Below, in pieces: positions 1 to 54,940 of a DNA stretch of 54,940 nt. This DNA comes from a virus: the IMG/VR virus record IMGVR_UViG_3300027749_000137, positions 1-54,940 of that record; one strand, 5' to 3'. The notes beneath the pieces were generated by a model. That model saw nothing but the letters and a program-made list of their open reading frames with translations, was not told the origin of the DNA and ran no database searches. A program made the position numbers and the translations under genes. Numbering within the stretch: position 1 is the first letter of the stretch; every line of letters starts with the position of its first letter.

Positions 1-693
1 GGTGGTAGCCAGTGCGCCTGTTGTTGAGGCATAGGTTACGCCATACTGTGTAAACGCGCTACTTTGACCTGTACCGCCGTAGTTATAAGCAAGTGGGGAA
101 GTGGTTGTAACCGTTGTAAACGCACCTGCTGCTGGGGTTGTAGCGCCCACTGTGCCGTTTAAAGCTCCGCCAAACTTGGTTGCCGCTAACGTTGTGCCGT
201 CCCAAGTCAGGGCAGAAGAAGCCCCAAATGCACCAGAGCTATTGAACTGTACCTGCGTGTTAGAGCCAGCAGCAGAGCCACCGCCCACGTTTACGAAGTT
301 TGTACCATCCCAAGCCACAATGGCCCGCGTACCTGCTGCCAGAGTAACGCCCGTACCGGTAGCAGCTTTGATCGTGATTGACTGGGAGCCGCCTGTGTTA
401 TTGATGACAACGTAGGTTTTAGACTGCGCCGGAACCGTAATGGTGCGGGTAACTGTACCGCTTGCTGTCCACAGAATGACTGCGTACTGAGAGCTATTTC
501 CCGTCAACCCTGTGCTGGCTGCTGTACCTGTAGTAACTGCCAACGTAATGTCGGCATCGGTGGAGATAGTCTGCGTACCTGCAACCGCAACGTCGATGAT
601 CTGCGAGATTGCGTTATTTACGGTGTCGCCCCATGTGCCGGACAGCGTACCCGTTGTGGGTAGCGTCAAACCTATAAGTGATGTATTTGCCAT
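1..693 (-). CDS. Tail-fibre-like structural protein, cut at the window edge
   Basis: An open frame of 231 codons starts at an ATG preceded by TAGGAG at 7-bp spacing and stays open to base 1, so the C-terminus is missing. The N-terminus (MANTSLIGLTLPTTGTLSG, then a WGDTVNNAIS stretch) and the Gly/Ser/Thr-rich body with a GGTGQSS motif are typical of phage appendage proteins whose long C-terminus holds shaft or receptor-binding repeats. It is the last visible gene of the left late block and probably belongs to the tail-fibre cluster with the next gene. The fibre role is inferred from composition and position; no catalytic motif is visible. Confidence 0.75.
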   Translation of the reverse strand, partial: MANTSLIGLTLPTTGTLSGTWGDTVNNAISQIIDVAVAGTQTISTDADITLAVTTGTAASTGLTGNSSQYAVILWTASGTVTRTITVPAQSKTYVVINNTGGSQSITIKAATGTGVTLAAGTRAIVAWDGTNFVNVGGGSAAGSNTQVQFNSSGAFGASSALTWDGTTLAATKFGGALNGTVGATTPAAGAFTTVTTTSPLAYNYGGTGQSSAFTQYGVTYASTTGALATT

Positions 694-703
694 TCAAAAG
701 CTC

Positions 704-1480
704 CTAAAACGTAGGAATTGCTGTCCAATTTGGGGTCTCGGTTGTATCAATTGCCGTCCATCCCGGGGTTTGGGTATTACCTATATTTTGCCAGTTTGGA
801 GTCTGGCTGTCATCTATTAATTCCCACAAATTGCGGCCCGATTGCGCCACCGTCAAGGCCATCGTATCTGATACAGCCGCATGATAACCGGTGATAGCCG
901 TATTGGAATCCGATATTGCTGCTGTTTCAGTGATGCTTTGTATGTAATAGGTTCCAACCGTTGTGCTATCCGTAAGCGCCATCGACTCCGTGATGGTCAT
1001 TATCAGCGTAGCAACTTGGGTTTGTGCTATTGCTACGGACTCTGTGACGCTGGCTACAAAGTTGGCTAACGCAGCTTCCGTCGTTAGGATCGGGTTCGTC
1101 TCTGTCAGGGAGACTTGGTAAGTAGCGTTTGCTGCTTCGGTAGTAGACGTTACTGCGGTCTCAATTACCGTGGTTGTGTAGGACGTTGCCGCCGTGTTGG
1201 AATCCGTCAGCGCTGCTGTTTCTGTTACTGATCGGGCAAACGTAGCTGCTACCGCCTCAGTGGTCGATGTTGATGCAGTTTCTGCCCGGCTGACTGCAAA
1301 TGTGGCTGCTATTGCCTCGGCTGTGGACGTGGCTGCTGTCTCCGTGATGGAAACGCCAAAGGCCGCTGTTGCGGCCTCGGTGGATGTGATTGCTACTGTT
1401 TCGGTTACGCTATCTGCGTATACATCTCCGCCACCCCAGTAGCCATCACCCCAAGCATTTACGCCCCAACCGGTTGCCAT
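704..1480 (-). CDS. Repeat-rich virion protein (20-residue Thr/Glu repeats and Trp repeats)
   Basis: A 258-residue protein. A Gly/Trp-rich N-terminus (GWGVNAWGDGYWGGG) is followed by about ten imperfect repeats of roughly 20 residues, each carrying a core like SVTETA or SITETA plus a Ser/Thr/Ala-rich tail (residues ~20-210). The C-terminus has three 11-residue units ending in Trp-x-x-Ile (SQTPNWQNI, TQTPGWTAI, TETPNWTAI). Such repeats suggest an elongated fibrous or surface domain. It lies between two structural genes, ending 10 bp before the fibre gene and starting 1 bp from its upstream neighbour. No strong ribosome binding site is visible, so translation may be coupled. The virion role is inferred from context. 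Confidence 0.7.
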   Translation of the reverse strand: MATGWGVNAWGDGYWGGGDVYADSVTETVAITSTEAATAAFGVSITETAATSTAEAIAATFAVSRAETASTSTTEAVAATFARSVTETAALTDSNTAATSYTTTVIETAVTSTTEAANATYQVSLTETNPILTTEAALANFVASVTESVAIAQTQVATLIMTITESMALTDSTTVGTYYIQSITETAAISDSNTAITGYHAAVSDTMALTVAQSGRNLWELIDDSQTPNWQNIGNTQTPGWTAIDTTETPNWTAIPTF

Positions 1481-1481
1481 C

Positions 1482-2045
1482 TTAGGTCAGGGTAGCCGTA
1501 TAGGTTACCGCGATGGTATCGCCGTTGACCACAGACTTGGAGCTGGAGAAGTCCCCAGCGGAGAACAAGACCCCAGTCGTGCTGTCTTTGGTGGAGCTGC
1601 CGCCGATGTTGATGAAGCAGCCAGCCACAGTGCCCGTACTGGTCATAGAAAATGACACTGCCGAAGAAGTTGCTTTGCTGCCAGCCGATGCGGCGCTAAA
1701 CGAAGGAGTGGGGCGGTTGCCGGAGTAAGTAGGTGCGTTTGCCAGACCAACTTCGTTCCAGCTTGAATGGGATGCTTGCGTATCTGCAACTACCGCCGTG
1801 CCAGTTCCTTTGAGGCCCATGACCACTGCGCCAGCGGCTACGTTACCAAGGATGGTGTCCAAAGTAGAGTTCTTGCCGACGGTAGTGACAAGGTTTTCAA
1901 TGTCGTCTTCCCACTTGATATTACCGGCGATATCATAGCAAACAGCGTGGTAGGTGCCGTGAATAGACATGGAGTCCTCGGGCATGGTGTTGTACTTGGT
2001 GACTGCCTCTACTTTGTCAGTCGCAATGATTTTGTCGTGGGACAT
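1482..2045 (-). CDS. Phage structural protein of unknown role
   Basis: 187 residues, starting at an ATG with AAGGAG five bases upstream. The N-terminus (MSHDKIIATDKVEAVTKY) is charged. The middle has an IKWEDDIENLVTTVGKN segment that I associate with small tail or head proteins of environmental phages. The C-terminal half is Ser/Thr/Gly-rich and likely beta-structured. There is no membrane segment and no catalytic motif. It is packed between repeat-rich appendage genes, so a tail or capsid surface role is likely but not shown by the sequence. Confidence 0.7.
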   Translation of the reverse strand: MSHDKIIATDKVEAVTKYNTMPEDSMSIHGTYHAVCYDIAGNIKWEDDIENLVTTVGKNSTLDTILGNVAAGAVVMGLKGTGTAVVADTQASHSSWNEVGLANAPTYSGNRPTPSFSAASAGSKATSSAVSFSMTSTGTVAGCFINIGGSSTKDSTTGVLFSAGDFSSSKSVVNGDTIAVTYTATLT

Positions 2046-2054
2046 AGGTACTCC

Positions 2055-2477
2055 TTAATTAATACGGATTAATGCTGCATCAGATGAATTGGAAGGCATC
2101 AAAATTTGAAATCCTTGATTCACCATAGTTTGAATTGCTCCAAAATTGATTACACCAATAGATTTATTTGCTTTAGACGCATTGTAAACAAGCGCCCCTA
2201 ATGTGGAAAAATTTGCTGCATTCCAAGTAGGATCATCAAAATCCACATACGCTACACCCGCCGTGTTGCTAAGAGTGACTGTGACATTAGTCGCAGTAAT
2301 TCCCCCTGCGGTATAGCCTGTCCCAGAAACTTCATTTATGGTGGAATAAACAGTGGTAGTTGGTCCCAAAGTAGCAGAAGATGTGTACAGCGCAACTTTG
2401 ATCGTATCTACAGATAGATCATGAACCCCTAAAAGGAGCTGGTATTTAAAACTGTTGGTAAGTCCTGCTGTAATCAT
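2055..2477 (-). CDS. Phage structural protein of unknown role
   Basis: 140 residues. The start (MITAGLTNSFKYQLLLG) followed by VHDLSVDTIKVALY matches my memory of a small protein family common in environmental tailed phages, often annotated only as virion-associated. The rest is rich in beta-prone residues and has no enzyme motif. It sits directly after the connector-type genes on the same strand, with 2 bp to the upstream gene. A head-tail or tail-surface role is an inference from position. Confidence 0.7.
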   Translation of the reverse strand: MITAGLTNSFKYQLLLGVHDLSVDTIKVALYTSSATLGPTTTVYSTINEVSGTGYTAGGITATNVTVTLSNTAGVAYVDFDDPTWNAANFSTLGALVYNASKANKSIGVINFGAIQTMVNQGFQILMPSNSSDAALIRIN

Positions 2478-2479
2478 GC

Positions 2480-3130
2480 TTAGCTCACCGGTATTTTGAC
2501 TTGACCATCACGATATGTATCCATCCGCTGTTTACCATCACCCAAATTCTTCAGGAGCAACAACGCTTCTTTGTATTTTCCATCGTATAGCGTCAAAAGG
2601 TCCTGCTCGCCCTTCATAAAGGTATACGCCTCAATCAAACAACCATACAACAACGCTATGTCAAAATTATCGCCCAACCAAGATGTTCCTGAAGTAACAA
2701 TTGAAGTGGGGTAATAGTAGTAGTGCAGTTCAGCGTTGTAACTAACATCTGGGGTTGGCCCCAGAATAAAACTTAATTCTGCTTGATTAGTCGATTGGGG
2801 CCCAAAAATAGCATAGTATTTTGGTGTTCCTGTGCCTGTCGAAGAAGGATATACCTCACGAATGAAGTTTACATCCTTATCCAATAAGTAGGTGTAATCC
2901 CCACCCGTTGGATATATAGCAATTGAATAGACTGATAAAAAGTCTTCTGGTGCAGCCAGATACTTATTGTTAGCTGAAATTACGCCAGTAGCATTTTTTC
3001 GCAAGTTGGCCAACTGGACAGTGTTGTATATGCGCTGCTCTGCCTGCTTTGTAAACGTAGCAAGTTCTGTTGCAGTAAAAGTGTTTTCAGTGTAGTCCGC
3101 AATGGCTACACAAAGTTCGGTATAGGTCAT
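2480..3130 (-). CDS. Putative head-tail adaptor protein
   Basis: 216 residues. The N-terminal helical part (MTYTELCVAIADYTENTF, then FTKQAEQRIYN) and the later mixed region containing PEDFLSVYSI resemble phage adaptor proteins of the tail-tubular-A/connector type in podoviruses. The start codon overlaps the stop of the upstream gene by 4 bp (ATGA), implying coupled translation. Position next to a second connector-like gene (3463-4137) supports a portal-tail joining role. The assignment rests on remembered family resemblance, not on a diagnostic motif. Confidence 0.6.
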   Translation of the reverse strand: MTYTELCVAIADYTENTFTATELATFTKQAEQRIYNTVQLANLRKNATGVISANNKYLAAPEDFLSVYSIAIYPTGGDYTYLLDKDVNFIREVYPSSTGTGTPKYYAIFGPQSTNQAELSFILGPTPDVSYNAELHYYYYPTSIVTSGTSWLGDNFDIALLYGCLIEAYTFMKGEQDLLTLYDGKYKEALLLLKNLGDGKQRMDTYRDGQVKIPVS

Positions 3131-3459
3131 GTTATCTGCGTCCTAACTTGCCCCATAAGCCCCGTTGCCTGCAACGGTTTGGCATATGGCATAGGCATCA
3201 TACCTATGCTAGAAAAAGAAGTGTCCGTGGTCGCCCCAACAAAGATTGTAACCAGCAATTTGGATTCTGGGCGGGGCTGATACAGCGCTTGAGGTTCCGT
3301 AATGGTCCGTTTTGGCTCCAACTGCGGGTGCTTGGGTTCGTAGCATTCCGTGCATACTTTAAACCCCTTCCAATCCCGAATCAATTCCAGCAATTTGTAC
3401 CGCTGACCGCACTGATCACACAATGCAATCGCATACCGGCCTGAAGCATAGCCGGACAT
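3127..3459 (-). CDS. Small zinc-binding-like phage protein
   Basis: 110 residues with two CxxC pairs: CDQC at residues 14-17 and CTEC at 36-39, followed by EPKHPQLEP. The four cysteines could hold one zinc ion in a ribbon. The C-terminal half is Pro- and Met-rich with no motif. It sits between the two connector-like genes and its stop overlaps the next start by 4 bp, so it is probably a minor head or tail component or an assembly factor. The function is unknown. Confidence 0.65.
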   Translation of the reverse strand: MSGYASGRYAIALCDQCGQRYKLLELIRDWKGFKVCTECYEPKHPQLEPKRTITEPQALYQPRPESKLLVTIFVGATTDTSFSSIGMMPMPYAKPLQATGLMGQVRTQIT

Positions 3460-3462
3460 GGT

Positions 3463-4137
3463 CTACCCCGCCATAAAAGTAGGAATTAAGAATACGCTTG
3501 CCGTATCCCTATCTTCCATAGCCGCCCGAGCAAATTCTTCTTCGTAAAACTGCTTAAGCATCATGACTCGTTCCGGAGCTTTTTTTAGAGCCAAATAATA
3601 GGCTAAAGCTGCCACCAAACAAGGCAAAAAGCGGAACACAATATCCGCTGTATTTAAATAAGTGTCTGCGTTGTCAATCCGGCGGATGGCGTAGTACACA
3701 AAAGTGTACGTGGTAGTCGAATCAGGTGTAGGGTATAAGTACAAAGTGGTCGGTACAGACCGTTGAACGTAGTACTGAGCGGGACGAGACTGCGTATTTT
3801 TGTTGGGGAGATGCAGATACTCAGCGCGGCTGATACGATCAATCGTAATATCCTGCTGTGTAGACCCACTACCCGTACGAATGACTGCCGAAAGGGCATT
3901 AACTGTGTCGGAAGGAAGTTCGTAACTAGCTACCCCAGTAGAAAGCACTTGGGTACGCTGTTCAATCGTCCAAAGATTCAACCCACGATTTGCCCATTCG
4001 GCAAAAATCAGGTTTAAAGACCGCAAAGCGGTCTTCATGTCGTAGCCTGCCCTGACCTCTAGGCCGCAGCGCTCATACGCTTCGGCTATTAGGTCATCAA
4101 ATTGCAGGTCAAAGTTGGCTACGCCAGAAGTGGTCAT
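3463..4137 (-). CDS. Putative head-tail connector / packaged-DNA stabilisation protein
   Basis: 224 residues. The N-terminal helices (FDDLIAEAYERCGLE, then ALRSLNLIFAEWANRG) followed by a PSDTVNALS turn and a beta region resemble P22 gp4-type or tubular-protein connectors that bind under the portal. It begins a tight three-gene run with the zinc-binding-like and adaptor genes. The family resemblance is remembered rather than computed, so the exact connector class is open. Confidence 0.6.
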   Translation of the reverse strand: MTTSGVANFDLQFDDLIAEAYERCGLEVRAGYDMKTALRSLNLIFAEWANRGLNLWTIEQRTQVLSTGVASYELPSDTVNALSAVIRTGSGSTQQDITIDRISRAEYLHLPNKNTQSRPAQYYVQRSVPTTLYLYPTPDSTTTYTFVYYAIRRIDNADTYLNTADIVFRFLPCLVAALAYYLALKKAPERVMMLKQFYEEEFARAAMEDRDTASVFLIPTFMAG

Positions 4138-4139
4138 TT

Positions 4140-4559
4140 TTAGCAGATCTTAGCGGTACGTGCGCGGGCTGCGCCCACACCTTTGACCTGTACAGTCTGT
4201 ACTTTTCCGCCGTTGGAATAACCACGCTGGGCAATGCCTTGGCCACGGAGTGCAGCTCCACCTTGTTTGTAGCCCAAAGCATCGGCATTCATATCGCGCT
4301 TGGAGCCCTCTTTCATGCCCGCATCCACATCCTTTGCCGACTGTTCAAACTTTTTCATCTTGTCAGACATCATGGCCTTGACTGCGGGTTTTTTAAATGC
4401 TGGTTTTTTCATAATGCCACCTTTTTGAAATTTGCGGCCTTTATCCGCTTTGGAAAAATCTTCACCCACGGACTGCGGGATACCTACTTTTTTGGCAAAA
4501 GCGGCATTGTGTGCTACCGCTTCCATCAAATTATGTTGTTTCTTACTCTTGCTTGGCAT
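4140..4559 (-). CDS. Small basic Gly/Lys-rich phage protein
   Basis: 139 residues from the second ATG of an ATGATG pair (MPSKSKKQHNLMEAVAHN). AGAAGG lies six bases before this ATG and only three before the first, which decides the start. The protein is Lys-rich with Met-Lys-Lys-Pro stretches and a Gly-rich C-terminus. It overlaps the end of the holin-like gene by 17 bp. Small basic proteins of this type are common between head genes and lysis genes of environmental podoviruses. They may be minor virion or DNA-binding components, but there is no diagnostic domain. Confidence 0.65.
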   Translation of the reverse strand: MPSKSKKQHNLMEAVAHNAAFAKKVGIPQSVGEDFSKADKGRKFQKGGIMKKPAFKKPAVKAMMSDKMKKFEQSAKDVDAGMKEGSKRDMNADALGYKQGGAALRGQGIAQRGYSNGGKVQTVQVKGVGAARARTAKIC

Positions 4560-4749
4560 CATCTGCCTTCTTTCGGACAATGACTTCAGAAAATGACTTG
4601 CCTGTTGCCATTTCAACAATACGCATCACACCGACAATCGCGCCAATAAGACCAAACACAGGAGAAATTACTTCCAGAAATGTGCCGATTGTTGAAAATA
4701 TTGCCAAGATATCAAGGACATCTTTCATGGCAGTATGGTGTTCATTCAT
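4543..4749 (-). CDS. Small membrane protein, candidate holin
   Basis: 68 residues. After a short polar start, residues ~10-42 form one or two hydrophobic helices (DILAIFSTIGTFLE, VFGLIGAIVGVM). The tail is charged (IVRKKADDAKQE). Size, hydrophobic core and basic/acidic tail fit small phage holins that permeabilise the inner membrane. A second and larger holin candidate lies at 54351-54866, so one of the two may be an antiholin or have another membrane role. The start at 4749 has a weak GGTAGGA site; Met8 (4728) is an alternative start. Confidence 0.5.
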   Translation of the reverse strand: MNEHHTAMKDVLDILAIFSTIGTFLEVISPVFGLIGAIVGVMRIVEMATGKSFSEVIVRKKADDAKQE

Positions 4750-4757
4750 ATCCTACC

Positions 4758-5003
4758 TCAGCACTTCCAAGCCCGAAGGCTCTTGTTTATACGAGAATTC
4801 GGGTTTTTCGCCGTCTTCTCGCTGGTAAGTTTTTTCTTCATCCCAGTCATTCTTGCACAAAAAGAGTCGCGCCTGCTGCCGCCTTCTGGTTGGGGAGGTT
4901 TTAAATTCATCCCTTCCTTTTTGGCAGAGGCCCGACCCTTGGCATTCAAACCCCCATTGGGGTTCTTGCCTTCCTTGCGCTGCCATGCTGCGGTCTTAGC
5001 CAT
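4758..5003 (-). CDS. Small basic conserved phage protein (DUF6321-like)
   Basis: 81 residues starting MAKTAAWQRKEGKNPNGGLN. The pattern of GLNAKGRAS, then a PPQPEGG turn, then RRDSFCARM and a Lys-rich C-terminus ending RAWKC is one I recognise from many tailed phages and associate with DUF6321. The biochemical role is unknown; high basicity suggests nucleic-acid contact or a minor virion role. Longer upstream starts are possible but would run across the next gene, so the MAKTAAW start is preferred. Confidence 0.75.
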   Translation of the reverse strand: MAKTAAWQRKEGKNPNGGLNAKGRASAKKEGMNLKPPQPEGGSRRDSFCARMTGMKKKLTSEKTAKNPNSRINKSLRAWKC

Positions 5004-5004
5004 T

Positions 5005-5190
5005 TCAGTACATTTTGCAAGGCTTATTCCGTGCCTGACCCACACCGCGAGGAGAAACAGAGCTTGTAGGCCCTTTTCCCGGCTTGCGAGCGGTTTGCTT
5101 AGGGCCACCTTTGCTCATATCTTGCTTTTGTGCACCAGACTGAACTTCGCCTTGGTACTGATCATCTGCCATTTTTGCTGCACGTCCCAT
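5005..5190 (-). CDS. Small basic hypothetical phage protein
   Basis: 61 residues, starting MGRAAKMADDQYQGEVQSG and rich in Gly, Lys, Gln and Pro, ending NKPCKMY. It has no hydrophobic segment and looks disordered. It lies 1 bp upstream of the DUF6321-like gene and about 10 bp downstream of the structural gene at 5201-5713, so it is co-transcribed with the late block. The function is unknown. Confidence 0.6.
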   Translation of the reverse strand: MGRAAKMADDQYQGEVQSGAQKQDMSKGGPKQTARKPGKGPTSSVSPRGVGQARNKPCKMY

Positions 5191-5200
5191 GATGGACTCC

Positions 5201-5713
5201 TTATCCGTAATAAATAGTCAAACCGGTTTGATTTGATAGCTGGCCATAAAGCCCATTAACCGCCCAAATACCATCGCCGGGGATCAACAGCGTGACTGTA
5301 GCGGAGTTATTTGTAGTGTCCCACGAAGTCATCCAACGTGATCCAACCGCGCTTTGAGAAGCTGATGCACCGGCAGTGATGCTTCCTGAGTTGATGTCCG
5401 TTACGGTATATGTACTTGACGTGAGTACCGTAACAACATAATTTCCATTGGTAGCTGTGCCGCCTGTGCCTGCACCAAAAGCTAAGCCCACTACATCGCC
5501 GGTAGTCAAGCCATGAGAGGCCAGAGTAATGGTAATAAGAGTTCCAGCACGGCCATAAGTGACGGCAGTTGGGGCCGCAGAAGAGTCCCAAATGTTCACT
5601 GTGCCTGCCGTAGCAGAACCAATACCAATAACGCCTTTTAGGCGCGTCCTGCCAGTGACCATTTGGCCACTGGCGTTTATATGCGCACTTTTTACGTCAA
5701 ATTGAAAGCCCAT
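5201..5713 (-). CDS. Beta-rich structural protein of unknown role
   Basis: 170 residues. The start MGFQFDVKSAHINASGQM is followed by Gly/Thr/Ala-rich beta-type sequence containing an ITLASHGLTTGDVVGL segment. A similar 'SHG ... D.V' stretch occurs in the hub-like protein at 51630-53717 (THASHGATNNDYVTY), which hints at a shared small beta domain used in virion proteins. No enzyme motif or membrane segment is seen. Likely a capsid- or tail-surface component. Confidence 0.65.
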   Translation of the reverse strand: MGFQFDVKSAHINASGQMVTGRTRLKGVIGIGSATAGTVNIWDSSAAPTAVTYGRAGTLITITLASHGLTTGDVVGLAFGAGTGGTATNGNYVVTVLTSSTYTVTDINSGSITAGASASQSAVGSRWMTSWDTTNNSATVTLLIPGDGIWAVNGLYGQLSNQTGLTIYYG

Positions 5714-5725
5714 AATGGCCTCCTA

Positions 5726-6265
5726 TTAGGAATCGGCAAACGGTGTAGCTACAGTGCCAGTGCCGAGGATCACGCCAGTAACCATGTATTTCAATGCAGC
5801 CAGTGCGCGGATCTCGATCCATGTGCCAGCAACACCGCCAGTGGTGCCGCCATTCAAATTGATGAAATCATTGCTGGCAGCGGCGGTAAAACCAACCATT
5901 GCACCCGCCGAATCGGTATCTACCGACAACAACGAACCAACAAACTTGTCAGTGCCGTCCGTACCAATCTTCAGCGAGCTTGTGCTGATGGTTGTAGGAA
6001 CCCAAATTGTGTACAAAACACCTTGGTTATTTAGTGTGTTGTAGTCATTGCCGGGTCCAGAAGTAGAACCATTGGAACTAGTGTTAATTGTGGGCAAAAG
6101 AATGGTTAGAGCAGATGCCAAAGAACCGCCAACGCTAATCATGCGGCCGCCGTGGGCAATTGGATCAAGTGTGGTATTGGAAGTGATAGAAACAACAGAG
6201 GAAGGGCCCTGTTGATACAGGCCGCCCATCGAACGAAAGGGGCCGCTAAAAGTCGTACGTGCCAT
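5726..6265 (-). CDS. Structural protein of unknown role
   Basis: 179 residues starting MARTTFSGPFRSMGGLYQQG. AAGGA lies eight bases before this ATG; the upstream ATG at 6286 lacks a site and would add seven unlikely residues. The protein is Ser/Thr/Gly-rich, beta-prone and free of Cys and membrane segments. It is the first minus-strand gene after the HNH gene interruption, so the insertion separates it from the capsid gene cluster. A virion surface or decoration role is inferred. Confidence 0.65.
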   Translation of the reverse strand: MARTTFSGPFRSMGGLYQQGPSSVVSITSNTTLDPIAHGGRMISVGGSLASALTILLPTINTSSNGSTSGPGNDYNTLNNQGVLYTIWVPTTISTSSLKIGTDGTDKFVGSLLSVDTDSAGAMVGFTAAASNDFINLNGGTTGGVAGTWIEIRALAALKYMVTGVILGTGTVATPFADS

Positions 6266-6384
6266 AGCAATAGTCCTTACATACAAGTTAAGTACATTGA
6301 TCGGTATGTCGTCTGCCGGGACAGTTCAATGCACCGGAAAGCCCGGGTTAGCCACAATATACACCATTTTTAACTCATGTCAAC

Positions 6385-6774
6385 ATGCCGTACAAAGATT
6401 TAGCAAAACGCAAGGAAAAAGCCAAAGAATATTCGGCTAGGCATTATGCTGCCAACAGTACGGCCCAAAAAGTAAGGACAAAAGCAAGCAGGAAGGTAGG
6501 CAAGGAGAAATGGAACGAGTTCAAAGCAACCCTGATGTGCACCCAATGTGGGATATCACACCCCGCCGTTATAGATTTCCACCATCCCCCCGGTACAAAA
6601 GAATACAGTGTCCACAAATTGGCCCAAAATGGCCGGTACAAAAAAGCATATATAGAAGCCGCAAAATGTATAGTTTTGTGTTCTAACTGCCATCGACTTC
6701 ACCACCACAACGAACGTTTAGCCAAGAAAATGGGGGCCGAAGCCCCCATTTTGAGTGGGATAGTACCCAATTAA
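6385..6774 (+). CDS. HNH endonuclease, opposite strand to the late block
   Basis: 129 residues. A Lys/Arg/Ala-rich N-terminal helix (DNA contact) is followed by CTQC at 52-55, DFHHP at 64-68 and CSNCH at 99-103 with HHHNE just after. This order fits a zinc-supported HNH nuclease in which the two CxxC pairs hold zinc and the His residues and Asn form the catalytic fold. Free-standing HNH genes of this kind cut DNA and act in homing or packaging. It is the only plus-strand gene in 20 kb of minus-strand late genes and has no clear ribosome binding site. Its last codons carry a hairpin terminator for the opposite strand, and its stop shares the tetranucleotide TTAA with the convergent gene. Confidence 0.85.
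   Translation: MPYKDLAKRKEKAKEYSARHYAANSTAQKVRTKASRKVGKEKWNEFKATLMCTQCGISHPAVIDFHHPPGTKEYSVHKLAQNGRYKKAYIEAAKCIVLCSNCHRLHHHNERLAKKMGAEAPILSGIVPN
6727..6752 (-). terminator. Rho-independent terminator inside the HNH gene
   Basis: A perfect 11-bp stem (AAAATGGGGGC at 6727-6737 paired with 6742-6752) with a 4-base loop. Read on the minus strand the loop is TTCG closed by C-G, the exceptionally stable UUCG tetraloop, and the stem runs into an ATTTTCTT tail. It lies 19-44 bp downstream of the stop of the acidic gene (6771-7076) and would end that transcript, while encoding part of the HNH C-terminus on the other strand. Confidence 0.8.
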
Positions 6775-7076
6775 GCAGCGGCTTCTTCCTCTTCGCCTTC
6801 GCCCTCTTCCTCTTCCTCTTCCAACTCAAACCAATCATCAGACTCTTCGTCGTAGTAGTACCAAACTTCGGCTTCCTCATCGTACCAGTAAGCTACGCCT
6901 TCATCGTCATACACCAGATCTTCTGTATCCTCTTCCATAACTAGCTCCTCTTCGTTTTCGTCCGCTGCTTGGACAACAGTTACAAAATCGTTCAGCAATG
7001 CAACTTTCCAAAATTTGTCAGTGGAAAACTCAATGCTATCCCCAAAACCAAAATCAATTGTCAATTTGAAATCCAT
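6771..7076 (-). CDS. Acidic aromatic-rich small protein beside the capsid gene
   Basis: 101 residues from an ATG with AAGGGG six bases upstream. The N-terminal half (MDFKLTIDFGFGDSIEFSTD) looks like a small folded beta domain. The C-terminal half is extremely acidic and rich in Tyr/Trp, with three related units (AYWYDEE, VWYYYDEE, DDWFELEE), then a Glu/Gly tail ending in EEAAA. It has its own leader and terminator after the capsid transcript terminator, so it may be an independent transcript. Acidic aromatic proteins can mimic DNA or coat capsids; neither is shown here. The function is unknown. Confidence 0.7.
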   Translation of the reverse strand: MDFKLTIDFGFGDSIEFSTDKFWKVALLNDFVTVVQAADENEEELVMEEDTEDLVYDDEGVAYWYDEEAEVWYYYDEESDDWFELEEEEEEGEGEEEEAAA

Positions 7077-7216
7077 AATTAGCCCCTTAAAAATGGTGCA
7101 GCACGGCGCTGCAAACACATCTTATAAGTGATTTATGACACTTTAAGTCATTAATGTCTGGTATTTAACCCTGCAAATTTAACGTCAAACTTTAAAATTA
7201 CATGGTTAGCCAATAA
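7077..7216 (-). promoter_or_regulatory. Leader and possible promoter of the acidic protein gene
   Basis: Non-coding DNA with a TTGACG box (7183-7188) and a CTTATAAG palindrome holding a -10-like TATAAG (7121-7126). A small GCAGC/GCTGC hairpin (7099-7113) lies before the AAGGGG ribosome binding site. An inverted repeat ATGAC/GTCAT (7135-7151) could be an operator. The two boxes are too far apart to be one promoter, so the exact start is unsure. Confidence 0.3.
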
Positions 7217-7240
7217 AAAGGGCCCCCAAAGGGGCCCTTT
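7217..7240 (-). terminator. Terminator after the major capsid gene
   Basis: A 10-bp stem (AAAGGGCCCC at 7217-7226, partner 7231-7240) with a four-base loop. On the minus strand it is followed by a T-rich stretch (TTTTTATT). It lies 29 bp downstream of the capsid stop codon, as expected for a transcript end that helps set high capsid expression. Confidence 0.8.
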
Positions 7241-7268
7241 ACATCGGTCGAACCGAAAGGCTGATTTA

Positions 7269-8183
7269 TCAGGTCGAACCCGAGGAACCATAAATGCCAC
7301 GTGGATCGCTCCAGCCGAAGCTGTAACGCTCACGCGCCTTGTAGCGCACGTTGCCGGTGTCAAAGTCGCCTTCAAAGGCGGTTTTGATGGGCGAACGCTG
7401 GAACATTTTCAGACCGTTGGGCGCATCGGTCATGATGAACCATGCGTTTGTGTCGGTCAGATAGTGGTTCACTGCATAGCCTTGAGGAATCAAGCCCATC
7501 GATTTGATGGCATTGACATCATTGTCGGCAGTAGCAGTACGCAAAGTGGACTTCATCAGACGCTCGGCAGTGAACTGAAGTTCTTTCGGAACAATCATTT
7601 TCGTGCCCAAGACGGCAATTTTCAGGCCGCGCTCGTCGATGAAACTTGCAATGTCGATCAGACCTTGCTCCAAAGACGTTTCGTTCAGGTCAGCCTGAGT
7701 CGAAGGCGTATTTGCAAAGTTCTGAGCCAGTGCAGTGGGGTGGTTCAGGTTGCACAGAGAAACGCCGTCACCGCCGACATAGTTGCCGCCAGTAAATGCA
7801 TTGTTCAGTACAGACGCTGCCTTGACCTGCTTGGTATGCGACATCGAACGAGCCAGAGCTTTGGTGTAGCGACCAGAGAGGCGGTCATAGAGGTTGTCCT
7901 CTACAGCTTCCTCAGTCAGTGCAAACGCCATGGCGATGGTTTCGTGCGTATAACGAGCCGTGAACGATTCGTTCGCGGTGTCATATTGAACGCCAGCACC
8001 CTCAGTCTTGGTGGGAGCAGAACCGAAGCCAGTCAACATCACCTCTTCTTCAAACGCACGGTCAGAGGATTCGATTTCAAAAATCTCTTCGTGTTCGTTT
8101 TCGTAGCGGTTGTACTCCATGCCGAACAAGGCATTGAGTCCGGGCTCTAGCTCTTTTACGAGTTGTGAACGTGTAATTGCCAT
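7269..8183 (-). CDS. Major capsid protein
   Basis: 304 residues starting MAITRSQLVKELEPGLNALF. The N-terminal helix, the EEIFEIESSDRAFEEE region, the long central helical spine, and the late TKMIVPKELQFTAERLMKS and FIMTDAPNGLKMF segments fit HK97-fold capsid subunits of the Mu gpT-like kind. It is preceded by a capsid-associated gene and the scaffold gene, the usual order of podoviral head modules, and followed by a terminator. The length fits a subunit without a large N-terminal delta domain, consistent with a separate scaffold protein. Confidence 0.9.
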   Translation of the reverse strand: MAITRSQLVKELEPGLNALFGMEYNRYENEHEEIFEIESSDRAFEEEVMLTGFGSAPTKTEGAGVQYDTANESFTARYTHETIAMAFALTEEAVEDNLYDRLSGRYTKALARSMSHTKQVKAASVLNNAFTGGNYVGGDGVSLCNLNHPTALAQNFANTPSTQADLNETSLEQGLIDIASFIDERGLKIAVLGTKMIVPKELQFTAERLMKSTLRTATADNDVNAIKSMGLIPQGYAVNHYLTDTNAWFIMTDAPNGLKMFQRSPIKTAFEGDFDTGNVRYKARERYSFGWSDPRGIYGSSGST

Positions 8184-8185
8184 GA

Positions 8186-8773
8186 TTATGCTCCGTCTGC
8201 TGCAACGCCAACACTACCGTATTGATGCTGATTAAGTTTGACAACCACCTGTGCATAACTACCGAAGGCATTCGTCGGGATATCGTAGATGCCTACGATC
8301 TTGAACGTCAGCGCTGCGGTCTTAGCGATAGAGGAGGAACCAAGACTACCACTGGAAATACCGCTGTAGGTACTACCGGTAGTAGATGCAGTTGGGTCAG
8401 CATTCTTGCCAATGTTGGCTTGAGTAACAGAACCGTCTGCTTGGACAACAAACAATTGATTGGGATCGTCCAAAACCTCAGTCACGATGCTACCGATATT
8501 GGGAGTAACACTACCGGGGTAGTAGTTCTTCCATGTCGGCTTATCAGCGCGAGTGGGGTCATTGTATTGGCAACCGTTAAACACGCCCGTGGGGGCATTG
8601 TGGGTGGAAGCGTCATACTTGATGATGTATCCGTCATAGACAACAACGAGGTCGCCCTGATAGATAGCAGTGCCGTATCCACTTGCAATCAGATAGCCAT
8701 ACTGCTTTTGTGCACCAGTGGCTGAAAGATTACCTAGCGGACGCAGACCAAAAGGCTTATTCACATTTGCCAT
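8186..8773 (-). CDS. Capsid-associated (decoration-like) structural protein
   Basis: 195 residues starting MANVNKPFGLRPLGNLSATG. The 'NKPFGLRP' opening and the beta-rich body are characteristic of a protein found next to the capsid gene in many environmental phages and often identified as a virion component. It ends 2 bp before the capsid start, so the two are made from one message. A decoration or head-stabilising role is inferred from synteny. Confidence 0.75.
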   Translation of the reverse strand: MANVNKPFGLRPLGNLSATGAQKQYGYLIASGYGTAIYQGDLVVVYDGYIIKYDASTHNAPTGVFNGCQYNDPTRADKPTWKNYYPGSVTPNIGSIVTEVLDDPNQLFVVQADGSVTQANIGKNADPTASTTGSTYSGISSGSLGSSSIAKTAALTFKIVGIYDIPTNAFGSYAQVVVKLNQHQYGSVGVAADGA

Positions 8774-8805
8774 TTGTAGCTCCTAAAAGATTAAAAGGTA
8801 CCGCC

Positions 8806-9273
8806 TTAGCGGGTTCCGAAAGTCGTTTTAGAACTTCTTTCGGGGGATTGGATGCGCATTGTAGAGTGTGCGTTTTCTCGCATCAACTCATTGTCTACTG
8901 CGGACAACTGGTCCCGGGCCTTTTGACGGAAATAAGCATTACGCTCTTCAGCCGTTTCATGTGGAATCTTGGCAAGGAGCAAGCCCCCTGTTGAAATTAC
9001 CCCTGCATGTTTACCTTCGTCAATCGTAGGTAACAGGCCTTGGTATTCCTCCGGCAATTCTTCAATGCGCACGAGTTCATAACCTTCGCGCAAGCTGCTG
9101 TACACATTTTGCTTGTCGACAAATCCATTGACTTCTGAACGAATCCAACGGTAGCCGAATCCCTCTGGGGCGGGTGGGGTGTCTAATTTAGAAGGCGGTG
9201 CCCATGGCTTGCGACGAGTTTCCTTTTCCCGAGTGGTGCGGGCGGCTCTATCGATGGTAAGTTTTTCGCTCAT
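8806..9273 (-). CDS. Conserved head-module protein of unknown role
   Basis: 155 residues (MSEKLTIDRAARTTREKETR...). Two in-frame ATGs lie six bases apart: the first overlaps the scaffold stop codon and directly abuts the AAGGA site, while the second has six-base spacing and is chosen. The protein is charged, with a WAPPSKLDTP segment and a FGYRWIRSEVNGF segment that I recall from other phage head modules. It lies between scaffold and decoration genes. The function is unknown. Confidence 0.65.
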   Translation of the reverse strand: MSEKLTIDRAARTTREKETRRKPWAPPSKLDTPPAPEGFGYRWIRSEVNGFVDKQNVYSSLREGYELVRIEELPEEYQGLLPTIDEGKHAGVISTGGLLLAKIPHETAEERNAYFRQKARDQLSAVDNELMRENAHSTMRIQSPERSSKTTFGTR

Positions 9274-9275
9274 GA

Positions 9276-10187
9276 TCATTCCTTCACGTATTTAGCGTAT
9301 TCCTCAAGAGGAACACCCAATTTTTTTGCAATAGCAATCTGACTCGGCGATAGCCGGACAGTACGGCGCGCACTATTAATCCCCGAACTACGGGAAGCAG
9401 GTGCAACAGCAGGCGCGGAACGCTGTTGTCTGGTTTCATTTGCGAAGCGTTTCGGGAGCTCTTCCCGAAGTCTTCGATTTAACTCATTATAGTATTCATC
9501 AGAATCGGGTTCAACCCCCTCTTGCTCAATAAGGGACTGATGAATACCCCAAGCGGCGTATGTTGCCACGCGATCTTGGCCAAACCAAGGGTTTTCCTCC
9601 GCCCACTGCTCTGCGCGGGGGGATGGAGGAGCCTTTTGTGGCTGCGGAGCAACATTCTGAGGTTGCTGAGCAGTTTGTTGGGCTTGCTCTTGGTAATGCT
9701 GGACCTGCTGCTCCTGTGTTTGGAGCCAACCAGACACTTTTCGCTGCTCTTGGGTAAGATCGGTTAGCCGTTGGACTGCTTCCGTTTCAGTATCAATGTC
9801 ACCCTCTTCCCGCGCCTTGCGGATGATGGCTTTTAGCGTGGTTTGCTGGCCTTCCAGTCGGGTTTTAGCTTCATTGAGGCGGCTGTAGTCGGTGTGTACC
9901 AACTTTTGCTCCAAAGTCTGCTTTTCCGTCTGCAATCCACGGGCAAAATTAAGCGCAGCGTCCTTTTGGCGTTCTGCTTCCCGCATCCGGGCTGTTAATT
10001 TTGCGATACGCTTCTGAACGCCTTCGCTGACAGAGTCAAGCTCGTCCTTTGGCTCTTGAGGCTCAGGGGTATACCCTTGATTTACGGATTTGTCTTCAGC
10101 GCCTTCTTCCACGGTCACATTTGTGGCCACTTCTCCGTCACCTAGATCAAATTCCAACTGTTCATCATTCATAAATTGTCGTGCCAT
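9276..10187 (-). CDS. Capsid scaffolding protein
   Basis: 303 residues, highly charged and mostly helical. The acidic N-terminus (NDEQLEFDLGDGE) is followed by a long coiled-coil zone (~55-175) with many Glu, Gln, Lys and Arg. A Pro/Gln-rich linker comes next, then a basic C-terminus ending in an IAKKLGVPLEEYAKYVKE helix, a typical scaffold capsid-binding tail. Position directly upstream of the capsid-associated and capsid genes supports a head scaffold that is lost during maturation. No protease is seen nearby, as in P22-type heads. Confidence 0.85.
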   Translation of the reverse strand: MARQFMNDEQLEFDLGDGEVATNVTVEEGAEDKSVNQGYTPEPQEPKDELDSVSEGVQKRIAKLTARMREAERQKDAALNFARGLQTEKQTLEQKLVHTDYSRLNEAKTRLEGQQTTLKAIIRKAREEGDIDTETEAVQRLTDLTQEQRKVSGWLQTQEQQVQHYQEQAQQTAQQPQNVAPQPQKAPPSPRAEQWAEENPWFGQDRVATYAAWGIHQSLIEQEGVEPDSDEYYNELNRRLREELPKRFANETRQQRSAPAVAPASRSSGINSARRTVRLSPSQIAIAKKLGVPLEEYAKYVKE

Positions 10188-10196
10188 GGCTGTTCC

Positions 10197-10670
10197 TTAC
10201 ATGTGGAGAATGTCATTGGGGTCATTGATCGTGGCCAAGATCTCGTCATCGTTCAAGATTCGGATTTCGCCGCCTTCAATGTTCATCCGGGCACCGGCAT
10301 AACGGCCAAAGATGATCCAATCGCCTTCCTTGCACCACGGACCGTGGGGGAATTTGTTGGTATCGGCGTATGCCAAGGGACCGACTGCCAAAACGTAGGC
10401 GCAAGTGGTCGTCAGTTGCTGCCGATCCATGGTTTGACCGGGCAACAAGACACCACCTTTGGTTTGGCTGGCCCCACGGTAAGGAAGTACCACAATCCGC
10501 CATCCAGTTGGATTTGGAAGATGGTTTTTAATGCTGTCAACACGCTCATCATGCTCTTTTTTAGCCAATTCTTCGTTGGCAGCAAGGGCAAGTGCTTCTT
10601 TGGCCTCAGCTTCTGCCTTGGCGGCAAATTCCTGAGCCCATTTCTCTTCCAATGAAGTAGTTTCTGTCAT
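10197..10670 (-). CDS. GroES-like co-chaperonin
   Basis: 157 residues. A charged helical N-terminal extension of ~48 residues precedes a Cpn10-type fold: GWRIVVLPYR (first strand), a flexible loop with KGGVLLPG (71-78, the mobile loop that docks on GroEL), then YVLAVGPLAY, CKEGDWIIFGRYAG and IRILNDDEILATI. Phage Cpn10 proteins such as T4 gp31 replace host GroES to fold the capsid protein. It lies two genes upstream of the capsid module, fitting that job. No GroEL is encoded here, so it must work with host GroEL. The extension is longer than in host GroES. Confidence 0.88.
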   Translation of the reverse strand: MTETTSLEEKWAQEFAAKAEAEAKEALALAANEELAKKEHDERVDSIKNHLPNPTGWRIVVLPYRGASQTKGGVLLPGQTMDRQQLTTTCAYVLAVGPLAYADTNKFPHGPWCKEGDWIIFGRYAGARMNIEGGEIRILNDDEILATINDPNDILHM

Positions 10671-10679
10671 CGATAGTCC

Positions 10680-10865
10680 TTAAAGGTTGGGATTTTTGTT
10701 TAAAAGATCCTGAACGGCCTCTTCAACAAACCTAAACCCCTCTAACCGGCCCATCATGTACTTGTACTGCTCCATATTTTGTATCCGACCACTCAAAATC
10801 AGGTCATCGGACTCCCTACGGAGTCTTTTAATCTGATTAAAAACGGCTTCTGCAAATTCCAGCAT
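10680..10865 (-). CDS. Small helical conserved phage protein
   Basis: 61 residues (MLEFAEAVFNQIKRLRRESD..., ending LLNKNPNL). Predominantly charged amphipathic helix with a VEEAVQDLL segment. I associate it with small proteins found between portal and scaffold genes in podoviruses. The function is unknown. It is co-transcribed with the co-chaperonin gene 9 bp downstream. Confidence 0.65.
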   Translation of the reverse strand: MLEFAEAVFNQIKRLRRESDDLILSGRIQNMEQYKYMMGRLEGFRFVEEAVQDLLNKNPNL

Positions 10866-10933
10866 GGATTTCTCCTATGAAAGCAGACAGTTTAGGCCCC
10901 TGTCTGAAGGGTTCCCACTAACTATAGCGGATA

Positions 10934-11065
10934 TTACGCAAGTTTTACCTTGTTAAACGCATCTTTTCGGTAGACATACGTCACTTTTGCCTTTTCCGCA
11001 CCTTTTTCTGCCTTTTTTGGCACCGGTTTTGGCATTTGTTTCATCTGTTTGGGCTTATTGGCCAT
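10934..11065 (-). CDS. Very small Lys-rich protein overlapping the portal gene
   Basis: 43 residues (MANKPKQMKQMPKPVPKK..., ending FNKVKLA) with about a quarter Lys. A strong TAGGAG site lies six bases before the ATG, inside the portal 3' end; the gene overlaps the portal stop by 11 bp. Small basic proteins may neutralise packaged DNA or bind nucleic acid. The strong ribosome binding site and clean frame argue it is real; the role is unknown. Confidence 0.6.
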   Translation of the reverse strand: MANKPKQMKQMPKPVPKKAEKGAEKAKVTYVYRKDAFNKVKLA

Positions 11066-13385
11066 TTTTTACTCCTAATTGTTGCTGTTTTAGCATCAAA
11101 TTTGCCTGATCCATCTGGGATTTTTCCGCTTGACGGGCCTGATCCAACTGCAATTTGGATTGATCAATCTGGGTTTTGGCCTGATCGCTGGCAGCATTCT
11201 GCTGAAGCTCCTGTTTCTTCAAATCAATCAATGGGTCCGGGGGCGGATTACCTTGCAATTGGTTTTGCAAGTCCTTCACTTCCTTAAAGAACTGGGCTAC
11301 CTTAAGCGCAACCAATGCTTCACGCTGCAATGGGGACACCATTTGATCTGGGTCCGTGCCGTACTGCTTAAACAAGTCAGCTTCCACTGTCTCTTCTGCC
11401 TTTACCGTGATGTGATCAAAGATATGCTTTTGCAGAGTAACCGCCACGTTGGGCATTCCTTGCAGCATGGGCGACAAACCAAACATGATGTGCGTCATGA
11501 TGTGCGCATCATGCTGTTGGCCAGCAAAAGCTTTGAGCGGTGATCCATCCAATGCCTGTGCGTTTTCGCTTGCAGGATCTTTTGGCTTGTCCACGTTTTG
11601 CGTGTTTAAAATTGAATCAATATCCCGCACACCAATTGCTTGGTACATGCGGTAGTACGACTCGTACATATTGTGCATCTGTGGTGCGCTTTGGGCCAGT
11701 TGCAACTGGGTCTGCGCCATTGTGATGCGCTGCGCCACCGAGAAGATGTTGGGGTCAGACACCGGCAATACATCAATGCGGTCATCAAAGTCTGCGCGTT
11801 TAATAATGCGGGACTCGCCGGGGACATCGTACGGATAAGTATCGGGTAGAAACTCTCCAAAACCTTTGGCCAGCAACTGGAACTCCAGCTTCTGTGCGTA
11901 GTGCAAGCGCTTGTGGATGGCCGACATGACCGAGCTGCCTTTTTCCAGCAGCGCAATCGTGGTTCCAACAGCAGCATTTTGGTTGCTATCGCCAACTTGC
12001 ATGTCGGTGATCGAAGCCATACGGCGACCAGCATCCACGCAGAAACCAAGCAGTGCAAACAACGTTTGGCTTGGCTCTTTGTAAGGCAACGGTAGCAGGG
12101 ATGACTGCAACTCTGCGCCGCCTGCATCCATATCGCGGAACTCACCGGGCTGCAATGGCACGTCATCGTTCATGATACGTGCGCCCTTGGCCTTGAAGCC
12201 CGCTGGCAGGTTAGCAAATGTACCTGCATCGACCAACTGCTGCAATGCAGCCGAAGAAGTCTTGGACAAACCGCCTACCAAGTGCAAGAAGCCAAGGCCA
12301 TAAGCCCCCGGACCTTGCACCAAGACGTAGTGCACGTAGTACTGGACGCGCCGATGCTTCTTATCGCCCTCTTTCCAGTTGCGGCGGATGCCTACAACGT
12401 CACCAGATACCTCATCCAAGGTAATGATGTACGGCAGTTGGATGCCAGTCGGCTCCCCTTCTTCATCCTTGTCCTCAAACCCGGGCAGATCGTAATCAAT
12501 TTGGAATTCCAACAGGTTGACTTCTTCTGTATCAGGGCTGGGCTGGATGCCAGTAACTTTGTCCACAGCCTTTTGGATGATGCTGGGATTGTTGTTGGAC
12601 ATCGAAGCAGGTTCAGCAGAGTCTAAATACTGACCGCGAACCACGGCTTTGCGATACGCATTGGCGGACATTGGAACGCGATGCGTAATACGCTCGCATT
12701 CGCTCATGACTGAAGAACCGTTGTACGGGATGTACAGGTTGTCAGCCAGTACCAAAGCGCTAACCATGCGCCCTTTGTCCTCGTCGTAGTACACCTTCTT
12801 GAACGTCGATCCGCCGTAGCCTGTGTAGAACAGCAGTTGGTCAAACTCAGGTGTGTACTCTTCCATCACCGTAGTGATTTCGTAGTTCATAAAGTCGCGC
12901 ACGCGCTGCGCCTGCATCAGCTTCTCGCGGGTTTCCTTGCCCAACACTTGTGTGCGCACCGGGCCGTCAGCGGGCATCAGTTCCTTGAGCGCCTGCGCTT
13001 GGAATTGAACGATGCTTTCGGTTAGCAGAGGATGCTGCACGCCGCACGCGCCTTTGAACGGACGGGTACGCTCGTCCAAAGTAAAGCCAAGGAGCTTTAA
13101 ACCCTTGCTGTACTGATCCTCCCAGTCTTTGCGGGAAGATTTGTCAGCGTCAAACATGTCCAAAAGCTCTTGCGAGATGTTGGCCAGCACGGATTCCTCG
13201 ACCACCTCGGCAAGGTTGCTGTCAAAGGGGACTTCGGCATCGTCTTCTGCACCGATGTCAACCAGCACATCGCCGGTTTCCTTATCAAAAGAGATGTTGA
13301 CATCGGGCAATGGACCGTCATCGACCTCCACATCCATGCTGCCCGCAGGCAGATCTTCAGAGCGTATTGATTTTTCAACTGACAT
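11055..13385 (-). CDS. Portal protein (P22-like)
   Basis: 776 residues, the expected size for a P22-type portal, which forms the dodecameric DNA channel at one capsid vertex and binds the terminase. An acidic N-terminus precedes a core with RKDWEDQYSKGLKLLG, an MNYEITTVMEEYTPEFDQLL helix and a FYTGYGGSTFKK segment. The C-terminal part is a long Gln/Ala-rich helix (DQAKTQIDQSKLQLDQARQ), matching the barrel of P22-like portals. It lies after the terminase and transglycosylase genes and before the scaffold, the classic order. Confidence 0.9.
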   Translation of the reverse strand: MSVEKSIRSEDLPAGSMDVEVDDGPLPDVNISFDKETGDVLVDIGAEDDAEVPFDSNLAEVVEESVLANISQELLDMFDADKSSRKDWEDQYSKGLKLLGFTLDERTRPFKGACGVQHPLLTESIVQFQAQALKELMPADGPVRTQVLGKETREKLMQAQRVRDFMNYEITTVMEEYTPEFDQLLFYTGYGGSTFKKVYYDEDKGRMVSALVLADNLYIPYNGSSVMSECERITHRVPMSANAYRKAVVRGQYLDSAEPASMSNNNPSIIQKAVDKVTGIQPSPDTEEVNLLEFQIDYDLPGFEDKDEEGEPTGIQLPYIITLDEVSGDVVGIRRNWKEGDKKHRRVQYYVHYVLVQGPGAYGLGFLHLVGGLSKTSSAALQQLVDAGTFANLPAGFKAKGARIMNDDVPLQPGEFRDMDAGGAELQSSLLPLPYKEPSQTLFALLGFCVDAGRRMASITDMQVGDSNQNAAVGTTIALLEKGSSVMSAIHKRLHYAQKLEFQLLAKGFGEFLPDTYPYDVPGESRIIKRADFDDRIDVLPVSDPNIFSVAQRITMAQTQLQLAQSAPQMHNMYESYYRMYQAIGVRDIDSILNTQNVDKPKDPASENAQALDGSPLKAFAGQQHDAHIMTHIMFGLSPMLQGMPNVAVTLQKHIFDHITVKAEETVEADLFKQYGTDPDQMVSPLQREALVALKVAQFFKEVKDLQNQLQGNPPPDPLIDLKKQELQQNAASDQAKTQIDQSKLQLDQARQAEKSQMDQANLMLKQQQLGVKNGQ

Positions 13386-13394
13386 GTTTTGTCC

Positions 13395-16300
13395 TTATAG
13401 GTAGCGGCGATTATCGTCCGATTGGCGTTCAACAGAACCGCCATGCCGGAATTTAACACCTTCTTTCAAGACTTTTGCAGCGGCTTCCGGGGTCCAAGCC
13501 ACACCGTGGACCAAGATTGGGTTGCCATCTTTGTCCTGAAGTTGGATATTACGGATTTCAAAACCTGCTTTTTCCCCACCAAGATCTTTTACAACCTGCT
13601 TAAGATTGATTGGTACTTTTTTCTCGTACAACTGCGACTGTTTTGATTCTGCCCCGGGGAAAGTAGCAAAACTGCCTCCGTCCCGCATGGTGGCTTGAAT
13701 GGAATTTTTCATCAACAGTTGTTGTTCCACAGAAGGGTTTGTCTCAAAACCATGGAAAGGTTGTTCCAGCTTATATGTGGGCGCTTCTCTTCCTGCTGCA
13801 TTTATGCGTTTTTGCAAAATAAGCTTACGTTGATCCAATTTAGCCAACTCTGCATTAATTTGCTCAGGATTTCCTTTAGGGGGATTTGCCCGCATCTGCC
13901 CAATTTTACTGGTTAAATCTTCATATTCTGCTTTATCCTTTTCAAGGCTTCCGCCTGCCGGACCTTTTTTTCGAATATCCTGTGCAAGGTCAGATTGCAA
14001 TTCATGGTAGTGTCTGCCCTTAACATTACTCCCCATGCCCGGGATAGCCGCTTCATGCTCCGAGTAACGGGAAAAACCAATTGGATGCGCCTGACCTGCG
14101 ATAGTTCCGTGCTGGCCACCATATGGCGCTACATCCTCTAATGATGCTTCTAGCCTCCGTACTTCAGGGGTAATGTCCCGTTGTATGCCTACTTTTAAGT
14201 CATTGTATTTTTGCAGGATAGGGTCAAGTGCATCGTTTAATTGTTGTTTAAATTCTGGTTGTGCACGAAATAACTCATGCGTGGGAATTCCTTCAGGTCT
14301 ACCGAAAACGTCAGGCTTACTAGAAATTACAGCCTCTAGGTCTGGGAGTTTTGCAGGATCAACCCCTACCGCTTTTAACCTATCTATGGCCTCTTGTCCT
14401 ATCGCACGGGTTGCGGCTTGGTGGGCTAAAAGTTCTCTTTCAGCCAAAGGAACTGTGGACCCCTCCATACCTTTATCTATGGCGTTATATATTTCCCAAT
14501 ATGGCCTATTACTTTTGGCATCTGTATATATGACAGGGAACATAAGTCCCCTTGCTGCATCCGATATCTCCTTGGTTTTTTGCGATATCTCATTTATATC
14601 GTTTGTGTATGCATTTACTTTATTCAGTAAAGACTTACTGGCAGGAAGATCCTTTAGTAAAGGAGATGAGCCTATTAAAGATTTAATCTTATCTACATCT
14701 ACACGAAAGTTTCCATTAATGTCTGTGTTGAAATTAACAAAATCTTTTATGGCACTGATTGTGCTTTTTGCATCTTTTGCAGAAGCTGCCACTTCAGGAG
14801 GCATGTCTAAGTACAGATTTGTTGTACCTAATTGCTTACCAAACACATTGTCTTGGCTTTCCCAGAACTTAGACCCAGTAGTATCTACCGAAAGATCCTC
14901 CGATTTAAACCGTTGGGGAGAATAAGTTTTGCCAAGCGTTTCTTTTAGTTGTTCAGGGGTTATCTTGGCATTTGCAGGGATATCCGCAAGCGCTGCTTCC
15001 AAACGCTGGACATCGTACTCCCGCAAATTTTTTTTAACTTGATTGATAAGCTGTTGTTTCTGCACAGGACCGGGCAGTTGGTCTACAAGTTGGTCCAATC
15101 TTCCAACAAACGGGCGATCAGCCGGTGTTGAAATTTCTTCGGGGGGTGCAACTGGAACAACTTCTGGTAGGGCAGGTGTTCTTTGCGCTGCTTGTTCCAT
15201 TGCCGCTGCTTCGGCTGGCGCAGGGATAAAGTCGTCTATGGCTTGATGACCTTCTGGAGCCAACGCTACTTCCCCCCATCCGGCTGGGTTGGGTGCGACT
15301 TCCGGTGCGACTTGAGCAGCCGGGGATGGGCGGGCTACTCCCGCCGCATCCAACCGACGATTCATTTCCCGAATTGCTTGGAGTTGACGATCTATATCCT
15401 CATTCATCCGAGCAACAGCGGCTAAGTTTTCACTTGTCGGTGCGGCTTTGGCTGCGACTTGTGCAGTCTTCAATCCGTTGTATGCATTCTTCAGCATTTC
15501 TGCCGCAGTAGCACCCGTGCGCATTGCACCGCGAACCACGGAGGCAGGGTTGAGCAACCCGGCTCCCATCTCCCCCATCATTCGGAAACCTTGGTCCTGT
15601 GGGTCTTTGGAATCCTCTGGGCGGATACCATATTTGGTGGCTTGCTCCTTGATCCAATCACTTCCCATCACGGGCTTTTGTTCTTTGTAACCAGCCGGAC
15701 GCATGGCCATGGATACTAAATCAACAGGTGCACCTGCGAGATCGTAGGGGAGATCCAATGCTCCTTTGCCAATGTTTTCTACGTTACGTACTGTTCCTTT
15801 GGCCACCCCCTTGAGCATCTTGGCTGCTTCTGAAGGATTGAAGTCCTTGCCCTTGGCCATGGTGTCCGAGGTGATCGGACCGCTGTCGGCTACCCCCATG
15901 GGATCTTGGAAGTAATCCGTGCTCTCTCCGGTAGCAGGAGAACCATCGGCGCGAGATATGGGAGTCACGGCAAACGGGCTTTGCTGGTTAATACCAGTAG
16001 GCATCAAGTTGTTTGGCAAGCCTTGGTTACTGCCAAAACCAGAATTAAATGGCATTGGTGCAACAGTGGCAGCCCGCATAGCAATCATTGTTGGCGTAGG
16101 TGTTGCCAAATTGTTATACATATTGGCATTGTTATACGGCGCAGCAACAGGAGCGCTGTTCACATAAGCAAACGGATCAACAGGATGGTTGTACGCTTGG
16201 TACGGAACATATTGTGTGCTTGGTACTTCTACGGGTCCCATGGTTATCACTGACCCCGTTGTACCTGAAGTAGTTCTACTGGTAGTTGTTGGAGCAACAG

Positions 16301-18149
16301 TTGTAGTGTTTCCTCCAGTGACAATGGGAGGCGACCAAATAGATGTGGTCCACGGAGGGGCAATTGTGGTCCACACATAAGTACTTGTAAGTGTCGGTGT
16401 CGATGTCGGGGCTATCGTAGAAGTAGAAGTAGAAGTAGATGTTAGCGTGGGCGTAGACGTATTGGTTGTCTCTGGAAATGCTGTTGGCTCTAACGTAACT
16501 ACTGGCGGCAAAGTAAATACACTTATCCACGGATCAGTAGTTTCACGCTTACCCGTAATGATTACTTGGGATAACGTATTGGTTTGAGTAGGGGTTGGAG
16601 TTCCCGTATTAGTTGTCTCTGGAAATGCCGTTGGCTTTAACGTAACTACTGGTGGCAAAGTAAATACACTTATCCACGGATCTGTTGTTTCACGCTTGCC
16701 CGTAATGATTACTTGGGATAACGTATTGGTCTGCGTAGGGGTTGGGCTTGCCGTATTAGTCGTCTCTGGAAATGCCGTTGCCTGTAACGTAACTACTGGC
16801 GGCAAAGTAAACGCAGTCAACCACGGATCAGTAGTCTCTTTTTTACCTACTACTGTCACCGGAGCAAACACAGTTCCGCCAGTATCCACTACTGTGTTAT
16901 TTAAATTTGTTCCATTTTGATTCTGCAACTGGCTAAGCAAGAAGGGATCAACCCCTTCTTTGTTGCCTGTAACTGTCACCGTACCCAAATCAGTACCATT
17001 CCCACCTACAGTGGAATCAACACCATTCCCGCCTACAGTGGAATCAGTACCTACGATCTGGCTGATCAAAGTATTAAGATCGGTAGCCGCATTGGTATTA
17101 GAACTGTTGGCATCTCCAACAACAGGTATCTGATTTAAAAACGCTTGCAAGCTATTGGCGTCTGCCCCAGTCAGCAACCCAGCATTCTGATAGTTGGCTG
17201 CGGTATCCGGATTACCATAGGTATATCCGTTGTCGCCAAAGGTGTATCCGCCACCATTTTCGCTATTTCCAAAGTTGTTCCCAAAATCACTGCCGCCGCC
17301 ACTGCTTATCCAACCGCCGTACTCTCCGCTATCCCCTACGTTGGCAGAATCAGCAAATGTACCTATAGCCGCGTGCACCGGACCACCGGGCGGCATCTTC
17401 ACTTCCCCACCCTTAGCCATGGTCCTCGGAGCTTGCTCCTCGGGGAATGGACTGCGCACAGCCAAATCAACACTGGCCAGCGCCGGAGGTTTCACCTGAG
17501 CCAGCCACTGCGATGCTACGCTGGGTTCGGTGCGCTCCTTATAAGCCTGCACCGTTGGATCATCCTCGTCAGAGTTATCCGCCAAGAACGACAGAGCCAT
17601 CGCGGCTTGGTAGTTTGGTCCGAGGGCCGCGAGCATCGCAGCTTTATCTTCTGTCGGCTGTTCAGCCTGCGCCATCCGCGCAGCACCGGCCACGGGCCGA
17701 GGAGCGGGGGCCGCTTGATCCATAGGACTGACAGCAGGTTTTTGCGCTACCTGCTGGCCCAGCTTGGAGCCAGTAACCTTCTCAACGTACTTGGCTGTCT
17801 CATCGGGGACCGCGCCCTTCTTACCGCTGGCCACCCACTTATCAACATTACCCGGGCCCCAGTTGTAAGCCGCAGCCGCCAAGGTTGGATCGTTGTTGTA
17901 CTTTTGCAGCATGGCCGCTGCGTAATCCTTGCCCACCCGTGCCCGCTCTTCAGGAGATTTATTGCGCGCCGGTTCTACCCCAAAACCCGGATCAAGAAAG
18001 GTTTTATCCAAAACCTGCATCTCACCCTTGGCAGTACCATGCTTAGTCTTAGGACCTTGCAACAATTTACCATTGGCATCATAGCGGCGCTTGTTGCTTT
18101 CCGCTTCCATGATTTTGTCAATAAATTCCTGATTCGGATCTTTAGCCAT
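13395..18149 (-). CDS. Giant virion protein with N-terminal lytic transglycosylase domain
   Basis: 1584 residues. Residues ~1-125 match a goose-type/SLT lytic transglycosylase: EAES near 15-18 (catalytic Glu), GEMQV at 42-46, AYNWGPG at 94-100 and ETAKYV at 117-122. This fold cuts peptidoglycan during genome entry. Next come a Pro/Ala-rich zone, a Gly/Asn-rich zone with a repeated VDSTVGGNG, and a Thr/Pro-rich zone built on a 49-residue repeat. The last ~600 residues are a more globular, Lys-rich part containing a SRYSEHE...GRHYHELQSDL motif (~1358-1390) that I cannot assign. The protein sits between terminase and portal and is probably ejected into the cell with the DNA. Fusion of a transglycosylase to such a long tail is unusual. 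Confidence 0.85.
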   Translation of the reverse strand: MAKDPNQEFIDKIMEAESNKRRYDANGKLLQGPKTKHGTAKGEMQVLDKTFLDPGFGVEPARNKSPEERARVGKDYAAAMLQKYNNDPTLAAAAYNWGPGNVDKWVASGKKGAVPDETAKYVEKVTGSKLGQQVAQKPAVSPMDQAAPAPRPVAGAARMAQAEQPTEDKAAMLAALGPNYQAAMALSFLADNSDEDDPTVQAYKERTEPSVASQWLAQVKPPALASVDLAVRSPFPEEQAPRTMAKGGEVKMPPGGPVHAAIGTFADSANVGDSGEYGGWISSGGGSDFGNNFGNSENGGGYTFGDNGYTYGNPDTAANYQNAGLLTGADANSLQAFLNQIPVVGDANSSNTNAATDLNTLISQIVGTDSTVGGNGVDSTVGGNGTDLGTVTVTGNKEGVDPFLLSQLQNQNGTNLNNTVVDTGGTVFAPVTVVGKKETTDPWLTAFTLPPVVTLQATAFPETTNTASPTPTQTNTLSQVIITGKRETTDPWISVFTLPPVVTLKPTAFPETTNTGTPTPTQTNTLSQVIITGKRETTDPWISVFTLPPVVTLEPTAFPETTNTSTPTLTSTSTSTSTIAPTSTPTLTSTYVWTTIAPPWTTSIWSPPIVTGGNTTTVAPTTTSRTTSGTTGSVITMGPVEVPSTQYVPYQAYNHPVDPFAYVNSAPVAAPYNNANMYNNLATPTPTMIAMRAATVAPMPFNSGFGSNQGLPNNLMPTGINQQSPFAVTPISRADGSPATGESTDYFQDPMGVADSGPITSDTMAKGKDFNPSEAAKMLKGVAKGTVRNVENIGKGALDLPYDLAGAPVDLVSMAMRPAGYKEQKPVMGSDWIKEQATKYGIRPEDSKDPQDQGFRMMGEMGAGLLNPASVVRGAMRTGATAAEMLKNAYNGLKTAQVAAKAAPTSENLAAVARMNEDIDRQLQAIREMNRRLDAAGVARPSPAAQVAPEVAPNPAGWGEVALAPEGHQAIDDFIPAPAEAAAMEQAAQRTPALPEVVPVAPPEEISTPADRPFVGRLDQLVDQLPGPVQKQQLINQVKKNLREYDVQRLEAALADIPANAKITPEQLKETLGKTYSPQRFKSEDLSVDTTGSKFWESQDNVFGKQLGTTNLYLDMPPEVAASAKDAKSTISAIKDFVNFNTDINGNFRVDVDKIKSLIGSSPLLKDLPASKSLLNKVNAYTNDINEISQKTKEISDAARGLMFPVIYTDAKSNRPYWEIYNAIDKGMEGSTVPLAERELLAHQAATRAIGQEAIDRLKAVGVDPAKLPDLEAVISSKPDVFGRPEGIPTHELFRAQPEFKQQLNDALDPILQKYNDLKVGIQRDITPEVRRLEASLEDVAPYGGQHGTIAGQAHPIGFSRYSEHEAAIPGMGSNVKGRHYHELQSDLAQDIRKKGPAGGSLEKDKAEYEDLTSKIGQMRANPPKGNPEQINAELAKLDQRKLILQKRINAAGREAPTYKLEQPFHGFETNPSVEQQLLMKNSIQATMRDGGSFATFPGAESKQSQLYEKKVPINLKQVVKDLGGEKAGFEIRNIQLQDKDGNPILVHGVAWTPEAAAKVLKEGVKFRHGGSVERQSDDNRRYL
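16465..16870. repeat. In-frame 147-bp tandem repeats in the giant virion gene
   Basis: Two complete and one partial copy of a 147-bp unit. Matching landmarks recur exactly 147 bp apart (for example CCACGGA at 16527, 16674 and 16821, and GTCTCTGG at 16468, 16615 and 16762). Each unit encodes 49 residues including GKRETTDPWISVF, a Val/Pro-rich strand and a Thr/Pro-rich linker. The copies differ at scattered bases, so they are old enough to have drifted but remain in frame. Confidence 0.9.
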
Positions 18150-18196
18150 GGTCCGTGGTCCTTGGAGGGTGTTACTACCCTCATTCTACAAGTTTG

Positions 18197-19666
18197 TCAA
18201 TAATACTCAAGGGCTCCTAGCTCTACCTTTTCCTCATCCTGTTCATCAGAATCCAAAGCAATAAAATTCCCTTGACGGAATCTTGTCCAAGCCATAACCG
18301 TTGAGTCCACCTGATCGTCATGCGCCCCATTAGGAAACGATGCACATTCTTCAACAAGCTCTTGCGCCCACTCCAAATCCGCCGGATACCAGATCATTCC
18401 CGATTCCAACAAGGGAGCTACCGCATTAGCACGCGATATCTTATCCTGCCCGGTCCGTCTGCCGCCGGGTGAGTACATCGTAACCGGAATCCCTATGCGG
18501 CGCAATTCCTGTTGCAATGGCGTGCCAGTAGCCTTGGCCTCGATCAAAACATTATCGGGATTCCAATAAAGGTACTCGGACCGCGCAACGCGCTTCAATT
18601 CAGGAAAGTCCCACCGCCCGCGCTTCACGTTGAGCAAGATCAGATTGGGGCCCGAGTCGGCAGAAGGGGTGAACACGCCCCACGTCGAGATGACAGAGTA
18701 GTCCGCCGTCTCCTTCTTGGAGTACGCAGTATCGTAGGACTGGATGATGTATTCGCAGGCCGGGGGTTCATCGTAAGTCCACTTGCGCCACCAATCGCGC
18801 TTCAAGATTGCGCCTTCATCGTTGGTGGGCTGCTGCTGCCACTGGGCATTCCACTTCTTTAAACCAATGCTGACTTTGACTTTTTCTAGCTCATCTATAT
18901 GCCAATACTCGGGCCAAAGTGCGCGGCCCGAGGGAAGAATGGCAGGAAATTCCAAGATCTCCCATTGATCTGACTTTAACTGCCCTTGCTGCCTTAGTAA
19001 GCGCCCTGTAAGGTCATCGGTCTTCCAGCGGGTATTAATGATGATGATCGAGCCGTTGGGCTGGAGACGCTGACGGGGGCCCGAGGTATACCACTCCCAA
19101 GTGTTCTCCATGGCTGTCTCGGACAGAGCGTCCTGCTCGTCCAAGATATCGTCCAGAATGACAATGTCACCGCCGCGCCCGGTCATCGCGCCGCCCTTAC
19201 CGATGAAATAGGCTTCCCCACCACCCTTCGTGTTCCACCGACCAGCAGCCTTGCTGTCAGCAGAAAGGCCCACGGACGGGAAAAGTTCCTTGTACTTATC
19301 TTCCTCGACAAGGTTTCGGATCATCCGGCCAAAGCGTTGGGCCAGCTCGGCAGTATGGGAGCCGACAATGAGTTTAGAAGCGGGGATCTTGCCCATCAGG
19401 TAGGCGGGGAACAGATAACTGCCCATCTGTGACTTGCCGTGGCGCGGGGGCATGGCGATCATGAGCCGCTTGCATTTGCCCTCGATCACCCGGTCAAAAG
19501 CCTTGGCAATCCGCTTGTGGTGTTCCCCGATGATGATCTCGGGCCAGACGTAGCGGCAAAACTCTAGGAAGTTGGTGGTGGCCTTGTCCCGGATTTCAAT
19601 TTGACGTAGGCGTAGCTCCAGCAGGAGGCGTTTATGTTCGACATCGGGGGCTTCATTTGGGGCCAT
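18197..19666 (-). CDS. terL: Terminase large subunit
   Basis: 489 residues from the ATG of MAPNEAPDVEHKR; a longer TTG-initiated form is less likely because it runs into a strong inverted repeat. The ATPase has Walker A PPRHGKS (73-79), Walker B VILDDIL (169-175) and the coupling motif NTRW (211-214). The nuclease part has SYDTAYSKK (Asp312), LIEAKATG (Glu377) and GAHDDQVDS (Asp450/451/454). The enzyme pumps DNA into the prohead and cuts the concatemer. It begins the late block; its small-subunit partner is not adjacent but at 24354-25022. Confidence 0.95.
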   Translation of the reverse strand: MAPNEAPDVEHKRLLLELRLRQIEIRDKATTNFLEFCRYVWPEIIIGEHHKRIAKAFDRVIEGKCKRLMIAMPPRHGKSQMGSYLFPAYLMGKIPASKLIVGSHTAELAQRFGRMIRNLVEEDKYKELFPSVGLSADSKAAGRWNTKGGGEAYFIGKGGAMTGRGGDIVILDDILDEQDALSETAMENTWEWYTSGPRQRLQPNGSIIIINTRWKTDDLTGRLLRQQGQLKSDQWEILEFPAILPSGRALWPEYWHIDELEKVKVSIGLKKWNAQWQQQPTNDEGAILKRDWWRKWTYDEPPACEYIIQSYDTAYSKKETADYSVISTWGVFTPSADSGPNLILLNVKRGRWDFPELKRVARSEYLYWNPDNVLIEAKATGTPLQQELRRIGIPVTMYSPGGRRTGQDKISRANAVAPLLESGMIWYPADLEWAQELVEECASFPNGAHDDQVDSTVMAWTRFRQGNFIALDSDEQDEEKVELGALEYY

Positions 19667-19696
19667 GGGCAGACTCGTAAGGTTCTGAATTTTTAT

Positions 19697-19702
19697 AGTA
19701 TA
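19697..19702 (-). promoter_or_regulatory. Possible late promoter -10 box before the terminase
   Basis: On the minus strand the sequence GGGTATACTATAAAAATT holds a good -10 hexamer (TATACT) about 30 bp before the terminase start. No good -35 box is seen at 17 bp, so an activator or a relaxed promoter would be needed. Confidence 0.35.
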
Positions 19703-19739
19703 CCCCCACCCTTGCCTTTTTAAAAACAAGGGGGTGGGG
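19703..19739. repeat. Inverted repeat CCCCACCC / GGGTGGGG upstream of the terminase
   Basis: Left arm CCCCACCCTTG and right arm CAAGGGGGTGGGG pair with a two-base bulge, around a self-complementary TTTTTAAAAA core. It overlaps the region just upstream of the TATACT box. It could be a protein-binding site or a transcript end for the upstream early unit. Confidence 0.6.
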
Positions 19740-19860
19740 TCGATAACTCCCGATTACCCTGTTATTTGTCTAAAACAGGGGCGAAGCTGACGCTGAGCAA
19801 GCCGGTGCCTTTATGGCCCTCCCCCCTCTAAGAAAGACAGAGACAGACAGTCAGAGAGTT

Positions 19861-19967
19861 GCGGGCCCACCCACCCCCGCCACCACCTTTGAGGGAAAAA
19901 TAGAAAGAAGAAGTAAGGGTAAACACCTATTGACACGGCGGGCCCACCCACCCCCGCCACCACCTTT
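19861..19967. repeat. Two exact copies of a 30-bp GC-rich repeat
   Basis: The 30-bp sequence at 19861-19890 recurs without change at 19938-19967 (77-bp period). It opens with GCGGGCCCACCCACCCCCGC and ends with CACCACCTTT. It lies in non-coding DNA before the terminase, a position where cos/pac or regulatory repeats are often found. Confidence 0.85.
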
Positions 19968-20121
19968 AGGGACTGATAGTTATCAGTTTATATTGCGATA
20001 TTGGCAATCATTCAAGCGACCCTATTACATTTGGCAAGCATCGCGTAAGTGCTTGATTTATAAGGCTTTTTTGGGAATTGCTTAGGTGCGCGGACTGGGG
20101 CGCTGCGCACAGGCAAAAGAA

Positions 20122-20143
20122 AAGCGGCCCAGTTGGGCCGCTT
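20122..20143 (-). terminator. Rho-independent terminator after the early gene block
   Basis: AAGCGGCCC (20122-20130) pairs with GGGCCGCTT (20135-20143). On the minus strand the stem is followed by TTCTTTT, giving a standard terminator about 35 bp downstream of the stop of the 20176-20454 gene. It would keep early transcripts out of the late block. Confidence 0.8.
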
Positions 20144-20149
20144 AGGGTA

Positions 20150-20169
20150 ACTGGGCCCGTGGGCCCAGT
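20150..20169. repeat. Perfect palindromic hairpin next to the terminator
   Basis: ACTGGGCCC (20150-20158) and GGGCCCAGT (20161-20169) form a nine-bp stem with a two-base spacer, only 6 bp from the stop of the upstream gene. There is no T tract, so it may act as a processing or protein-binding site, or as the first of a tandem terminator pair. Confidence 0.7.
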
Positions 20170-20175
20170 TCGGGG

Positions 20176-20454
20176 TTACTCTGCTGCTGCTGCTGCTTCG
20201 CGTGCTTTGTATGCTTCTTTGGAAGCAGTGCTTAAGCGTACAGCTTCCTCTTCAGGGTAAAGATCCACTTCTTCAATTTGCACGCTAGCAAATTTGCTAG
20301 CGTATGCGAAGTCTGTGCCATCATAATTGCAGAGGCTAGAAGCTTTGCGCAGTGTGCCGATGAACCCGATAAACGCTTGCAGTTCTTTGGTGGAAACGCT
20401 CTCAGGGATCACCAGCTTGCAGTCCCATCCGAGGTTCAATATACGAGTCTTCAT
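20176..20454 (-). CDS. Early protein of unknown function
   Basis: 92 residues (MKTRILNLGWDCKLVIPESV...). A compact alpha/beta N-terminus is followed by an acidic part and an Ala-rich helical tail ending in AAAAAE. No recognised domain. The start is fixed by AGAAAGGATA (20460-20469) five bases upstream. It has its own leader with a -10-like TATAAT and a hairpin and is followed by a terminator, so it appears to be a single-gene transcript. Confidence 0.75.
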   Translation of the reverse strand: MKTRILNLGWDCKLVIPESVSTKELQAFIGFIGTLRKASSLCNYDGTDFAYASKFASVQIEEVDLYPEEEAVRLSTASKEAYKAREAAAAAE

Positions 20455-20478
20455 TTTGCTATCCTTTCTAGGGTTGAT

Positions 20479-20528
20479 TGTCAGCGGCTGCTGACATGGA
20501 CATTATAAGCCAGCCCCACGGGGCTGGC
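20479..20528 (-). promoter_or_regulatory. Promoter and leader hairpin of the 92-residue early gene
   Basis: Reading on the minus strand: palindrome GCCAGCCCC/GGGGCTGGC (20509-20528), then the -10-like TATAAT (20502-20507), then a leader hairpin TGTCAGC/GCTGACA (20479-20496), then AGAAAGGATA. The palindrome covers where a -35 box would be and could be an operator or the end of the upstream gene's transcript. Confidence 0.5.
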
Positions 20529-20547
20529 CCACAATTCTTTCTATCGA

Positions 20548-20967
20548 TTAATCGAACGTGATAGATACGCACGTGCCGGACAGTGCCGACTCGACATCAA
20601 AGTTGTTATCCATCCAGTCCTGCACCTTTTGATCTAGATCGATGTCATCGATGGCCTCATCGATCTGGCGGGTAATTTCGTGGCTGTGATTTTCAAGTGC
20701 CACTTCCACTGAACTGTGAACAGCAGTAAAGGCCTTTTGAATTTCGGCCTCGATCAATTCGCGCAGTGGTGCGTTGGCAGCGGCCATGTCGGACTGGTGC
20801 AGTTTGATGGCTGTATTCAATACTGAATACACAGCAGTGAGTAACGCTGCCGAATTGTCAGAGCCATTGGCCAGTTCAGTTGCACGGGCCAGCGCCGTAT
20901 CCATGTTGTCATACGTCACAAACAGGTTGTTTGTGTACGTGGCAAGAGTAGTTCCGTAGACTTTCAT
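20548..20967 (-). CDS. Early helical protein of unknown function
   Basis: 139 residues (MKVYGTTLATYTNNLFVTYD...). Mostly helical and acidic in its second half (DEAIDDIDLDQKVQDWMDN). The start is set by AGAAAGGATA at 20973-20982; longer readings would run through the palindromic non-coding island and are rejected. No known domain is recognised. The amphipathic helices suggest a multimeric or partner-binding protein. Confidence 0.75.
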   Translation of the reverse strand: MKVYGTTLATYTNNLFVTYDNMDTALARATELANGSDNSAALLTAVYSVLNTAIKLHQSDMAAANAPLRELIEAEIQKAFTAVHSSVEVALENHSHEITRQIDEAIDDIDLDQKVQDWMDNNFDVESALSGTCVSITFD

Positions 20968-20997
20968 TTTGCTATCCTTTCTAGGTTGATGATGTAG

Positions 20998-21067
20998 CCC
21001 CACTGGGGGACTGTCTGAATTATAGCCCAGTGGGGTAACAAACCAGCCCCAGCCCCGATTGTATTTT
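20998..21067 (-). promoter_or_regulatory. Promoter, hairpin leader and upstream motif of the 139-residue gene
   Basis: On the minus strand: AAAATACAAT (21058-21067), 33 bp, then TATAAT (21019-21024). The -10 box lies inside a perfect 10-bp inverted repeat, CCCCACTGGG (20998-21007) with CCCAGTGGGG (21026-21035), so promoter opening and hairpin formation could compete. AGAAAGGATA follows. Confidence 0.5.
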
Positions 21068-21094
21068 TCAATTAAACCAGCCCCACCGATAGCG

Positions 21095-21153
21095 CCCAAG
21101 CTTCGCGGCCCTTCGCTGCGCGAGCCCTTCGGGCGCGGGCCGCGAAGCTTGGG
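21095..21153. repeat. 17-bp inverted repeat with inner hairpin
   Basis: CCCAAGCTTCGCGGCCC (21095-21111) and its exact complement (21137-21153) flank a 25-bp loop that itself holds GCCC-TTC-GGGC. This is one of the strongest potential cruciforms in the window and is far richer in G+C than its surroundings. Confidence 0.85.
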
Positions 21154-21154
21154 A

Positions 21155-21179
21155 CGTGGTGCGCGGTCCGCGCACCACG
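21155..21179. repeat. 12-bp palindrome adjacent to the large inverted repeat
   Basis: CGTGGTGCGCGG (21155-21166) and CCGCGCACCACG (21168-21179) around a single base. It begins 1 bp after the larger inverted repeat. Both may be targets for one DNA-binding protein or parts of one inserted repeat element. Confidence 0.8.
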
Positions 21180-21308
21180 CAGCGCGGTGCATTTTCACTG
21201 GTGCACGCAGCGCGGCGCGCGGCTTGGTTTCCGATATCGAAAGCAACCTAAAAAAGGCCAGCAAAATTACCCTTTTCCATTGGGCAATTCGCCAGCCTTA
21301 CGCAATAG

Positions 21309-22316
21309 TTAAGCGCTAAGCAATTCCACTGCTCGATTTTTAAGCGCTGCGCCAGTGCCAAACCATGCCGATTCAAGGCGCGTATTGTCGGACCTTCCGC
21401 GCTCATGATCCACCAATTCGGTGACAGCATTAAGCATGGCCCAGCGACTACCAGCAACCCCGTCGATATCGGAACCGATAGCGGCTCCGTTGAATAATTG
21501 CAGCACCCGCTTATAGGCGCGGCTTTCTGTGATATCGATCCGGCCTGTGTGGTAGGGTTTGAGCAATTCGGCAACAAAAGAATCGGCCTCCGCTGCACTC
21601 ATGGTTTCCGCTGCCAATTGGCGGCTCTGAACAATAAAGCGCTCGAATTGATTCGCCACAATCCCCAATTGCAGGCGGACGGTGTCGGCGTCGAAGCGCT
21701 CACTATGCAATACGCGAATGGCACTTTTCAGATATCCCTTTTCGGTTTCCGCTTCGCCCTTCACGGCCTGCCCGTTGGAATAGCCGCCCACTGCCGCCGT
21801 GATTGTGTTATTGCACACCACGCGAATTGCAGTGAATTTCGCAATTGTCGCCATGGTTCCATCGTAGGACGTGCCCAGCAATAGGTACGGCTTGACTAGG
21901 TCCCCGTCTACCACTGGTGCCGCTTCGCCCACGCTCGCCAGTGCCCAAACCCTGCGCCCGTAACTAAGGGCTCCGGCTGTCTCCAATTGAAAACCGCCAA
22001 GCGCTACTAAGTCAGAGAAAAAGCCCATTATTTCGGCGGGCTGAACAACGTTATAGCCCTTCGATACTACCGCCAGCGCTGCGCCGGTATCGCTCCGGTG
22101 CAGTACTTTACGCTCCGGCCATGCTTGGGGCTCTGTTGCCGCTGCTGTCTGAAATAGAACGGGGCTCTCCAATACGCTGTAAGACAAGCCAGCTTCGCGG
22201 GTCCAAGTGGGGATATCTGCCCCCGCTGTCAGTGCCTGCCCCAGTCCGTGCCACGGGGTTTTACCTGCGTACGCAATCGCTGCGCTGCCGGTGGTGGTGT
22301 CGATCATATGTGCCAT
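21309..22316 (-). CDS. DUF932 / phage-plasmid-like protein (TIGR03299 type)
   Basis: 335 residues. The opening MAHMIDTTTGSAAIAYAGKTPWHGLGQ is the signature I associate with DUF932 (TIGR03299) proteins of phages and plasmids. A central VCNNTITAA segment and GEAETEKGYLKSAIRVLH follow, then a helical C-terminus. The family's biochemical role is not established. The start is fixed by AGAAAGGATA (22322-22331). The gene has its own leader, lies between early single genes, and is richer in G+C than the AT-rich plus-strand operon. Confidence 0.85.
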   Translation of the reverse strand: MAHMIDTTTGSAAIAYAGKTPWHGLGQALTAGADIPTWTREAGLSYSVLESPVLFQTAAATEPQAWPERKVLHRSDTGAALAVVSKGYNVVQPAEIMGFFSDLVALGGFQLETAGALSYGRRVWALASVGEAAPVVDGDLVKPYLLLGTSYDGTMATIAKFTAIRVVCNNTITAAVGGYSNGQAVKGEAETEKGYLKSAIRVLHSERFDADTVRLQLGIVANQFERFIVQSRQLAAETMSAAEADSFVAELLKPYHTGRIDITESRAYKRVLQLFNGAAIGSDIDGVAGSRWAMLNAVTELVDHERGRSDNTRLESAWFGTGAALKNRAVELLSA

Positions 22317-22370
22317 TTTGCTATCCTTTCTGTTGTTAAAAAATTACCGGTTTTCCTGTTCCGGTGCGCC

Positions 22371-22409
22371 AGTATAAGCGCAATATTCAGTGCCTGCCGA
22401 TTGTATTTT
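22371..22409 (-). promoter_or_regulatory. Promoter region of the DUF932 gene
   Basis: On the minus strand: AAAATACAAT (22400-22409), 23 bp, then TATACT (22371-22376). A leader with a short ACCGG/CCGGT hairpin and then AGAAAGGATA follow. The -35 region is not canonical; the upstream motif may substitute for it. Confidence 0.45.
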
Positions 22410-22478
22410 TCAATCGAATTTATCCAGCACCCAGCTAATCCCTATTATGACGGCCAGCGCCACGAAGGCCATTATCAT
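22410..22478 (-). CDS. Tiny single-pass membrane peptide (possible)
   Basis: A 22-codon frame (MIMAFVALAVIIGISWVLDK plus two residues) whose ATG overlaps the stop of the Cys-rich gene as ATGA. Nearly all of it is one hydrophobic helix followed by a charged end. The 4-bp overlap matches the coupling style of this genome and supports translation, but at this length chance cannot be excluded. Confidence 0.35.
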   Translation of the reverse strand: MIMAFVALAVIIGISWVLDKFD

Positions 22479-23173
22479 GCTGCCGCCTTTCCGCAATCCC
22501 CTGCGATATGGTGCCGCAACATGCTGCCACGGGGCAAACCATGCGCGAAGGCGCGGACGGCCTGCGCATCATTGGCGGCCCCTTTCTTTTTAGTAGCATG
22601 CCACTGTATAGCAGTGGGGCCCGATGCTGCATAGCAACCCCCTTCGGCATCGGTGCCGACTCTCTTTTTTCCGGTACCGTGCCCAACGAACACCACCACA
22701 TAATCACGTTGACCACGTGCGCATAGTGGGGAACCATTCCCGCACTGCTGGCATGTGAATGAATCGGACAATTCGGCAGGGCACCGGACAAACCCGATAC
22801 CGTGGAATTTTCGGGGCCATTGGTCCGCGCTATCGTGGGGCGCTGCGTAAACGGCAGGCCTTCCAAGCTCTACAGCGCGTGCCGCATCTTGCATGGTGTC
22901 GCAGCTTGCATTAAATACGGTTTTGCCTTCGGCAGGCAGTGGTAAGGCTTCGGCCTGAAAATGGCTGTAGGTCCAAGCCAAGCCCCCACGGGGAACCGCA
23001 TCATAAACGGCCTGCATATATTCGGCATCGACTAGGTCCGTGCCGGTTTCGCTTTTCGGGTGCAGCTTGCACGTTTTGGGGCACGTGCCATAAGTCTCAT
23101 GTTCGCCTGCGCGATAAGTAACGGCAATGGGGCCGGTTTTGCTGTTGCTGCTGGTTTGTACTGTCTTGAGCAT
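22475..23173 (-). CDS. Cys-rich early protein of unknown function (DUF7227-like?)
   Basis: 232 residues (MLKTVQTSSNSKTGPIAVTY...). Cys31-x3-Cys35 (GTCPKTCK), Cys131, Cys141-x2-Cys144 (CQQCG) and Cys151 could bind zinc or an iron-sulphur cluster. There are two further Cys near the C-terminus. The SKTGPIAVTYR opening and WTYSHF segment resemble a family I recall as DUF7227, without a known reaction. The start is set by AGAAAGGATA (23179-23188), so the upstream ATG at 23212 is rejected; that ATG also falls inside a palindrome. The gene is G+C-rich. Confidence 0.7.
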   Translation of the reverse strand: MLKTVQTSSNSKTGPIAVTYRAGEHETYGTCPKTCKLHPKSETGTDLVDAEYMQAVYDAVPRGGLAWTYSHFQAEALPLPAEGKTVFNASCDTMQDAARAVELGRPAVYAAPHDSADQWPRKFHGIGFVRCPAELSDSFTCQQCGNGSPLCARGQRDYVVVFVGHGTGKKRVGTDAEGGCYAASGPTAIQWHATKKKGAANDAQAVRAFAHGLPRGSMLRHHIAGDCGKAAA

Positions 23174-23191
23174 GATGTTATCCTTTCTGAT

Positions 23192-23212
23192 ATGCCGGAA
23201 CCGTTCCGGCAT
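23192..23212 (-). promoter_or_regulatory. Perfect palindrome in the leader of the Cys-rich gene
   Basis: ATGCCGGAAC and GTTCCGGCAT, 10 bp each around one base, lie between the -10-like CATAAT (23220-23225) and the AGAAAGGATA site. Suitable as an operator for a dimeric regulator or as an RNA hairpin next to the ribosome binding site. Confidence 0.6.
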
Positions 23213-23219
23213 GGTTTGA

Positions 23220-23257
23220 ATTATGCGGCTATTTGGTTACTCCGTGCATTGTATTTT
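23220..23257 (-). promoter_or_regulatory. Promoter region of the Cys-rich gene
   Basis: On the minus strand: AAAATACAAT (23248-23257, within the end of the 82-residue gene), 22 bp, then CATAAT (23220-23225, overlapping that gene's TAA stop). Spacing matches the two sister promoters at 22.4 and 23.9 kb. Confidence 0.45.
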
Positions 23258-23469
23258 GCTATCGTCTCGCGGCTAATAATAGGTATCGCAGTGCGTGCCG
23301 GAAAGTCCCACGGGAACCCCTCTATTACCATGTTCTCGGCGTATTGTCGGGCGGCCTTAAGAGTATCGAAAGCGCGAACGGCGGTGCGCGTGCTAGGGTA
23401 GCAAACAACGAACTTGACGCGCTCGCGCGGCTTGGGGTGTTGGCGTCGGTAGCTTACGGGATTAGACAT
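23221..23469 (-). CDS. Early protein of unknown function
   Basis: 82 residues (MSNPVSYRRQHPKPRERVKF...). Basic N-terminus, then VKFVVCYPSTRTAVRAFDTL, a short alpha/beta unit, and a helical C-terminus. AAGGGG lies six bases before the ATG. It overlaps the upstream gene's end by 8 bp and is therefore co-translated with it. No recognised family. Confidence 0.65.
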   Translation of the reverse strand: MSNPVSYRRQHPKPRERVKFVVCYPSTRTAVRAFDTLKAARQYAENMVIEGFPWDFPARTAIPIISRETIAKYNARSNQIAA

Positions 23470-23878
23470 TTTGAGCCCCTTCGATTACGCGCATAGCGGC
23501 TTCCTCGCCCCCATCACACATACTAACGGCAACGACAATTGCGGCCATTACGTCCGAAAGGGTCTGCTCCCCTGCACCTCGAACGACAGTGGAATAAATA
23601 CCGCCATTTTCTTGGGCGCTATCCCAATCAATATATTGGCTTTCGCGGTACATTTCGATTGTGGTTTTAACCGGCTTTTTAGCAAAAGCCACAGCGTGGC
23701 CCCATAAAATGTATGAGTCAGTTACCGTGCGGCTTTCGGAAAAACGTTCCGATATTCTTTCCTCGTCATAACCCATTGACAACATAAGGGCAATCGTTTG
23801 GACATTTTCCTTGCTCTCATAACCCATGCATTGGCCGTACGCCTCAACAAAGGCTTCTATCTCTTTTGCGGTTTTCAT
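23462..23878 (-). CDS. Early helical protein of unknown function
   Basis: 138 residues (MKTAKEIEAFVEAYGQCMGY...). Alternating helices with acidic surface; a SMGYDEERISERF segment looks like a helical hairpin. No enzyme motif. AGAAAGGATA (23884-23893) fixes the start, and the gene has its own leader and -10 box. It forms a two-gene unit with the 82-residue gene. Confidence 0.7.
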   Translation of the reverse strand: MKTAKEIEAFVEAYGQCMGYESKENVQTIALMLSMGYDEERISERFSESRTVTDSYILWGHAVAFAKKPVKTTIEMYRESQYIDWDSAQENGGIYSTVVRGAGEQTLSDVMAAIVVAVSMCDGGEEAAMRVIEGAQNV

Positions 23879-23896
23879 CTCTCTATCCTTTCTGTG

Positions 23897-23961
23897 GTGT
23901 GCGCACTATTGCGACACGGCCCTATGTTAGCCCAAAATACATCCCTGCCTAATTGTATTTT
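23897..23961 (-). promoter_or_regulatory. Promoter and leader hairpin of the 138-residue gene
   Basis: On the minus strand: AAAATACAAT (23952-23961), 22 bp, then TAACAT (23924-23929), then a leader hairpin in which TGCGACAC (23910-23917) pairs with GTGTGCGCA (23897-23905) with one bulged base. AGAAAGGATA follows. Confidence 0.45.
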
Positions 23962-23968
23962 CCTATCA

Positions 23969-24376
23969 CTAAGCCAGTGCCAATAGCTGCCGCAATTTAC
24001 TCCAATCCATGGCGCGGGACGGCCAAGAGGCCATAGGCGCAAGCCTAAGCCCCTGCTGGGCAAGCTCGATAGCATCCTTGCCAGCATAAAGGGATATCGT
24101 GGAAGGGACCAACAAGGAGCCCTCCCGCTTGACCAAAATAAAGCACGGACGGCCCGCTGCTGAGTTGCGGGCCATAAAGGCTATTTGATGTGGCCGAAGG
24201 CCTACCTTCAGGCCGCGAGTGACAACCTTAAGCTCGACCAGCACAAACCGCGAATTAATGCCAATGAGCATGTCCGGAATGCCGAGGTTTACCCGATTCT
24301 CCAGCCGCTCAATATCGCAATTGAGCAGGCTAGTGCGCACGCGCTGGGAAAATTTACTCTCCGGTGTTGTCGCCAT
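23969..24376 (-). CDS. PD-(D/E)XK (VRR-NUC/resolvase-like) nuclease
   Basis: 135 residues. The pattern NRVNLGIPDMLIG (GIPD at 32-35), LVELK (48-50 ELK), RPHQIAFM (61-68) and CFILVKREG is the conserved core of VRR-NUC or Holliday-junction-resolvase-like PD-(D/E)XK nucleases. Asp35, Glu48 and Lys50 are the probable metal-binding/catalytic residues. It may resolve branched DNA before packaging or degrade host DNA. The start overlaps the small terminase 3' end by 23 bp, which suggests a packaging link. Confidence 0.75.
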   Translation of the reverse strand: MATTPESKFSQRVRTSLLNCDIERLENRVNLGIPDMLIGINSRFVLVELKVVTRGLKVGLRPHQIAFMARNSAAGRPCFILVKREGSLLVPSTISLYAGKDAIELAQQGLRLAPMASWPSRAMDWSKLRQLLALA

Positions 24377-25022
24377 GGTCTATCTCGAAAATGTCCGGCG
24401 GGGGCTCCGCCACGCCTGCGTCAAAAATGGGGTCTGCCTGCTTAGCTATGCTGTCCATGACCAAACCGGTGTCAGCGTCAATCAGGGCAGTCGGAGGGGG
24501 ACCGCCGTACAAGCGCTTAAGCTCTTCAAGCTGGTGTTGCACTTCTTCTTTGCTCATGCTGTCAATGGTCCCGTGCCGGATTTCCTTGCGCTCCACGTAG
24601 ATTGTCCCCAGCGCCTGTCCGCGCCGATACTCAGCGGCCACGGCAGCCGAGAACGCCCCAGCCTCCAGCGCCTTGTCGCGGATGATCTGAAGGTCCCGCA
24701 TGTGCCGCTCATAGCTGGTGTTGTACTTTGAGGCCAATTCGGCCCTGTAGGCCTGAATAGCGGCCACCACGTGGGGGTATACCTTGGGGTTCGTTAGCTT
24801 CCACGCCATGACCGATGCGCTGCCCTCTCGGTACCCTGCGCGGATCGCGGCTTCCTTCAGGGTCACACGGCCATCCCCTGAGACGTACTCCTGAACGAAC
24901 TTCCATTCCTTTTCGTTCATAACCTTGCGCTGCTTGCGCAGCGGGACAACTTCCCCAGCCATGCGCTGCTTGGCCTTGTCAGGCACCACAGGCGGCACGT
25001 TCCAAACGTCTTTACGGGTCAT
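24354..25022 (-). CDS. terS: Terminase small subunit
   Basis: 222 residues from the ATG preceded by GGAGG at five bases and overlapping the upstream stop as ATGA. A basic N-terminal part (PLRKQRKVMNEKEWKFVQEY) leads into LKEAAIRAGY and SASVMAWKLTNPKVYPHV, the helix-turn-helix region typical of Terminase_2-type small subunits that bind the packaging site. A helical oligomerisation zone and an acidic C-terminus (FEIDHGDNTGE) follow. It is unusual that the large subunit is about 4.7 kb away, beyond the early genes. Confidence 0.8.
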   Translation of the reverse strand: MTRKDVWNVPPVVPDKAKQRMAGEVVPLRKQRKVMNEKEWKFVQEYVSGDGRVTLKEAAIRAGYREGSASVMAWKLTNPKVYPHVVAAIQAYRAELASKYNTSYERHMRDLQIIRDKALEAGAFSAAVAAEYRRGQALGTIYVERKEIRHGTIDSMSKEEVQHQLEELKRLYGGPPPTALIDADTGLVMDSIAKQADPIFDAGVAEPPPDIFEIDHGDNTGE

Positions 25023-25246
25023 GCTGTCCTCCATAGTCGCCAGCCGCCGCTTACCTGCTTCAAGGAGAACTTCCACGTGGGCTCATGCTTCTGGATGAAC
25101 TGGGCAGCAGACACCCGCGCCGAGGTTCCCTTGGGCAGGGTATCAAAAAAGATGCTGTCGCCCACTTCCATATCCTTGAACGGGTAGCGGGTCCTTCCTT
25201 GGGGTATGGGCACATCAGGGTCTATTTGGAGGTTTGTAAGGGACAT
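25019..25246 (-). CDS. Small conserved phage protein (DUF7303-like)
   Basis: 75 residues. The arrangement YPFKDMEVGDSIFFD, KGTSARVSAAQFIQKH and GGWRLWRTA resembles a small domain I recall from many phages as DUF7303, with a beta-strand/helix/strand layout; possibly a regulator or nucleic-acid binder. It opens the minus-strand early block from the divergent control region and is coupled by ATGA to the small terminase. No clear ribosome binding site precedes it. Confidence 0.65.
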   Translation of the reverse strand: MSLTNLQIDPDVPIPQGRTRYPFKDMEVGDSIFFDTLPKGTSARVSAAQFIQKHEPTWKFSLKQVSGGWRLWRTA

Positions 25247-25280
25247 GATATATAAAGCCTATCGTAACGCAGATGTAGCT

Positions 25281-25310
25281 ACTTTAAGGGACGTAATTTC
25301 CAGAAGTCAA
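25281..25310 (-). promoter_or_regulatory. Sigma70-like promoter for the leftward early block
   Basis: TTGACT (25305-25310) and TAAAGT (25281-25286), both on the minus strand, are separated by 18 bp. The transcript would begin shortly before the DUF7303-like gene. Confidence 0.5.
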
Positions 25311-25550
25311 GCGTTCAGTTTTTCGGGCCTCCTATAGAGTTTTTTCACAAGAATTTATTTTTTAATTTTTTTTTCTCGAAGCGTAGGGACACCCCAGTAA
25401 ATTACACCTACTACAGTACTCAGATTCCACCGTAATGGTATAACCTATTGATTTACATCACTTATTACGCCAATTACACCATTACGTCTATTCTCACAAA
25501 AAAAGATGAAAAAACATTTTTCTTTGGAAAAACCTTATAGGGAACCCCAA

Positions 25551-25585
25551 AAAAGCATATAAGAACCGCTTTCTTATATGCTTTT
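25551..25585. repeat. Perfect 15-bp inverted repeat (possible bidirectional terminator or origin hairpin)
   Basis: AAAAGCATATAAGAA (25551-25565) and TTCTTATATGCTTTT (25571-25585) around CCGCT. It has A/T ends on both sides but a weak AT-rich stem. In a non-coding divergent region it is more likely a replication or regulator-binding element than a terminator. Confidence 0.8.
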
Positions 25586-25656
25586 GGTTATATAAGACCC
25601 ATACCATAGGGTAAACCCTAGTATCAATTCTACAAATTGACACCCAAAAATAAAGC

Positions 25657-25683
25657 TTGACGTAAGGCTAGGTAAGATACAAT
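25657..25683 (+). promoter_or_regulatory. Promoter of the rightward early operon
   Basis: TTGACG (25657-25662), 15 bp, TACAAT (25678-25683). A GGTCC/GGACC leader hairpin (25698-25709) and then AGAAAGGATA (25728-25737) five bases before the first ATG follow. The leader layout mirrors that of the minus-strand early genes. Confidence 0.6.
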
Positions 25684-25742
25684 AAACCCCGGGCCTCGGT
25701 CCTCGGACCAGTTTCCATTAACCATCAAGAAAGGATAGATAA

Positions 25743-25961
25743 ATGCAGACACAGATGCCGAATCAAACCAGCATTGCAGACGTAATGCTGAGCATTCCTG
25801 TAGAAGTTCACTACGCGCTAGACAAAGACGGGAGAACGCAAATAGTAGCAGTAAACGTAACGGTAGGGAAAAGCTCTCTAAACGTTATCAGTCTACTTGG
25901 AGAAGATGACTTCTTTGATATTTTTGTCCAACTGGACGATTACTACCACGAGGTGTCCTGA
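25743..25961 (+). CDS. First protein of the rightward early operon, unknown function
   Basis: 72 residues (MQTQMPNQTSIADVMLSIPV...). Acidic, with a likely beta-strand/helix fold and a C-terminal FDIFVQLDDYYHEVS. It has the best ribosome binding site of the operon and should be its most abundant product. No known family. Confidence 0.65.
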   Translation: MQTQMPNQTSIADVMLSIPVEVHYALDKDGRTQIVAVNVTVGKSSLNVISLLGEDDFFDIFVQLDDYYHEVS

Positions 25962-26194
25962 TGAGCTACGTCAACTACTGGCACAAAATCAACGACAAGG
26001 GCGACTACTTTAATTGCAATTTTTACTACGAGCCCGTGGAAAAAGCCACTGCTGATGATCCCCCGAGCCACGGTTCGTGGATCTTGGTCAGTGTGAAGTT
26101 AGCCGGTGTGGACCTGTTTGAACACCTGTCCTACACCACTTTGCGGGACATTGAGGAGTCCTCGCAGATCACTTTTGAAACCATGGGGGAATAA
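25961..26194 (+). CDS. Early protein of unknown function
   Basis: 77 residues (MSYVNYWHKINDKGDYFNCN...), rich in aromatic and acidic residues, ending in a helical LRDIEESSQITFETMGE. The start overlaps the previous stop (TGATG), so it is translated by coupling. No known family. Confidence 0.6.
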   Translation: MSYVNYWHKINDKGDYFNCNFYYEPVEKATADDPPSHGSWILVSVKLAGVDLFEHLSYTTLRDIEESSQITFETMGE

Positions 26195-26356
26195 ATGCAG
26201 AGTTATCTTTTTTGGTCACAGGAGCATGGTGACGTGTATATACATGCTGAAAACGAGGACAAGGCGTGGGACAAGTTTTACGACACCCACAATGGAAATG
26301 GGGACTACGAGGTTGTGGTCCATTTGTTAGACGAACTAGGAGAGAGCTATGAGTGA
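26195..26356 (+). CDS. Small acidic early protein
   Basis: 53 residues (MQSYLFWSQEHGDVYIHAEN..., ending DELGESYE). The ATG follows the previous stop (TAA) immediately. A compact beta-strand/helix layout with an acidic character. Unknown function; reality is supported by its exact fit between two overlapping genes. Confidence 0.55.
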   Translation: MQSYLFWSQEHGDVYIHAENEDKAWDKFYDTHNGNGDYEVVVHLLDELGESYE

Positions 26357-26648
26357 TGATCTTTATCAGGTGTACCACATCAACGGCACCGTTACCCCCG
26401 ATGAGTATCGGGAAGCCTTGGTCCGCGCAACGTCACCCGAGGACGCTGTACAGCAATTTGGCGCTATTTATCCTGAAGTCCCTGAAGGCGATTTTGTGGA
26501 AGTGAACTTGGCATATCTGTGCACTGACTGCGGTTGGCCATCAATTAAGCAGAGTAATGTCCGCGATATCAGTGGAGCGGATGCCTATACCTGCCATGTC
26601 TGTGAAAACTGTGGCCACCACTTCGGAGGGGACCTTGACCATGCTTAA
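26349..26648 (+). CDS. Zinc-ribbon-like early protein
   Basis: 99 residues. An acidic alpha/beta N-terminal half (QVYHINGTVTPDEYREALV) is followed by Cys58-x2-Cys61 and Cys82-x2-Cys85-x2-Cys88 with His90-His91, which could form a zinc ribbon. Overlaps the previous gene by 8 bp. May bind nucleic acid or a protein partner; the function is unknown. Confidence 0.6.
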   Translation: MSDDLYQVYHINGTVTPDEYREALVRATSPEDAVQQFGAIYPEVPEGDFVEVNLAYLCTDCGWPSIKQSNVRDISGADAYTCHVCENCGHHFGGDLDHA

Positions 26649-26733
26649 CCTGATCCGCCTGTACTTTATGTTCCGCCGCAAGGGGTGGAGCCGTATTCAA
26701 TCGATTAAATCAACTTGGAGAATTGCAAAATGA
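26641..26733 (+). CDS. Very small basic protein
   Basis: 30 residues (MLNLIRLYFMFRRKGWSRIQ..., ending TWRIAK). A hydrophobic/aromatic start and strongly basic tail; I recall similar short proteins with an R(R/K)GW motif in other phages. Overlaps both neighbours (8 bp upstream, ATGA downstream), which supports translation. Confidence 0.55.
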   Translation: MLNLIRLYFMFRRKGWSRIQSIKSTWRIAK

Positions 26734-26984
26734 TATTTGGAACTAAACGCATCAAAGCTTTGGAAGAGCAATTGGAAATGCACATTAACCGGCTCAACAA
26801 CCTGTTTGCAAACCTGCAAAGTCAGATCATTAGCCTGCACCACGCGAAGGTGACCGCCAGTGTGGATAAGAAGGTTGCCCAGCGCCTAAAGCAGCGGGAG
26901 TATGCACGGGAGTATTACCGCAAGAACAAAGCCGTGGTGAATGCAAAGACCGCAGCACGGAGAAAGGCCAAGGCTGGGAAATGA
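26730..26984 (+). CDS. Coiled-coil, Lys-rich early protein
   Basis: 84 residues from an ATG that overlaps the previous stop and follows a GGAG site; an upstream TTG is less likely. A coiled-coil part (KRIKALEEQLEMHINRLNNL) is followed by a Lys/Arg-rich tail (REYAREYYRKNK and ARRKAKAGK) suited to nucleic-acid contact. The function is unknown. Confidence 0.6.
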   Translation: MIFGTKRIKALEEQLEMHINRLNNLFANLQSQIISLHHAKVTASVDKKVAQRLKQREYAREYYRKNKAVVNAKTAARRKAKAGK

Positions 26985-27172
26985 AATTTTTTTCTTTTTT
27001 GAAGAATCAACTAAAGGGGCTGACACCTTTGGAAGTGATCAGCAAGGAGCTGGCACAGGCTCATTTGGATAGGCTGGAAGCGGAGAATGCTTGCGAATAC
27101 AGCCAAGCTGTGCTGGATCTAAATTTGGCCCGCATCGAACGGTTAAACCTACGTATCAAGGAGTACAAATAA
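26981..27172 (+). CDS. Small helical early protein
   Basis: 63 residues (MKFFSFLKNQLKGLTPLEVI...). The GLTPLEVISKELAQAHL segment and following helices match a small phage family I have seen in operons of this type, with no assigned role. ATGA overlap with the gene before and TAATG with the one after. Confidence 0.6.
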   Translation: MKFFSFLKNQLKGLTPLEVISKELAQAHLDRLEAENACEYSQAVLDLNLARIERLNLRIKEYK

Positions 27173-27294
27173 TGAACTGGACACCTGAGCAGAAATGGAA
27201 AGTCATACAGGCGTGGTTGTACGCATACGACCAAGGCATACACAAAGACTACGAGCAGCAACTACTACTGGCTATCAAAGGAGAAGCACAGTGA
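27172..27294 (+). CDS. Very small early protein
   Basis: 40 residues (MNWTPEQKWKVIQAWLYAYD...). One or two helices with aromatic residues. Start codon shares its A with the previous stop. Unknown function. Confidence 0.5.
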   Translation: MNWTPEQKWKVIQAWLYAYDQGIHKDYEQQLLLAIKGEAQ

Positions 27295-27449
27295 ACGAAG
27301 CAGACAAACACTACATGACACCGACACCCATTGAAGAAGAGGTCCGTGATCCGTGGTCCTTTATCAGTCAACAGATAAGAGGTCTACTTGCACTTGCAGC
27401 CATTGTGGTTGGTGTGTGGATGCTTGTTGCAGCGGTGGTGGTGAGATGA
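27291..27449 (+). CDS. Small single-pass membrane protein, GTG start
   Basis: 52 residues from a GTG preceded by AAGGAG and overlapping the previous stop (GTGA). A soluble acidic N-terminus (residues 1-30) is followed by one membrane helix (LLALAAIVVGVWMLVAAVVV) and a terminal Arg. Probably an inner-membrane early protein; possible roles include interference with host envelope processes or superinfection exclusion, but nothing shows which. Confidence 0.6.
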   Translation: MNEADKHYMTPTPIEEEVRDPWSFISQQIRGLLALAAIVVGVWMLVAAVVVR

Positions 27450-27673
27450 ACGAGATGACAGACTGGTTTCCCCCACACATCAAGCCTGTGCATATCGGTG
27501 TGTACGAAATTAAATTTTCTAATGTGCCACTTGGCAAACGTTTAATGTACGCACGATGGAATGGTAAAGAATGGTCAAACTTTGCGTATAAAAAGAATGA
27601 TGACTGTATGAACGATTGTTTCGGCGCAGTGCAAAAGAAACATTGGCGCGGTTTTACGGAGGAGCAGACATGA
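27446..27673 (+). CDS. Small early protein with WFPPHIKPVHIGVYE motif
   Basis: 75 residues. The WFPPHIKPVHIGVYE opening, YARWNGKEWSNFAY core and HWRGFTEE end match a small beta-type domain seen in many phages, of unknown function. ATGA overlaps on both sides. Confidence 0.65.
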   Translation: MNEMTDWFPPHIKPVHIGVYEIKFSNVPLGKRLMYARWNGKEWSNFAYKKNDDCMNDCFGAVQKKHWRGFTEEQT

Positions 27674-27852
27674 CAGAAAAATACGGTATGGGTCACACAG
27701 ACCCTCGCGCCATATATGGCTTAACTGCTGTTGAATTGGAAGAGCCTGTTGTGCGGTGGGAATTTCTTGAGCGCAACCAATACGAGATAGGTTCACTTGT
27801 GACGCAGTTAATTTTTATTGCGGTGGTTGTCATATTGGGGGTGTTGATATGA
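27670..27852 (+). CDS. Small C-terminally anchored membrane protein
   Basis: 60 residues (MTEKYGMGHTDPRAIYGLTA...). The last ~20 residues (LVTQLIFIAVVVILGVLI) form one membrane helix that ends the protein, so it would be tail-anchored. ATGA overlaps on both sides. It is the second membrane protein in this operon. Unknown function. Confidence 0.6.
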   Translation: MTEKYGMGHTDPRAIYGLTAVELEEPVVRWEFLERNQYEIGSLVTQLIFIAVVVILGVLI

Positions 27853-28355
27853 CAGGCTATCAAAGCAAAAAGGCGGCGGCGCAGGGCAAGCTGGAAGATG
27901 ACGATACGCAGGTATACCAAGACCACGACGATACGCTGACGATTGCATACCAAAGCGGCTACTACGATGGAAAAAAAGCAGCAGCGCAGGAGCCTACCAA
28001 GTATTCTTTCAGAGCGCAGTGGGAAGAAGATGGTTGTATTGGCGTAGTTGCGGCTATTGAAAGGTTAGATGGTGGTGTTCATTTATTGAAAGACACCATT
28101 GACGCACCACAGCCAGTGCAGGAACCTGTGGCGTATCTTTGTGGCCCAGACAAAAACGGTATGTTTGGTTTACCGACAGCGGACAAGGCTTGCAAATATT
28201 GTTTTCCTGTTTACGCCGCACCACGACAGCGCCCTTGGGTTGGGCTGACGGATGAGGAAATAGAACAGTTACACACAACATGGGTGCTTGGTGGCGGGTT
28301 TAGACAATTGTGCAATGCCATAGAAGCCAAACTCAAGGAAAAGAACAATGGGTGA
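27849..28355 (+). CDS. Conserved early phage protein with RPWVGLT domain
   Basis: 168 residues. The N-terminus has two similar elements (YQSKKAAAQ and YYDGKKAAAQ). The middle has PVAYLCGPDKNGMFGLPTAD with a CKYC pair, and the C-terminus has YAAPRQRPWVGLTDEEIEQL followed by EAKLKEKN. The C-terminal module recurs in the next gene and in many phage proteins; its function is unknown. Confidence 0.65.
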   Translation: MTGYQSKKAAAQGKLEDDDTQVYQDHDDTLTIAYQSGYYDGKKAAAQEPTKYSFRAQWEEDGCIGVVAAIERLDGGVHLLKDTIDAPQPVQEPVAYLCGPDKNGMFGLPTADKACKYCFPVYAAPRQRPWVGLTDEEIEQLHTTWVLGGGFRQLCNAIEAKLKEKNNG

Positions 28356-28581
28356 ACGACTAATACCAAAGCTGGACAGGCTTGGCGCGGAGGCTGGCAT
28401 CAAGCAGATGACGCCCGAGATATATAACTTTGCCCTGCGGGTGCGTGCTGATGTGGTAGCGCAGTGGCCTGAACGCCCGTGGGTTGGGTTGACTGCCGAA
28501 GAAGCCGTTGAATGCTGTACAACAACCGCAACACAAACGTGGAAAAACTTTGAAGCTAAGCTCAAGGAGCGCAACACATGA
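28348..28581 (+). CDS. Paralogue carrying the RPWVGLT C-terminal module
   Basis: 77 residues (MGERLIPKLDRLGAEAGIKQ...). The C-terminal part (RPWVGLTAEEAVECCTTT, then FEAKLKERN) repeats the end of the preceding protein, suggesting a local duplication with a new N-terminus. Overlaps its neighbour by 8 bp with a GGAA site. Unknown function. Confidence 0.6.
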   Translation: MGERLIPKLDRLGAEAGIKQMTPEIYNFALRVRADVVAQWPERPWVGLTAEEAVECCTTTATQTWKNFEAKLKERNT

Positions 28582-28814
28582 AAACAATTATTCATGTGAA
28601 TCAGCACGTCATAAAATCCAATGCAAAAAATGGAACAAATGAGCCGGTGTTAACAGTAAAAACGTACAAGGAAAACCGGTATGCACATGAAGCCGTGATC
28701 CTCGGTCCATGCAAAGTGGTCTATTCTCCTGACAGAGCACTTTCGTGCGGGGCAAAGGTGTGGATTGAGACGCATGCAGAGGTTGAACTTAAATTAGAGG
28801 AGCAAACAGCTTGA
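28578..28814 (+). CDS. Early beta-rich protein of unknown function
   Basis: 78 residues (MKTIIHVNQHVIKSNAKNGT...). Alternating beta strands with an AVILGPCKVVYSP core and an acidic end. ATGA overlap with the preceding gene; its own stop overlaps the TTG start of the glycosyltransferase. Small size and position suggest a regulator or partner protein, but nothing identifies it. Confidence 0.55.
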   Translation: MKTIIHVNQHVIKSNAKNGTNEPVLTVKTYKENRYAHEAVILGPCKVVYSPDRALSCGAKVWIETHAEVELKLEEQTA

Positions 28815-29815
28815 CCATATTCGTGAGCCTCGCTTCTTACTGCGACAACCTTTTGGAGCAGACCATGACAGAAGCCATGACCAAGGCTAAGTACCCAAGG
28901 GATATCCGTTTTGGTGTGGTGGAACAGCAATACGTTGAGAAACGTCTGCGCTCTGAAATTGTCAAGAATCCGCAGGTCCGTTATGTCGGGATTGATATCC
29001 GCGAGGCGCGGGGCGCGTGCTGGGCACGGGCTTTGGCGATGAGTTTATACAATGACGAGGACTACTTTTTGCAAGTGGATGCACACACGGTATTTGATGA
29101 GGATTGGGATGAGAAACTGATCAAATCCATAGAACATTGTGGGAAGAAATCAGCCAAGCCTTTGTTGTCTAGTTATCCTCCTTCTTTTGAAATTAAGGAC
29201 AAACAGATCATCCTTCAGTACGCCCCCAAGTGCATGGCCACATCATGGGTAGTGGACAAAGAATGGCCTAATGAGCCTAACGGTAATGACATTGTCTTGC
29301 ATTTCAGGGCGTACGTTTATAACGATGTTACGGAGCCTGTCAAAGGGTTTCATGTTGCTGGGGGAATGATTTTTGCGCATGGGAAGTTTGTGTACGAAGT
29401 ACCGTATGACCCGCATTTGTATTTCCAAGGCGAAGAACAAAATATCTCGGTCAGGGCCTATACGCATGGATGGGACATTTACCATACCCCTGATGTTCCT
29501 GTTTATCACCTGTATGCCATGAATAAAGAAGGGCAAGAAGGAACGCCTGATATTGAACGTAATCAGAGGGAAACGCACTGGGTAGAAGACAAGGACAAAA
29601 TGCGTAAGGAGCGATGGTGGGACCTTGATAAAAAGTCAAGGACTAGGCTATCTGCTTTACTGCATAAAGGTGAGAATCTTGGTGCGTATGGGCTGGGAAA
29701 AGAACGCACATTAAAGGACTATGCGAAGTTTTCTGGGATTGATTACGTCAACAAAAAGCTTATGCCTAATGCATGGTTGCCTTCTGAACGTCCTGCGACT
29801 AAGAAAAAGAAATGA
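28811..29815 (+). CDS. Glycosyltransferase (GlcNAc-transferase-like, GT-A fold)
   Basis: 334 residues from a TTG preceded by GAGGAG and overlapping the previous stop (TTGA). MTIFVSLASYCDNLL is the nucleotide-binding start of the GT-A fold, and RGACWARALAMSLYNDEDYF precedes the metal-binding DxH motif in QVDAHTVF (88-95). FHVAGGMIFAHG and FQGEEQNISVRAYTHGWDIY form the acceptor and catalytic part. This is the layout of UDP-GlcNAc polypeptide/Skp1-type transferases (PF11397-like). It probably adds a sugar to host or phage surface, protein or modified DNA. It starts a three-gene sugar/methyl cassette. Confidence 0.8.
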   Translation: MTIFVSLASYCDNLLEQTMTEAMTKAKYPRDIRFGVVEQQYVEKRLRSEIVKNPQVRYVGIDIREARGACWARALAMSLYNDEDYFLQVDAHTVFDEDWDEKLIKSIEHCGKKSAKPLLSSYPPSFEIKDKQIILQYAPKCMATSWVVDKEWPNEPNGNDIVLHFRAYVYNDVTEPVKGFHVAGGMIFAHGKFVYEVPYDPHLYFQGEEQNISVRAYTHGWDIYHTPDVPVYHLYAMNKEGQEGTPDIERNQRETHWVEDKDKMRKERWWDLDKKSRTRLSALLHKGENLGAYGLGKERTLKDYAKFSGIDYVNKKLMPNAWLPSERPATKKKK

Positions 29816-30483
29816 AAGTTGGTGTGATGATCCCCACTTATAAGCGGCCTGATCTGCTTCGCGCAGCCGTGCTGCAATGGATTGTGCAAACAAGGCCACC
29901 GGACATTATTTGTGTTCATCAGAACGGGGAAAGCGAAAGCTACGAATGGGTTGTGGAAGACCTCAGGTCCTTGGTCCACGTCAAGTGGGTCTACATGCCT
30001 AAAACTATCCCCCAGCACCGTTGGTATCTTGTACCGCTAAGTTATCTGATCGCACAGGACTGTGATGTATTCTTTTGGGGTGACCATGATGATATTTATC
30101 TACGTAACCATGTGGAGAAATGCATTCGTGAGCTGGTACATGCGGACATTACGGTGTCCGAAACGTGCGGTGTGCTGTATCTGAAGGGCAAAGAGTTTGC
30201 CTACGATAAGCCAAGGAAATTTACTGCGCATGCGCCCGGGGGGATGAGTTCATCTATGGCATTTAATCGTCCTTTTGCCTTGGTTTTGGAAGAGGACTTA
30301 CAGGACGACACAAATACTTTTTTCTCAGATAACGTAGTGGCCAATGTAACCATGCCGAAATTTCGTGTGTTTAGGGGAGAAAGGAATACCACTGTTTATG
30401 TATCCCATTCAGGATCATATAGCTCATCAAGCTGGGTAAAAGAAAGCGATTGGGCTAAGGAAGCCAACTGGGGAACTGTATGA
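29812..30483 (+). CDS. Family 2-type glycosyltransferase
   Basis: 223 residues. MKVGVMIPTYKRPDLLRAAV is the typical GT2 opening. FFWGDHDDIYLR holds the DHDD (91-94), equivalent to the DxD metal site. The C-terminal half has FTAHAPGGMSSSMAF and FFSDNVVANVT, placing the acceptor site. It is short for GT2 and lacks membrane helices, so it is a soluble enzyme. It is joined by ATGA to the previous transferase, and the two probably act in sequence. Confidence 0.8.
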   Translation: MKVGVMIPTYKRPDLLRAAVLQWIVQTRPPDIICVHQNGESESYEWVVEDLRSLVHVKWVYMPKTIPQHRWYLVPLSYLIAQDCDVFFWGDHDDIYLRNHVEKCIRELVHADITVSETCGVLYLKGKEFAYDKPRKFTAHAPGGMSSSMAFNRPFALVLEEDLQDDTNTFFSDNVVANVTMPKFRVFRGERNTTVYVSHSGSYSSSSWVKESDWAKEANWGTV

Positions 30484-31118
30484 ACATATGGCAAGACTTT
30501 AAGAGTAATAACGGCAAAGGGATTTACAAGTGGTCACATTATTTCCCTATTTATGAAAAGCATTTTGCTTCTTGGCGCAATAAAAATGTGACTTTTTTGG
30601 AAATCGGAGTACAGCGGGGCGGCTCACTGCAAATGTGGCAGCGTTTCTTTGGCCCGTTGGCCACGATTGTCGGCATTGATATTGATCCAAGTTGCGCGGC
30701 GCATGGTGGGGAAAACGTGCACGTGCGCATTGGGGACCAATCCGATACACAATTTTTAAAATCCCTAATTGATGAATTTGGGCCTTTTGATATTGTTCTG
30801 GATGATGGCAGTCATCACATGATTCATATTTGGAAGACGTTTGAATTCATGTATCCCAAAATATCAAAGAATGGGATCTATGCGGTGGAGGATCTGCATA
30901 CAGCGTATTGGAAGGAGTATGGAGGGGATATTACGGACAAGAACACTTTTGTCAACATCAGCAAAAGTTTTGTTGATGATTTAAATGCGCACCATTCAAG
31001 GGGCGTGTTGAAGCCTAATTTCATAACAGACAATACGTTTGGGATTTCTTTTTACGACAGCGTTATCGTGTACGAACGAGGGCGCATACCAAATAGAAAT
31101 CCTATTCTGTCTGAGTAA
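30480..31118 (+). CDS. Class I SAM-dependent methyltransferase
   Basis: 212 residues. FLEIGVQRGGSLQMW (motif I, 39-53), IVGIDIDP (63-70, ribose-binding acid) and FDIVLDDGSHH (103-113) match sugar or macrolide O-methyltransferases and cephalosporin-hydroxylase-like proteins. IYAVEDLHTAYWKEYGG is the usual post-motif segment of that group. It follows two glycosyltransferases with ATGA overlap, so sugar O-methylation is the most likely reaction. Confidence 0.8.
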   Translation: MNIWQDFKSNNGKGIYKWSHYFPIYEKHFASWRNKNVTFLEIGVQRGGSLQMWQRFFGPLATIVGIDIDPSCAAHGGENVHVRIGDQSDTQFLKSLIDEFGPFDIVLDDGSHHMIHIWKTFEFMYPKISKNGIYAVEDLHTAYWKEYGGDITDKNTFVNISKSFVDDLNAHHSRGVLKPNFITDNTFGISFYDSVIVYERGRIPNRNPILSE

Positions 31119-31130
31119 CCAAAGGAACAT

Positions 31131-31298
31131 ATGACCGAACACGAACAAAATTTACGCGACCTAGCAGCATTAGTTGCTATGGCAGCGCTGTTGGTTAGGG
31201 ATAAATACAGCCTCTACCCACATGACACGGCATTCAAAATAGCAGATCAATTTATTAACGAAAGGAAGAAAAGTGGTAGCAACATTCAAGATGAATGA
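31131..31298 (+). CDS. Small helical early protein
   Basis: 55 residues (MTEHEQNLRDLAALVAMAAL...). An amphipathic helix (LRDLAALVAMAALLV) followed by a second helix (TAFKIADQFINERKK). AAAGGA precedes the start. Small proteins of this layout occur widely in phage early operons without a known role. Confidence 0.6.
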   Translation: MTEHEQNLRDLAALVAMAALLVRDKYSLYPHDTAFKIADQFINERKKSGSNIQDE

Positions 31299-31479
31299 CA
31301 CCGATTCAGCACGCAAGGCATTGAATCTGATGGTGCCTTGGAAGAAGCGGGAGAAACAGGCCAATGAGGCCACGCCTCCCAGCATTAACATTTGGAAGCA
31401 GCCAGTGTATAGCCCACCTACGGGCGACTATGTGAGGCCCTCGGGCCTCGATCACCGCAAATATAAAAGTAAAGGATGA
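31273..31479 (+). CDS. Small basic early protein, GTG start
   Basis: 68 residues from GTG with AAGGAAG upstream (MVATFKMNDTDSARKALNLM...). A C-terminal SINIWKQPVYSPPTGDYVRPSG is Pro-rich, and the end is Lys-rich. Overlaps the previous gene by 26 bp; the ATG at 31291 is an alternative start. Unknown function. Confidence 0.5.
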   Translation: MVATFKMNDTDSARKALNLMVPWKKREKQANEATPPSINIWKQPVYSPPTGDYVRPSGLDHRKYKSKG

Positions 31480-31481
31480 CC

Positions 31482-31685
31482 ATGTATATTGTTTCAGTTG
31501 TTAATTACGCACTGCCCTGCATGCTTGCAGAGACGGCGCTAAAGGATGCGCACAACGCTGCGCTGGACGGGGACTTGGTAAAGGCGATGGACTATACGAT
31601 CCAAGCCATTGCTGAGTCAAAAATAATGCTTAACTCACTTATAATTATGAAGGAGAAAGAAGATGCTGGACGCTCTGTCACGTAA
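31482..31685 (+). CDS. Small early protein of unknown function
   Basis: 67 residues (MYIVSVVNYALPCMLAETAL...). An ATG at 31476 overlaps the previous stop, but AAAGGA is placed for the ATG at 31482. Largely helical (KAMDYTIQAIAESKIML). No family recognised. Confidence 0.55.
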   Translation: MYIVSVVNYALPCMLAETALKDAHNAALDGDLVKAMDYTIQAIAESKIMLNSLIIMKEKEDAGRSVT

Positions 31686-31881
31686 CCGATTGCGCGATGT
31701 TGCTCGCCCCAAACGAGGGGACTTAAACAAACAGAATTATTTATTGGAACAGGTCATTGAGGACTTGCACAAAAAATACCCAGAGAAATTTCATGACAAT
31801 CTATCGATCCATAACCGAGTGTTTTTTCACAAACCCCATATCCACGTTTTAACCCCATATCACCATGCTATTAACATTTGA
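31663..31881 (+). CDS. Small early protein of unknown function
   Basis: 72 residues (MLDALSRNRLRDVARPKRGD...). Basic start, helical middle (YLLEQVIEDLHKKYPEKF), His-rich C-terminus (HNRVFFHKPHIHVLTPYHH). GGAGAAAGAAG precedes the ATG. The His cluster could bind metal; function unknown. Confidence 0.5.
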   Translation: MLDALSRNRLRDVARPKRGDLNKQNYLLEQVIEDLHKKYPEKFHDNLSIHNRVFFHKPHIHVLTPYHHAINI

Positions 31882-32062
31882 AAACCTAATCAAAGTACTG
31901 GATGACCTTGCACGGGCATACCGGCAAACCAACGGCCTTGATGGGGCCTACGACAAACCCCTTTTAGCCGCAGAAATGGTACTTAAGAAATATGCCGATA
32001 TCACAGCATCCCAAACTAAGAGAATTGCTGAAGCAACATCCGGAGGGGATGACGTGCGCTGA
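31865..32062 (+). CDS. Small helical early protein
   Basis: 65 residues (MLLTFENLIKVLDDLARAYR...). Helical, ending TSGGDDVR. Overlaps the previous gene by 17 bp and the next by 71 bp in another frame. Unknown function. Confidence 0.45.
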   Translation: MLLTFENLIKVLDDLARAYRQTNGLDGAYDKPLLAAEMVLKKYADITASQTKRIAEATSGGDDVR

Positions 32063-32234
32063 ACTGCATGGGCTGTCCGGTATCAAATCAGAGTCCATCA
32101 GACAGGCTTTGAATAACATGCCGGACACCTATGTTGATAGGTGGCAAAAAAGGGGCCGAGGCCCCTTTCAAAAAGTGTGGTGTGTGGTGGACGTTCCTAA
32201 AGACTGTCCCCACCCCACACAATCACTTCGCTGA
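31992..32234 (+). CDS. Helix-turn-helix-like protein
   Basis: 80 residues. HPKLRELLKQHPEGMTCAELHGLSGIKSESIRQALNNMPDTYVDRW has a winged-helix layout (pieces: 'LRELLKQHPEGMTCAEL', 'SGIKSESIRQAL', 'DTYVDRW'), where the second piece fits a recognition helix. It could act on phage or host promoters at the end of the operon. A second start at Met20 (32049) with a GGAGGGG site exists. A terminator for the opposite strand lies inside its coding part. Confidence 0.6.
   Translation: MPISQHPKLRELLKQHPEGMTCAELHGLSGIKSESIRQALNNMPDTYVDRWQKRGRGPFQKVWCVVDVPKDCPHPTQSLR
32146..32168 (-). terminator. Terminator for the replication operon, inside the convergent HTH gene
   Basis: AAAGGGGCC (32149-32157) and GGCCCCTTT (32160-32168) with a GA spacer. 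On the minus strand the stem is followed by three further T (32146-32148). It lies 55-77 bp beyond the polymerase stop codon and within the coding sequence of the plus-strand HTH gene. Confidence 0.75.
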
Positions 32235-34088
32235 GCCCCAAGTTGGGCCGACTTCAACGTCACACCGGCTTGGAACTTCCAACTTCACAGCGGCTGCCAT
32301 GATTTCGGCAGCCGCTTCTGCTTCTGCCTTACTGTTTACGCTCAACGCCAGCTCATCATGCACTTGCAGCATGCTGTTTATTCCCGCTTTGTGCAGCGCT
32401 ACCATGGCAGACTTCACCTGATCAGCGGCGGACCCTTGGATAAGACGATTAAGCCCCTTGTAGGTGCCTGAGCGCTTGATCCGTTGGCCATATTCCATGG
32501 CGGCTTGCTCACGGGGCAGCGCCTTGTTCACGCCCCATTCCATCGGCTCCCACAACGGGAAGCGGCATTTACGGCCCAGCAGCGTGCGGATAGATCCATT
32601 AGATGTAGGGCTGTCAATTCGCTTCATAACGGCGTTGACAGTGCCTTTGAGAAACGGAACATTTTGGTGGAACTTGGTAATCAATTCATCGGCCTCGCCA
32701 AGATGCAGATCCAACTGCGCAGCCAGCTTAGCTTTGCCCATACCGTACATCAGGCCCAAACCAATTGTCTTGGCCGCCTTGCGATTGATACCTGCCATGG
32801 TAGCTACCATTTGGTGGAAGTCCGTATCAGGGTTTTCCCTATATGCGTTCACCATGGTCTCCGACCCGGGCAGATCCAAGAGGCTTGCATAGTGGACCAG
32901 CAGGCGCGGCTCCTGTGCGCTGAAATCGTTTGATGCCCACAGTTGGCCCTCTTCCGGCAAGAATAGATTGCGCACCATCGGGCCAATGATTTCATGGCGG
33001 GCAGGAACCTGCTGAAGGTTAGGGTTGGCCATGGACAGCCGTCCTGTAACCGTGCCCCCATCATCCGAACGCATCTGATTGACATGCGGGTGGATGCGGC
33101 CAGTCTTGGCGCTAAAGTCTAAGTAAGGCTGGAGAAAGGTACTATGCGTCTTATTTGTCTCTCGGGCCTCAATGATCATCCGCCCTAAAGGGTGGGAGCA
33201 AGATTCCAGAAAGCCTTTGGTAAAGCTCGGTGCACCGGCCTCGGTCTTTGCATAAGGCAGGCTCAGTTTGTCAAAGGCGGCAGCAATACTTTGGGCAGTC
33301 CAGATATCTACGGAATTGCCAACGAGGTTGCGCATGTGCGTATATAGCTCCTTCTCCCGCTTTTTGAGCTTATCAATCAGCAATTCGCAATTAAATCGGT
33401 CAAACCGAATTCCGCGCTGCGTCATACCCAGTAATACAGGGAATACAGCGGTTTCAAGATTAAAGATTGATTCGACTTCTTCCTGCCGCAGTTTGATCTT
33501 TAAAGCCTGCCACAGCTTCAGCGTCAGGGCAGCATCCTGCTCGGCGTAGTCACCCACATACATTGCAGGCAGCTTCCACAATTCCTTTTTAGGATGCACA
33601 CCAAAATCAGCAGCGGCCATCTTCAGTCCTGCCTCTGACTTTACTTCCTGAAGATAGTCAAATCCAAGGGAGTTGAGGGAATAGCTGAAACGATTTTCGT
33701 CGATGAGCGGCGCTGCAAGCATCGTGTCAACGATACGGCCGTTGATGGTAAATCCGCTGGCTTGAAGCCATCCGGAGTCATAGGCTGCGTTGTGCATAAC
33801 TTTGTCGGCGGGGGTACTGAGAACTTCTTGTACCCATCTTTCAACTCGGGCCTTATCAAGGTTACCGCCGCCTTGGTGGGCCACAGGATAATATCCGGCC
33901 CATCCGTCCACAGCAACAGCATAGCCAACAATAAAACCATCACGTCTGGGCCAGCCGGGTCCAAAAGACTCCATGTTTGGGTCGCAGGTTTCGAGGTCAA
34001 TTGCAATCTCCTTGGCTGTGGATAAGTTGGGGAAAGTTTCTGGAGCAACCCACTCTGTGGGCACAGTAAACATAGGCATGGTTTTCAT
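32223..34088 (-). CDS. DNA polymerase, family A, with 3'-5' exonuclease
   Basis: 621 residues. Exonuclease motifs DLET (31-34), HNAAYD (99-104) and YAEQD (181-185). Polymerase motif A NDFSAQEPR (387-395), motif B RKAAKTIGLGLMYG (436-449), motif C QVHDEL (575-580). No 5'-3' exonuclease domain, as usual for phage enzymes. The residue equivalent to E. coli Pol I Phe762 is Leu444. It copies the phage genome with the adjacent primase and helicases. Start overlaps the SF1 helicase stop as ATGA. Confidence 0.95.
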   Translation of the reverse strand: MKTMPMFTVPTEWVAPETFPNLSTAKEIAIDLETCDPNMESFGPGWPRRDGFIVGYAVAVDGWAGYYPVAHQGGGNLDKARVERWVQEVLSTPADKVMHNAAYDSGWLQASGFTINGRIVDTMLAAPLIDENRFSYSLNSLGFDYLQEVKSEAGLKMAAADFGVHPKKELWKLPAMYVGDYAEQDAALTLKLWQALKIKLRQEEVESIFNLETAVFPVLLGMTQRGIRFDRFNCELLIDKLKKREKELYTHMRNLVGNSVDIWTAQSIAAAFDKLSLPYAKTEAGAPSFTKGFLESCSHPLGRMIIEARETNKTHSTFLQPYLDFSAKTGRIHPHVNQMRSDDGGTVTGRLSMANPNLQQVPARHEIIGPMVRNLFLPEEGQLWASNDFSAQEPRLLVHYASLLDLPGSETMVNAYRENPDTDFHQMVATMAGINRKAAKTIGLGLMYGMGKAKLAAQLDLHLGEADELITKFHQNVPFLKGTVNAVMKRIDSPTSNGSIRTLLGRKCRFPLWEPMEWGVNKALPREQAAMEYGQRIKRSGTYKGLNRLIQGSAADQVKSAMVALHKAGINSMLQVHDELALSVNSKAEAEAAAEIMAAAVKLEVPSRCDVEVGPTWGSAK

Positions 34089-35587
34089 ATTCGGAATCCT
34101 TTTTCGATGTGCTTAGGAAGCACAAGATGCAACGATTGTTTGGCACGGGTTATGCCTACATAGAAGAGCCTGTGCACGTTATCAGGGTTTCGTGCATATT
34201 CTTTTGCAAACTTAGGACTCAGGTCCATGAGCAGCAATACATTGTCCGCTTCCCCTCCTTTGGCCCCATGAATTGTTGATAGCCTGATCCTCGGCGCTTG
34301 ATTCAATTTCACTCCACGGCGCAGCAATGCAATCAAGTACTCCTGCGTTTCCAGCGATATCTTGCTTAGCGCTTCATGCCAAACCACATCGGTCAGCAGG
34401 CCAAAATTGCGCTTCAGGGAATCCATGTCATACAGCTCATCCTTTTCCCCGCTGCGAAAGGTTTTATGTCCTCGGGCCACGGCACTCGCATCAAGATACC
34501 GGTAAATCGTGGCCACATGCTCTCCAGTGACCTGCTTCCCCTTACGCAAGCGCTCCCAGTTGACCACGGCTCCTGCAATCTGAGGGGAGAGGCTGGGGAT
34601 GCCGTTGCGCTCAAACAAAATGCCCATTCCTTTTAGCCATTCATGGATAGGATTGAGCAGGTAGTTGGTGCTGGCCATGATCAGCCATTGACCTTGGCTG
34701 ATGTCCACATCCTCATGTCGGTAGTAGGTCTTGACGTTGCCCTCTACATCTCGCGACTTCCACGTCTTGCTTTGGCGCTCACGGATCTGCCGGACGATAC
34801 TATCGGCCAATGTATGTATTTTTGTGGGTACACGGTAGGACTGATCCAGCACAGTGATCTTGCCTTGGAAAGACAAAAAGCTCTTCACGTCTGCCCCTGC
34901 CCAAGTGAACACCGCCTGATCATCATCCCCGGCCAAGTAGGTACGCTTTGCCCGCTCAGATAAGGCCTCCACCATCAGCCATTGCAGGCGTGACAAATCC
35001 TGTGCCTCATCTACAATCAAAACATCTAGGCTGGGCAATCTGGAGGGCTCATCTACAATCATTTCCAATAGGTCGGTGAAGTCCAGTAGGTTGCGGGAAT
35101 GCTTGTAGTGCCGGTAAGTGCGCTCTACAAATTCAAAGTGTCGCCATTCGATGTCCAATGCTGACTGGTTGTAATGCTCCCGCAGGTCAAGGCCCTTGAT
35201 CCGCGCAAGGTTGACTTCGTTCAGTATGGGGTTGTCCGCCTTGATGAACCCCATTTCCTCATCCTTAGTCAGGTCCAACTGGATGCCTGCCTCTGTCGCA
35301 AACTCTTTGTAGTGGGCAGGCTGCATGATGTCATCGGTGCGCGTTCCGAGGCAACGAAATGCAAGGCTGTGCAGCGTGCGGAAATAGGGGAAATCCGTAC
35401 GTTCATTGAGCGCAGGGAACTTGGCAATAGCCCTGTCCCGCGCTTCGTTGGCCGCCTTGCGGGTGAAGGAAAAGTACCCAATGCTGATCGGCAGCGTTCC
35501 GGAAAGTAATTCCAAATCCACTACGTTGAGCAAGTAGGTTGTTTTCCCTGTCCCCGGCGGACCAAATATCTTGTTGATATCACCCAT
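34085..35587 (-). CDS. SF1 DNA helicase (UvrD/Rep-like)
   Basis: 500 residues from the ATG of MGDINKIFGPPGTGKTTYLL; upstream starts would overlap the neighbouring gene. Walker A GPPGTGKT (9-16), Walker B VDEAQD (192-197), GDDDQAVFTWAGA (220-232), and late motifs LSTIHGAKGGEADNV and FYVGITRAKQSLHL. These are all UvrD/Rep features, so it should unwind DNA 3'-5'. It lies between the primase and polymerase genes and is the likely replicative or recombination helicase. Confidence 0.93.
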   Translation of the reverse strand: MGDINKIFGPPGTGKTTYLLNVVDLELLSGTLPISIGYFSFTRKAANEARDRAIAKFPALNERTDFPYFRTLHSLAFRCLGTRTDDIMQPAHYKEFATEAGIQLDLTKDEEMGFIKADNPILNEVNLARIKGLDLREHYNQSALDIEWRHFEFVERTYRHYKHSRNLLDFTDLLEMIVDEPSRLPSLDVLIVDEAQDLSRLQWLMVEALSERAKRTYLAGDDDQAVFTWAGADVKSFLSFQGKITVLDQSYRVPTKIHTLADSIVRQIRERQSKTWKSRDVEGNVKTYYRHEDVDISQGQWLIMASTNYLLNPIHEWLKGMGILFERNGIPSLSPQIAGAVVNWERLRKGKQVTGEHVATIYRYLDASAVARGHKTFRSGEKDELYDMDSLKRNFGLLTDVVWHEALSKISLETQEYLIALLRRGVKLNQAPRIRLSTIHGAKGGEADNVLLLMDLSPKFAKEYARNPDNVHRLFYVGITRAKQSLHLVLPKHIEKGFRI

Positions 35588-35591
35588 GATA

Positions 35592-35840
35592 TCAAGCGTG
35601 GGGCTCAAGCCAGAAGAAGTCGCTTGGCCAAACAAGCAGCGGAGTATCGGGGCCCATATAGGCACTTTCGATATTGTATTCAATAAACTCCCGCGCCTCT
35701 TCTACGCTCATGCCGTCTCGCTTTTGCAGGATATAGCGAATGGCATCGGCGTTATATATAAGAACATGTATACGTTCATTGCCGTTCCACGTAAAGCATG
35801 GGCCAATGATGGCCTGATCGTATCCATCTAACCTTTTCAA
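35592..35840 (-). CDS. Small conserved replication-module protein
   Basis: 82 residues (MKRLDGYDQAIIGPCFTWNG...). An alpha/beta layout with DGYDQAIIGPC, a helix DAIRYILQKRDGMSVEEARE, and an acidic LLVWPSDFFWLEPHA end. A frequent neighbour of phage helicase genes in my recollection; no known reaction. Coupled by ATGA to the primase gene. Confidence 0.65.
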   Translation of the reverse strand: MKRLDGYDQAIIGPCFTWNGNERIHVLIYNADAIRYILQKRDGMSVEEAREFIEYNIESAYMGPDTPLLVWPSDFFWLEPHA

Positions 35841-37372
35841 AATGGGCTCCCTTCTGTGCGGGTGGTGTGTGTTTCAAAAGGAGCATCCTGTTTCTCAAAG
35901 CAAGGAATCCTCCAGCAGCGCGTGGTCCGTGATTTAAGCAGCAAGGATATGGGCTCGCCACCGAGGTCCCTGATCCGTTGTGCAATCTTGGGAGCAGTCA
36001 GCCCCATGAAATTGTTGCGCTTTAGGTGGGACATCAGGTCCTTCATCCTGAAGTAAGTCTTGGCCTCAGAATCATCATTCCACGGACGGCCCATGAGTAT
36101 TTCATCGCGGTCCAATGCCTGCTGCATGTGGGTAGTGAACTCTTCCAGCAGATCCATAAATTGACCCGTAACGCTGGTATCTTCGCTAGCCTCAGTAATT
36201 TGCTCAGTCTCCACCATTTCTTTGAGCAGTGCATTGAGTAAATTCTCCCAGTCTTGCTTGCGCAGCGTGGGCGGCAGCAGGTTCAGACGCTCAAGGCAAG
36301 CTTTCTGAAAAGCCATCTGATTGAACAGGTTGTCAGTTTCCAGCTCGACCCTACGGCCATTGATATCAAGGAACCACAGCGGCGGCTCGCTAGCGTACTT
36401 AGACAAAGAACTGATCTTTGGTGCGTCAGGGCCGTTGCCCCCGATCCCAAACTTGCGTGTCCGGCACAGGCCAGAATTGCAAAAGGAATTGAGCGGCATG
36501 TCCTTACACTTGTACATGTAATCTTTTTTGTTCAATTGCTTTAGGATCACCTGCACTTCATTGTTAGGCAGCGGTGGGGATACATACTTGTAGTTGTACT
36601 CGGCCAGCTTGTCTTCCCAACCAGCGGGAGCCAGCTTCTTTAAGTAGATCCCGATATTAAACAGGCCGTTGTTACGTGTGCCTTCAGGAAAGCCTTGAGC
36701 GCAAAGAGCCTGTAGGCAGGGCGGACCATCCTTGATAGGGCTGTCCGGCTGCTTTGGGGGCTCAGGGAAGGCCAGTGGAGATGTCTGCACATTGGCTTCG
36801 TACAGCGTAAAAAATTCCTCCAGCGAAGCGGCAGATCCGTCTGCATTAAAGGCATAACGTGTTCCGTTATCACCAGCAAAATAAGGCAGGTTTAGGAAGT
36901 TGCCGGTATCCCCGCGCTCAACCAAAATCTCGGCCTGCTTGGGAAAGATCTCACGCCCTGCCTCACCCAACAATGCTGCTGAGGTTTGCAGGTAGTGCTG
37001 CATGTCGGCAGCCGGTATTGGCTCCCGAACAAATAAGAAGACGTGTGCGCCGCCGGACTTGCTGCGGCAGACAACTAACGGGAGTTTGAGCGCAGCAATT
37101 CGCTGCACAAGGCCCAAATGGTCAAGGGGATACTGATCAATATCAATGCAACCCCATATACAACTATTATCAGCGCGAATAGGAATGACCCCAAGACTAG
37201 GCTCAACGCCGTCAAGATGCTTGATCCAGAGGTCCTCTGTTGGCGGCTTTCGGACCACCGTGGCTTTACCTGCTTGTTTTCCATCACCGCGCTCCGATTT
37301 GATTACGTATGTCCCATAGGCAATATCCAGCCCGCTGAATATTGCCTGAAATTTTTCAAGTTGATCTTGCAT
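35837..37372 (-). CDS. Archaeo-eukaryotic-type (AEP/PrimPol-like) DNA primase
   Basis: 511 residues. CIDIDQYP (75-82) carries the metal-binding Asp pair, CRSKSGGAHVFLFV (102-115) the SxH nucleotide-binding motif, and EIFPKQ with GNFLNLPYF completes the AEP core. The C-terminal half is helical with CNSGLCRTRKFG, possibly a small zinc or DNA-binding element. It makes primers for the polymerase. Phages more often carry DnaG- or T7-type primases, so the AEP type is a useful lineage mark. Confidence 0.85.
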   Translation of the reverse strand: MQDQLEKFQAIFSGLDIAYGTYVIKSERGDGKQAGKATVVRKPPTEDLWIKHLDGVEPSLGVIPIRADNSCIWGCIDIDQYPLDHLGLVQRIAALKLPLVVCRSKSGGAHVFLFVREPIPAADMQHYLQTSAALLGEAGREIFPKQAEILVERGDTGNFLNLPYFAGDNGTRYAFNADGSAASLEEFFTLYEANVQTSPLAFPEPPKQPDSPIKDGPPCLQALCAQGFPEGTRNNGLFNIGIYLKKLAPAGWEDKLAEYNYKYVSPPLPNNEVQVILKQLNKKDYMYKCKDMPLNSFCNSGLCRTRKFGIGGNGPDAPKISSLSKYASEPPLWFLDINGRRVELETDNLFNQMAFQKACLERLNLLPPTLRKQDWENLLNALLKEMVETEQITEASEDTSVTGQFMDLLEEFTTHMQQALDRDEILMGRPWNDDSEAKTYFRMKDLMSHLKRNNFMGLTAPKIAQRIRDLGGEPISLLLKSRTTRCWRIPCFEKQDAPFETHTTRTEGSPF

Positions 37373-37476
37373 CAGGCATCTCTATAAGATGGGGGTACTC
37401 GCTGCGTCTGTGTTTGACCCTTTAAATCAGGCTGCAAATACCGCAGCAACGCCAGCATCCGCTTTCCCCCCGAATA
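37373..37476. other. 104-bp gap between ssDNA-binding and primase genes
   Basis: Non-coding spacer without a clear promoter or terminator; a poorly conserved leader for the primase gene. Confidence 0.4.
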
Positions 37477-38244
37477 TCAAAACGGTGCTGGCCCGCCAGC
37501 GGTGACATCCTCATCAGCGTGTTTGACTTTCACGTCACCAGCGCTTACCGAAGAGGAAAAAGCTTTGGCGGCGTGGTACACGCTCATGTCATTAATCGGC
37601 CCAATGCGCTCGACTTCCCAGCCGTACCATTTACCCTTGTCGTTGGACTCAGCCTGAGTTGTCAGACGATAAAGGTGTGAATACATCGGTGGCGTGTATG
37701 CGCCATTCTTACCCATCAACTTGGTGGACATCATCATGGAATTCCACTTGCGCGACTTCTTCAGTTGCGTGGACTTCATGGTGATCAAGGCAGGCTCAGG
37801 GATGCCATCATCGCTAATCACCATCACATAATGATTGGCGGTGTTTTCGATGTAGTTCCCGTTGTCAAGGTAATCCTTGTTGTCGCCCGGTTCGCGGTGC
37901 GTGCGACTCAAAACGTCAGACGTGGCCGGGTAGATCGCAATCGGAGCGCCCGAACCAACTCCACGTGGTGCCCACTCAATGTACTGACGTACATAGGCGC
38001 AAGGCACAACGATCATCCCCTTTTTGCCGTCATACAACGTACCATTTACAGTGTTGTAAACCATACCGGGCATCGCACCATCGACCTCACCAACCTCGGG
38101 GGAGGTATTGGTCAACAAGCGCAAGAACGGCAGAGCAAAATCATCCTGATTCATCGACTCAAAGCCGCTGGATGCATCCTGTTCAAAGTCATTCACCAAA
38201 GCAATTGCTTGCTCGCTTTTCACTGCTACTTCTGTCTTAGCCAT
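37477..38244 (-). CDS. Probable single-stranded DNA-binding protein
   Basis: 255 residues (MAKTEVAVKSEQAIALVNDF...). A beta-rich core (FLRLLTNTSPEVGEVDG, MIVVPCAYVRQYIEWAPRG) with aromatic and basic residues is followed by an acidic tail ending HADEDVTAGGPAPF, similar in kind to the partner-binding C-terminus of SSB and T7 gp2.5. It lies between primase and two conserved replication genes. SSB function is inferred; no sequence-level OB motif is certain. Confidence 0.55.
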   Translation of the reverse strand: MAKTEVAVKSEQAIALVNDFEQDASSGFESMNQDDFALPFLRLLTNTSPEVGEVDGAMPGMVYNTVNGTLYDGKKGMIVVPCAYVRQYIEWAPRGVGSGAPIAIYPATSDVLSRTHREPGDNKDYLDNGNYIENTANHYVMVISDDGIPEPALITMKSTQLKKSRKWNSMMMSTKLMGKNGAYTPPMYSHLYRLTTQAESNDKGKWYGWEVERIGPINDMSVYHAAKAFSSSVSAGDVKVKHADEDVTAGGPAPF

Positions 38245-38259
38245 TTTTCATTTCCTTCT

Positions 38260-38820
38260 TTATGCTGATTTGATAGTTGCTTTTTGGCCTACGTATACGC
38301 CAAAAAGCTCGGTTGGGAACTCGCTTCCACGTTCCACTTGCTCACGAACCCAAGCTTTCAAGGTCTGGGGCTCGATCTTCTGCGATTGCTCGACTGGATA
38401 GTTTTGCTCACGCAGTTGATTCAGTAATGTGTCGCACAGGCCGTCTTCTCCACGGCCAAAACGTACTGACACTGTGTTTTTGATGATGTCATCAAAGCCG
38501 TTATCACGCAGCCACTCATAGGCCTTGGCGCGTTTCTCTTCCTTGATGCTGGCGCTGTAGAAAGGCTTGACTTCAATGTTGCTGCCATCAGCCATCTTGA
38601 AAGACTTCATACCAAGCTCGGACAACATCGCAGGGATGGTGTCTTCCAGCAATTTGCGGCGCTGTTCTTGGCGCTCTTTCAGCACACTCTCCAGCTCTTC
38701 CACTTCTTTTTCCAACTCCTTGGCCCGCTTGGCCAAGGCTCCAACGGAGGACAGGTCTTCGTTCTTCACGACCAAAGCGCCAGCATCCTCCTCAAACAGG
38801 TCATTCATATCAGTCATCAT
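38260..38820 (-). CDS. Conserved coiled-coil replication-region protein
   Basis: 186 residues. An N-terminal coiled coil (residues ~25-65, AKRAKELEKEVEELESVL) is followed by FKMADGSNIEVKPFYSASIK and a helical part with DNGFDDIIKNTVSVRFG. I recall this arrangement in many podovirus replication modules, where it has no assigned role; a Gam-like or polymerase-accessory role is possible. Start has GGAG six bases before the second ATG. Confidence 0.65.
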   Translation of the reverse strand: MMTDMNDLFEEDAGALVVKNEDLSSVGALAKRAKELEKEVEELESVLKERQEQRRKLLEDTIPAMLSELGMKSFKMADGSNIEVKPFYSASIKEEKRAKAYEWLRDNGFDDIIKNTVSVRFGRGEDGLCDTLLNQLREQNYPVEQSQKIEPQTLKAWVREQVERGSEFPTELFGVYVGQKATIKSA

Positions 38821-39163
38821 GCTCTCCTTTCTCAGTGATGTCCAAACGGACGGGAATATACAACTTTTCGCGGCGGTCCCATTTCAGGGCAGTAAAACTG
38901 CCTGAGTTATAGGCTGCGGCTATCGCACAAGACAATCCGATAGCCACAGGGTCACCAGTCAACAACAGGAAATCTTGGTCAGAGTATTCCCGCAACTTGC
39001 GCTTCAGCAGCCTTACGGCGGGGGCCGTGGAGAATGCGATCTGCGTGTTGAACGGGAGCAAAACTACCATCTCCCCAAAGGACATTGCAGCAGCAATATC
39101 GTGATTGGGCATTTCCTGAACTACATATACCTTAGCGGTACGGGGATCTTTTTTATCAGTCAC
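38810..39163 (-). CDS. First gene of the replication operon, unknown function, GTG start
   Basis: 117 residues from GTG with AGAAAGGATA (39171-39180) seven bases before. The core has DIAAAMSFGEMVVLLPFN, a beta/alpha fold, and the end is acidic (DITEKGEHDD). No catalytic motif. Overlaps the coiled-coil gene by 11 bp. Position as operon leader suggests an early and abundant product. Confidence 0.65.
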   Translation of the reverse strand: MTDKKDPRTAKVYVVQEMPNHDIAAAMSFGEMVVLLPFNTQIAFSTAPAVRLLKRKLREYSDQDFLLLTGDPVAIGLSCAIAAAYNSGSFTALKWDRREKLYIPVRLDITEKGEHDD

Positions 39164-39194
39164 GTTACGTTATCCTTTCTTAAAACGTACGGCT

Positions 39195-39222
39195 AGTGTA
39201 CAATACTTTTTCCGGTTGTCAA
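39195..39222 (-). promoter_or_regulatory. Sigma70 promoter of the replication operon
   Basis: TTGACA (39217-39222) and TACACT (39195-39200), both on the minus strand, are 16 bp apart. The predicted start is near 39188, giving a leader of about 25 bases with the AGAAAGGATA site. The -35 box is perfect. It would drive polymerase, helicase, primase and SSB genes. Confidence 0.75.
39199..39204 (+). promoter_or_regulatory. Possible -10 box for the SF2 helicase gene
   Basis: TACAAT on the plus strand lies 36 bp before the helicase ATG and overlaps the -10 box of the divergent promoter. The -35 region (TTTCTT, 17 bp upstream) is weak. The two promoters may exclude each other. Confidence 0.4.
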
Positions 39223-39239
39223 CACAGAAAGCAAGAAAG

Positions 39240-40691
39240 ATGAATTATTTTTTAGAGAAGTACCCCTTCAAGTACCAGCCCTTCCTGCATCAAGCTGCTT
39301 ATTTGCAGCGGTTTTGGGAGGAGAAAAGCGTTGCGCTGTTCGCGGACATGGGCACTGGGAAGAGCTTTATGCTCATCAACAACGCCGCCATGCTTTACGA
39401 CAAGGGCAAGATTGATTCCATGCTGGTTATCGCTCCAAAGGGGGTGTATCGTAACTGGTATACCAGCGAATTGCCTAAGCATTTACCCGAACACATCACC
39501 GCCACCATCGCCTGCTGGTCCCCCACCCCAAGGAAGGCGGAAAAGGCAGAAATGGATGCCATGATGAATGCAGGGGACACACTGCGTATTTTGGTGATGA
39601 ACGTGGAAGCATTTAGCACCGAAAAAGGCACTGCCTTCGCCAAGCTGTTTTTGCGTGTTACCAAGGCTTTTATGGCCATTGATGAAAGCACCACCATCAA
39701 GACCCATACCGCTAAGCGTACGAAGAGCATTGTGGCCCTTGGCAAGGAAGCAAAGTACCGCCGCATCGCCACTGGCTCCCCTGTGACAAAGAGCCCTTTG
39801 GATCTGTATGCGCAGTGCGAATTCCTCGGCCCTGATTGCTTAAATGCAAGCAGCTACTACGCTTTCCAAGCGCGGTACGCGGTCCTTGTTGAACGCAAAA
39901 TGCCTACCCACACATTTAAGCAGATTGTGGGCTACCGCAGGCTGGATGAATTGCAGGAGAAGCTGAGCGATTTTGCCTTCCGTGTGACCAAAGAAGAATG
40001 TCTTGATTTACCCGACAAAATCTACACCCGCCGGGATGTGGAATTGACTAAGGAACAGCAGAAATACTACGACCAAATGAAGCTCATGGCGCTGTCCGTG
40101 GTTGAAGGTGGTTTGATGACCACCAACAATGCTTTGACCCAGTTGATGCGCCTGCATCAGATCGTCTGTGGCCACGTTAAATTGGATGATGGCCAAGAGC
40201 TGGATATCCCCAGCAACCGGATAGATGAGCTGCTGGCGGTGCTTGCTGAAGCCAGTGGCAAAGTAATCATCTGGGCCAATTACCGCAAAGACATTGAGAA
40301 CATCAAACTGGCCGTTCAAAAAGAGTACGGCATGACTTCTGTAGCAACCTACTTTGGCGATACTGAAGCAGAGGATCGGCAGGATATCGTCACCAAGTTC
40401 CAAGACCCCAACAGCGAGCTACGCTTCTTTGTCGGTAATCCCCGCACAGGAGGCTATGGCCTGACATTGACTGCTGCTAACCTAGTGGTGTACTACAGCA
40501 ATAGCTTTGACCTCGAAGTACGTTTGCAGTCCGAGGACCGCGCTCACCGTATCGGGCAGACCCAAAAGGTTACTTACGTTGATCTGATTGCCAAAGACAC
40601 CATGGACGAATATATCGTCAATGCCCTTCGTAAGAAAATCAACATCGCTGGCGAAGTGCTTGGCGAACAATTTAAGAAATGGATCATCTGA
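39240..40691 (+). CDS. SNF2-like SF2 helicase/translocase
   Basis: 483 residues from ATG (MNYFLEKYPFKYQPFLHQAA); a TTG at 39216 is less likely. Walker A ADMGTGKS (35-42), DEST (148-151), ATGSP (motif III, 177-181), and a late QSEDRAHRIGQT (motif VI) define the SNF2 group. Such phage enzymes translocate on double-stranded DNA and may remodel replication forks. It is coupled (TGATG) to the nuclease that follows. Confidence 0.92.
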   Translation: MNYFLEKYPFKYQPFLHQAAYLQRFWEEKSVALFADMGTGKSFMLINNAAMLYDKGKIDSMLVIAPKGVYRNWYTSELPKHLPEHITATIACWSPTPRKAEKAEMDAMMNAGDTLRILVMNVEAFSTEKGTAFAKLFLRVTKAFMAIDESTTIKTHTAKRTKSIVALGKEAKYRRIATGSPVTKSPLDLYAQCEFLGPDCLNASSYYAFQARYAVLVERKMPTHTFKQIVGYRRLDELQEKLSDFAFRVTKEECLDLPDKIYTRRDVELTKEQQKYYDQMKLMALSVVEGGLMTTNNALTQLMRLHQIVCGHVKLDDGQELDIPSNRIDELLAVLAEASGKVIIWANYRKDIENIKLAVQKEYGMTSVATYFGDTEAEDRQDIVTKFQDPNSELRFFVGNPRTGGYGLTLTAANLVVYYSNSFDLEVRLQSEDRAHRIGQTQKVTYVDLIAKDTMDEYIVNALRKKINIAGEVLGEQFKKWII

Positions 40692-41380
40692 TGCAACTCA
40701 TCCCCATCCGCAAGCGCTATGTGTACGAAAAACTGGAAAGAATCGACACGTCTGAAGGGCGTGTATACAAAGTAGGAGATTTGCAACGCTTACCCAGCGT
40801 GACTTCTATCCTGTCTGCCACCAAAGATGGCGCTCACCTTAAAGAGTGGACTGCCCGGGTAGGTGAGGAGGCCGCAGAGCGCATTAAAAACGAAGCGGCT
40901 ACCGTGGGCACCCATATGCACAACGTAGTCGAACGGCTGCTGCTTAACCGTGATCTGCCTGCTCCCCGTACGTGGCTCGCGGTCAAAGGGTATCAAATGG
41001 GATACAAGCTGATTGAGGAGTTTTTCCCACATGTAAATGAAGTGTGGGGCGCGGAAATCCCGTTGTACTACCCCAACCGCTATGCAGGTACTTCTGACTG
41101 CATTGGGGTGTATAAAAGCGACCCATCCATCATTGACTTTAAGCAGACCAACAGGATGAAGAAGCGGGAATGGATTGAGGACTACTTCATCCAGTTAGCC
41201 GCTTATGCCATGGCCCACAACAAGGTCCACGGTACGTCAATCAGGCAGGGCGTGATTATGATGGTTGCCCAAGATGGGCAGGTGCAGGAGTTTGTAACCT
41301 GCGGTCGGGAATTTGATTCCTATGGAGACAAGTGGTTGCGCAAAGTGGAGGCGTTTGAGCGCCTTCAATCCCCTACTTAG
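40691..41380 (+). CDS. PD-(D/E)XK exonuclease (RecB/Cas4/MGME1-like)
   Basis: 229 residues. A conserved His (GTHMH, 73-77), Glu122 in WGAEIPLYY, GTSDCIGVY (Asp136) and IIDFKQT (Asp149, Lys151) form the metal site of RecB-like nucleases; a Gln-Tyr pair follows (QLAAYAMAHN). It is probably a ssDNA exonuclease in recombination or replication and works with the helicase upstream. The gene overlaps the convergent late gene by 8 bp. Confidence 0.85.
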   Translation: MQLIPIRKRYVYEKLERIDTSEGRVYKVGDLQRLPSVTSILSATKDGAHLKEWTARVGEEAAERIKNEAATVGTHMHNVVERLLLNRDLPAPRTWLAVKGYQMGYKLIEEFFPHVNEVWGAEIPLYYPNRYAGTSDCIGVYKSDPSIIDFKQTNRMKKREWIEDYFIQLAAYAMAHNKVHGTSIRQGVIMMVAQDGQVQEFVTCGREFDSYGDKWLRKVEAFERLQSPT

Positions 41381-41534
41381 CCTTTTTTGCCGCCCGCATG
41401 TTGTCCACTAAGTTGGGGTAAGGCCTCCCCGCTGCTTTTGCCGCTGCTTTCGCACTGGCTTTTTTGGCAGGGGAAAGAGGCTTAGGAACACCAAGCTTCT
41501 TTGGGCGGGGTTTATCCCATACTTCTTTGGCCAT
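41373..41534 (-). CDS. Small Lys/Ala-rich late protein
   Basis: 53 residues (MAKEVWDKPRPKKLGVPKPL..., ending DNMRAAKKAK) with GAGGA four bases before the ATG. Basic and disordered, with a SPAKKASAKAAAKAAGRPYP stretch that I recall from other phages' virion-gene clusters. Possibly a minor packaged protein. It ends the second half of the late block and meets the nuclease gene tail to tail. Confidence 0.65.
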   Translation of the reverse strand: MAKEVWDKPRPKKLGVPKPLSPAKKASAKAAAKAAGRPYPNLVDNMRAAKKAK

Positions 41535-41541
41535 ATTGTCC

Positions 41542-41910
41542 TCAACGTAGGTTGCGTAGTTTGTACAGAGTACTGAGGTACAGACCCACTGCATCATCGA
41601 CAAGGTTTTGCAGTGGGGTATCATTTTTGTCGATGGCGGCGTAACGCATTTTCTCAATGTCGGTCATGTGCTTCTCCAGAACATCATCAATTTCCTCATA
41701 CGAATCCATGGTCAGGATTGGGATGTTGGCAATGATGGTATGGCGGCCTTGGTAAGCCTCGGTCAGCGAATCGGCCTTCTCGACAATTTCAAGGTAGAAC
41801 GTGTTAAGCGCCATGTGAATGGAGAAACTACCTGTCCCGGTGATCCGCAAATGCTCCCTGTGAGCCACTTCGCGGCTTAGGAACATCGTGGCAATAAGTT
41901 TGTCAATCAT
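41542..41910 (-). CDS. Ferritin-like helical protein (DUF5856-like)
   Basis: 122 residues, a four-helix layout with HREHLRITGTGSFSIHMAL, FYLEIVEKADSLTEAYQG and EKHMTDIEKMRY. It resembles DUF5856 proteins that share the ferritin/Dps-type helical bundle; His/Glu pairs could bind metal. Whether it stores iron, protects DNA, or is only a structural bundle is unknown. Coupled by ATGA to the preceding large virion gene. Confidence 0.6.
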   Translation of the reverse strand: MIDKLIATMFLSREVAHREHLRITGTGSFSIHMALNTFYLEIVEKADSLTEAYQGRHTIIANIPILTMDSYEEIDDVLEKHMTDIEKMRYAAIDKNDTPLQNLVDDAVGLYLSTLYKLRNLR

Positions 41911-44900
41911 CGTTGTTGTCCTTGTTGGATCTGCGCCTGACGCTGTTGCAGCAGCCCGCTGATTGGATCATTGGGGAACATGGCAGGATACATTAATTGT
42001 ATATTAGGCCCGCTGGCCGGAGGGGGTGCGCCCACCCGCATGTTCATCTGTGGGCCAGAAGGCATCTGGGTTCCCGTGGTCGGCGGAGCAGGAGGCAAGG
42101 CCCGCAGCATTTGTTGTGCTGTAGGCTGTTTGCGTTCAGGCTGAAGATTGCTGATCGCTGCTTGTTTTATTGTTCGGCCAATCAAACTGGGAGCAGGTGC
42201 CCGGGGCATTTCGTATACCTTGGACACATCGATACCAATGTTTTGCAATGCCTTGTTGACGGTAGTAGCTTGCTGCGGTGTGCCCACATGCGTGATGGAA
42301 TTTGCAAATGCAGGGTCTTCCAGCGCTTTAGTAAACAAACGCTGATAAAGCTGGGTTTCTGTTTTCCCTGCCAAACGCAACATCAAAGCAAGGGCACCAG
42401 TTTCAGGATTGATCCTTCCGACTGCTGTTTCGCGGGCCGTGGTTGTCAAGAATTGAATGCCGAAGCCAAACAAACGCTTGAGTTTCTCGTCCGTAGATTC
42501 AAACACCGGTATCTGGCCAGTTACATCAGCAAAAGCGTTGACCCGGCGCTGCATATCAGCCAAAATTTTCAGATCTTCAAAGTGCTTGCTATTCTCAAAC
42601 AAAACTTTCAAGCTCTTTTCATTATTGTCCAAAAAGCCTTTAAGTGCGCCGCCTTTTGTTGCGCCCTGTGTAGCAATGTCATACACAGACCGGCGTAGGG
42701 CAGCCAAGTTTTCTGGATCTTTAGCCATCTGATCTACCAACGTACGCATGAGCGCCGGGTCTTTTATGGCCTGTGCCAACATTTGGGAGGGATCAGCATT
42801 TTGACGAGAAGCCTTGGCCAGCATGGAATCCAATTCTGAATTCTTGGCGGTAACCATCCGCTGGTCTAATTCGCCCATGCGAGTAACGTAGCTTTCAGCC
42901 AGTGCTACTTCGTTTTTCAGCTCCGCTTGGATGTTGGCGGGTAGTGCATTGACAATGTTTAGGTTCTTATCCAGCACTGAGCGGATTTTCTTGGGATCAA
43001 TCAAGCCTTCTTGGTTGACCACGCCTTTGCTGCGCAGCCAATCAATAGTGCCCCGGCGCAAGAGATCCTCGCCTTGGGGAAGATTACCCAAGGTGGTTTG
43101 AAGCTGTTTTAAATTGCGGGCATCTGCAAATGCGCGTTGCATCAATTGCTCATTGGGCAGCAAATAAGACTCGCCCCCACGGGTTTTTTGAGTAATCAAC
43201 AGCGGTAGATTTTGCTCATATCCAGCGCGGTAATCATCCAACACGCCTTTGATGTTTTCGTACTGCTTATTGATCTTGGGTACATGCTGCAAGACCAGTT
43301 TTTCAATGTCGTTGTATACAGCATCGCCAGTTTTAAGATATCGATCTGCATCCGTAAGCCGCATACGGCCATTCTTCATGGCATTGTTGTAGCTGAATAA
43401 TGAGTCATTACGAAAGCGTTGTGCTGCTGCCAGATAGTCCAATGCCTCGGGCAAACTGATATCAATTTTTGTGCTTTCCTCCGCGATCCGCGCAGCGTCA
43501 GCCTTGATCTGTTCAGGATTAATGACGATTTTTTTGCCCGGTATACCGGAAGGCATGGAGATGTTACCCTGTGCATCAGGCTTGCTGACAATGTCAGAAG
43601 CAGAAATAGTACGTTTTCCACTCTTCCCTGCTGCTTCACCTTTAACTGCTTTCAGCACCTCGCTACGCAGAGCTTTTTGGAAATCAGCGGGCATTCCTTG
43701 CAACTGTGTAGACAAAGCCTCATCCGTCAGTTGGGTGAGCATGTTGTCCGTCATCTTGTCCCGGGCAAGCTGCTGACGCGCCACAAAATCGCGGATAAGT
43801 TTGATTGGCTCAGGCATGGTCAACCGCATGGATGGGCGGTCAATTTTGTACTTCTCAATCAATCGTTGAGCAGCGATTTCCATATCCTGTGCAGGGAATA
43901 AGGATGCACCATTTTCCCGGGTAGGCATGGGGATACCTTCAGGAGAAGTACCTTGGCGCATACCCATTTGCGACAGAACTTTCTGGCGCATATTGGCATC
44001 CATCTCCATGCTGCCTGCGATCACACCACGCAACTCATTGTTCAGGTTGTTGATGTCTTGTGGCCCAAGGCGCTCGGATATGGCTGCAATTTCTGCATCT
44101 GTCATATCGCCTTTTTGTCGCATCATGTCCTCAAAAAAGCTTTGCCTATCGGCCTGTGCAGCGCGAAATGCTTCTTCAATTGGTTTGCGGGCTTCGGGGG
44201 CAAACGATTCCATCAGGTTCGTAAACCGTTGCTGGTTGTCCGCGATCCGCGCTTTAACGCCTTGTATTTCGGATGGACCAAGCTCATTCAAAAGCTTGGT
44301 TTTCTCGGTCAGCAGTGGGCCATACATGGTCTGCTCTGCGGCATCCAAGGTGCTTTGGCCATTGACAAGAAAGTGTTCCGCGACTCGCGGATCTTGGAGC
44401 GCGGCTTGCAATTGGCCAAGGGCTTCTTTCGCTTCAGGGCTTTCCGCAATGGGTCCGAATACATTGACCAGTTTTTGCTCAGCACGCTTGAGCATGACCT
44501 TGGGAAAGATATTAATCACAGGGAGCTTATACCCTGAAGGCAAACTATCCAATGCTTCCTGTTGTACGCTCCCTAATTCTGTTGGCTTAACACTTATTCC
44601 AGCTACTTTATTTTTTACCCAACTAACTGCATTACGTCCGGGGGAGACTGCGTACCATGCAGCGGGGCCCAAAAAGGCCGCAGCAGGAAGTACTTCCTTG
44701 TACATTTCCTTGTTTGGATCGCTGTCATCCACATTTTCTTGGACAGCCTGTTTTAGCCCTTCATATGCTGATCCAAAAGCCATATCTGTGGCAACCGCTT
44801 TTACAGGATTGGCAGCAATATAGTTCAGCGTATCATCCGCCAAACCTTTCAGGATGCCCTTGACGCCTGTTCCCGGAGCCGCCATTAGCCCAGTAACTGG

Positions 44901-45296
44901 ACGAGCAGCGGCGGCAGCGCCAAGGATGCCAGTGAAAGGCAACGTCATTCCAGCGCCTTCGCCAATGGCTCGGGCATAGCGCTCAGGCGCATTCTGTGGG
45001 GCTACTTCTCCACGATTAAAGATTTTGGAAAGTTGGGTAATCTGGTCACCTTGCAGACCATTGGCTTCTGCAAACTTTTTATAAGCAGCATCAGGCAAAG
45101 CAAACAAAGCAGCATTAAACCCCCACGACAAATTCTTGACCAAACCTGTTACCGCATCCATCGGGCTGGCTGCGGAGCGTTCTAGGCTAGTGTTTCGTGG
45201 ATTTGTGCCTTCAGGTGAAGGCACAGCCGCACCTTTAACATCTGGTTCATTTCCATATAGGTCTATTACATCGCCGTTTGAGTCAAGGACTTTCAT
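41907..45296 (-). CDS. Large internal virion / ejection protein (1129 residues)
   Basis: 1129 residues, helical with Ala/Gly-rich hydrophobic patches at ~110-145 and ~190-230, then a long coiled-coil-like body (residues ~260-900) and a Pro-rich C-terminus. The combination resembles internal proteins that leave the capsid with the DNA and form the trans-envelope channel in T7-like and P22-like phages. No enzyme motif is found. It forms a coupled run with the 798-, 356- and 722-residue genes. Confidence 0.65.
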   Translation of the reverse strand: MKVLDSNGDVIDLYGNEPDVKGAAVPSPEGTNPRNTSLERSAASPMDAVTGLVKNLSWGFNAALFALPDAAYKKFAEANGLQGDQITQLSKIFNRGEVAPQNAPERYARAIGEGAGMTLPFTGILGAAAAARPVTGLMAAPGTGVKGILKGLADDTLNYIAANPVKAVATDMAFGSAYEGLKQAVQENVDDSDPNKEMYKEVLPAAAFLGPAAWYAVSPGRNAVSWVKNKVAGISVKPTELGSVQQEALDSLPSGYKLPVINIFPKVMLKRAEQKLVNVFGPIAESPEAKEALGQLQAALQDPRVAEHFLVNGQSTLDAAEQTMYGPLLTEKTKLLNELGPSEIQGVKARIADNQQRFTNLMESFAPEARKPIEEAFRAAQADRQSFFEDMMRQKGDMTDAEIAAISERLGPQDINNLNNELRGVIAGSMEMDANMRQKVLSQMGMRQGTSPEGIPMPTRENGASLFPAQDMEIAAQRLIEKYKIDRPSMRLTMPEPIKLIRDFVARQQLARDKMTDNMLTQLTDEALSTQLQGMPADFQKALRSEVLKAVKGEAAGKSGKRTISASDIVSKPDAQGNISMPSGIPGKKIVINPEQIKADAARIAEESTKIDISLPEALDYLAAAQRFRNDSLFSYNNAMKNGRMRLTDADRYLKTGDAVYNDIEKLVLQHVPKINKQYENIKGVLDDYRAGYEQNLPLLITQKTRGGESYLLPNEQLMQRAFADARNLKQLQTTLGNLPQGEDLLRRGTIDWLRSKGVVNQEGLIDPKKIRSVLDKNLNIVNALPANIQAELKNEVALAESYVTRMGELDQRMVTAKNSELDSMLAKASRQNADPSQMLAQAIKDPALMRTLVDQMAKDPENLAALRRSVYDIATQGATKGGALKGFLDNNEKSLKVLFENSKHFEDLKILADMQRRVNAFADVTGQIPVFESTDEKLKRLFGFGIQFLTTTARETAVGRINPETGALALMLRLAGKTETQLYQRLFTKALEDPAFANSITHVGTPQQATTVNKALQNIGIDVSKVYEMPRAPAPSLIGRTIKQAAISNLQPERKQPTAQQMLRALPPAPPTTGTQMPSGPQMNMRVGAPPPASGPNIQLMYPAMFPNDPISGLLQQRQAQIQQGQQR

Positions 45297-47689
45297 TTCT
45301 GAGCCTCGTCAAGGGGGTTTAATACTGACGATAGGGGAACGGATTTCACTTCCCCACTGGGTTTACGCACAAATACCACTGCATTAGGAATGGTTGTCTT
45401 TTTACCTAAACCTTGAAGAAAAGTAGTCATGATTTTTTGTTCTTGCGGATCTGATGGCATTACAAAAGGATCATTTGCTGTCCCGATAGGTGGCGGAGAT
45501 ATGACGTAATTGTTTTTCTCATACCCTAATTGAGTTAAAACAGATTGGCGAGCATTTCGGAAATTTGCCTCCAGTGAGTTTAGAGTTCCTGCGGCCAACT
45601 CCTTATTTCTAAGGAAGCCATTTGGATCATTTAACTTAGAAGCTGCATCCCGTGCCCATTCTTGAACTTGCACGGGAACATGGCCACCTTGATCTATAGA
45701 AATCGATCCTTTAGTGATCGCATCAAATCCTGTAGTCAGACGGGTCATTGCATCTTGTACGTTAAGGTTAGGCTTAAATACTCCACCAGACAAAGGAACA
45801 AAAACATTATTTACTTTATCTATAATAAATGCCCCGGGGGAATATGCATTTGCCACAAGGCCTTTCATATTGTTTATGGTAGCAAGATTGTTATCTATCT
45901 GCGCCAACGCTTGACCTAACTTCAGTCGGGTATCCTTGTCCGTAGCCACAGTGGTTGGTGCTTGGCCAAGATTTCGGACATAGGGGTTATCCGTATCACG
46001 TAAGGTATACGGACTGGTAACAGCAGAAACCACTGAAGGATCTTGTGGATCAATACCAAAACCGTTGTAACTTCCTTGGCGAGTTTTAGAAATACGTCCA
46101 CCAAGGCCTGCGTCTTCCAATACATTTCCACCCAGTTTTGCTTGTTCGCGAATAAGACCGTAGTCACCTCTGAGCATCTCAAGCCTTATTGCTTGAGCGT
46201 ACTTATCTTGGCTATCCACATCAGTGATGGCTTGCGACAAGGCAGCGCTATCTACCTTCATCTGACGATCACGTTGTTGGGCCAAAATGGCTGCAAAGCC
46301 GCGAGGCACGCCGCTTGCTGCTTCACTCAACGCCATGGCAGCAGTCGGAGCGCGACTTGAACCAAACTTAAATCCTGCTTCAGACAGCAATAGCAAAGCA
46401 TTTGCCTTGGCATCTTCTGTATCGCCACCTAATAGTTCGCGGTACAAACCTTGGTAATCATTCTTCAGGTTCTTAATGCGATTCAAACGGTTTTGCGGTG
46501 TTTCAGGTTTTTCCGCAGTTGCGGATGTACCGGGCAAGAATGCACCAGAATCTTTGCCGCCTTGCTTAGAAAGCTGCTCATTAATGAACGAAGATACGTC
46601 CGATTCAGGTACGTTTTGATCAGAAAACACGGGTGCACTTTCAGGGGCCGTGGGCGGCGCTCCTCTGGCCGCTGCACCTTTAGGGTTAAAGTCTGGCTGT
46701 TTATAGCGAGCCTCTTTCCCTGTATTCATCGGCGATTCCGTAGCATTCAGATTAGCCACTGTCTGGTCATATGATGCCTGCGCTTCAGGGCTCATCGGAG
46801 TCGAATCACTGCCTGTTAGACCCAAAATAGAACCAATACCTGCAGTAGCCGCCCCAGCAGCTCCGACTGCCTTAGCGGCAGTTGGGTATTGCTGGGCAAG
46901 TTGGGTCAACCCTTGGCCAATGCCTTGGGATAATGTGGGGTACAGCAGTTCACCACCGCGATTAATCTGCTCAGCGGTAAAACGGCCACCCGGGCCGCGA
47001 ACATTGTCCAAAAATGGCTGGCTCATGCTGGGGTTCATGAACATACGGCCCATGGCAGCATCAGCTTGGCTCAAGTAAGGAGCGGCACGTGCACCAACAT
47101 TCTGTGCCATCTGCGCAACCCGCATAGCAGGAGTGGCCAAGGCTCCAAAAAAAGCATGCATTGGAGGCATACCATCTGGTGTTGGAGGCTCTACAGCGCC
47201 TCCGTGTGCCATGCCTTGCGGAGCTTGTTCAGCCCCGCCCTGCGGTAAAGGGCTGGCACTCTCCATGCCCGGGGGCATGGCTCCTTGAGGGGGTGCTGCT
47301 CCTTGATCAGGCGGCGGTGCACCCATATCAGGAGGGGGCATTCCCTGTGCTTGTGGCAAAGCGCCAATACCCTGTTGGGGCGGAGGTTGTTGCTGAGCTA
47401 ACTGCATTTGCAGCATAGCCAAAACTTCAGGCGGGGTTTCATCCGCAGCATCTTCGCCAACCATCAAAGCCAGTTCTTGCCTACGTGCATCCACAGAGCG
47501 GATATCACCACGCAGGTTATTCATCAAAATCTCAGGATTCTGGGGGGTACGAGCCATAGAAGGCATCGTGTCCTCTTCTGGAGGCTGCATGTCTTTTTCA
47601 TCAAACCCAGACATGATGCCCGTGTTCCGCGAGGCTTTAGACAAGGGCATCGCAAACATCGCCCGCTTCAGGATATCGTTTTTCATCAT
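45293..47689 (-). CDS. Large internal virion protein (798 residues)
   Basis: 798 residues. A helical N-terminus is followed by a Pro/Gln/Gly-rich linker (~95-175), a hydrophobic Gly/Ala helix (AVGAAGAATAGIGSILGL, ~275), a helical body and an acidic C-terminus. ATGA overlap joins it to the 1129-residue gene. Likely part of the ejected protein set; no enzymatic signature. Confidence 0.65.
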   Translation of the reverse strand: MMKNDILKRAMFAMPLSKASRNTGIMSGFDEKDMQPPEEDTMPSMARTPQNPEILMNNLRGDIRSVDARRQELALMVGEDAADETPPEVLAMLQMQLAQQQPPPQQGIGALPQAQGMPPPDMGAPPPDQGAAPPQGAMPPGMESASPLPQGGAEQAPQGMAHGGAVEPPTPDGMPPMHAFFGALATPAMRVAQMAQNVGARAAPYLSQADAAMGRMFMNPSMSQPFLDNVRGPGGRFTAEQINRGGELLYPTLSQGIGQGLTQLAQQYPTAAKAVGAAGAATAGIGSILGLTGSDSTPMSPEAQASYDQTVANLNATESPMNTGKEARYKQPDFNPKGAAARGAPPTAPESAPVFSDQNVPESDVSSFINEQLSKQGGKDSGAFLPGTSATAEKPETPQNRLNRIKNLKNDYQGLYRELLGGDTEDAKANALLLLSEAGFKFGSSRAPTAAMALSEAASGVPRGFAAILAQQRDRQMKVDSAALSQAITDVDSQDKYAQAIRLEMLRGDYGLIREQAKLGGNVLEDAGLGGRISKTRQGSYNGFGIDPQDPSVVSAVTSPYTLRDTDNPYVRNLGQAPTTVATDKDTRLKLGQALAQIDNNLATINNMKGLVANAYSPGAFIIDKVNNVFVPLSGGVFKPNLNVQDAMTRLTTGFDAITKGSISIDQGGHVPVQVQEWARDAASKLNDPNGFLRNKELAAGTLNSLEANFRNARQSVLTQLGYEKNNYVISPPPIGTANDPFVMPSDPQEQKIMTTFLQGLGKKTTIPNAVVFVRKPSGEVKSVPLSSVLNPLDEAQK

Positions 47690-47695
47690 GTTTCC

Positions 47696-48766
47696 TTAGA
47701 ACAGTCCGAGTTTTGCGCCTGCCGCTGCACCGGCCACGAGTCCAGTACCGAGGCCCGCGATCTGCTGGAATGGGCTGGGTGTTGGCTGCATTGCAGTGGT
47801 AACGCCCATCTGCGAAGAAGGCGCACCTTTGTAGATGTCCGACTGGAAAGCCAATTGCTGATATGGCTGCATTGCGTTTTGCATTGCAGTTGCGCGTTGC
47901 GCGTCCAGCACTGCTTGGCTCTGTTTCTGTTGTACAGATCCAAAGTTGTATAGTTGGTTGACATCGTTCTGGCCAAGTCCCTGTGCCGTCTGACCAAGTG
48001 CTGCTTGTTGGGTGCCAAGATTGCCATATTGGGTGCCAAGTGCACCGATTCCTTGTGCCATTTGCTGGCCAATGCCAAACTGCTGAGCAGCTAAATTTCC
48101 GATTCCTTGGCCAACACCCTGCAAAGCTTGCGACTTCTGCAGTTGAGCGGCTTGTTCAGTATTGAACTGATTTTGTGCATTTTGATATGCATTTTGCAGT
48201 CCAGTTTGCTGGTTATTATTCATTAACTGGCTAAGATTGCGTTCACGCTCAGCACGCATAATTGCATCTCGGGAGCCACCAAAAGCACCAGACTGCGTAG
48301 CCTGTGCTTGCTGTTGTGTACCTTGAATATCAGCTTGACGCTGAGCTTCACGATTTTGAATGTCTATTACATTTTGCATGTAAGGAGACATATAGTTCGC
48401 AGCATTAGCTCCAGTGTTGAAGCTTTGGCCTGCATTTTGGGCAGATTGTCCTGCCATATTCAATGCGCTTTGGCCTCCTGCAAATTGACCACGGGTATCT
48501 GCACCTTGCATAAGGTTAGCAGCAGTGCCCAGCATACCTGCGCCTTGGCCCATAGTCTGGCCAGCACCTGTTAAATAAGGCTGATAAGCACCAATCCCTT
48601 GTTGGCCGATATTAATGGCAGCTTTTTGCTGGTCCGTGAGCCCCGCAACTTGGTAATTAGGGAGCGTAGGAGCTTGAAGTTTAGAGGCTGTATCAAGCAG
48701 CCCCATCTTGTAGGCTTCAATGTCCGGCGCTTCCCGGACTATTTGTTCTGATATGGTTGCGTCCAT
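47696..48766 (-). CDS. Gln/Ala-rich internal virion protein (356 residues)
   Basis: 356 residues, more than a third Gln, Ala and Gly, mostly helical with heptad-like Gln repeats (residues ~120-270), a conserved GAFGGSRDAIMRAE segment, and a small hydrophobic C-terminus (GLGTGLVAGAAAGAKLGLF). Similar Gln-rich proteins are frequent in the ejection gene cluster of environmental podoviruses. It may form a coiled-coil tube or linker. Unproven. Confidence 0.65.
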   Translation of the reverse strand: MDATISEQIVREAPDIEAYKMGLLDTASKLQAPTLPNYQVAGLTDQQKAAINIGQQGIGAYQPYLTGAGQTMGQGAGMLGTAANLMQGADTRGQFAGGQSALNMAGQSAQNAGQSFNTGANAANYMSPYMQNVIDIQNREAQRQADIQGTQQQAQATQSGAFGGSRDAIMRAERERNLSQLMNNNQQTGLQNAYQNAQNQFNTEQAAQLQKSQALQGVGQGIGNLAAQQFGIGQQMAQGIGALGTQYGNLGTQQAALGQTAQGLGQNDVNQLYNFGSVQQKQSQAVLDAQRATAMQNAMQPYQQLAFQSDIYKGAPSSQMGVTTAMQPTPSPFQQIAGLGTGLVAGAAAGAKLGLF

Positions 48767-48768
48767 GA

Positions 48769-50937
48769 TTAACCCCGTGTTGCGTTGCGTTCTAGTTGAT
48801 GCATAAGGGCGTACATTTTCTTAGCCCCGGCTAATTTGCTGCCTTTTCCTGCGCCACGCACGGCTTTGGCCGTCATAACGAATTCTCCATCCGACAACAT
48901 GGCTGGAATAGAGTCAGAAGTCTCGGTCCCCGGTCCTTGGATAGACCCCATTTTTCGGGGATAACTTGCTGTATCCATAGGATAACTGCCCTTGGACAAT
49001 GAAGCAATACCCATGTTAGCGGCTCCACCCATAGCCGCAGTACGTAGTGTACCGGGTGTGTACGGGACAGAACTACTAGGAACCTCTGTATCGCGCAAAG
49101 GAGGAGTAGCCGGGGACCAAGGATTAGACCCAACAATTCTGCCTTGGGCATCATAAACAATACCAAATCGTTCCATTCCTTTTGGAACATATTTTCCGGG
49201 GTTTGCAGCAACATCTGCCCGCTGCTGTGCAATCTGGGCCATGATGTCGTTCTTCATGGAAGAATCAACCGGATTTGGTTGGAATCCACCAGTCAAGCCT
49301 AATGCACCGATGCCAGCGGCTACGGCAGGGCCGTAGGTTCGGACCATTCCCGGAGCTTGGTCCGCGACACGTTTTGCAGCATCCGTGTAGGACATCCCCT
49401 TATCCATGTAACTTTGGATGGCCGCATCCTTTTGTGCAGCAGACATTCCGGGGCTAAACAAATCTGTCGCACCCTTTTGAAACTGATCAAAACTTCCGTT
49501 TTTGATCCCGCCATACATGTTTTCGACAGACTGCCCAATTGTTGGGGCCTGATAGCCTCCGGGGGCTGTTGCACCTTGGGCAACATTTGTTCCCTGTGCG
49601 CTTTTTGCAGCGTTGGCCATGGCCATATCGTTGCTAAATACCCCTTGTTGTGGAGCAGCACCTTGAGGCGCAGCCTGAGCAGCAGATTGGTATGTGCTGG
49701 GTGGCCCGCCTACTTGTGTAGGAGCCTGTACACCTTGGGCAGCGGATTGGTATGTATCCGGAGGACCCATCACTAAACTGGGAGCCGGGGTTGCTGGCGC
49801 TTGGGCCGCGCCCAAGTTTGCATTACCCGATACTGACTGCCCTGTAACCGGTTGGCCAAAAACAGGTTGCCCAGTTGGGGTGTTAGGTTGCCCTAACATA
49901 CTGCGGTCTTCAATCGGGGCTTTTTCGCCACCTGCGCCACCAGATACCAGTGATGCTCCCCCGGAAATAGCACCAGCTACCAATCCATTTTGAATGGATT
50001 TTTCCAGTGATTGGCCTTGTAGCAATCCTGCACCAGTGCCTACCAAACCAGCAGAAATAGCAGCATTAACTGCTGGTGCAGCCATTGCACCACCAAAACT
50101 GCCGACAAAGTCAGAAACTACACCGCCCGGGGCAGCAAAGTAAGCCGTTGCACCATTGATTAATGCAGTTTTAAGATCCTGCCCCGCTGCCAACGAAGTA
50201 AGTGCAGAAGCAGCAGGCAAGCCTACAAAAGTAGCAAGTGCAACTGTGGCAATAACCCGAATAATCGGATTTTGTAGGGCACTCTTAATACCATCACCTA
50301 CCTTGTTAAGTACATCGCCAACACCATTAAAAAAATTCTCAATAACGTTACCAAACTCAGGTAAGCCTGTGGAAGGATTCATGGTCCCTGCGCCGCCATG
50401 CATACGCAATAAGTGCGCTTCTTTTGGGGTGATATGGGCAAGCATGGTGTCCTCGCCACGGCCTTGACTCATCAAGGACCGAGCGGCTTCGGCAATACCT
50501 CCGCGAGCCATGGTCGCTGGTGGTTCCATCGGTGCAGTAGGGGCTTGTTGCTGTGCTGACTGCTGGCGCTTCATCTTTGTATCCAGAAGTACCATGCCCA
50601 ACGTAGCTACAAATTCAGGGCTGTATTGCTCAGGAAATACGCCCTGTTTCAGTGCACCAGACTGGATCAATTTAGCCAAAATGGCTCCATATTGATCTGG
50701 GTGATCCTTCATAAATTGCACCAGTTGCAGCAATTTATCTAGGGTGGCATCGTCTACCTGATCGAGGATCGGGGACATTTGTGCCATCATCTGATCCACT
50801 GCTTGCGAAGTAGATGGGCTGGCATTGTGCAAACCTTGGCGGACAGCGCTGTATGACTCCTCAAGGCTCAGGGGCGGAGGAGGGGCTTGGTCACTTTGGG
50901 GCAGTGCCATGATTCCTTGGTTTGGTGCGGTTGCCAT
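48769..50937 (-). CDS. Large internal virion protein (722 residues)
   Basis: 722 residues. Helical acidic N-terminus, a membrane-like patch (~235-330: VIATVALATFVGLPAAS, AVNAAISAGLVGTGAG), a Pro/Gln-rich linker with duplicated TYQSAAQ motifs, and a C-terminal DSIPAMLSDGEFVMTAKAV segment that recurs in many phage virion proteins. It opens the four-gene ejection cluster. Role inferred from this layout and position. Confidence 0.65.
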   Translation of the reverse strand: MATAPNQGIMALPQSDQAPPPPLSLEESYSAVRQGLHNASPSTSQAVDQMMAQMSPILDQVDDATLDKLLQLVQFMKDHPDQYGAILAKLIQSGALKQGVFPEQYSPEFVATLGMVLLDTKMKRQQSAQQQAPTAPMEPPATMARGGIAEAARSLMSQGRGEDTMLAHITPKEAHLLRMHGGAGTMNPSTGLPEFGNVIENFFNGVGDVLNKVGDGIKSALQNPIIRVIATVALATFVGLPAASALTSLAAGQDLKTALINGATAYFAAPGGVVSDFVGSFGGAMAAPAVNAAISAGLVGTGAGLLQGQSLEKSIQNGLVAGAISGGASLVSGGAGGEKAPIEDRSMLGQPNTPTGQPVFGQPVTGQSVSGNANLGAAQAPATPAPSLVMGPPDTYQSAAQGVQAPTQVGGPPSTYQSAAQAAPQGAAPQQGVFSNDMAMANAAKSAQGTNVAQGATAPGGYQAPTIGQSVENMYGGIKNGSFDQFQKGATDLFSPGMSAAQKDAAIQSYMDKGMSYTDAAKRVADQAPGMVRTYGPAVAAGIGALGLTGGFQPNPVDSSMKNDIMAQIAQQRADVAANPGKYVPKGMERFGIVYDAQGRIVGSNPWSPATPPLRDTEVPSSSVPYTPGTLRTAAMGGAANMGIASLSKGSYPMDTASYPRKMGSIQGPGTETSDSIPAMLSDGEFVMTAKAVRGAGKGSKLAGAKKMYALMHQLERNATRG

Positions 50938-50970
50938 AGTAATTCCTTGCTAAAAATCAGGTAAATGTTA

Positions 50971-51633
50971 TCACGCCGGTAGCGCTGAGACAAACGATAG
51001 CGTGGCTACCACAGACTGGGTAGAAGGCCGGACGGGGCCAGTGGTTGCTGCATAGGCTTGAATAGTTACTGATGCCAAAGTAGTTGACCAGTAAATTTCT
51101 ATGTACTGCCCAGCGGTTAAGCTAACGTAGTAGTTCCACCCAATAATCTCATGGGCTTCCTGTCCAGCCGACGCGCTTTTTCTTGCGGGAATAGATACAT
51201 AGCCTGTGGAGCCCGTAATGTCGGTACCGTTTTGGCGCAGCCAAATGCTGATATCTTGGATGGCATTATCCGTATTTTGAAACTGAGTGCTGAACTGGAG
51301 GTTGTATATACCGGCGTTGGCTACAGTAATTTTGGAGCTTGCGATACTTACACCATTGGAAAAGTCCGTGGTGTTTAGCGTCATCAACGTAGCTGTGTTT
51401 GCCGTAGTTGTTTGGGACTGGTCGCTAGAAAACGCCCCATAAGGGAGCCGAATCCCTGCGCCCCCGGAGGATGCCATCAACTGCTGGTTAAAGTTGTCTA
51501 GCCTATTAAAGTAAAGACGCAGGACGTTATTGAGCTGGTCTATGTACTGGGAATCATATTCCCGTGGGGCCAACGGTAAGCTAGGTGCAACTACTTTGTT
51601 GAGTTGGTAGTCCGAAGTAATGATGTAGCTCAT
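50971..51633 (-). CDS. C1q/TNF-like beta-sandwich appendage protein
   Basis: 220 residues from the ATG (MSYIITSDYQLNKVVAPSLP...) that overlaps the hub gene stop. A helical/coiled-coil N-terminal part (QYIDQLNNVLRLYFNRLDNF) leads to a beta region with FSNGVSIASSKITVANAGIYNLQFSTQ, NTDNAIQDISIWLRQNG and YYVSLTAGQYIEIYWS. This is the strand pattern of C1q/TNF-type domains often found in trimeric phage fibres. It may bind a receptor or stabilise the tail tip. Confidence 0.7.
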   Translation of the reverse strand: MSYIITSDYQLNKVVAPSLPLAPREYDSQYIDQLNNVLRLYFNRLDNFNQQLMASSGGAGIRLPYGAFSSDQSQTTTANTATLMTLNTTDFSNGVSIASSKITVANAGIYNLQFSTQFQNTDNAIQDISIWLRQNGTDITGSTGYVSIPARKSASAGQEAHEIIGWNYYVSLTAGQYIEIYWSTTLASVTIQAYAATTGPVRPSTQSVVATLSFVSALPA

Positions 51634-53717
51634 CGGCGACCATCCTGACGGGTATCTATACGGGTTGATCCAAGCTGCCAAGATGTTCCAAGCACATTAG
51701 AACTTATTTTTAATATCATTTGTCGACCACGTACACGGGTAAATACTTGGCCAGTAAAACCTTCTGTTATTGTGTAAGAAGCCCCGGTTAGCTGGTCTAC
51801 ATTTGCAGCTACCGGAGTTCCTGTACCTGACCCAGAGTTTTTCATGGGATACAACGTGTATGTGACTTGCGGGCTAGAACCAGAATCTGAGCCAGAAAAA
51901 GTCAAATCAGGCAGCATGCGCCAGATGAACGCAAAGTGGTCACCATCTCCAATATCAAATTCAGAGGAAGATATAAAGGAATTGATTGGTAGCGTTGTAT
52001 CAGTTTCGTTGTCATCATTGCCATACTCTTGGTTGACCACGTTGTAGTTGTAAGTAGCCGCAAGTGGGTAATTACGTAAACCAGAGTCCAGCCATGCCGT
52101 ACGCGCCATAGAGCCGTAATACCAAGTGTTTTCAAGATAGTTGTACACCACGTACCTATCTATCGTACTGCTGGCAGCGGTGCAATAGAAAAACCAAACC
52201 TCATTAAAACCCTCGTTAGTGCTAGCAAACACTTGCTGGTTTTGGCCCAAGTTAATGTCTTGGTAGATAAATTTACGCAAATCACAATTTAGCGTTTGCA
52301 CCCGTCCATCATATTTATAAAACTTATCTATACCCATCCAATAGACTACGCCCGAAGCCTGTGCCACCGAGTTTTGGTTGAGGATAGATATGTTGTCACC
52401 AAGCAACTGCACCCCCCAAACATACGGTGGTCCAAGATACTGTAAAGAATAAATTGCAGCATCCGTCCAAACAATAATTTCTTGGCGTGTTTGAATTGTT
52501 GCAACAATATTAGTACCATGGGATAGGCGCACGCTACCGGCTTGGTTTGTGATTGCTGGTGTCCAGTTGGTGACCGACTCCTGATCCGACCAGCGAATCA
52601 GCATGGGGTCTTGCACCGTACTGCCAATGTCATTACAGCCAAAGGCAAATGTGAACCGGCTTACGTCAGAGACGTATACAAGATTTTGGATAATCGGCAC
52701 GTTAGACGCCCCTGACAACGAAGTCACCGGGACAAGGTTTGGCAGGATATAGTGCGTACCAGACTGCGTACCAGAGGTATTAATTGCAGCGCCGCCAACA
52801 GTTGCCGACAGGTTAAACGTAGAACCCGAAGCGTTGATGACGTAATACGTGGTGCCGGGAGTCAAGCCAGTTGGCAAAGCAGATGGGTAGCCGGAACTTG
52901 TCAAGATAACCGGGCTTCCGTTTGCCAAGGTAAGCGTGCTGGTTACTACTGCAGGACTAGCAATAGTCACGGTAAAAATAGAAGGAGAAACGCCGTAACT
53001 AGCATCCCAGTAGTACATTGGTCCTCCACGGAACCCAGCTACCAAATTTTGACCAAAGTTTGTTTGGCTCCACAAACGCAAAGAGGAGGTAGACGTACCA
53101 CCATATCCCCAGACACCAGCACCCCAAGCGCCAGCGCCCCAACCAGCCAAAGGAATTTCTGCATCCAAACCAACGTTGATCTGATACATAGCACCAACAG
53201 TCGTACCGCCACCTGCGGCTACTGTGGAACTTGCTTGGCTAGATGCTGTGATTGTGTACGTATTCGCATCAACGTAGGTAATTTTATACTCGCCGTTAAG
53301 GTTTAGCCCACCGACTGTAGCTGCATTATTGTAGGTAACATAATCATTATTGGTTGCGCCATGAGATGCGTGCGTTACCGTAACCGTAGTTTGGTTGATG
53401 GTTGTTTTGAACGGGTTGCTCAGGGTAGCGTAGCTACGGATGGGGGTTACATCGTTGTACGCACCGCCGTTCTCAATATAAAACTTGGAGCTTGTGCCTA
53501 ACCCCAATAAATTAAGATTAGATAGTGTTGTCCAATTCCACAGTGAACGGCAAATTCCAAGAAATTTTGCAGCGGAAAGCCGTGCCCAGCCCCCAATTTT
53601 TTCAGGGGTGCCTTGACGAAAACGCACTTTGTCCGACTGATACCAGCCGCCCTCGTTGGTATACCGAGTGTTTTCCCGGTTAACCCCCGGCTTCAAAACA
53701 AGTTTCTGTAACGGCAT
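51630..53717 (-). CDS. Tail hub / nozzle-like (gp10-type) protein
   Basis: 695 residues starting MPLQKLVLKPGVNRENTRYT with GGWYQSDKVRFRQGTPEKIGGW. This opening is common to podoviral tail hub or packaged-DNA stabilisation proteins. A long beta-propeller-like or repeated beta body follows, with an EIIVWTDAAIYSLQYLGPPYVWG segment. The C-terminus is beta-rich. It probably plugs or extends the tail tube below the connector. Its start lies 8 bp downstream of the lysozyme stop codon, and its end is coupled to the C1q-like gene. Confidence 0.75.
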   Translation of the reverse strand: MPLQKLVLKPGVNRENTRYTNEGGWYQSDKVRFRQGTPEKIGGWARLSAAKFLGICRSLWNWTTLSNLNLLGLGTSSKFYIENGGAYNDVTPIRSYATLSNPFKTTINQTTVTVTHASHGATNNDYVTYNNAATVGGLNLNGEYKITYVDANTYTITASSQASSTVAAGGGTTVGAMYQINVGLDAEIPLAGWGAGAWGAGVWGYGGTSTSSLRLWSQTNFGQNLVAGFRGGPMYYWDASYGVSPSIFTVTIASPAVVTSTLTLANGSPVILTSSGYPSALPTGLTPGTTYYVINASGSTFNLSATVGGAAINTSGTQSGTHYILPNLVPVTSLSGASNVPIIQNLVYVSDVSRFTFAFGCNDIGSTVQDPMLIRWSDQESVTNWTPAITNQAGSVRLSHGTNIVATIQTRQEIIVWTDAAIYSLQYLGPPYVWGVQLLGDNISILNQNSVAQASGVVYWMGIDKFYKYDGRVQTLNCDLRKFIYQDINLGQNQQVFASTNEGFNEVWFFYCTAASSTIDRYVVYNYLENTWYYGSMARTAWLDSGLRNYPLAATYNYNVVNQEYGNDDNETDTTLPINSFISSSEFDIGDGDHFAFIWRMLPDLTFSGSDSGSSPQVTYTLYPMKNSGSGTGTPVAANVDQLTGASYTITEGFTGQVFTRVRGRQMILKISSNVLGTSWQLGSTRIDTRQDGRR

Positions 53718-53725
53718 CGCACATC

Positions 53726-54202
53726 CTAAGACAAAAATAGGGCACGTTCGTCAATGCGGCGGTTCTGCAACCCTTTGAGGATTTTACCCCCAGCCATGCA
53801 ATACTTCAAGAACTCGTCTGCAGCGCCCGTCTTATCCCCACGTAACAGTTTTTGGCGAAGCGTAGAACGCTGGAGTGTCCCAAGGCCCACGTTAAAAGAA
53901 AAACTGACAAGCCCATCAAACATACCCTGTGTAAGGCTGACAGGACAGAACTGCTCGACCCCGCGCTCAAATCTAGCCAAATCTGCTGCAAGTATTCCAT
54001 CTACTTCCTCCATAGGGAAAACCCTATCATCCTCTGCACGCAGAGAAACAGAATCCCGCTGCTCAATTTTTAGCTTGCCCTGCTCGGGATAAAGCACATG
54101 GCCTACGCCGATTGTCCAAAGGCGAGCAGGGCAACGATACGCACGTTGGCGAGTTCCCTCGTGGTGCTTGATGACCCCCAACGCTTTGGCAGATACTTTC
54201 AT
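53726..54202 (-). CDS. Lysozyme (GH24 muramidase) with Glu-Cys-Thr active site
   Basis: 158 residues from the ATG overlapping the previous stop. HHEGTRQRAYRCPARLWTIG aligns with the T4 lysozyme active-site strand. Glu15, Cys24 and Thr30 keep the exact spacing of T4 Glu11, Asp20 and Thr26, with Asp replaced by Cys. The rest (SLTQGMFDGLVSFSFNVGLGTLQRSTL) is typical GH24. It cuts the murein bond between MurNAc and GlcNAc at lysis. No signal peptide, so a holin should release it. It is in a lysis cassette with the two genes upstream. Confidence 0.9.
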   Translation of the reverse strand: MKVSAKALGVIKHHEGTRQRAYRCPARLWTIGVGHVLYPEQGKLKIEQRDSVSLRAEDDRVFPMEEVDGILAADLARFERGVEQFCPVSLTQGMFDGLVSFSFNVGLGTLQRSTLRQKLLRGDKTGAADEFLKYCMAGGKILKGLQNRRIDERALFLS

Positions 54203-54354
54203 TTGCGTTTTACCGTTTGAACACAACCAACCTTGTATCCCAGATCACGCCATTCCTGAGCCGCTTTCTGACAGGCGGCCTCGTATTCAAAGTACCCAAC
54301 CGTAGTGACGTACTGCATATTAATCCCCGATATAAGCACCAGAGTCCAGATCAT
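54199..54354 (-). CDS. Small secreted/anchored protein in the lysis cassette
   Basis: 51 residues (MIWTLVLISGINMQYVTTVG...). A hydrophobic start (MIWTLVLISGIN) could be a signal anchor. Two Cys (CQKAAQEW, GCVQTV) may be oxidised outside the cytoplasm. ATGA overlaps on both sides place it firmly between holin and lysozyme genes, so a spanin-like or lysis-modulator role is possible, but no lipobox is visible. Confidence 0.55.
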   Translation of the reverse strand: MIWTLVLISGINMQYVTTVGYFEYEAACQKAAQEWRDLGYKVGCVQTVKRK

Positions 54355-54866
54355 TTTCCAAAGGCCCGGCCCCCGAAGTGAAACGCAATAATCGAAGCAA
54401 ACAGGGCTTGGGTATTGGAATCCCACAGCTTCTCAGCCAGCACAGGGAACTGCACGCCGTTGTTGTAGCCGTAGATAAACAGGCCGATATCCACAAAGCA
54501 CAGTAGAGCAAAGAAACCAAGGGTAATAAAGCTACGAACACCTGCACGGAGGTTCTTCATCCACTGGCTGGTTCCCTCGTTCAGGGATTCGTCGTGCTGA
54601 TAGATGGCGTTCATCTCAGCGACTTGGGCATTGACTAGATTCTCGTTGCCCTTGGCAGTGGTCTCCATCTCAAGCTGGGCACTGTGAATCTGCTCTATAC
54701 GCTCCTGAGCCTCAAAGCCAGCCTTGCGCATCTCCAGCTCCCGCTCAATTTGCATCCGAGCCAAGTCCAGTTCGTGGCGTTTATCCTGCCGGTCTTGGAA
54801 AAAGTCCAGCAGTTTGGGCAAGCCGCCCATCAGGAAGGAGATTAGAGTTGATAGGATGGTAAGCAT
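54351..54866 (-). CDS. Holin-like protein with coiled coil and C-terminal membrane helices
   Basis: 171 residues. A short hydrophobic N-terminus (MLTILSTLISFLMGGLPKLL) is followed by a charged coiled coil (residues ~25-95). Two or three hydrophobic segments follow (FITLGFFALLCFVDIGLFIY; LFASIIAFHFGGRAFGK). I recall this layout as a common phage holin type. It lies at the head of the lysozyme cassette and preceded by an AGGACTAAACC leader. It should time the release of the lysozyme. Confidence 0.75.
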   Translation of the reverse strand: MLTILSTLISFLMGGLPKLLDFFQDRQDKRHELDLARMQIERELEMRKAGFEAQERIEQIHSAQLEMETTAKGNENLVNAQVAEMNAIYQHDESLNEGTSQWMKNLRAGVRSFITLGFFALLCFVDIGLFIYGYNNGVQFPVLAEKLWDSNTQALFASIIAFHFGGRAFGK

Positions 54867-54869
54867 GGT

Positions 54870-54940
54870 TTAGTCCTTCCCGGTCAGGGATTTGATTTTG
54901 TTGTTTACTGGGGTTTTTTCTTCAAGGATTGCAATGTGCA
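54870..54940 (-). CDS. C-terminal end of a gene running off the right edge (possible)
   Basis: One minus-strand frame stays open from the edge to a TAA at 54870-54872, giving about 22 residues ending KSLTGKD. The stop lies 4 bp before the holin start. Too short to identify. If real it is the last codons of a further late gene. Confidence 0.4.
   Translation of the reverse strand, partial: HIAILEEKTPVNNKIKSLTGKD

Follow-up and report, generated by a model that had tools for sequence, protein, structure and literature searches.

What is the role of a structured leader that recurs in front of unrelated phage genes with a different stem each time? The question is raised by a block of five minus-strand genes found in a single IMG/VR virus record from a freshwater phage, the 54,940 bases of which, taken as a whole, constitute the window analyzed here. 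The genes are the following:

20176–20454, minus strand: gene A, 92 aa, no convincing family
20548–20967, minus strand: gene B, 139 aa, no convincing family
21309–22316, minus strand: gene C, DUF932
22475–23173, minus strand: gene D, DUF7227
23462–23878, minus strand: gene E, 138 aa, no convincing family

The block is flanked by a small terminase-like gene (24354–25076) and by the large terminase gene (18197–19729); the qualification of its members as early genes in the original prediction is unsupported, the block sitting between the two terminase genes. Among the annotated entries of the phage collection, the nearest relative is Phage DSL-LC04 (69% DNA identity, with 27% of the block covered), a metagenome-assembled phage from Dishui Lake whose host is uncertain (PMC10611076). 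Note that the DUF932 and DUF7227 genes are annotated only as hypothetical proteins in the record of this phage (OR003939). A search of bacterial genomes containing a DUF932 gene, used as a route to the host, revealed no relative.

Upstream of all five starts (20454, 20967, 22316, 23173 and 23878, minus strand), the same elements are present in the order that had been predicted: a -10-like hexamer, an inverted repeat, the sequence AGAAAGGATA and the ATG. AGAAAGGATA is far more frequent than expected by chance, with 7 exact copies in the window versus 0.07 expected, a count reached in none of 100 shuffles; the copies outside the five-gene set lie at 25728 (plus strand) and 39171–39180 (minus strand). 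The leaders, their stems and the related site of the rightward operon are as follows:

20454–20507, minus strand: leader of gene A, with -10 TATAAT (20502–20507), Shine-Dalgarno sequence (SD) AGAAAGGATA (20460–20469) and ATG at 20454
20479–20496, minus strand: stem of the gene A leader, TGTCAGC-AGCC-GCTGACA
20967–21024, minus strand: leader of gene B, with -10 TATAAT (21019–21024), leader-only stem (20996–21012) and SD (20973–20982)
22316–22376, minus strand: leader of gene C, with -10 TATACT (22371–22376) and SD (22322–22331)
22346–22365, minus strand: stem of the gene C leader, ACCGG...CCGGT
23173–23225, minus strand: leader of gene D, with -10 CATAAT (23220–23225) and SD (23179–23188)
23192–23212, minus strand: stem of the gene D leader, ATGCCGGAA-CGG-TTCCGGCAT
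23878–23929, minus strand: leader of gene E, with -10-like TAACAT (23924–23929), bulged stem (23897–23917) and SD (23884–23893)
25728–25745, plus strand: ribosome-binding site of the rightward operon (25743), as in the five genes

In each of the five leaders, the SD lies outside and 3' of the stem, from which it is separated by a short spacer. In the predicted transcripts, where +1 is deduced from the -10, the first base of the stem is +1 or +2 for each of the five genes, and the SD is mostly unpaired in four of them and partly paired in gene C (probability of being unpaired 0.39). The rightward operon (25657–25743), which had been described as preceded by the same layout, does have the ribosome-binding site in common with the five genes, but its leader hairpin is not above chance, the fold being no better than those of shuffles (z of +1 to +1.8). 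Likewise, the minus-strand start at 39163 displays the same ribosome-binding site without a hairpin.

The hairpins are unmistakable in relatives, whereas the window by itself puts only some of them above chance. More specifically, of the five predicted leader folds, those of 20454 (gene A) and 23173 (gene D) stand out with z close to -3, whereas those of 20967, 22316 and 23878 (genes B, C and E) fall within the shuffle range in the window alone; the stem of gene C is weak. Furthermore, a generic σ70 promoter scan of the 15–32 kb region gave no excess (13 hits versus 17.4 expected), nor did a generic terminator scan exceed expectation. With three of the five window folds within chance and no excess in the generic scans, the proof of the hairpins comes from the relatives. 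Among the predicted genes of the window and 13 relatives, the mean z of the leader fold is -1.91 for starts carrying the ribosome-binding site of the module (n = 72), versus -0.35 for other starts (n = 422). Of 153 non-redundant starts of the AGAAAG type, drawn from 21 records, 39 carry stems of at least 9 bp, compared to 9 after shuffling; in these starts, the stem most often begins 3–7 nt past the end of the best -10. For the DUF932 leaders (73 distinct sequences, 45 after removing redundancy), the mean z of the 45 folds is -3.2, 91% being below -1.5 and none above 0, and 39 of the 45 stems begin 3–8 nt past the -10, mostly 5–7 nt. As the last base of a -10 hexamer is normally at -7, such spacing would make +1 the approximate position of the first paired base. 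A function of the hairpins as terminators was considered and rejected, because the stems are not followed by a T run; the exception is gene C, where a T run lies 2 nt past the weak stem, a feature absent in most relatives.

The stems comprise 7–12 bp, with loops that are not conserved and nothing resembling an aptamer core. The five stems of the window have no sequence in common, and relatives carry wholly replaced stems at the same gene: in front of gene A, for instance, two of them (G002 and G023) have unrelated stem sequences in the same place. The stems fell into two groups that were aligned separately, a joint alignment being unusable. The alignment of 19 DUF932 stems has a covariation score of 0.322 as opposed to at most 0.125 for slid pairings, the slid control being the better guide as related sequences inflate covariation counts, and none of 500 shuffles scored as high. 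All one-sided standard changes in this alignment lead to G-U pairs. The covariation in the second group, which consists of four distinct stems, agrees. The occurrence of unrelated sequences at one place, together with covariation that includes G-U pairs, indicates that it is the pairing and not the sequence of the stem that matters; covariation alone does not distinguish a role in RNA stability from other functions of the RNA.

The original prediction pictured a reusable promoter, structured leader and ribosome-binding site placed before unrelated genes, and anticipated compensatory stem changes in relatives and the same leader before unrelated genes of related phage genomes. Both expectations are borne out: the position of the stem is kept while its sequence is free, and about 20 phages have the layout in front of many unrelated genes (G011 and G008, for instance, contain six and five such starts, respectively). 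Certain stems, among them CACTGGATC-AGCC-GATCCAGTG, even recur before different genes. We also considered that the hairpin might be a trait of the DUF932 family and rejected this idea, as the DUF932 genes of two unrelated phages, Stenotrophomonas Marzo and an Acinetobacter phage record, lack such a stem; the layout is therefore a habit of the phage group rather than of the gene family. Some pairing is present in the DUF932 leaders of Acidovorax ACP17, the Manatee Spring record and Edwardsiella ZHS.

The promoters contain an additional element that had been overlooked. The sequence AAAATACAAT occurs five times in the window versus 0.17 expected, and four of these copies precede genes B, C, D and E, on the upstream side of the -10 and at a distance of 22–23 nt or, in one case, 33 nt from it. 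Together with a degenerate copy in front of gene A, the upstream boxes are the following:

20531–20545, minus strand: degenerate upstream box of gene A, GATAGAAAGAATTGT, 23 nt upstream of the -10, identified from sequence and alignment
21057–21073, minus strand: upstream box of gene B, AATTGAAAAATACAATC, 33 nt upstream of the -10
22398–22416, minus strand: upstream box of gene C, CGATTG-AAAAATA-CAATCG, a perfect palindrome immediately 5' of the -35 position
23248–23264, minus strand: upstream box of gene D, CGATAGCAAAATACAATG, overlapping the 3' coding part of ORF 23221–23469
23952–23968, minus strand: upstream box of gene E, TGATAGGAAAATACAAT, a AAAATACAAT copy

The distance from the ACAAT of the box (or its equivalent) to the -10 is 23 nt for gene A, 33 nt for gene B, 23 nt for gene C and 22 nt for genes D and E. 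The box of gene B is thus 10–11 nt further away, i.e. one helical turn, which would fit a contact, along one side of the helix, with a protein or with the α subunit of RNA polymerase; being a single case, this is only suggestive. The possibility that the TACAAT of the box is itself the -10 was rejected for gene C, because distant homologous leaders display TTGACA-17-TAAAAT with the -10 adjoining the stem. In close relatives, the corresponding genes likewise have related boxes upstream, and a TTGACA -35 takes the place of the box in distant ones. The poor parts of the window promoters are the majority of the -35 regions and TAACAT, the -10-like hexamer of gene E. The AT-rich GAT(A/T)G-N-AAAATACAAT box, located close to or upstream of a weak -35, may be a UP-element-like or activator-binding site that would compensate for the weak -35 in this subgroup.

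Where the transcripts end bears on how the block should be classified. One feature is relevant here:

20122–20143, minus strand: intrinsic terminator after gene A, AAGCGGCCCAACTGGGCCGCTT + TTCTTTTG, likely the common 3' end of the block

A strong intrinsic terminator is found only after gene A, the last gene of the block, and the same terminator also follows the last gene of the block in two relatives (G002 and G004). As gene A alone has a strong terminator, the transcripts are probably nested, with a common 3' end at 20143–20122. The independent transcripts originally proposed are likely as regards their separate 5' ends, but a nested, 3'-co-terminal set is more likely than fully separate messages. 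Two other labels are unsupported. The riboswitch type is not borne out by the leaders, given that a search of the window revealed no Rfam family at the gathering threshold, that the 7–12-bp stems lack a conserved loop and that the SD is outside the stem. Nor do the genes behave like morons, i.e. single foreign genes inserted between conserved ones and each having its own promoter and terminator: across the phage group, the DUF932 and DUF7227 neighbors are found again together with the layout rather than as single insertions, the block is kept, and its one strong terminator is at its end. Genes A and B, which are both ORFans, may be single gains.

What, then, do the leaders do? On the basis of these comparisons, we think it reasonably probable that each gene has a σ70-type promoter giving rise to an mRNA with a 5'-terminal stem-loop and an open SD, and that this arrangement shields the message against 5'-end-dependent decay. 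Each of the five genes would be transcribed from its own promoter; the transcript would open with a GC-rich stem-loop that pairs from +1 itself or from a position no more than about 2 nt away; a short unpaired spacer would come next, leading to the strong common site AGAAAGGAT and then to the ATG; and the nested transcripts would end together at the terminator. The hairpin would (i) deprive RppH-type pyrophosphohydrolases and RNase E of a single-stranded 5' end, resulting in a longer-lived mRNA, and (ii) keep the ribosome-binding site open whichever gene follows. RppH and RNase E both require single-stranded 5' ends, which explains stabilization by 5' structure (reviewed in PMC3997798). This requirement, the predicted start of the stem at +1 or +2, the location of the SD outside the stem and the precedent of T7 gene 10 make 5'-end protection the most likely role.

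The nearest rival, or possibly an added role, is insulation of the ribosome-binding site: the hairpins would serve translation by blocking upstream pairing with this site or by acting as a standby site, the SD being thereby equal in monocistronic and read-through messages. This would agree with an SD that is 3' of and outside the stem, behind a short spacer, in five of five genes, with a layout that is independent of the downstream gene, and with the read-through transcripts that a single terminator makes likely. Yet it does not account for a stem that starts at +1 rather than anywhere 5' of the SD, and we regard it as a rather doubtful explanation of the layout; a role of this kind is compatible with 5'-end protection, the two not being exclusive. 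It is improbable that the hairpins are cis-acting RNA elements for processive antitermination (nut- or put-like) or sites for another RNA-binding protein: hairpins near the start of phage transcripts and a lineage-wide trait would suit such elements, and nested transcripts would benefit from them, but no conserved hairpin loop, bulge or boxA-like sequence was found, stems and loops differing both within one phage and across phages, there is one hairpin per gene rather than per operon, and no candidate antiterminator was identified.

The one-sided changes toward G-U pairs, which break the symmetry of the DNA while keeping the pairing of the RNA, also argue against inverted repeats acting as DNA operators through which a dimeric repressor or activator would co-regulate the five genes. 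The repeats do lie at the usual operator position, from +1 to +20, just downstream of the -10, the genes have an upstream box in common and some of the repeats are perfect palindromes; but five stems that have no common sequence and are replaced wholesale in relatives would be unreadable by one protein, so that this explanation is quite improbable. Finally, chance repeats lying beside AT-rich boxes in a GC-rich phage would be compatible with three of the five window hairpins being within chance and with the lack of excess in the generic promoter and terminator scans. The relatives refute this view (a mean z of -3.2 over 45 leaders, a fixed offset, covariation and an excess of stems over shuffles), and its likelihood is close to negligible.

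5'-end protection does not cover one class of repeats, exemplified in front of gene B:

20998–21035, minus strand: perfect 10-bp inverted repeat, CCCCACTGGG / CCCAGTGGGG, enclosing the -10 of gene B

This repeat had been presented as the leader hairpin of gene B; the inverted repeat is there, but it cannot be the leader hairpin of this promoter because it encloses the -10 and its 5' arm would not be transcribed. The small leader-only stem mentioned above is present alongside it. Perfect repeats of 9–14 bp bracketing the -10 are found in 8 of 94 non-redundant promoters, including that of gene B, versus none in shuffles, and related copies of the arrangement, in G002 and G020, display paired changes on both arms. 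This class is rarer and is unexplained by the 5'-end model, as the 5' arm falls outside the transcript of the promoter concerned. One might picture a two-state promoter-and-leader element, in which the repeat of most genes lies in the leader and shields the 5' end, while the repeats bracketing the -10 (gene B and seven other non-redundant promoters) form either as RNA, in read-through transcripts only, or as a cruciform when the phage DNA is supercoiled, the gene being tuned by supercoiling or by transcription from upstream; we consider this unlikely.

Messenger-stabilizing 5'-terminal hairpins are known from single genes. The parts of the format proposed here are familiar, and what we have not found described is the use, throughout a lineage, of a +1 hairpin in an entire block of unrelated genes: the literature searched contained no description of a phage-wide 5'-hairpin format, which is not proof of absence. 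A group of freshwater uncultured phages appears to use the +1 hairpin as a general mRNA format of an entire gene block, the stem being re-invented for each gene. If confirmed, this would suggest that 5'-end-dependent decay in the host exerts a steady selective pressure on phage messages; it would also provide dozens of natural, sequence-independent stabilizing leaders and a signature for the promoters and starts of anonymous phage genes.

Several known systems resemble the format in part. In Phage DSL-LC04 (OR003939), the leaders of the DUF932 and DUF7227 genes also have a -10 followed by a stem at an equal offset; unlike those of the window, they have an SD of the GGAG type or AGAAAGAAAGCG, unrelated stems and no AAAATACAAT box. 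The upstream box recalls T4-type middle promoters, in which several separate genes rely on an upstream motif instead of a good -35; the T4 MotA box is located at the -30 position and differs in sequence from the box of the window, and no activator gene was identified in the window phage. As to the hairpin itself, a stem at the extreme 5' end of the Escherichia coli ompA and papA messages blocks 5'-end-dependent decay, the sequence of the stem being unimportant (PMC3997798, PMC2254391). Those are single cellular genes with longer leaders, in contrast to the repeated phage format described here. A parallel in layout is provided by the leader of T7 gene 10 (φ10), which likewise combines a phage promoter, a 5'-terminal stem-loop (~8 bp in T7), a spacer, a strong SD and the ATG, and whose 5' stem stabilizes the message, as summarized in PMC2254391 (citing Mertens et al. 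1996). The two differ in that T7 relies on a promoter for its own RNA polymerase and on one fixed leader, whereas the promoters of the window are σ70-like and many genes are involved, each with a different stem. Altogether, our analysis suggests that the leader format works like the T7 gene 10 and ompA leaders, with a predicted effect on mRNA half-life.

Perfect inverted repeats of 9–14 bp were found around the −10 hexamer in 8 of 94 non-redundant promoters, compared with none in shuffles, and the records in question comprise the window and several related phages (G and L handles):

window 20998–21035, one repeat bracketing the −10
G002 20807, one repeat
G020 7488 and 8030, one repeat each
G006 (L172), repeats at three starts
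G013 5669, one repeat
G014 3600, one repeat

When G002 is compared with G020, both arms of the repeat are altered together.

The relatives also carry a dispersed intergenic repeat with CTATCGG...CCGATAG ends and a variable centre, often lying immediately 5' of promoters with the leader layout (hexamer, hairpin, ribosome-binding site):

L173 ~15681
L180 ~5056 and ~5584
G014 ~3555 and ~3910

Since a T-rich stretch sometimes follows them, these repeats are perhaps terminators. In the window, the gap between the minus-strand genes starting at 22316 and 20967 contains a long GC-rich inverted repeat without a T-run (CAAGCTTCGCGGCCC...GGGCCGCGAAGCTTG, 21091–21160).

A fifth exact copy of the upstream box AAAATACAAT lies at 14202–14211 (minus strand) within a 1584-aa ORF; the remaining leader elements were sought there and none was found. 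Among the products of the rightward operon (28811–31118, plus strand) are a glycosyltransferase of the GlcNAc type and a protein resembling methyltransferases. Finally, two minus-strand products match Pfam families named for cyanophage Pam3 proteins, namely gp34 (37477–38244) and gp32 (38810–39163), the latter gene having the AGAAAGGATA ribosome-binding site without a leader hairpin.
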